Source of the DNA: a virus
Reading direction: 5' to 3' (one strand)
Virus record (IMG/VR): IMGVR_UViG_3300013102_000793
Location: 1 to 23,338 of that record
DNA length: 23,338 nt
The notes beneath the pieces were generated by a model. That model was given only the letters and a program-made list of their open reading frames with translations. It was not told where the DNA came from and did no database searches. A program made the translations under genes and the position numbers. The stretch's first letter is position 1. Every line of letters starts with the position of its first letter. This document shows, one piece after another, positions 1-23,338 of this stretch.

Positions 1-657
1 ATGAATGACATAGAAAGACTCATCAGTAACAACGCAGCCTGGTCTAAAACCATGATTGACGAAGATCCTGGTTTCTTTGAACGCCTTTCCCAGTCTCAAA
101 AACCCCGTTTCTTGTGGATTGGCTGTTCCGATAGCCGTGTCCCCGCCGAGCGACTGACTGGCCTGGAGCCGGGCGAACTTTTCGTTCACCGTAACGTCGC
201 CAATCTGGTCATCCACACCGACCTTAACGGCCTGTCCGTTGTGCAATATGCTATCGACGTGCTGGAAGTTGAACACGTGATTATCTGCGGTCACTACGGC
301 TGTGGCGGTGTGCAGGCGGCGGTTGAAAACCCTGAACTGGGTTTGATCAATAACTGGTTGTTGCATATCCGGGACATCTGGTACAAACACAGTTCCCTGC
401 TGGGCGAACTGTCGCCAGAAAAACGTCTCGATAAATTGTGCGAACTGAATGTGGTCGAGCAAGTCTACAACCTCGGTCACTCCACGGTGATGCAATCGGC
501 CTGGAAACGCGGCCAGAAAGTCACACTGCACGGCTGGGTTTACGGCATTCTGGACGGACGACTGCGCAACCTGGAAGTTGACGCCACCAGCCGCGAAACG
601 CTGGAACAGCGCTACCGTCAGGGCGTCTCCGCCTTGCTGAACGGCGACCCGCAATAA
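1..657 (+). CDS. can: Beta-class carbonic anhydrase Can
   Basis: Interconverts CO2 and bicarbonate in the cytoplasm, supplying bicarbonate to biosynthetic carboxylases. The 218-residue product matches E. coli Can (220 aa) along almost its whole length. The beta-class zinc ligands are visible as C42 and D44 in the CSDSR motif and H98 and C101 in the GHYGCGG motif; R46 of CSDSR is the usual partner of the aspartate. The C-terminal 15 residues differ from E. coli, which argues for another genus. It is a host gene: base 1 is its ATG, so its promoter and ribosome binding site lie outside the window. The prophage is integrated downstream, leaving the gene and its terminator whole. Confidence 0.97.
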
Positions 658-690
658 CAAGCCGCACTACTCTACCGAATTTCAAAAAAC

Positions 691-716
691 AAAAGGCACA
701 AAAATGTGCCTTTTTT
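691..716 (+). terminator. Rho-independent terminator of can
   Basis: A perfect 10-bp inverted repeat, AAAAGGCACA and TGTGCCTTTT, has an AAAA loop, and its T run continues to 716. It lies 33 bases after the can stop codon. The A run on the left arm could let it also work for transcripts coming leftward out of int. Confidence 0.88.
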
Positions 717-805
717 ACCATTTATTTTTCCTGCACTTACAACGCGATCACTATAAATCAATGAGTTATAAATGCTGTAAGCAGCTATAAGCCCTATAAA
801 GATGC
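717..805. other. Left prophage junction (attL), core not delimited
   Basis: The host/phage boundary must fall between can and the 3' end of int at 806. The AT-rich stretch contains the related words GTTATAAATGCTGTAAGC and GCTATAAGCCCTATAAAG. P2-like phages place int next to attP, which fits. The exact core cannot be named without the right junction, which is outside the window. The can terminator itself could be part of the core. Confidence 0.45.
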
Positions 806-1813
806 TTAGGTGTGGACACTATGTGGACACTCCAGCCCCGCTTTCCCCCTCAATGGATTAAAGGAAATTGCGTCCTGCAGGAAGTCCGGAGCGAAGTGAG
901 CATAGACCATTGTCTGGTTGATATTCGCGTGTCCGAGAATTCTTTGCAGGGTGATTATGTTCCCGCCGTTCATCATGAAATGTGTGGCAAACGTATGTCG
1001 CAGCACATGCAATGATTGCCCTTTCGGTAAGTCTGGCTTCACCGATTTCAATAGCAGCCGGAAGGTCAAATAATCGGCATCAGGAAAAAGTAATCCAGAC
1101 TTCTGATTTTTGACTGCCTTACATACCTCATCTGAGATCGGGACTGTTCTGGGTTTGCCGTTTTTGGTATTGAGAAAAGTCACTCGGTTATTAATGACAT
1201 TCTCCACCTTCAAACTGCTTATTTCTCCCCAGCGGCCTCCAGTGCTCAAGCTCAGGATCGCAATCCTCTTATTGTCCCCTTCCAAAACAGACAGCAACTT
1301 CTCAATTTCATCAGCAGACATAAAAGTCATGGATGATAGCTGCCCTTTTAGCAACGTTACTCCATGCAACGGATTTTCAGCGTGGAATAAACCGGCTTCG
1401 TTCAGGTAAGTAAACAGGCCACTCAGCAACATCAAATTGCGGTTTACCGTCGTTGCCTTAACGCCCTTCGCCAATCTTAAAGACTTAAATTTTGTAATAG
1501 CCAGGCTATCAATTTGGAAAGAACACGGGTCATCCATCAGGTTACAGATGAACTCCAGTTTGGCTTTGTCGAGCTTGCCGTGCTTCACGTTCTGCCCGTG
1601 ATAGAGCCACCACAGTTCTATCAACTCGGATAAAGGCCGTTTGTCTGCCGGTTTAGATAGCCATTCTTTGTTGTGATAATTCACCGCTACATATTTTTCG
1701 TATGCGGCTGCTTCATGTTTCTTGTCGAACCTACGCCGGAAGCGCTTTCCGTTGCGCCCCTGCGGTCTGATGTCCACTTCATAACGACCATCATCGAGCT
1801 TCTTAATCGACAT
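806..1813 (-). CDS. int: P2-type tyrosine integrase
   Basis: Site-specific recombinase that integrates the phage at att and, with Cox, excises it. The 335 residues show the usual order: an N-terminal arm-binding segment (about 1-55, basic, with RFRRRFDKK), a core-binding SAM-like domain (about 60-150) and a catalytic domain (about 165-315). Expected catalytic residues are R194 (GGRWGE), a lysine in the beta-hairpin near 217-220, H269 and R272 (HVLRH), H295 (LGH) and Y304 (TMVYAHF). The ATG at 1813 follows a strong GGAGGG. It lies leftward behind repressor C, as in P2, so it is probably co-transcribed with C. The last codons contain the arm sites. Confidence 0.95.
   Translation of the reverse strand: MSIKKLDDGRYEVDIRPQGRNGKRFRRRFDKKHEAAAYEKYVAVNYHNKEWLSKPADKRPLSELIELWWLYHGQNVKHGKLDKAKLEFICNLMDDPCSFQIDSLAITKFKSLRLAKGVKATTVNRNLMLLSGLFTYLNEAGLFHAENPLHGVTLLKGQLSSMTFMSADEIEKLLSVLEGDNKRIAILSLSTGGRWGEISSLKVENVINNRVTFLNTKNGKPRTVPISDEVCKAVKNQKSGLLFPDADYLTFRLLLKSVKPDLPKGQSLHVLRHTFATHFMMNGGNIITLQRILGHANINQTMVYAHFAPDFLQDAISFNPLRGKAGLECPHSVHT
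811..830. promoter_or_regulatory. Paired P2-type integrase arm-binding sites
   Basis: TGTGGACAC occurs twice, at 811-819 and 822-830, in direct orientation 11 bp apart, about one helical turn. TGTGGACA is the arm-type core I recall for P2 Int, and P2 arm sites come in such close pairs beside the core. Here they overlap the last codons of int, so the same bases encode the end of the protein. Confidence 0.62.
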
Positions 1814-1888
1814 ATTGAAGCCCTCCGGAATCGTGGGTACTGCAAAGACTCAGTGAATCTATAAAACGTAAAAAGTCGAAATGTAGCG

Positions 1889-2188
1889 TTAACCAGTCTT
1901 TTTGTCGGAGTGGGACGACGTTGTTTCGTCCTGCCCAAAGTGTGCGAGAACCGGCGCGATCTGTCCGGCTTCAGGGGAAATTTGATCAGTCATGAACCAC
2001 ATTGTGTATTTTGTGAACTTAGGTTGATTCAGAAGTTTCATCGTCATTTCTAAGCTCATGCCTTTCGTTCCATTTTCATAGCTCGAAAGTGTTGCATATT
2101 TAATTCCAGTTAACTCACTGAAATCCTTACGAGTAAGCCTCTCCGACTCACGGATGAGCTTGATTTTCTCCGATACCTCTATTGACAT
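1889..2188 (-). CDS. C: P2 C-type immunity repressor
   Basis: Maintains lysogeny by binding operators in the early promoter ahead of cox. With the ATG at 2188 the product is 99 residues, exactly the length of P2 C, and the C-terminal half (FTKYTMWFM...SGQ-like GQIAPVLAHFG...) is nearly identical to P2 C as I recall it. Residues about 5-60 form an HTH_3 fold (RKDFSELTGIKYATLSSYENG). The frame stays open upstream to 2248, but those 20 residues do not resemble P2 C, so the shorter start is preferred. Oddly, a perfect TATAAT (2190-2195, read leftward) sits one base before the ATG and only a weak GATGG could be the ribosome site. Either C mRNA is nearly leaderless or the TATAAT is chance. Confidence 0.93.
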   Translation of the reverse strand: MSIEVSEKIKLIRESERLTRKDFSELTGIKYATLSSYENGTKGMSLEMTMKLLNQPKFTKYTMWFMTDQISPEAGQIAPVLAHFGQDETTSSHSDKKTG

Positions 2189-2232
2189 AATTATACCATC
2201 GTCAAATAATGTGACCATTGTAAGGCAGAAAT

Positions 2233-2272
2233 TTGCCACCATCGGCAATTAAAAGCAGTTATAGGCAATTAA
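2233..2272. promoter_or_regulatory. Candidate C repressor operators in the lysis-lysogeny switch
   Basis: GGCAATTAA is present at 2244-2252 and again at 2264-2272 in the same orientation, exactly 20 bp (two turns) apart, between the divergent C and cox genes. P2 C is known to bind directly repeated half-sites in this position. The first copy also forms a dyad with TTGCC at 2233-2237. I could not identify convincing -35/-10 pairs for the rightward early promoter. Confidence 0.6.
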
Positions 2273-2296
2273 TTACACTATCGGAGAGATTAGCAG

Positions 2297-2569
2297 ATGG
2301 GCAAACAAATCGTAAGTGTGTCGGATGTCCTGCCGTATTCGGAATTTGCTAAGGCAATTGGCAAAACGCCCGCAGCAGTAAAAGGGATGATTGAAGCTGG
2401 CAAGCTCCCAATTGTCGAAATGCGTAACCCTGAAAATCCTACAGCACGTGCGGAAAACTGGGTTTATCTCCCTGCCTGGAACGCAGGTATGAAGTTGGCG
2501 TTTGAAAAGCGTCCTAAAGAGATCCGAGATGGTTGGCTGATGTGGTTAGGCTTGGGTATACCGCGTTAA
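2297..2569 (+). CDS. cox: Cox excisionase / early switch regulator
   Basis: DNA-binding protein that directs Int to excision and represses the C promoter in P2. The 90-residue product matches P2 Cox (91 aa), most clearly at the end: KRPKEIRDGWLMWLGLG is almost identical. An N-terminal winged-helix/HTH segment (about 10-40, YSEFAKAIGKTPAAVKGMIE) fits DNA binding. GGAGAG at 2283-2288 is the ribosome site. It is the first rightward gene after the operator region. Confidence 0.93.
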   Translation: MGKQIVSVSDVLPYSEFAKAIGKTPAAVKGMIEAGKLPIVEMRNPENPTARAENWVYLPAWNAGMKLAFEKRPKEIRDGWLMWLGLGIPR

Positions 2570-2580
2570 GGAGGGAGTAA

Positions 2581-2745
2581 ATGGTTATCTCAGTTGCACC
2601 ACTGCTGAAAAGACAAAGCCCTTCCCGCAGTTTTGGACACGGCTGGATTGAGCTACCAGGTGGCAAACGCTGGAATCCAGCTAAACCGCAAATGTGTTCA
2701 ACCGTTTCGAGCCGGAAGCCCTTCTACAAACGCTTCTTTGGTTGA
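2581..2745 (+). CDS. Small Fil/DUF2724-like early protein
   Basis: A 54-residue product begins MVISVAPLLKRQSPS and continues GHGWIELPGGKRW. This resembles the short DUF2724/Fil proteins (Fil of phage 186 causes host filamentation) found just after cox/cII in P2-like phages. The ATG follows AAGGAGGGAGTAA, the strongest ribosome site in the early region, only 11 bases after cox. The family assignment is from memory of the LLKRQSPS...GHGWI...GKRW pattern; the actual activity of this copy is unknown. Confidence 0.72.
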   Translation: MVISVAPLLKRQSPSRSFGHGWIELPGGKRWNPAKPQMCSTVSSRKPFYKRFFG

Positions 2746-2752
2746 GGTGTCT

Positions 2753-3079
2753 ATGCAATCGCAAACATTGAGCTATTCGGAAAGTATCCCGAAGGAAAAA
2801 AGAGAGGCCTGTTATCAGCATATTATCGGGATCCGAAAAATGCTGACCAGCCAGAAAAATATTGCGCAGGAAACGTTTGATGAAAGTACGCCGACCATGC
2901 GCAAATTGATCTGCTTCCATGCGGGATTGAAAAGTCGTCATATCAATATGCGTTTCTTTGAATTGGCACACAGTGAAAGAATAAAGGTCATTGAAGCACT
3001 TAATTCACTCATTGAGTTTGGTAATGCGCTTCCGGCCTTTATTAGTGAAACCGACTCAGTTCTCAACATAGAACATTAA
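2753..3079 (+). CDS. Early protein of unknown function, possibly DUF5347 family
   Basis: A 108-residue, mostly helical soluble protein starting MQSQTLSYSES. The ATG at 2753 is preferred because GAGGT lies 5 bases upstream and the preceding small gene ends at 2745; the frame is open further left but would overlap that gene. Position and size fit the DUF5347 proteins seen between the Fil-like and DUF2732 genes of P2-like prophages. It is not P2 B, the helicase loader, which is longer and not recognisable anywhere in this early region. No catalytic motif is visible. Confidence 0.72.
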   Translation: MQSQTLSYSESIPKEKREACYQHIIGIRKMLTSQKNIAQETFDESTPTMRKLICFHAGLKSRHINMRFFELAHSERIKVIEALNSLIEFGNALPAFISETDSVLNIEH

Positions 3080-3145
3080 TACATCTGAAATTTAATTGAC
3101 GTTCAACCCGCCGGGCATTCTTTTGCCCAAAAACAGGATTGGATA

Positions 3146-3328
3146 ATGGAAGAAATGATCAACGAAGCACGTTCTGACGAACGTTTAAATCGTGCAGCCG
3201 TATTCGCTGCACGTCTTGAAGCCCTCGCCTGCTTTATCAATAAGCATGATCTGAGCGGGAAAGAAGCCGCCGAAGCACTGCGTGTCGAGGCATGCCGTAT
3301 TCAAAATGAAGCAGGAGACCTTCACTGA
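3146..3328 (+). CDS. DUF2732-like early protein
   Basis: A 60-residue acidic, helical protein. The pattern DERLNRAAVFAARLEALA followed by LSGKEAAEALRVEA is typical of DUF2732 proteins in P2-like early operons; their function is unknown. AGGA lies 8 bases before the ATG. Its TGA overlaps the next ATG by one base, so translation is likely coupled to the zinc-finger gene. Confidence 0.78.
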   Translation: MEEMINEARSDERLNRAAVFAARLEALACFINKHDLSGKEAAEALRVEACRIQNEAGDLH

Positions 3329-3549
3329 TGGCTGATCTTATCGACACGGCGCAGGAGCGTGCTGAACAGATTTTAGAGTCACAGATCAAAGCGGCACGCC
3401 AACCTGTTGGCGGCGTATCAACATTATTTTGCATTGACTGTAATCACCCTATTCCTGAAGTACGGCGCGCAGCCCTTCCAGGCGTGGAACTCTGCCTAAC
3501 CTGTAAATCTATCGCTGAACTAAAGGCAAGAAATTACAGAGGTCAGTGA
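3328..3549 (+). CDS. TraR/DksA-type C4 zinc-finger protein
   Basis: A 73-residue protein with an N-terminal helix (about 1-25) and a four-cysteine zinc finger: CIDC (35-38) and CLTC (56-59). This is the short TraR class of DksA relatives, which bind the RNA polymerase secondary channel and alter promoter use. P2-like phages carry one just before gene A. Both ends overlap neighbours by single bases (DUF2732-like gene at 3328, small membrane peptide at 3549), so the three form one translationally coupled unit. Binding to polymerase is inferred from family membership. Confidence 0.85.
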   Translation: MADLIDTAQERAEQILESQIKAARQPVGGVSTLFCIDCNHPIPEVRRAALPGVELCLTCKSIAELKARNYRGQ

Positions 3550-3629
3550 TGACCTCATTTATATGCGTGTTTTTCGTACTTGGCGCAATCAATGTCGCCT
3601 TCATTTATAACGATATTAAAGGAATATGA
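3549..3629 (+). CDS. 26-residue hydrophobic peptide
   Basis: The ATG overlaps the preceding TGA by one base and opens a 26-codon frame: MTSFICVFFVLGAINVAFIY followed by NDIKGI. Residues 3-20 could form one transmembrane helix. The tight coupling to the zinc-finger gene supports translation. It could equally be the remnant of a longer gene cut by the antisense insertion that follows. No family is recognised. Confidence 0.42.
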   Translation: MTSFICVFFVLGAINVAFIYNDIKGI

Positions 3630-3667
3630 ATATATGAAATCTAATAATCACAATATGAAAATATCAT

Positions 3668-4255
3668 TTAAGGGAGAACATATCGGGGATGAACTCCGTT
3701 TAAACACGCAGGTGCTTTCGTTGAGTCTACCAAATCTACATTTGCTGGACGGATTTCGCCCGAAATCAATGAAGCGACAAACTCATTCCATTTCTGAGGC
3801 ACCGCAAAAATTGAAGTCTTATGCAGCACATGAGGATTGTCATAACAAAACATCGCAATCGTTTGACGAGAACACTGAACCGAAATATGAATATCTGTCT
3901 CTTGCTCTTCCCAGCTCGCCCATTCATCAAATTCAAATCTTTGGTTCATCAGACGTTGTTGACGCACGCTTTCTAATGCGTTCTGAATTAGTACTTTCCA
4001 TTCTCCGTAATCTTTCCACTCCGACGGCAGGTGCGGGATCAGAAACTTTGCAAGAACGTCTCGATGCTCTTTTAGTCGAGGCCAGCGCTCTGTTATCTGA
4101 TTTTCTGTACAAGCCAAAATCACGTCGCAAGCAATAAGTAACTCTTGAGCTGATGCGAGACAAAATCTGTTGGCAGTAATGTCATATCCACTCTGGGCTG
4201 TGACATTTTCGATATAGCGTTTTTTGTTAACTGCCGCTATTTCCTTTTGAGACAT
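3668..4255 (-). CDS. Unknown protein encoded against the early operon
   Basis: A 195-residue soluble protein starting MSQKEIAAVNKKRYIEN. The start at 4255 is chosen because AGGGAGGT lies 6 bases upstream; the frame extends to 4384 but that extension runs into gene A. Composition is coding-like, with several tryptophans (ERWPRLKEH, SEWKDYGEWK, DEWASWEEQE) and four cysteines, but no motif I can name. It is oriented against cox-to-A transcription and diverges from A with a 41-base gap, so early transcripts must cross it antisense. It is probably a lysogenic cargo gene (exclusion or regulation), by position only. The opposite strand is also open here but its translation is serine/leucine-rich and unconvincing. 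Confidence 0.68.
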   Translation of the reverse strand: MSQKEIAAVNKKRYIENVTAQSGYDITANRFCLASAQELLIACDVILACTENQITERWPRLKEHRDVLAKFLIPHLPSEWKDYGEWKVLIQNALESVRQQRLMNQRFEFDEWASWEEQETDIHISVQCSRQTIAMFCYDNPHVLHKTSIFAVPQKWNEFVASLISGEIRPANVDLVDSTKAPACLNGVHPRYVLP

Positions 4256-4296
4256 CAATACCTCCCTAATCCTTGCAGCGAGAGCATTAATATACC

Positions 4297-6309
4297 ATGC
4301 GCTTTTCACCTGATCATTGCGAAACCAGACCAAGCTTTGAATGGGCTTACCCATGGAATGCTCCGCGCCCTCCAGTTGAACCACACTTGAGACCGAAACC
4401 GCTTACCCGTGATGAATACGATCAGGGGCAAGCTGTTTTAATCAAAGTGAAAAACCTCTCGACAGATCTGCGCGAGATTTTCACTGGCCGCCATAAGTAT
4501 CTGCTCAAAACTCAGGGTATTCACGCAGCCAATAAATACCTGGTTTATACCCTTGGGCGAAGCATCCTGCCGCGTGTCGATGCCGTTAATAAAGCCCATG
4601 CAATGAATTTCAATGCCTCAGTGAAATTCATGTCTGAGGCCGATACTTACCACCAATTGCCAAACATGGGCGACAAGCCACTGCGTCGTTTCACACAGAG
4701 TATTGCCGCACAGTTGAAGACGATTTATGAAGACCGCTGCGATCAGCTATTGGCTGAAAATGGTGGAGATTACGCGGTGCTTCTTCAGTCTGATACGCAG
4801 TGCGCTCTGTATCGTGATATTGCAGGAATGTCGCGAGCCTTCAACGTTACCCCGATGTATTGGACAAAATTCAGTAAAGGCAAACTGGATGCAACGTCTG
4901 CCATCGCTGGCATGTCACGTCTGGTCAATCCTGACTGGTGGTTAAGTCAGTTGAAAGGCCAGCGTACCCGCTGGCGTGAGTCATTGCTGATCGCAATCGG
5001 CAAGATTAACCGTGACGCGTCTCCCTATGCCAGTAAGCAGGCTATCCGTGAAGTTCGTTCCCGCCGCCTGTCGAATCTGGATTATCTAAAAAGTCGTGAC
5101 CTGGAGAATGTCGAAACCGGCGAGCGCATCAGTTTGATCGACAAAGTCATGGCGAGTATTTCAAACCCTGAAATCCGCCGTATGGAGCTGATGAGCACTA
5201 TCGCCGGCACCGAAAAATATGCTGCCGAGAATGGTGACGTTGGGATGTTTCTGACCATCACCACCCCTTCTAAATTTCACCCGACCCGCATGGTTGGTAA
5301 AGGTGATAACAAGCGCGTTCAACGAAATCATTCCTGGGACAAAGAGGCCTACACGCCGAAAGATGCACAGCGTTATCTTTGTGGGATCTGGAGCAAAATG
5401 CGCACCGCGTTTAAAGACAGTGGCCTATCAGTTTATGGGATGCGCGTAGTTGAGCCTCACCACGACGCGACTCCGCACTGGCATATGATGTTATTCACCA
5501 AGCCTGTCATGCGTAAGTCGGTGATCGATATCATGCGCAAATACGCCATGAAAGAAGACGGTGACGAGCGCGGCGCAGCAAAGAACCGCTTTGACTGTAA
5601 GCACCTGAACCGAGGCGGTGCTGCTGGCTACATCGCTAAATACATCGCGAAGAATATCGACGGTTACGCACTGGAAGGCGAACGCGACCACGAGACCGGC
5701 GAGCTTCTGACGGATTCCGCTGCTGCTGTTACTGCCTGGGCTGCAACATGGCGTATCCCTCAATTCCATCCCATCGGCCTGCCTACTATGGGTTCATACC
5801 GTGAGTGCCGCCGCATCCGTTCCATCAGTCTGACTGAAACCTTTGACGAAGAAGTGGAAGCCGTTCGCGCTGCTGCTGATGCCGGTGACTTTATGGCGTA
5901 CATGACTGCCCAGGGCGGCGCTAATGTACCGCGTGACAATCAGACGGTGCGCGTAGCACGTCGCGTTGCCAATGAGCTGAACGCCTACGATGAAGAAGTG
6001 AAAAAAGTTGTGGGCATTTTCGCGCCCCACCTCGGCGAATCACATGTATATGAAACGCGCACAACTCAATGGCGCATCGTTGCTTCTGCCGTTGATTCTG
6101 AGGTTTTGACCGCAAAAAGCGCCTCCGGCGCGCCTCGGAGTCCTGTCAATAACTGTGGGTTAGGTGAAACGAGACTGTCCGCAAATTGGTGTTATAGCCA
6201 AGCAGAAAGCGCCGCTACAACGTCCATCTCTGATACCCAGCCAGTAAATACAGCCGCCGTCAGGGCGATCGTGGTACGTATACAGGAAGAAACACATAAG
6301 GTTAGCTAG
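4297..6309 (+). CDS. A: Replication initiation endonuclease (P2 gpA-like, HUH family)
   Basis: Nicks the phage origin and becomes covalently attached to start rolling-circle replication. The 670 residues carry the HUH signature: FLTITTPSKFHP (about 318-329, motif I), PHWHMMLF with H394 and H396 (motif II, metal site) and GYIAKYIAKN with tyrosines 445 and 449 (motif III), matching P2 Y450/Y454. P2 A is 761 aa; this copy is shorter and its tail after SGAPRSPVNNCG is unusual (serine/alanine-rich, ending EETHKVS). In P2 the origin lies inside gene A, and it may do so here, though I cannot pick it out. No clear Shine-Dalgarno precedes the ATG. The accessory region starts directly downstream. Confidence 0.92.
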   Translation: MRFSPDHCETRPSFEWAYPWNAPRPPVEPHLRPKPLTRDEYDQGQAVLIKVKNLSTDLREIFTGRHKYLLKTQGIHAANKYLVYTLGRSILPRVDAVNKAHAMNFNASVKFMSEADTYHQLPNMGDKPLRRFTQSIAAQLKTIYEDRCDQLLAENGGDYAVLLQSDTQCALYRDIAGMSRAFNVTPMYWTKFSKGKLDATSAIAGMSRLVNPDWWLSQLKGQRTRWRESLLIAIGKINRDASPYASKQAIREVRSRRLSNLDYLKSRDLENVETGERISLIDKVMASISNPEIRRMELMSTIAGTEKYAAENGDVGMFLTITTPSKFHPTRMVGKGDNKRVQRNHSWDKEAYTPKDAQRYLCGIWSKMRTAFKDSGLSVYGMRVVEPHHDATPHWHMMLFTKPVMRKSVIDIMRKYAMKEDGDERGAAKNRFDCKHLNRGGAAGYIAKYIAKNIDGYALEGERDHETGELLTDSAAAVTAWAATWRIPQFHPIGLPTMGSYRECRRIRSISLTETFDEEVEAVRAAADAGDFMAYMTAQGGANVPRDNQTVRVARRVANELNAYDEEVKKVVGIFAPHLGESHVYETRTTQWRIVASAVDSEVLTAKSASGAPRSPVNNCGLGETRLSANWCYSQAESAATTSISDTQPVNTAAVRAIVVRIQEETHKVS

Positions 6310-6816
6310 GTGCAACGCATTTTTTGACCCGACATAAGGCCGTGAAATTAAACGTCGACAAAGTTGATAGCTGAAGAACGAGCATGCTGCCCAGAAATCG
6401 AACGTAAACTGATGAAACACACATCACGTGTTAAACACTGGCGAGCTGAAAGCGTCAAACCGTGGGGCGAAAATCAGCTCTGGTGATCTCTGTCAGATTG
6501 AGCTGAATTTGAACGACGTGTATTTACTAAGACTTGATCTGACAGATTTCGTAGGTAAAAAATCATCAAATCTGACAGTCTGGTCTGAGCGAGGAGTATA
6601 GTAGGCATTCCATTCAGGATTCAAACAACTGAAACAATCCCCATAACTTGGGCATTACAAGTACACTATATGATGAGAAATGATTCAGATGATGATGCTA
6701 CTAAGGTCGCAGTTAGATATCGAGTTAAGGTACAATCGCACCGGATAATAGCTCTGAACCCAGAGTCTTATTTTGTTGATAAATGATACAAGAAATTAAT
6801 AAAAGGCGATTTCACC
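6310..6816. other. Non-coding junction between gene A and the defence cassette
   Basis: A 507-base stretch without a convincing complete gene. The first part has short protein-like frames (6310-6375; 6352-6486, including KLMKHTSRVKHWRAE) that could be frameshifted remains of a longer gene A end or of an older cargo gene. The middle holds three copies of ATCTGACAG (separate entry). The end has a CTCTG-AACC-CAGAG hairpin followed by a T-rich run (6752-6775), a weak terminator candidate. No confident promoter was found for the next gene. Confidence 0.5.
6490..6578. repeat. Three ATCTGACAG motifs (two direct, one inverted)
   Basis: ATCTGACAG occurs at 6537-6545 and 6570-6578, 33 bp (about three turns) apart. 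Its reverse complement CTGTCAGAT is at 6490-6498. The middle copy is inside an 11-base palindrome, ATCTG-A-CAGAT. Such a cluster before an operon suggests binding of a regulator, but none is identified. Confidence 0.5.
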
Positions 6817-7947
6817 ATGCATAATGCGGATGAAGAAAACGACAACATTGAACTTGAGGATCAAGAAGGACTCGAGTTAACATCACATCCGCATCAGATG
6901 GGGACGGACACTGAAGTCCGGATTGCGAAAGAACAATCGAGTGTTTTTGAATTACTTCGACGTGAAAGCCGTGGACAACTAGTATTGGCGCCGGATTTTC
7001 AACGTAAAGATGTCTGGGATCGTAAGCGTCAGTCTGAGTTGATTGAATCTATCTTAATGGGTATTCCGATTCCATTGATTTATCTTTTTGAAGATGAACA
7101 TGGCACACGGCAAATCATAGATGGTAAGCAACGTATTTCTGCGCTGAAGCGTTATATCAATAACGATTATGTATTGACCGAGTTAACCATGTTACCAAAA
7201 TTACGTGGTATGAAGTTTTCTGAAATCCCTCTATTACTCCAAGCTAAACTTTAAGACTGTCAGTTGCACTCTTATGTTATACAGCCACCGACGCCAGAAT
7301 ATGTAAAATTTAATATTTTTGAGCGAGTTAATCGCAGTGGTATGAACCTGAATAAACAGGAAATGCGCCACGCTTTATATCAGGGAAAGGCGACCCGTTT
7401 AATTCAAGAGTTAGCAGAAAGTTCTGCATTTATAAATTCTACTGGCAGTGGGGTAAAAGCTGACAGAATGCGAGATCGCTACCTTGTATTGCGTTTTGTA
7501 GCCTTTTATTTGTTGATTGGCGGATCGTTACCAGATATTGAGTTTCGTTCGGACATTGATGCCTTTTTAGCATCGGTAATGAAGTTTATTAACACCAAAA
7601 CCGGCGCCGAATCAATTAATAAAGCTGAGAAAGCTTGTTATCGAGGAATGATGAATGTTTCTATAGCACTAGGGACTGAAGCTTTTCGTTTTCGATCTAG
7701 AACTGGAGCTAAAAGAAGGCCAATAAACATGGGGCTATTTGAAGTTCTGGTTATGGTATTTAGTCAAGTTCAATTAGAACTTTTACCAAAAGATCTTGAT
7801 TTACGTGATTTTATTGACGAGTATAAAACGGATTTTGATGATATGGGCATTTTTTCCGGTGCAATCGATACAACTGAATATGTAAAAATGCGATTTGATT
7901 TTTCATGGGAAATGATAAAAAGGTTAAAAAATGCTTACACAAATTAA
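6817..7947 (+). pseudogene. DUF262 (GmrSD/ParB-like) protein interrupted by one in-frame stop
   Basis: First gene of the cassette. Residues 1-145 carry the DUF262 N-terminal motifs: PDFQRKDVWD (about 59-68) and the nucleotide-binding IDGKQR (101-106). Codon 146 at 7252-7254 is TAA, yet the same frame continues at once with DCQLHSYVIQPPTPEYVKF, then FERVNRSGMNLNKQE, the second DUF262 signature, to a stop at 7947. The family normally has an acidic residue before this DCQL-like segment, so a single GAA-to-TAA change explains the break. DUF262 proteins occur in GmrSD-type nucleases and other NTP-dependent defence systems. AAGGCGA precedes the ATG. The gene overlaps the ATPase start by 17 bases. 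Without suppression only a 145-residue fragment is made, and translation of the ATPase may also suffer through lost coupling. Confidence 0.88.
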
Positions 7948-8980
7948 TATACAGGGTTTTAAAAGTCTTGACTCAGCGAGTCTTGAACTATCACCTTTAA
8001 CTATATTAACCGGAACAAACTCTTCGGGAAAGTCTAGTGCTCTGCAAGCACTGATGCTATTGATTAAGCATAGTGCTTCAGTCAATCAATATAGTATGGA
8101 AGATCTTCTACGTTTCTTAGCCGATTTTTCTGTTATAAGAAATAAGAAAATTAATGCAAAATCCATAAATATAAATGTTGAGGATACTGAGGGGCATTCT
8201 CATAAATTAACACTTAATGCCGAGGATTCAGAGATTGATAGTCGATTGGGTTACCAATATGAGCCAAGAGTTGTTGGCAGTGAACCTGAGCTACTTTATC
8301 TGAACGCTAACCGCCTCGGGGCACAAGAAATGGTTCCTGTATCTGAACGCCGTGTCGGCGGAGCTGGTGAATACCTGTTTTCTACATTTGATAAAATGAA
8401 GCATTTACCTGTACCTGGATATCTGGTGAAGGCTAGCGAATCGTCAACATTGGCGTATCAATTGTCCTATTGGTTGAAATTAATTACAGGAACAACATCT
8501 GAATTAGTCACTGAGAAAATGGGTGATCAAGTTAAAGTGGCGTTTACCCTGAAAGAACTTGAAGGAAATGTTTCGCCACTGAACTTGGGGGCGGGAATGA
8601 GCTATATCGCAAAAGTACTGATTATTTGCCTGATGGCAAAAAAAGGTGATCTTATTCTTCTAGAAAACCCTGAAATCCAGTTGCATCCAAAAGCACAGGC
8701 TCATTTAGCCGTTTTCTTGACATTTATAGCAAGTAAAGGGATACAGATTATTGTTGAAACTCATTGTGAGCATTTGATTAATAAACTTGCTTATTTGGTT
8801 TACGAAGATGAGATTTCTTCAGAAAATGTAGTATTGCATTACAAACCGGAAGTTGATGAAAAATTCATTTCGATGAAAATAAATGACAATGGGAAATTCA
8901 CCGACCTCAATGGAGAGGTGACTGGTTTTCCTCTAGGATTCTTCGACGCAACATTAGATGATTTGATGCAGATGAGGTAA
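7931..8980 (+). CDS. SMC/ABC-like AAA ATPase with DUF3696-type C-terminus
   Basis: A 349-residue ATPase of the AAA_21/DUF3696 class. It opens with the typical QINIQGFKSL strand, then Walker A GTNSSGKSS (about 28-36). A signature-like LNLGAGMSY lies near 217-225, Walker B LILLENPEIQLHP near 240-252, and a switch histidine in VETHCEH near 274-280. The end (GFPLGFFD) resembles the DUF3696 tail. In known defence systems such ATPases act as sensors or motors that control a paired nuclease or toxin. The ATG overlaps the end of the DUF262 gene, and the next gene starts 4 bases after its stop, so the three form one operon. It is AT-rich relative to the structural genes, which suggests transfer. Confidence 0.88.
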   Translation: MLTQINIQGFKSLDSASLELSPLTILTGTNSSGKSSALQALMLLIKHSASVNQYSMEDLLRFLADFSVIRNKKINAKSININVEDTEGHSHKLTLNAEDSEIDSRLGYQYEPRVVGSEPELLYLNANRLGAQEMVPVSERRVGGAGEYLFSTFDKMKHLPVPGYLVKASESSTLAYQLSYWLKLITGTTSELVTEKMGDQVKVAFTLKELEGNVSPLNLGAGMSYIAKVLIICLMAKKGDLILLENPEIQLHPKAQAHLAVFLTFIASKGIQIIVETHCEHLINKLAYLVYEDEISSENVVLHYKPEVDEKFISMKINDNGKFTDLNGEVTGFPLGFFDATLDDLMQMR

Positions 8981-8984
8981 CGGA

Positions 8985-9734
8985 ATGTCTTATCAAATGG
9001 TTCTCGATACGCCATTATTGGTAGCTTACGAAAATATGGATGACAAAAACAAAGTTAAAAGGTTACATAAGAAACTTGTTTTGCCATATTTAACCAATAA
9101 GAAACAATGGGTTGCAGCCAAGGCTTCATGTCTGAAAATATCTGATGCAGAGTATAGACAATATTTAGCTGGGCTCGCAAATCGACCTGAAAGTGATGAT
9201 GATCTTATTACATTAGCGTCTAAATCACTCTTGAAAATTATTTTAACAGAAGATCAAAACCTTCCTCTTCCTTATGTGCACTTTAAGAAGGGAATGGTTA
9301 ATAATCAAGTCACAGTGACGTTAAGCTCCTCAGATACCAGGACACATTTAAAGACATACTTTAAGATGCTTTGTAGCAATGCAACTAAAGTTACAATTTG
9401 CGATAACTACTTTGCCGAAAATTGGGATAATACATGCAGTTTATTTCATTCGGTATTACCACGAAAAACGCTTACTATCGAGTTTTCTGAAATTGCGGCA
9501 GGGATAGCTGCAGCCAATAATAGTAGTAAAATAAATAATGATTTTGTGCATAGCATTGATCCACAATGGAGTGTACAGATTACTACAAATCCAAAATATA
9601 CTAATTGTCATGACCGTTATCTTCTGATTGAGAGCCCTGAAGGAAAAATAGAAGTCATGCTTTCAAGTGGGTTTGATCACATATGGAAAAATAATCCGAA
9701 AGAACTCACTTGCGTTTTTCGTGATGTCTCATAA
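8985..9734 (+). CDS. Third cassette protein with a PLD-like HDR motif
   Basis: A 249-residue soluble protein without a family I can name with confidence. Residues about 135-249 look like half of a phospholipase-D-type fold: KVTICDNYFAENW (about 135-147), then CHDRYLLIE (208-216; H209, D210, R211), then MLSSGFDHIWKN (225-236) and a final strand. Such HDR-type PLD-like domains lack the classical HKD lysine and often end multi-gene defence systems. The N-terminal 100 residues (MVLDTPLLVAYEN, helical) have no visible motif. It starts 4 bases after the ATPase and is probably its effector or adaptor; this is inference from order and motif. A terminator overlaps its last codons. Confidence 0.8.
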   Translation: MSYQMVLDTPLLVAYENMDDKNKVKRLHKKLVLPYLTNKKQWVAAKASCLKISDAEYRQYLAGLANRPESDDDLITLASKSLLKIILTEDQNLPLPYVHFKKGMVNNQVTVTLSSSDTRTHLKTYFKMLCSNATKVTICDNYFAENWDNTCSLFHSVLPRKTLTIEFSEIAAGIAAANNSSKINNDFVHSIDPQWSVQITTNPKYTNCHDRYLLIESPEGKIEVMLSSGFDHIWKNNPKELTCVFRDVS

Positions 9735-9750
9735 AAACATCACACTTTTT
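9721..9750 (+). terminator. Terminator of the three-gene cassette
   Basis: GTGATGT (9721-9727) pairs with ACATCAC (9737-9743) across a 9-base loop and is followed by CTTTTT. The stem begins inside the last codons of the HDR-motif gene, closing the operon. Confidence 0.7.
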
Positions 9751-9795
9751 GAAGCCGAGTGTAGTGCTCACCCAGCCAACAAAACTTAGCAAATA

Positions 9796-9996
9796 CTACT
9801 TCATCTCCGCAAATGTCGTATTAATCTCATCTTCAGGCACATGAATGCCGAAGTATTTTATGCGGTTTTTCGTCACCTCATCTGCGATCCCAGTCGGCGC
9901 AGTAAAAACATGGTACCAAGAACAGAAGGCGGAGAGGTTCACCTTCAAGTGTAGCGCCATTCCGAATGAGTTTAAGTGGTGTGAAAAGGATTTCAC
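9796..9996 (-). CDS. Possible 66-residue protein or gene remnant
   Basis: A GTG start at 9996 with GGAGAG six to eight bases upstream opens a frame ending at 9796. The product includes KVNLSAFCSWYHVFTAP and IADEVTKNRIKYFGIHVPEDE, which reads like real protein, but no family is recognised. It lies alone and leftward, convergent with the cassette terminator. The start codon sits within the 12-bp inverted repeat at 9975-10002. It may be a fragment of a displaced cargo gene. The opposite strand is open too (9845-10138) but less protein-like. Confidence 0.3.
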   Translation of the reverse strand: MKSFSHHLNSFGMALHLKVNLSAFCSWYHVFTAPTGIADEVTKNRIKYFGIHVPEDEINTTFAEMK

Positions 9997-10002
9997 ACCA
10001 CT
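9975..10002. repeat. Perfect 12-bp inverted repeat
   Basis: AGTGGTGTGAAA and TTTCACACCACT are separated by AGGA. No T run follows on either strand, so it is not a standard terminator. It may be the end of a small mobile element or an operator. Confidence 0.6.
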
Positions 10003-10139
10003 CTCCGCTACTGGTCACTCCCCCATATTTAGAATGGTATTTCTACCTGTTACCTTGAAATTAACATACTGCAATGTTGGCAAAGTTTGCTTCTGGCAAT
10101 GGGCTGCCTATCCGATTAAGTTTGGGTCTATGAAGTAGT

Positions 10140-10173
10140 AGTTGTATTAGCTCAAGTCTGAGCTAATACAACT
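10140..10173. repeat. Perfect 15-bp inverted repeat, half of it duplicated beyond the SEFIR gene
   Basis: AGTTGTATTAGCTCA and TGAGCTAATACAACT flank an AGTC loop. The loop, right arm and last three bases of the left arm recur at 12149-12167. Confidence 0.85.
10152..10170. repeat. 19-bp direct repeat, left copy
   Basis: TCAAGTCTGAGCTAATACA is identical to 12149-12167. The two copies enclose about 2.0 kb: the structured non-coding region and the SEFIR gene. Confidence 0.85.
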
Positions 10174-10189
10174 GATGTGCATTGAGCTC

Positions 10190-10510
10190 AGTCATATGGT
10201 TGAGCCATGCATGCATTATGCGCATGGTTTTGCATGATCCAGAAAGGATCAAGAAACACCTGAATGCCCCACTAGCCGTGTTGGCGTCGGTCTGGGTCAT
10301 GCATTAAAAATAGTTAGCTAAGTCAAAAGCGTGCAGGCGGGTAACATTGCGCGCGCCGTGGTGAAGCGCGGTTAGAATGGTGCGGCCTCCTGCACGCTGA
10401 GGCGCTTTCTCTTTTATTTCGCGTTTAGTCGTCGCTTCTAATGACTGCGCGGAGTGTGAATGGGCGGAGGCTCATCGTTGAAAGAAGCGGCGGTAACGAT
10501 TAAAGCAGCC
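10190..10510. other. Structured non-coding region, probably the phage end (cos) region
   Basis: There is no gene here, but there are several stems. TTGCATGATCC (10230-10240) can pair with GGGTCATGCAT near 10306-10316, enclosing a small GATCC-AGAAA-GGATC hairpin (10236-10250). A second element at 10328-10398 has its own entry. GC-rich short repeats continue to about 10500. In P2 the cohesive-end site lies between the A end and the Q end of the map, so cos should fall in the A-Q interval, and this is its most structured, P2-looking part. I could not find the P2 19-base overhang sequence, so cos is placed by position only. Confidence 0.4.
10328..10415 (+). ncRNA. Candidate structured small RNA or cos-associated fold
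   Basis: AGCGTGCAGG (10328-10337) pairs perfectly with CCTGCACGCT (10389-10398), a 10-bp closing stem. Inside, GC-rich segments such as CGCGC and GCGCG allow further hairpins. The stem is followed by GGCGCTTTCTCTTTTATTT, a T-rich run that would fit termination of a rightward transcript of roughly 75-90 nt. No promoter was identified just upstream. It could instead be a DNA element for terminase. Confidence 0.35.
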
Positions 10511-10558
10511 AAATTATGTGCATCTTGATTGAATTACTCGATAAACCAGATAACGAAG

Positions 10559-10586
10559 TTGACTTGTGGCCATCATTAAGTATAAG
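10559..10586 (+). promoter_or_regulatory. Sigma70-type promoter of the SEFIR gene
   Basis: TTGACT (10559-10564), a 16-base spacer and TATAAG (10581-10586) lie about 60 bases before the SEFIR start in AT-rich DNA. The start point would be near 10593. This allows expression from the silent prophage, as expected for a lysogenic defence gene. Confidence 0.62.
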
Positions 10587-10644
10587 AATTTAGTGCTAAT
10601 CAACTAATTACAGCGAAATTTTCTTAATTAAGGATCTATGCGTA

Positions 10645-12081
10645 ATGGAAAACCCAAAGTTATTCATATCTTATAGCTGGTCTAATCCCACCCATGAACA
10701 ATGGGTAATTGATTTAGCTAACGAACTAACCGAATCTGGTGTTCATGTGATCCTTGACAAGTGGGATCTAAAAGAAGGTCATGACTCGGTTGCTTTCATG
10801 GAAAAGATGGTTACAGATTCAGAGATAACTAAGGTAGCAATTATATGTGATGAAGTTTACGCATTAAAGGCTGATGGGCGAGCTGGCGGTGTCGGTACTG
10901 AAACTCAAATAATCTCACGTGAAGTTTATGAAAATCAGGAGCAAGGGAAATTTGTAGCGGTCATTTCAGAGAGAGACTCACAAGGTAAGGCTTATCTCCC
11001 AACATATTATAAATCGCGAATATATATCGACTTAAGTGAACCTGATAAATACGCCGATAATTTTGAGAAATTATTACGTTGGATTTATGACAAGCCACTT
11101 TACACCAGACCAGCTATAGGAAAACAGCCTTCTTTTTTGGGTGAGTCAGAAGGAATGCCTCTAGGCACAACGGCCACATATAAAAGAGCTGTCTCTGCTA
11201 TTAAAGAAAATAAAACATTTTCCGCAGGTGCACTAGATGAATATTTTTCTACTTTCATTAATAATTTTGAGCAGATTAGAATAGTAGAAAGGGTTGGTGA
11301 GTTTGATGATCAGGTGATTGAAAGTATTGATAATTTCATTCCTTATAGAAACGAAATTATAACGCTATTCATAACTATTTCACAATATGCACCTAGTGAG
11401 GAAAATATACTCAAAATACATCGTTTTTTGGAGGCGCTCATCACTTACTTGAATAGACCTGCGCATATAAATAACTGGCAAGAATGGGACTTCGATAATT
11501 TCAAGTTCATCATTCACGAGATTTTCCTCTATACGATTGCTATTTTCACGAAATATGAAAAGTTCTCTGAGGTAAACATTTTACTGACACAGCAATATTA
11601 TGTAGCTGAAATACCTGATCGCGGAAAAGACGTAATGGTAGGGTACGAAGTATTTCGAGAATACTTACCCTCCTTAGAACATCGGAATGCAAGGTTAAAA
11701 TTAAATCGTTTATCTATTCATTCAGACTTACTTGAACAAAGAAGTAAAAATTCCGGCATTGAATTTCGTTATTTAATGCAGGCGGACTTTATACTTTTCA
11801 TTAGGAGGGAGCTACTTGGGAGAGACTATTTCATTCATTGGTATCCTGACACTTTAATGCATCTTCGTCGTTTTCATAGTGCATTTGAAATCTTCGCAAG
11901 GTCTTCATCAAAGACATACTTTGAAAAGGCGAAATATACCCTTGGTATAAATAAAGTGTCCGATCTTGATGAATTGATGGCCGCTTATAAAAAAGGTAGT
12001 CAAAATTTACCAAAATGGGGGTTCGACTCATTAAACCCCTCTGCGTTACTTGGCTATGAACAACTAGCAACAAAAGCCTGA
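10645..12081 (+). CDS. SEFIR/TIR-domain protein, likely single-gene anti-phage effector
   Basis: A 478-residue protein. Residues about 4-155 form a SEFIR-type TIR domain: KLFISYSWSN (5-14), VILDKWDLKEGHD (35-47), AIICDEVYALKADGR (65-79) and GGVGTE (81-86), whose glutamate E86 is a candidate catalytic residue for NAD+ cleavage. Bacterial SEFIR proteins are known single-gene defence factors that deplete NAD+ on infection. Residues 160-478 are helical, rich in aromatic and charged residues, and have no motif I recognise; this is presumably the sensor half. AAGGAT lies about 9 bases before the ATG, and the gene has its own promoter. It is AT-rich and flanked by the 19-bp repeats, both signs of acquired cargo. 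Function is inferred from the N-terminal domain and hotspot position. Confidence 0.87.
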   Translation: MENPKLFISYSWSNPTHEQWVIDLANELTESGVHVILDKWDLKEGHDSVAFMEKMVTDSEITKVAIICDEVYALKADGRAGGVGTETQIISREVYENQEQGKFVAVISERDSQGKAYLPTYYKSRIYIDLSEPDKYADNFEKLLRWIYDKPLYTRPAIGKQPSFLGESEGMPLGTTATYKRAVSAIKENKTFSAGALDEYFSTFINNFEQIRIVERVGEFDDQVIESIDNFIPYRNEIITLFITISQYAPSEENILKIHRFLEALITYLNRPAHINNWQEWDFDNFKFIIHEIFLYTIAIFTKYEKFSEVNILLTQQYYVAEIPDRGKDVMVGYEVFREYLPSLEHRNARLKLNRLSIHSDLLEQRSKNSGIEFRYLMQADFILFIRRELLGRDYFIHWYPDTLMHLRRFHSAFEIFARSSSKTYFEKAKYTLGINKVSDLDELMAAYKKGSQNLPKWGFDSLNPSALLGYEQLATKA

Positions 12082-12148
12082 CAAGAAAGTGCTTACTAAT
12101 GTCGCCACCAGGCCTACTTAGCCACATTTTGCTACAGACTTGGTCTAA

Positions 12149-12167
12149 TCAAGTCTGAGCTAATACA
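12149..12167. repeat. 19-bp direct repeat, right copy
   Basis: TCAAGTCTGAGCTAATACA repeats 10152-10170. Here the long left arm of the hairpin is missing; instead GACTTG at 12137-12142 can pair with CAAGTC at 12150-12155. Confidence 0.85.
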
Positions 12168-12190
12168 GTTAGCGATAAATGGTAGTTCTA

Positions 12191-12216
12191 GCCCCGAATT
12201 ACGGGGCCTTCCGTTT
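12191..12216 (+). terminator. Terminator between the SEFIR gene and Q
   Basis: GCCCCG (12191-12196) pairs with CGGGGC (12202-12207) around AATTA, followed by CTTCCGTTTT. The T-rich side faces rightward transcription from the SEFIR gene and overlaps the Q stop codon. The stem may also help end the leftward P-Q transcript. Confidence 0.72.
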
Positions 12217-13247
12217 TATTCCGGCGTAAGTTCATAAGGGGTGAATCGGATCACCCCCTCCCCAAACCACGCATTCAACTCCTTAAACCGCTCCTGCAAC
12301 GGCGTCAGTTCATTCCGGACAAATACCTGTGACGCCTTAACCGAATCACCAAACCCGCCGCTGTTCTCCGGTATGATCCCCATCATCTGCGGCGGTACGC
12401 GGTGGGCGCAAAGCAGATCGTTCTGGCTGGCTTTCTTGATGTTGAAGAAATCGTCTTTGGTGGCGACTTCACTCAGCGGCAAAATCTTGATGCCGTCCGG
12501 CTTACCGTTCGGCGCGTACATGAAAAGATTCCGGAAGTTGCCCAGCCCTTTTGTGTCCCGCATCGCTTTACGCATCTGATCTATGTCCGAGCTGCTTTGT
12601 GCCGCGTCGGTCATGTACAGGATATATCCGGCGTGTGCCCCGTTCTGGTAATACTTGCGGCGGAACAGCGTCGCGGCCTCGTTGAGCCACGCCGAATTCA
12701 GGGCGCTGAGATATTCCGGCAGGCCGTACAGCTCCTGATTAATGTCCGGCTCAATCAGATGAAACACGCTACCGGCTTCGAACTGATGGGCATCTTTCCA
12801 TTGCTGCACAAACCAGTAAGTATCTGGCTTAACGCCACGCCGTGCATATTTGGCGGGCACGGTTTTCATCACCACGGCGTCGCCGAGCTGGTTGCGGATC
12901 ACTTCCAAAAACGCATTCCCGAATACCAGATAATCCAGGGCAAACCGGCTGAACTCCTGCTGTGATAGCAACGGGTGCGGGACATAGGTCGAGGCCAGAA
13001 TATTACGCTTAACGTACAGCGACGAACTGTGGTGAACCGCAGCGCGCAGCGTGCGAGCTAGGCCGTCAAAGCTGACCGGCGGCTCGTACCACTGACCGTT
13101 CCCCGTACATTCGATGTAATCCAGAATTTCACGGCGGTCTAATACCGGCGTCGGGTCGCCAAAGCTGAACGCCTCCGCGCCGCTGGTCTGCTGTACCGTT
13201 GCGGTGACCGTTGTCTGTGCCGCCTTGCGGAATTTGCGCTTACTCAT
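12216..13247 (-). CDS. Q: Portal protein
   Basis: Forms the dodecameric portal at the capsid vertex through which DNA is packaged. At 343 residues it matches P2 Q (344 aa) in length and in recognisable segments: FSFGDPTPVLDRREILDYIEC near 28-48, the phage-portal core VFHLIEPDINQELYGLPEYL, and RVPPQMMGIIPENSGGFGD. It is transcribed leftward behind P, two bases after its stop, so the two form the P2 PQ operon. It ends at the terminator next to the accessory region. Confidence 0.96.
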   Translation of the reverse strand: MSKRKFRKAAQTTVTATVQQTSGAEAFSFGDPTPVLDRREILDYIECTGNGQWYEPPVSFDGLARTLRAAVHHSSSLYVKRNILASTYVPHPLLSQQEFSRFALDYLVFGNAFLEVIRNQLGDAVVMKTVPAKYARRGVKPDTYWFVQQWKDAHQFEAGSVFHLIEPDINQELYGLPEYLSALNSAWLNEAATLFRRKYYQNGAHAGYILYMTDAAQSSSDIDQMRKAMRDTKGLGNFRNLFMYAPNGKPDGIKILPLSEVATKDDFFNIKKASQNDLLCAHRVPPQMMGIIPENSGGFGDSVKASQVFVRNELTPLQERFKELNAWFGEGVIRFTPYELTPE

Positions 13248-13249
13248 AA

Positions 13250-15016
13250 TTAATAAAACTCCAGGATGTTAGGGCTTTGACCGCCGTTCGCGGCGGTCAG
13301 CGGTTCGTTGAGCAGTGCGTGCATGATTGCCCAGGCGACATCCGCGTGACTGGCTTCCTCGCTGCGACTGGCCTCATAGGTGGAGCGGCTGCCGCTGGCG
13401 GTCATGGTTTTGCGGATCGCCATGAATGACGACGTGATGTCTTTGTGGTTGGTGTCGTACTCCAGGCGTCCGGACGTGATGGTGTCTTTCGCTTTCAACA
13501 CCATTTTTGTTTTAGTCTCTGGGCTGTAGCGGATTTCCATTGCGGCGGGGAAGAACTGCCGGACAAGCTGGAAAACACCCTGGCCGATGCCGGTGGCATC
13601 TACGCCGATGTATTCCACGCAGTAGCGTTTCGTTAACTCCTCAATGCTTTTCGCCTGGGCGGCAAAATCCATACCCTTCCATTGATGGCGTTCCAGTACG
13701 CGGAATTTGCCACCGTCCACCAGCGGCGGAGCCACGACAGCGCAGCCCGCGCTGTCGCCGGTGTGCGACGGGTCGTAACCAATCCAGACGGCGCGATAAC
13801 CAAACGGACGCACGGCAAACGGGCTGAAATCCTTCCACTCCTCCGCACTTTCCACCATGCAGCGTTGCAGCTCGGCAAACGGGAACACGGACGCCTGATC
13901 GTCTACAAATTCGCACATAAACAGGTTGCGGAAATCCTCGGCGCTGTTTTCCTGTTTCAGCGTGTCGATGTTGAAAAGGTTACAGCCACCGGCTAACGCG
14001 TCTTCAATGGTGACGATTTGCCGCCACTGGCCATCCTCACAAAGCCGACCTTTCGCCAGGACGTGATGGCCGATATCCAGCTCAATCCTGTCCCGAGGAT
14101 TTTCCCGCCCCTTGTTGAACAGTTCGCCCGACCAGAAAGGATAAGCGCCGTGCGTGAGTGCTGATGGGGTGGAAAAATACGTGGTGCGCAGATGTTCCTG
14201 CGAGGCCATCCCGCTGGCGACCTTGCGCAGCTTCTGGAAGTTCGGGATCCAAAAGATTTCATCCACGTATAAATCGCCGTTGTGGCTTTGGGCTGTGTTG
14301 GAGTTGGTGCCTAAGAAAATCAGTTTTGCGCCGTTGTTGCCGAGCACTATCGGATCGCCGGTCAGTTCTACATCGACAAGGCGGGCGAACTGAATGATGT
14401 ACTCACGGAACACGTAAGCCTGGGTTTTACTGGCCGACAGGAAAATTTGGTTGTGGCCGGTGGCGAGTGCGCGCAGCAGCGCTTCGCGGGCAAAGAAGAA
14501 CGTGGCGCCAATCTGACGAGATTTCAGGATGTCGCGGATACGGTGTTTAAGCCCTGCGTCGTACCAGATTCGCTGATAAGGGAAACACTTTTCAAAGAAA
14601 ATCCCTTCCAGCTTCTCCAGGGCTTCGTCGCTGAAATAGTTTTTGGTTGGCTTCTTACGATCGCCTTTGTTGCGGTTAGCAACGTTCGGATTTAAATCGG
14701 CCTCGTTCCCGCTCTGGCTGTAGCGGTTCACCCGTGCCAGGCGTTCAATCATCCGGCCTAACGCATCAATCTCTTTGTAATCCGCATTCCCCTTCACGTC
14801 CTTAGTGACGAGCTGAATTAAGCGCGCTTCCAGGCTGGATTCAACGCGAGCAATCGGCGCGGCGTTCTCCCACGCATCGCGGGTTTTCCAGCTCTGCACC
14901 GTCGGTATTTTTTGGGTCAGCAGTTCCGCAATCTGACGCACAGAAAACCCCTGCCAGTAAAGCAGTGCCGCCTGTCGCCGTGGGTCGCTGATGATGGTTG
15001 AGTTTGTCGTTTTCAT
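13250..15016 (-). CDS. P: Terminase large subunit (ATPase/nuclease)
   Basis: Packages DNA and, with M, cuts at cos. Starting at ATG 15016 gives 588 residues against 590 in P2 P; the frame is open to 15301 but that extension overlaps O and is not conserved. An N-terminal HTH (about 14-40, YWQGFSVRQIAELL) is followed by the Walker A-like SRQIGAT (166-172) and Walker B LYVDEIF (249-255). The RNase-H-like nuclease has acidic residues in YDPSHTGDS (D415), GVDATG (D473) and HADVAWA (D559). It is the first gene of the leftward operon and diverges from O. No good Shine-Dalgarno is visible. Confidence 0.96.
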   Translation of the reverse strand: MKTTNSTIISDPRRQAALLYWQGFSVRQIAELLTQKIPTVQSWKTRDAWENAAPIARVESSLEARLIQLVTKDVKGNADYKEIDALGRMIERLARVNRYSQSGNEADLNPNVANRNKGDRKKPTKNYFSDEALEKLEGIFFEKCFPYQRIWYDAGLKHRIRDILKSRQIGATFFFAREALLRALATGHNQIFLSASKTQAYVFREYIIQFARLVDVELTGDPIVLGNNGAKLIFLGTNSNTAQSHNGDLYVDEIFWIPNFQKLRKVASGMASQEHLRTTYFSTPSALTHGAYPFWSGELFNKGRENPRDRIELDIGHHVLAKGRLCEDGQWRQIVTIEDALAGGCNLFNIDTLKQENSAEDFRNLFMCEFVDDQASVFPFAELQRCMVESAEEWKDFSPFAVRPFGYRAVWIGYDPSHTGDSAGCAVVAPPLVDGGKFRVLERHQWKGMDFAAQAKSIEELTKRYCVEYIGVDATGIGQGVFQLVRQFFPAAMEIRYSPETKTKMVLKAKDTITSGRLEYDTNHKDITSSFMAIRKTMTASGSRSTYEASRSEEASHADVAWAIMHALLNEPLTAANGGQSPNILEFY

Positions 15017-15060
15017 GGCTGCAACGTTACCGGCTGGCCTGCGGCTTTTCGCGCTGCACA

Positions 15061-15087
15061 CGTTGTGCCATCGAGCATCAACCCGCC
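15061..15087 (+). promoter_or_regulatory. Candidate Ogr-type late activator box upstream of O
   Basis: CGTTGTGCCA-N5-CATCAACCCGCC is found here and, with all 22 fixed bases identical, upstream of V. P2 late promoters are activated by Ogr at a TGT-N12-ACA dyad centred near -55; this box has TGT-N12-CAA. Centred at about 15072, it would put the O operon start near 15128, 33 bases before the O ATG. The divergent P promoter must share this gap, but I found no second box facing left. Confidence 0.62.
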
Positions 15088-15160
15088 TCGGCTGGCGGTG
15101 TCGGACGTGTGTCTGGAAACTTGGGGTTCTCAGAAGTACACACCGACTGGAGTCCGACAA

Positions 15161-16012
15161 ATGGCAAAAGCAACAAAGCGCTTTCGTATCTGTACCGAAG
15201 GGGCAACCACAGACGGCCGCGAAATTACCCGCGACTGGATCGAACAGATGGCCGCAACCTATGACCCGAAGGTCTACGGCGCACGTATCAACATGGAGCA
15301 CATCAAAGGTTATTACCCTGATAGTCCGTTCCGCATGTACGGCGATGTGACCGGCGTTTATGCCGAAGAAATTGCCGACGGCGCGCTGAAAGGCAAGCTG
15401 GCACTGTATGCCGACATTGATCCGACGGCTGATTTAGTGTCGCTGGTGAAAGCCCGCCAGAAGGTTTACACCTCCATCGAAGTGAACCCCTCGTTTTCCG
15501 ACACCGGCAAAGCCTATCTGATTGGCCTGGCCGTGACCGACAGCCCCGCGAGCCTCGGCACCGAGTACCTGCAATTCAGCGCGAAGGCGCAGCAAAACCC
15601 GCTGGCTGGCCGCAAACAAGATGCTGGAAACCTGTTCACCGTCGCCGAAGAAACGGCGTTCGAGTTTGAAGAAGATAAACCGGCTGCCCCGTCGCTGTTC
15701 TCCCGCGTGAAACAGCTGCTGTCCAGTAAATCCGCCTCGGATGATGCCCGTTTCAAAGACGTGCATGACGCCGTGGAAGTGGTGGTGGAACACGTCGAAA
15801 CCGGCCTGCAAGCCAGCGATGAAAAGCTGTCCGTGCTGGAAAAATCCCTGACGCAACGCCTCAGCGCACTGGAAAAAGCCACCGCCGACGATCGCGAACA
15901 GTTCAGCACGCTCAAAGGCAAGCTGGAAAAATCCGCGCCGCAGAACTACACGCAGCGCCCCGTTTCAAGCGGCGGCGGTAAAGGGAATGCGGCGGATATC
16001 ACCGACTGCTAA
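15161..16012 (+). CDS. O: Capsid scaffolding protein with internal serine protease
   Basis: Scaffold for procapsid assembly that also matures the capsid proteins. The ATG at 15161 with GGAG upstream gives 283 residues (P2 O: 284); the open frame to 15065 runs through the promoter region and is not used. The herpesvirus-type catalytic triad of P2 O (D19, H48, S107) is present as D18 (TTDGRE), H47 (NMEHIKG) and S105 (VYTSIEV). The C-terminal half (about 190-270) is a predicted coiled coil for the scaffold role. It is the first gene of the long rightward head/lysis/tail operon. Confidence 0.96.
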   Translation: MAKATKRFRICTEGATTDGREITRDWIEQMAATYDPKVYGARINMEHIKGYYPDSPFRMYGDVTGVYAEEIADGALKGKLALYADIDPTADLVSLVKARQKVYTSIEVNPSFSDTGKAYLIGLAVTDSPASLGTEYLQFSAKAQQNPLAGRKQDAGNLFTVAEETAFEFEEDKPAAPSLFSRVKQLLSSKSASDDARFKDVHDAVEVVVEHVETGLQASDEKLSVLEKSLTQRLSALEKATADDREQFSTLKGKLEKSAPQNYTQRPVSSGGGKGNAADITDC

Positions 16013-16057
16013 GCACAAAAAAACGATTAACCCGTTAACCATTTTGGAAAAAAACGC

Positions 16058-17122
16058 ATGAAACAAACCACCCGTTTTCAATTTAACGCCTACCTGTCCC
16101 GCATCGCAGAGCTGAACTCTGTGGACACCGGCGACCTGGATAAAAAATTCAGCGTTGAGCCGTCGGTAACGCAGACGCTGATGACCCGCGTGCAGGAGTC
16201 CTCCGCGTTCCTCCAGATGATTAACATCATCCCCGTGGACGAAATGAAGGGTGAAAAAGTGGGCGTAGGCGTGTCCGGCTCCATTGCCAGCACGGCGGAC
16301 ACCACCGGCGACGGTGAGCGTAAAACTGCTGACTTCAATACCCTGACCGCTGAGGGCTACGAGTGCCGTCAGACCAACTACGATTTCCATTTCCGCTACG
16401 CCACGCTCGATCTCTGGGCACGCTATCAGGATTTTCAGGCGCGTTTACGTGACGCCATCGTGAAACGCCAGGCGCTGGATCGCATCACCATCGGCTTCAA
16501 CGGCGTTGAGCGTGCGGCCACCTCCAACCGCACGAAATACCCGCTGTTGCAGGACGTGAACGTGGGCTGGCTGCAAAAGTACCGCCTCAATGCCCCTGAG
16601 CGCGTGCTGAGCAAAATCCTCGGTGACGACGATGAGCTGATCTCCGCCACCGTGCGCGTCGGCGCAGGCGGTGACTATGAAAATCTGGACGCGCTGGTGA
16701 TGGACGCCACCAACGACATGATTGACCCGATTTATCAGGACGATACCGGCCTGGTGGTGATCTGCGGTCGTCAGCTGCTGGCAGATAAGTATTTCCCACT
16801 GGTGAACAGGGCGCAGGATAATTCCGAAAGCCTGGCGGCCGACATGATTATCAGCCAGAAGCGCATCGGTAACTTACCGGCGGTGCGCGTGCCGGGCTTC
16901 CCCGCTAACGCGCTCCTGATCACCCGCCTCGATAACCTGTCAATCTACTGGCAGGACGGTACGCACCGCCGTCACATCGAAGAGGTGCCAAAGCGTGACC
17001 GCATCGAAAACTACGAATCCATCAATGAGGATTTCGTGGTGGAAGACTTTCGCGGCGGCTGCCTGGTCGAAAATATCCAGATCGGCACCTTCAAAGCTGC
17101 CGCACCTGAATCAGCGGAATAA
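16058..17122 (+). CDS. N: Major capsid protein
   Basis: Builds the T=7 head shell after cleavage by O. It has 354 residues (P2 N: 357), with P2-typical segments such as FNAYLSRIAELN near the start and RIENYESINEDFVVEDF near the end. In P2 the N-terminal 31 residues are removed in maturation; a similar region is present. TTGGA lies about 10 bases before the ATG. It follows O by 45 bases. Confidence 0.96.
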   Translation: MKQTTRFQFNAYLSRIAELNSVDTGDLDKKFSVEPSVTQTLMTRVQESSAFLQMINIIPVDEMKGEKVGVGVSGSIASTADTTGDGERKTADFNTLTAEGYECRQTNYDFHFRYATLDLWARYQDFQARLRDAIVKRQALDRITIGFNGVERAATSNRTKYPLLQDVNVGWLQKYRLNAPERVLSKILGDDDELISATVRVGAGGDYENLDALVMDATNDMIDPIYQDDTGLVVICGRQLLADKYFPLVNRAQDNSESLAADMIISQKRIGNLPAVRVPGFPANALLITRLDNLSIYWQDGTHRRHIEEVPKRDRIENYESINEDFVVEDFRGGCLVENIQIGTFKAAAPESAE

Positions 17123-17135
17123 AGGGGGACATAAC

Positions 17136-17792
17136 ATGATTAGCCCTTGCCGTCGTCACATGCTGCGGCAGTCAGCTATCAACGCAGCGCAGCAGGCCTC
17201 CGGCCTGTTGCGTCACGCCACCGGCTACGAACTGCAAATGCAAAAGCTCAATGCGGATAAGCAGGAACTGAGCAAGCATCAGTCCTTCCAGGCCAAAGCG
17301 GAAGTCAAACGCCGCCTGCTGCCGGAATATGCCCCGTGGGTGTCGGGCGTGCTGGCCGAAGGGAACGGCGCGCAGGATGCCATCCTGATGACCGTCATGA
17401 TCTGGCGTATCGATGCCGGTGATATTGCCGGGGCGCTGAACATTGCCCGCTATGCCTTTAAGCACCGGCTCGCCATGCCTTTCGGCAACCGCACCACGGG
17501 CTGCGCCTTCACCGAGGAAGTGATCGACCAAGCCACGCGCGCCCGCGATGCAGGTGAACCGGTCAGCATTGAGCTGATGCTGGAGGTGCTGGAGCTGACC
17601 GACGCCGAGGATATGCCCGATAAAGTCCGTGCCCAGTTGCATAAGATTATCGGCTATCTCTACCGCGACGGCGGCAAGGAGGCGTTAGCCCTCGAACGCC
17701 TGAAAAATGCCTTAATTCTTGATAACAAATCAGGCGTTAAGAAAGACATTGAGCGCCTGGAATCCGCCATTAGAAAGGCATCCGGCAGCTAA
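17136..17792 (+). CDS. M: Terminase small subunit, short form
   Basis: Recognises cos and, with P, cuts and packages DNA. The ATG at 17136 is preceded by GGGGGA and gives 218 residues; matching segments to P2 M include LRHATGYELQM, VLAEGNGAQDAILMTVM and VRAQLHKIIGYLYRDGG. P2 M is 247 aa; this copy stops after GVKKDIERLESAIRKASGS and lacks the lysine-rich tail. The sequence that follows is a stable hairpin rather than frameshifted tail codons. Confidence 0.94.
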   Translation: MISPCRRHMLRQSAINAAQQASGLLRHATGYELQMQKLNADKQELSKHQSFQAKAEVKRRLLPEYAPWVSGVLAEGNGAQDAILMTVMIWRIDAGDIAGALNIARYAFKHRLAMPFGNRTTGCAFTEEVIDQATRARDAGEPVSIELMLEVLELTDAEDMPDKVRAQLHKIIGYLYRDGGKEALALERLKNALILDNKSGVKKDIERLESAIRKASGS

Positions 17793-17810
17793 AAGAATGC
17801 GCCCCGCGCA

Positions 17811-17869
17811 GGGCGGCACGCCAGCCGCGGCAGGTCTTTGACCTTGTTCAACGCTGGCGTCCACCGCCC
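17811..17869 (+). repeat. Large nested hairpin between M and L
   Basis: GGGCGG-C-ACGCCAGC (17811-17825) pairs with GCTGGCGT-CCA-CCGCCC (17853-17869), 14 base pairs with one small bulge. A second hairpin, AGGTC-TTT-GACCT, sits in the loop (17832-17844). It fills most of the 94-base M-L gap and has no T run. It may process or protect the late mRNA, or attenuate M relative to L. Confidence 0.7.
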
Positions 17870-17886
17870 CCCATTCAGAGGTCATT

Positions 17887-18357
17887 ATGTCTCTTGTTGT
17901 ACCTGCACCAAAGCCGGACGCCGCGACGGAACCCGCGATTAAAAACACCCATTTCTGGCCTGATGTCGATCCGGTTGAGCTGCGTGACACGCTGCGCCTG
18001 GAGGGCACGGTCACCGCTAAGCGTCTGAGAACTGCCGCAAAGTTTGCCATGACCGAAGTGAATGCCGAGCTGTTCAGCTTTCGTGATGCGCAGATTTCGC
18101 AGGGCTTTAAACGCCTGGCTGATGTTCCTGCCGATCAGATTGATGATGAAAGCGTGAAGGTCTGCGCCTATCAGCGCGCCGTGGCGTCTATCGCGGCGGC
18201 CTTCCTGGCGGAGCGTTACCCGAATAATGACACCACCGACAAGGGCAGTAAAAAAGCCGAAATTGTGGAAAGCACCGTTGATGATTTATGGCGTGACGGG
18301 CGCAATGCGATCAGCGACGTCGCCGGTGTGTCTCACTGCATCATTGGGCTGCTCTGA
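17887..18357 (+). CDS. L: Head completion/stabilisation protein
   Basis: Closes the filled head before tail joining. It has 156 residues (P2 L: 169); the TNTHFWPDVDPVELRDTLRL-like N-terminus and the ESTVDDLWRDGRNAISDVAG segment mark the phage_GPL family. AGAGGT lies five bases before the ATG. Its TGA overlaps the X start by one base, so the two are coupled. Confidence 0.94.
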   Translation: MSLVVPAPKPDAATEPAIKNTHFWPDVDPVELRDTLRLEGTVTAKRLRTAAKFAMTEVNAELFSFRDAQISQGFKRLADVPADQIDDESVKVCAYQRAVASIAAAFLAERYPNNDTTDKGSKKAEIVESTVDDLWRDGRNAISDVAGVSHCIIGLL

Positions 18358-18560
18358 TGAAAGTCTATGCCGAACAGGGCGACACCGTAGATTCGCTTTG
18401 CTGGCGGTACTACGGGCGCACGGGATCGGTCGCTGAAAAAGTTTACGCGGCTAACGTTGGCTTAGCCGCACAGGGGGCAATCCTGCCCCATGGCTACGCG
18501 GTGGAGCTGCCGGATATTACCCAGGCCGCAGTCAGTGAAACCGTCTCACTTTGGGACTGA
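18357..18560 (+). CDS. X: Tail protein X
   Basis: A small tail assembly protein of 67 residues, the same length as P2 X. The sequence EQGDTVDSLCWRYYGRTG followed by VYAANVGLAAQG is a LysM-like fold typical of phage_X. Its start overlaps the L stop and its stop overlaps the holin start, each by one base. Confidence 0.94.
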   Translation: MKVYAEQGDTVDSLCWRYYGRTGSVAEKVYAANVGLAAQGAILPHGYAVELPDITQAAVSETVSLWD

Positions 18561-18775
18561 TGACCATGGAGCGCATCACCTCGTTTATCTGTTACTGCGT
18601 CGCGGCTTTTCTAGCCTGGCTCGGCGCAATGTCACCGCAGGATATCGCCTTCCTGGTGGGCGCAGGCGTCGGCGTCGCGACCTTCCTGGTGAACTGGTAC
18701 TACCGTCGCAAGACTTACCGCCTGCTGAAAGAAATGGGCGTGAGAGGGGAAATCAATGCAGCCATCAATCGTTAG
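18560..18775 (+). CDS. Holin, HP1-type
   Basis: Forms membrane lesions that time lysis. The 71-residue product has two hydrophobic segments, about residues 5-20 (SFICYCVAAFLAWLG) and 26-46 (IAFLVGAGVGVATFLVNW), then a basic tail YYRRKTYRLLKE. This pattern fits HP1-family holins and not P2 Y, so the holin has been exchanged while keeping its map position. The ATG at 18560 overlaps the X stop; a second ATG lies two codons later at 18566, so a dual start is possible. Confidence 0.82.
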   Translation: MTMERITSFICYCVAAFLAWLGAMSPQDIAFLVGAGVGVATFLVNWYYRRKTYRLLKEMGVRGEINAAINR

Positions 18776-19265
18776 ACGCTGCGCCGTCGCCGCCGTTCTC
18801 GCGATTGCCGCGCTGCTGCCGCAAACGCCAACATTGAAAACCTCCGCCGCCGGTCTGGCACTGATTGCCGATTTTGAAGGCTGCCGCCTGTCCGCCTATC
18901 AGTGCAGCGCGGGCGTCTGGACAAACGGCATCGGGCACACCGCAGGTGTGAAGCCGCAAACGCACATCAGCGAACGGCAGGCCGCCGTGAATCTGGTGGA
19001 AGACGTGATGCGGGTGGAGAAAGGCATTGCGCGATGTATGCCGGTTGCCATGCCACAGCCGGTGTATGACGCCGTGGCGTCTTTTGTGTTCAACGTCGGC
19101 GTGACGGCGGCCTGTAAATCCACCCTGGCGTTTTTCATCAATAAGGGGGAATGGCGAAAAGCCTGCGAACAGTTGCCGCGCTGGGTATTTGTGGACGGTG
19201 TCCGCGTCACCGGCCTGGAGCGCCGCCGCGCTAATGAGCTGGCCTACTGCCTGCGGGGAGTCTGA
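18756..19265 (+). CDS. K: Endolysin (GH24 lysozyme, SAR type)
   Basis: Muramidase that cuts peptidoglycan at lysis. The 169 residues contain the T4-lysozyme-family triad with a cysteine variant: E41 (FEGCR), C50 (YQCSAG) and T56 (VWTNG), spaced E-8-C-5-T. Residues about 9-22 (CAVAAVLAIAALLP) form a weakly hydrophobic signal-anchor, so export by Sec as a signal-arrest-release endolysin is likely. GAGAGGGG precedes the ATG. It overlaps the holin by 20 bases and lysB by one. Confidence 0.93.
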   Translation: MQPSIVRRCAVAAVLAIAALLPQTPTLKTSAAGLALIADFEGCRLSAYQCSAGVWTNGIGHTAGVKPQTHISERQAAVNLVEDVMRVEKGIARCMPVAMPQPVYDAVASFVFNVGVTAACKSTLAFFINKGEWRKACEQLPRWVFVDGVRVTGLERRRANELAYCLRGV

Positions 19266-19690
19266 TGCGCATTTTAATTTTCTTACTGCTGGCAGTTTGC
19301 GCGCTGGCGGGGCTGCAAACCTGGCGTATCGGCGGCCTGCATGACGAAGCCGACCAGGCGCAGCGCATTATCGGCACGCTGTCCGCCGGAATCCAAAGCC
19401 GCGACAACGTTATTAGCCGCCTGAACGATGATGCCGTGACGCGGGAACGCCAGGAGCAAAGCCTGCGCACCCAGCTCGCACGGGCAGGACAGCAGGCGCG
19501 GGATCGTGAAGTTCATATTCAAAGGTTACTCAATGAAAATCAGGAAATGCGCGACTGGTATGGCGATCGTCTGCCTGATGGCATTAGCCGGATGCACGCA
19601 CGTCCCGCCTTTGCCAGCGCCGCAGATTATTTACATTGGCTGTCCGGCGGTAACCAGTTGCCCGATACCGGCAAGCGCACCGGTCACTAA
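19265..19690 (+). CDS. lysB: Inner-membrane spanin (Rz-like)
   Basis: The 141-residue inner subunit of the spanin pair that disrupts the outer membrane. It has one N-terminal transmembrane helix (about 2-18, RILIFLLLAVCALAGL) and a long periplasmic coiled coil (about 25-100). It starts on the last base of the K stop. lysC starts inside it in another reading frame. Confidence 0.92.
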   Translation: MRILIFLLLAVCALAGLQTWRIGGLHDEADQAQRIIGTLSAGIQSRDNVISRLNDDAVTRERQEQSLRTQLARAGQQARDREVHIQRLLNENQEMRDWYGDRLPDGISRMHARPAFASAADYLHWLSGGNQLPDTGKRTGH

Positions 19691-19823
19691 CGGCGACTTA
19701 AGCGCCGATGTCAGAAACCTGGAGGCCGCGCTGACTGCCTGCGGCCTCCAGGTGGAAGTGGTCAAACAATGCCAGGAGGAACACCGTGTTAAAACCCGCA
19801 CAGCTGCGCAAAGCCTTAACTGA
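19533..19823 (+). CDS. lysC: Outer-membrane lipoprotein spanin (Rz1-like), nested
   Basis: A 96-residue lipoprotein, largely embedded in lysB in a different frame, the known lysB/lysC arrangement of P2. The signal peptide ends at a lipobox, LMALAGC, followed by the proline-rich THVPPLPAP typical of o-spanins. The frame is open nine codons upstream, but the ATG at 19533 gives a normal signal peptide. The 3' end extends past lysB and overlaps R by 38 bases. Confidence 0.88.
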   Translation: MKIRKCATGMAIVCLMALAGCTHVPPLPAPQIIYIGCPAVTSCPIPASAPVTNGDLSADVRNLEAALTACGLQVEVVKQCQEEHRVKTRTAAQSLN

Positions 19824-20253
19824 CGCCGTGCCGGTGCTGCAAACCAGCCCCGACACCTTGCGGATGTTTGTGGATAACGGGCGCATCGTTTCCACGTTAG
19901 CCAGTTCTCTGTCGTTTGAATACCAGTATCAGACTGAACTGCTGATCACCAATTTTGCCCAGGACTGTGATCTGATCATTGTGCCTATTCTTGCCTGGCT
20001 GCGTGAGCATCAACCGGACATCATGGCAACACCCGATAAACAGCAGACAGGCTATAAATTCAAAGCCGATATGCTCAATGACGGCAGCTACGATATTGCC
20101 GTTTATTTGCAGCTCACCGAGCGAGTGATCGTGAAACAGGTTGATGCCGGTCTGCACGTGGAGCATTTTCCGGAACCGCCTCTGCCGGAGCCGGTGGAAA
20201 GGCCGCGTGAACTGTACCTGCACGGCGAGTTAGTGAGTCAGTGGAATGAGTGA
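19786..20253 (+). CDS. R: Tail completion protein R
   Basis: Needed with S for stable tail completion. It has 155 residues, equal to P2 R, and begins MLKPAQLRKALTDAVP like the phage_tail_R family. It uses a GTG start with a strong AGGAGGA upstream, located within lysC. The 3' end overlaps S by 8 bases. Confidence 0.94.
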   Translation: MLKPAQLRKALTDAVPVLQTSPDTLRMFVDNGRIVSTLASSLSFEYQYQTELLITNFAQDCDLIIVPILAWLREHQPDIMATPDKQQTGYKFKADMLNDGSYDIAVYLQLTERVIVKQVDAGLHVEHFPEPPLPEPVERPRELYLHGELVSQWNE

Positions 20254-20692
20254 GCTGTCAGCGTTTGATACCCGCCTGGCGGGATTGATTGCGGCGCTGT
20301 CACCGCAAAGCCGTAAGGCGATGGCCTCTACCATTGCGAAGCGTCTGCGCAAACATCAGCAGCAGCGCATTAAGCAGCAGGTTACACCCGACGGTAAACC
20401 CTTCACTCCCCGCCGCCCGCCGCCGTTGCGGGCAAAGAAAGGCCGCATTAAGCGGGAAATGTTCGCCAAACTGCGCACGGCCAAATACATGAAGGCCAAA
20501 GGCACCGCTGACGACGCCGTGGTGGAATTCACCGGACAGGTACAACGGATGGCAAAAGTGCATCAGTACGGGCTGCGGGATCGCCCGTCAGTCAGGGCGG
20601 AGGAAGTGCGGTATCCGGCGCGTCCGCTGTTAGGGCTGGATGCGGAAGATATGAAGATTGTGGAGGATGAATTGATGAAATTGATGAGTTAA
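20246..20692 (+). CDS. S: Tail completion protein S
   Basis: 148 residues (P2 S: 150), of the phage virion morphogenesis (phage_tail_S) family. A basic region around residues 30-75 (KRLRKHQQQRIKQQ and KKGRIKREMF) and the end ARPLLGLDAEDM are typical. It is the last gene of the O-to-S operon before the inserted membrane-protein gene. Confidence 0.94.
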   Translation: MSELSAFDTRLAGLIAALSPQSRKAMASTIAKRLRKHQQQRIKQQVTPDGKPFTPRRPPPLRAKKGRIKREMFAKLRTAKYMKAKGTADDAVVEFTGQVQRMAKVHQYGLRDRPSVRAEEVRYPARPLLGLDAEDMKIVEDELMKLMS

Positions 20693-20771
20693 GAATTTGC
20701 AGAGCGCTACTTGATTTGCCTAAACAAAAGCCCTTACAGTGAGAAGGGTTTCCTAGTTAACGGATGATAAA

Positions 20772-21644
20772 ATGGAAGACATTGATAGCCTTATTATTAA
20801 AAATTACGAAATAATAAAAGACATACTTTATATTTTTTCAATTTTTCTAATTGCATGGGTAACTTACATAAGAGCTGGTTCAAACTACAGTATGATGTCT
20901 AGAGTTTGGTGTTTGATAATTGGGAAAAAAGATTTTAATAATCGTCAAACAGCTAAGTTCATGCAAATCCGAGAGGATATTGATAAATTCAACTTTACTT
21001 TCAATGTTAATGCTGTAAACATGCAGCAAATACAAAGACTACAGAAAAGGGTCGAAAGACAAAATATTGATATAAGATATATTTCTAGGGCGAGAGGTTA
21101 TTTTTACATTAATACCTGCAAAGTGAAACCCCCTAAAAGAAAATACATTCTGGCTATAGCCATTCTAGCTGTTGTATTTTTTCAATTAGCTGCGTTGTCT
21201 TTGCAACTTGCAATCACTCCTGCAGCTGTATTGAAGTTCGATGATAGTAATACTTGGTTTTCGATTAATCACAATTACGCAAAAAAATATACCCTTGCAC
21301 TCCCCTTCGTTGATTTAATTATTGATAATTGGCGCTTTGACAAAGAGACATGTACAAAAGAAAACTTCTCAGAAGATAAACTCTCACAAATAACAAAGCT
21401 TACTAAAAAAGAAATTAAAGTTATTTGTGAATCATTTAAACAAAAGCAACAAGATCCAACAATTACAGAGACAATTAAAAAACAAAAAATTCTTTACTTC
21501 ATTTTGTTTATGCCACTGCTGTTTTCTTTATTCCTTTTTAGGGAGTCTATTTATATGTTGTGTTCTTATGATCTGCGTAACCTTCTGCTAAGAAAGAGGG
21601 GTAAAATAAAAATTAAGTATAGTACTAAGTACTTTGGTAGCTAA
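20772..21644 (+). CDS. Inserted membrane protein, possibly DUF6216-like
   Basis: A 290-residue protein with about three or four transmembrane helices: near 17-35 (ILYIFSIFLIAWVTYI), 125-150 (YILAIAILAVVFFQLAALSL) and 238-260 (ILYFILFMPLLFSLFLF). Between the first two is a charged soluble loop with the IQRLQKRVERQ helix; between the last two is a lysine-rich loop. It resembles DUF6216 proteins of P2-like prophages, an uncertain recollection. It is far more AT-rich than S and V on either side, a classic added cargo gene. GGATGATAAA precedes the ATG; no clear promoter is seen in the 79-base gap after S. It may affect the envelope of the lysogen, for example superinfection exclusion, by inference only. 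Confidence 0.83.
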   Translation: MEDIDSLIIKNYEIIKDILYIFSIFLIAWVTYIRAGSNYSMMSRVWCLIIGKKDFNNRQTAKFMQIREDIDKFNFTFNVNAVNMQQIQRLQKRVERQNIDIRYISRARGYFYINTCKVKPPKRKYILAIAILAVVFFQLAALSLQLAITPAAVLKFDDSNTWFSINHNYAKKYTLALPFVDLIIDNWRFDKETCTKENFSEDKLSQITKLTKKEIKVICESFKQKQQDPTITETIKKQKILYFILFMPLLFSLFLFRESIYMLCSYDLRNLLLRKRGKIKIKYSTKYFGS

Positions 21645-21711
21645 TTTTACATGTGAGTTTTGTCTCTTGTGAAATCTTGGGCACTTTTTAGCATATCAAT
21701 ACCGGTATCTG

Positions 21712-21738
21712 CGTTGTGCCACCTGCCATCAACCCGCC
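21712..21738 (+). promoter_or_regulatory. Candidate Ogr-type late activator box upstream of V
   Basis: Identical in its 22 fixed positions to the box before O. The TGT-N12-CAA centre is near 21723; a P2-like -55 spacing would put the start of transcription at about 21779, right at the V ATG and beyond the terminator hairpin. Confidence 0.62.
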
Positions 21739-21747
21739 ACAAATTGT

Positions 21748-21776
21748 ATGCCGCCTGACAGGGCGGCATTCTTTTA
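21748..21776 (+). terminator. Terminator immediately before V
   Basis: ATGCCGCC (21748-21755) pairs with GGCGGCAT (21762-21769) around TGACAG, then TCTTTTA. It should stop transcripts entering from S and the inserted gene. The V ATG follows within a few bases. Confidence 0.78.
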
Positions 21777-21779
21777 TCC

Positions 21780-22421
21780 ATGAATACATCCATCCCAAAC
21801 AACGACATTCCGCGCCTGCTGCGCAATCTGATCCGCATTGGCACCGTTGCCGAGGTGAATTTGGAGGAAGCAACTTGTCGCGTAAATACCGGCGGTAACG
21901 TCACCGACTGGCTGCACTGGCTGACGTCCCGCGCTGGGCGTTCCCGTTCCTGGTGGGCACCGTCTGAAGGTGAACAGGTTGTGCTGTTCTGCCTGGGCGG
22001 TGAGCTGGATACCGCCTTTGTGATGCCCGGCGTTTTCTCTGATGAATTTCCTGCGCCGTCGGCGTCAGCCGATGCCATGCACGTCACTTTCCCTGACGGT
22101 GCGGTGATCGAGTACGAACCCAAAACCGGCTCGCTGCTGGCAACCGGCATTAAGTCCGCCACGGTGAACGCCGCCGATAAGGTGGCGGTGACTGCTCCGC
22201 TGATCACCTGCACGGCGAAAACGCGCATCACCCTCGACACGCCGGAAGTGGTCTGCACGAACAAACTCACCACCGGCACTATCGAGATTAAGCAAGGCGG
22301 CAAGATGACTGGCAACCTCACCCACACAGGCGGCAGCATCACGTCAAACGGCGTGGTGGTTCATACCCATAAACACGGCGGCGTCCAGACGGGCGGCGGT
22401 CAGACGCAGGTGCCTTCATGA
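21780..22421 (+). CDS. V: Baseplate assembly protein / central spike
   Basis: The spike tip that punctures the outer membrane. It has 213 residues (P2 V: 211) with P2-like segments TDWLHWLTSRAGRSRSWW, FPDGAVIEYEP and TLDTPEVVCTN. The N-terminal OB fold is followed by a beta-helical repeat region (about 110-190). The C-terminus has VVHTHKHGG, the HxH metal-binding motif of the spike apex. No Shine-Dalgarno sequence precedes the ATG. It shares four bases with W. Confidence 0.95.
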   Translation: MNTSIPNNDIPRLLRNLIRIGTVAEVNLEEATCRVNTGGNVTDWLHWLTSRAGRSRSWWAPSEGEQVVLFCLGGELDTAFVMPGVFSDEFPAPSASADAMHVTFPDGAVIEYEPKTGSLLATGIKSATVNAADKVAVTAPLITCTAKTRITLDTPEVVCTNKLTTGTIEIKQGGKMTGNLTHTGGSITSNGVVVHTHKHGGVQTGGGQTQVPS

Positions 22422-22768
22422 CTAACGCGAAATACATCGGCCTGGCTCGCGACACGGGGCGCAGCGTCGAAGACCTGGCACATATTCAGCAGTCGGTAAG
22501 CGACATTCTGCGCACGCCCGTCGGTTCCCGCGTCATGCGCCGCGACTATGGTTCACTGCTGTCCGAGCTGACCGACCGCCCGCAGAATGCGGCGCTGCGC
22601 CTGCAAATCATGGCGGCCTGTTACAGCGCGATCCTGAAATGGGAGCCACGCGTCAGCCTGACCGGCATCACCTTTGAAACGACGTTCGACGGAAAAGGCG
22701 TGGTGGAACTCACCGGCACCCGCAAAGACACGTCCGCCGCTATTTCCTTAACCCTACCCGTGAGCTGA
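22418..22768 (+). CDS. W: Baseplate wedge protein
   Basis: 116 residues (P2 W: 115), GPW/gp25 family. RDTGRSVEDLAHIQQSVSDI and GSRVMRRDYGSLLSELTDRP are characteristic. The ATG overlaps the V stop (ATGA), implying coupled translation. Confidence 0.95.
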   Translation: MTNAKYIGLARDTGRSVEDLAHIQQSVSDILRTPVGSRVMRRDYGSLLSELTDRPQNAALRLQIMAACYSAILKWEPRVSLTGITFETTFDGKGVVELTGTRKDTSAAISLTLPVS

Positions 22769-22771
22769 ATT

Positions 22772-23338
22772 ATGGCAACTATCGACCTGAGCCAGTTACC
22801 CGCCCCCGACGTGGTGGAGGTGCTGGATTACGAAATCCTGCTGGCTGAACGCAAAGCCACGCTGGTATCGCTGTACCCCGAAGACCAGCAGGCCGCAATT
22901 GCCCGCACGCTGACGCTGGAGTCTGAACCGATTGTGAAGCTGCTGGAGGAGAACGCCTACCGCGAAGTGATCCTGCGTCAGCGGGTTAACGAGGCGGCGC
23001 AGGCGGTGATGCTGGCCTATGCCGCCGGTACTGATCTCGACAACATCGCCGCCACGTTCAGCGTGGAACGCCTGACGATCACCCCTGCGGATACGGTCAG
23101 TGTGCCCGCCGTGGCAGCAGTGATGGAAAGCGATGCGGATTTGCGTATCCGTGCGCAGCAGGCTTTTGAAGGGCTGAGCGTAGCCGGTCCGGTCGGCTCT
23201 TATGAGTATCACGGACGCTCGGCTGACGGGCGTGTGGCGGATATTTCGGTGATCAGTCCGTCGCCTGCCTGCGTGACGATTTCCGTGCTGGCACAGACCG
23301 GCAACGGCACCGCGCCCGCCGACCTGCTGGCGAAAGTA
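22772..23338 (+). CDS. J: Baseplate protein J, N-terminal part
   Basis: The reading frame is open from the ATG at 22772 to the window edge: 189 codons of a protein that is 302 aa in P2. MATIDLSQLPAPDVVEVLDYE, LLEENAYREVILRQRVNEAA and GPVGSYEYHGRSAD match P2 J. It starts three bases after the W stop. It connects the wedge to the tail hub. Confidence 0.95.
   Translation, partial: MATIDLSQLPAPDVVEVLDYEILLAERKATLVSLYPEDQQAAIARTLTLESEPIVKLLEENAYREVILRQRVNEAAQAVMLAYAAGTDLDNIAATFSVERLTITPADTVSVPAVAAVMESDADLRIRAQQAFEGLSVAGPVGSYEYHGRSADGRVADISVISPSPACVTISVLAQTGNGTAPADLLAKV

Follow-up and report, generated by a model that had tools for sequence, protein, structure and literature searches.

The same 27-base box precedes two late operons of a P2-like phage, and this raises the question of whether the box is read by an ordinary Ogr-type activator of late transcription or, as an earlier note on this DNA had proposed, by an activator with altered specificity. 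The stretch that was analysed, here called the window, is a whole IMG/VR record of 23,338 bases. Since the record ends inside J (a gene named from its position after V and W), the window's own F operon and ogr gene lie outside the view.

Two copies of one box in front of the late operons

The pattern CGTTGTGCCA-N5-CATCAACCCGCC is present on the + strand at 15061-15087 and at 21712-21738. The 22 fixed bases are identical at both positions (0 mismatches), as the earlier note had stated, and 23 of the 27 bases are common to both copies when N5 is counted in. That nothing else is shared around the boxes was likewise borne out: in the flanks, 17 of 60 bases match on either side, which is chance level. 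Even with up to three mismatches allowed, the window contains exactly two pattern matches, versus none in 100 dinucleotide shuffles. Together with the conservation of the box across records (see below), the shuffles refute a chance similarity, whose probability is practically nil.

The assignment of the two boxes to O and V was also correct according to Pfam. The O gene (15161-16012, + strand; Phage_GPO) encodes the capsid scaffold/protease and has GGAG upstream of its start, while the V gene (21780-22421, + strand; Phage_base_V/Phage_spike) encodes the baseplate spike and is preceded by no Shine-Dalgarno-like sequence. A point absent from the earlier note is that the O box is the box of the P operon too. 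The P gene (13250-15016, - strand, start at 15016; Terminase_6N/6C/Terminase_5), encoding the terminase large subunit/ATPase, diverges from the O box region and again has no Shine-Dalgarno-like sequence. The box sits, then, before the P/O and the V operons of the window. In the box of the divergent O and P promoters the TGT is at 15064-15066 and the CAA at 15079-15081 (centre 15072.5), and in the box of the V promoter they are at 21715-21717 and 21730-21732 (centre 21723.5), so that both read TGT-N12-CAA. The distance from box centre to start codon is 56.5 bases for V, 56.5 for P and 88.5 for O.

The annotation of the P2 record (NC_001895) places activator sites at 3057-3087 (PO and PP), 10239-10266 (PV) and 17555-17583 (PF); its start sites are 3127 (PO), 3016 (PP), 10308 (PV) and 17626-17628 (PF). 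The O/P box of the window matches the first of these activator sites in place and register, and the V box matches the second in register. With GTTGT taken as the left half, the P2 centre-to-start distances are 55.5 bases for PO and PP and 56.5 for PV and PF.

On this sequence evidence we consider it very probable that the phage's Ogr-type activator, a zinc-finger protein that turns on late transcription, binds at both copies. The box forms a partial dyad, in which GTTGTGCC is the left half and the right half, around CAAC, is a less strict inverted match, and the centre of the dyad would lie about 56 bases upstream of each predicted late start site. Ogr bound at the box would recruit host RNA polymerase; Ogr contacts the C-terminal part of the polymerase alpha subunit. 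The first copy would serve O rightward and P leftward, and the second would serve V. A dyad beside promoters would also fit an operator for a repressor, or the site of a regulator other than Ogr, all the evidence being that of sequence. However, the centre is outside the core promoter, 55-57 bases upstream, just as in the annotated activator sites of P2, and exact copies are found at late operons only, which makes such a regulator highly improbable.

Conservation of the box and of Ogr in related phages

Exact matches to the pattern were found in 35 stretches of viral contigs, 29 of them before V, six before O and none elsewhere. These stretches fall in 33 records, all of which (33/33) match with up to three mismatches, and a reversed-pattern control gave no match in any of the 33. 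In the genome collection the pattern was matched in two Rahnella contigs, which suggests Rahnella as the host group of the window phage.

The promoter regions were surveyed with alignments of V (594 confirmed relatives in viral contigs), FI (589) and O (585), the best 80 being taken from each. These samples lean to the kin of the window, and their loci are mutually related, so that the counts, in which identical rows are kept as separate entries, stand for non-independent events. A GTTGT box was present in 77 of the V loci (best 80 of 594), at a distance from the V start of 55.5 (17 loci), 56.5 (52), 57.5 (7) or 58.5 bases (1); it was not in range in the other three (L153, L160 and L169), the last of which has one about 40 bases away. 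The right triplet in this sample was CAA in 43, CCA in 9, AAA in 7, TAA in 5, ACA in 3 and another in 10. The 43 V loci closest to the window (L100-L142, within the same best 80) all have the box at 56.5, with CAA in 40 and the 22 fixed bases exact in 11.

Three of the best 80 of 589 FI loci had too little upstream sequence and were dropped from the box count. A GTTGT box was found in 71 of the remaining 77, 79.5-83.5 bases before FI in 69 and 96.5 in two, and was not found in six; the right triplet was ACA in 33, CCA in 14, ACG in 14, CAA in 3, AAA in 3 and another in 4. For the best 80 of 585 P/O loci the P start was located by protein match and not by distance, one locus (L294) having no P match. 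The P-O gap was 139-149 in 79/79, and the P start was 55.5 (45 loci) or 56.5 bases (17) from the box centre in 62/79. A box of this form was not at the expected place in the other 17 of the 79, where the best TGT site was at 47.5, 53.5 or 94.5; these loci are ENT90-like, or similar ones with another box.

Sequence to the left of the V box varies among the relatives, and the right side is conserved. In the window the left side holds a moron gene, located between S and the V box (20772-21644, + strand; DUF6216, A+T-rich), for which no PADLOC or PHROGs match was found. The change of sequence directly left of the V box could be taken as a sign that the box is a short recombination linker joining variable genes at the S-V moron site to conserved ones. 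Against this, the O/P copy borders no moron, a related box is kept before FI, and the distance to V is fixed; a junction role could, moreover, follow secondarily from selection that acts on the box. We give the linker very little credence, and attribute the persistence of the box amid changing surroundings to its being the part read by the activator.

No ogr gene above the family cut-off was found in the 23,338 bases of the window, which end in J. A weak Ogr_Delta match at 9789-9878 is interrupted by a stop and scored 14.8 bits, below the cut-off of 26.3; after translation in three frames it was set aside as a remnant or chance. Ogr family genes were found in 9 of the 33 related records, the others including many fragmentary ones. 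Seven of the relatives' Ogr proteins could be aligned at full length and are 64-65% identical to P2 Ogr, with CX2CX22CX4C kept, and those of L084 and L097, aligned over the first 53-54 residues, are 65-66% identical to it. Every one of the 12 aligned Ogr sequences has C4, C7, C30 and C35, and the stretch TKERYHQCQN is the same in all of them. In one relative (L090 1-1400, record G016), a V box and the first V codons are followed by ogr within about 1 kb, with other short coding remnants in the interval, as though a deletion had removed the tail region.

The earlier note's description of the repeat as a P2-type late-activator box is thus supported by its position, its register, the relatives and the F boxes of the relatives.

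Specificity of the activator

The proposal of an altered activator had rested on a difference from the P2 Ogr dyad, namely CAA in place of ACA in the right half. The consensus quoted in PMC3931495 is TGT-N12-ACA. The boxes of the window do depart from its literal form, but in this register so do the three sites of P2 itself. PV reads GTTGT-N12-CAA, in the same register as the window boxes, while PO/PP and PF read TGT-N12-CCA. Reading PV from the first TGT of TGTTGT gives TGT-N14-ACA, and N12-ACA is still not restored. The supposed deviation is hence the form of P2's own PV; a single natural site had been compared with a textbook consensus, and from this the "deviant" reading arose. A literal TGT-N12 scan of both strands of the window returned 6 ACA, 18 CAA and 8 CCA and was uninformative.

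An Ogr-like activator whose DNA specificity for the right half has shifted from ACA to CAA would nevertheless find some support in the close clade, where 40 of the 43 V boxes (among the best 80 of the V relatives) have CAA, versus ACA in the published consensus as quoted in PMC3931495. The F boxes of the same clade speak against it. FI regions were read in ten related records and the box was present in all ten, with ACA as the right triplet in 9/9 records of the clade; the tenth record (L097) belongs to another clade and has ACG. The O and V boxes of the clade with these ACA-type FI boxes end in CAA, so that one activator must read both forms, and the Ogr of the relatives has kept its zinc finger. 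Together with the CAA and CCA sites of P2, this renders a shifted specificity very unlikely, and we regard the claim as not supported. Since CAA and ACA boxes occur in the same phages beside an ordinary Ogr, it is most likely, as judged from these alignments, that a single ordinary Ogr serves both forms. The boxes of the window are real and form an ordinary Ogr-type pair, in a P2-like phage that is probably associated with Rahnella. The comparison also shows that a test for Ogr sites based on TGT-N12-ACA excludes too much, since the right half differs from promoter to promoter both in P2 and within this phage group.

Predicted leaderless P and V messages and the putative core promoter of V

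The start codons of P and V fall at the transcription-start position of P2-type promoters, the 56.5 bases of both genes in the window being the annotated distance of P2 PV. A Shine-Dalgarno-like tetramer was found in none of 80 V loci and none of 79 P loci of the best-80 surveys, in contrast to 56 of 79 for FI and 69 of 79 for O. The distance to the box and the lack of a Shine-Dalgarno-like sequence lead us to predict leaderless P and V messages in the relatives, the case of P being a sequence-based prediction. The P and V transcripts would begin at the start codon or within one or two bases of it, and the O and FI messages would carry leaders with ribosome-binding sites. Leaderless V is already part of the P2 annotation, which puts the start of the V transcript at the V start codon, and P2 phage is named among the sources of known leaderless genes in PMC4633059, where the range of references cited takes in the 1985 paper on P2 late promoters. 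The start of P2 P is 23 bases inside the message, with GAGG upstream. A literature search with most subscription papers outside its coverage found no description of leaderless P in P2-like phages.

The core promoter of V was located by eye. A candidate -35 element, TTGTAT (21744-21749, + strand), and a candidate -10 element, CATTCT (21767-21772, + strand), 17 bases after it, are both weak matches to the consensus; by inspection, TTG is kept at the -35 position in most relatives. Within this core promoter, and ending just before V, is an intrinsic-terminator-like hairpin with a T-rich tail (21748-21776, + strand), consisting of a 9-pair stem (21748-21769) followed by the tail TCTTTTATCC. The fold of 21744-21775 has a minimum free energy of -16.4 kcal/mol, and the hairpin is the only terminator-like site on the + strand from 20600 to 21900. 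A fold of -8 kcal/mol or lower was obtained for the region between -36 and -5 in 63 of the 80 V loci (best 80 of 594), versus 18% of base-shuffled copies; the same region of P2 (-4.2 kcal/mol) is below that folding strength. It is likely that the terminator of the O operon (and of the moron) overlaps the V promoter.

We propose, with moderate confidence, that of the four late operons of most P2-like phages P and V give leaderless messages with the start codon locked to the Ogr box, that the O and FI messages carry leaders and ribosome-binding sites, and that the terminator hairpin of the O operon lies within the V core promoter, with termination and re-initiation at one spot. If this is true, translation of the packaging ATPase and of the spike protein would follow a route other than that of the abundant capsid and sheath proteins. 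A simple sequence rule, in which the start codon is 55.5-56.5 bases away from the centre of the box and no Shine-Dalgarno sequence is present, predicts leaderless P and V across many phages, and this general rule is a mild novelty. Mild interest attaches here to two points only, the predicted leaderless P and the terminator hairpin that lies within the V promoter.

Comparison with known systems

Several other genes of the window deserve mention. A gene set matching NsnA, NsnB and NsnC of PADLOC is located between the replication and capsid genes (6817-9734), at a position corresponding to that of tin/old in P2. Its NsnA is spread across two reading frames (6817-7254 and 7264-7947) and appears interrupted in the window. 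A SEFIR/TIR-domain protein (10645-12081; PADLOC bSEFIR model, E 1.4e-125) adjoins the portal gene, and a carbonic anhydrase gene beside the integrase (1-657) is probably host DNA by the attachment site.

P2 (NC_001895), with its PP/PO, PV and PF promoters, resembles the window in its operons, in the one divergent site for P and O, in the centre-to-start distance and in the TGT register, as well as in the CAA of the PV right half and in a V start codon placed at the annotated V start site. It differs in three respects. The O and V boxes of the window are nearly identical to each other; P of the window is at the predicted +1 without a Shine-Dalgarno sequence, in contrast to P2 P with its 23-base leader and GAGG; and the hairpin of the window is inside the V promoter, whereas the putative O-operon terminator of P2 (9397-9433) is far from PV.

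Yersinia phage vB_YenM_06.16-2 (NC_070916) has GTTGTGCC boxes before O/P, V and FI, with P at 56.5 and V at 55.5 bases from the centre, but all three boxes have ACA as their right half. Erwinia phage ENT90 and similar contigs share the late gene order, a similar P-O spacing and the Ogr family with the window; their box, however, is another one, about CTGTTTGCTG...GAGCGGGC in many O/P regions and CTGTC...CCAGCAAACCC before FI. Loci of this kind with a different box are L004 (ENT90), L279-L295, L329, L240, L242, L243, L248, L250 and L253, and the Ogr of ENT90 keeps the same zinc finger despite the different box. The ENT90-like phages, and not the window, might be the better place to seek a changed specificity. 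In the P2-like Ralstonia phage phiRSY1, TGTTGT-X13-ACAACA has been described before late operons, four of them (PMC5694545). A GTTG...CAAC dyad before late operons is thus common to phiRSY1 and the window, but GTTG and CAAC are 15 bases apart in the former versus 13 in the latter, and the halves of phiRSY1 are more symmetric (PMC5694545).
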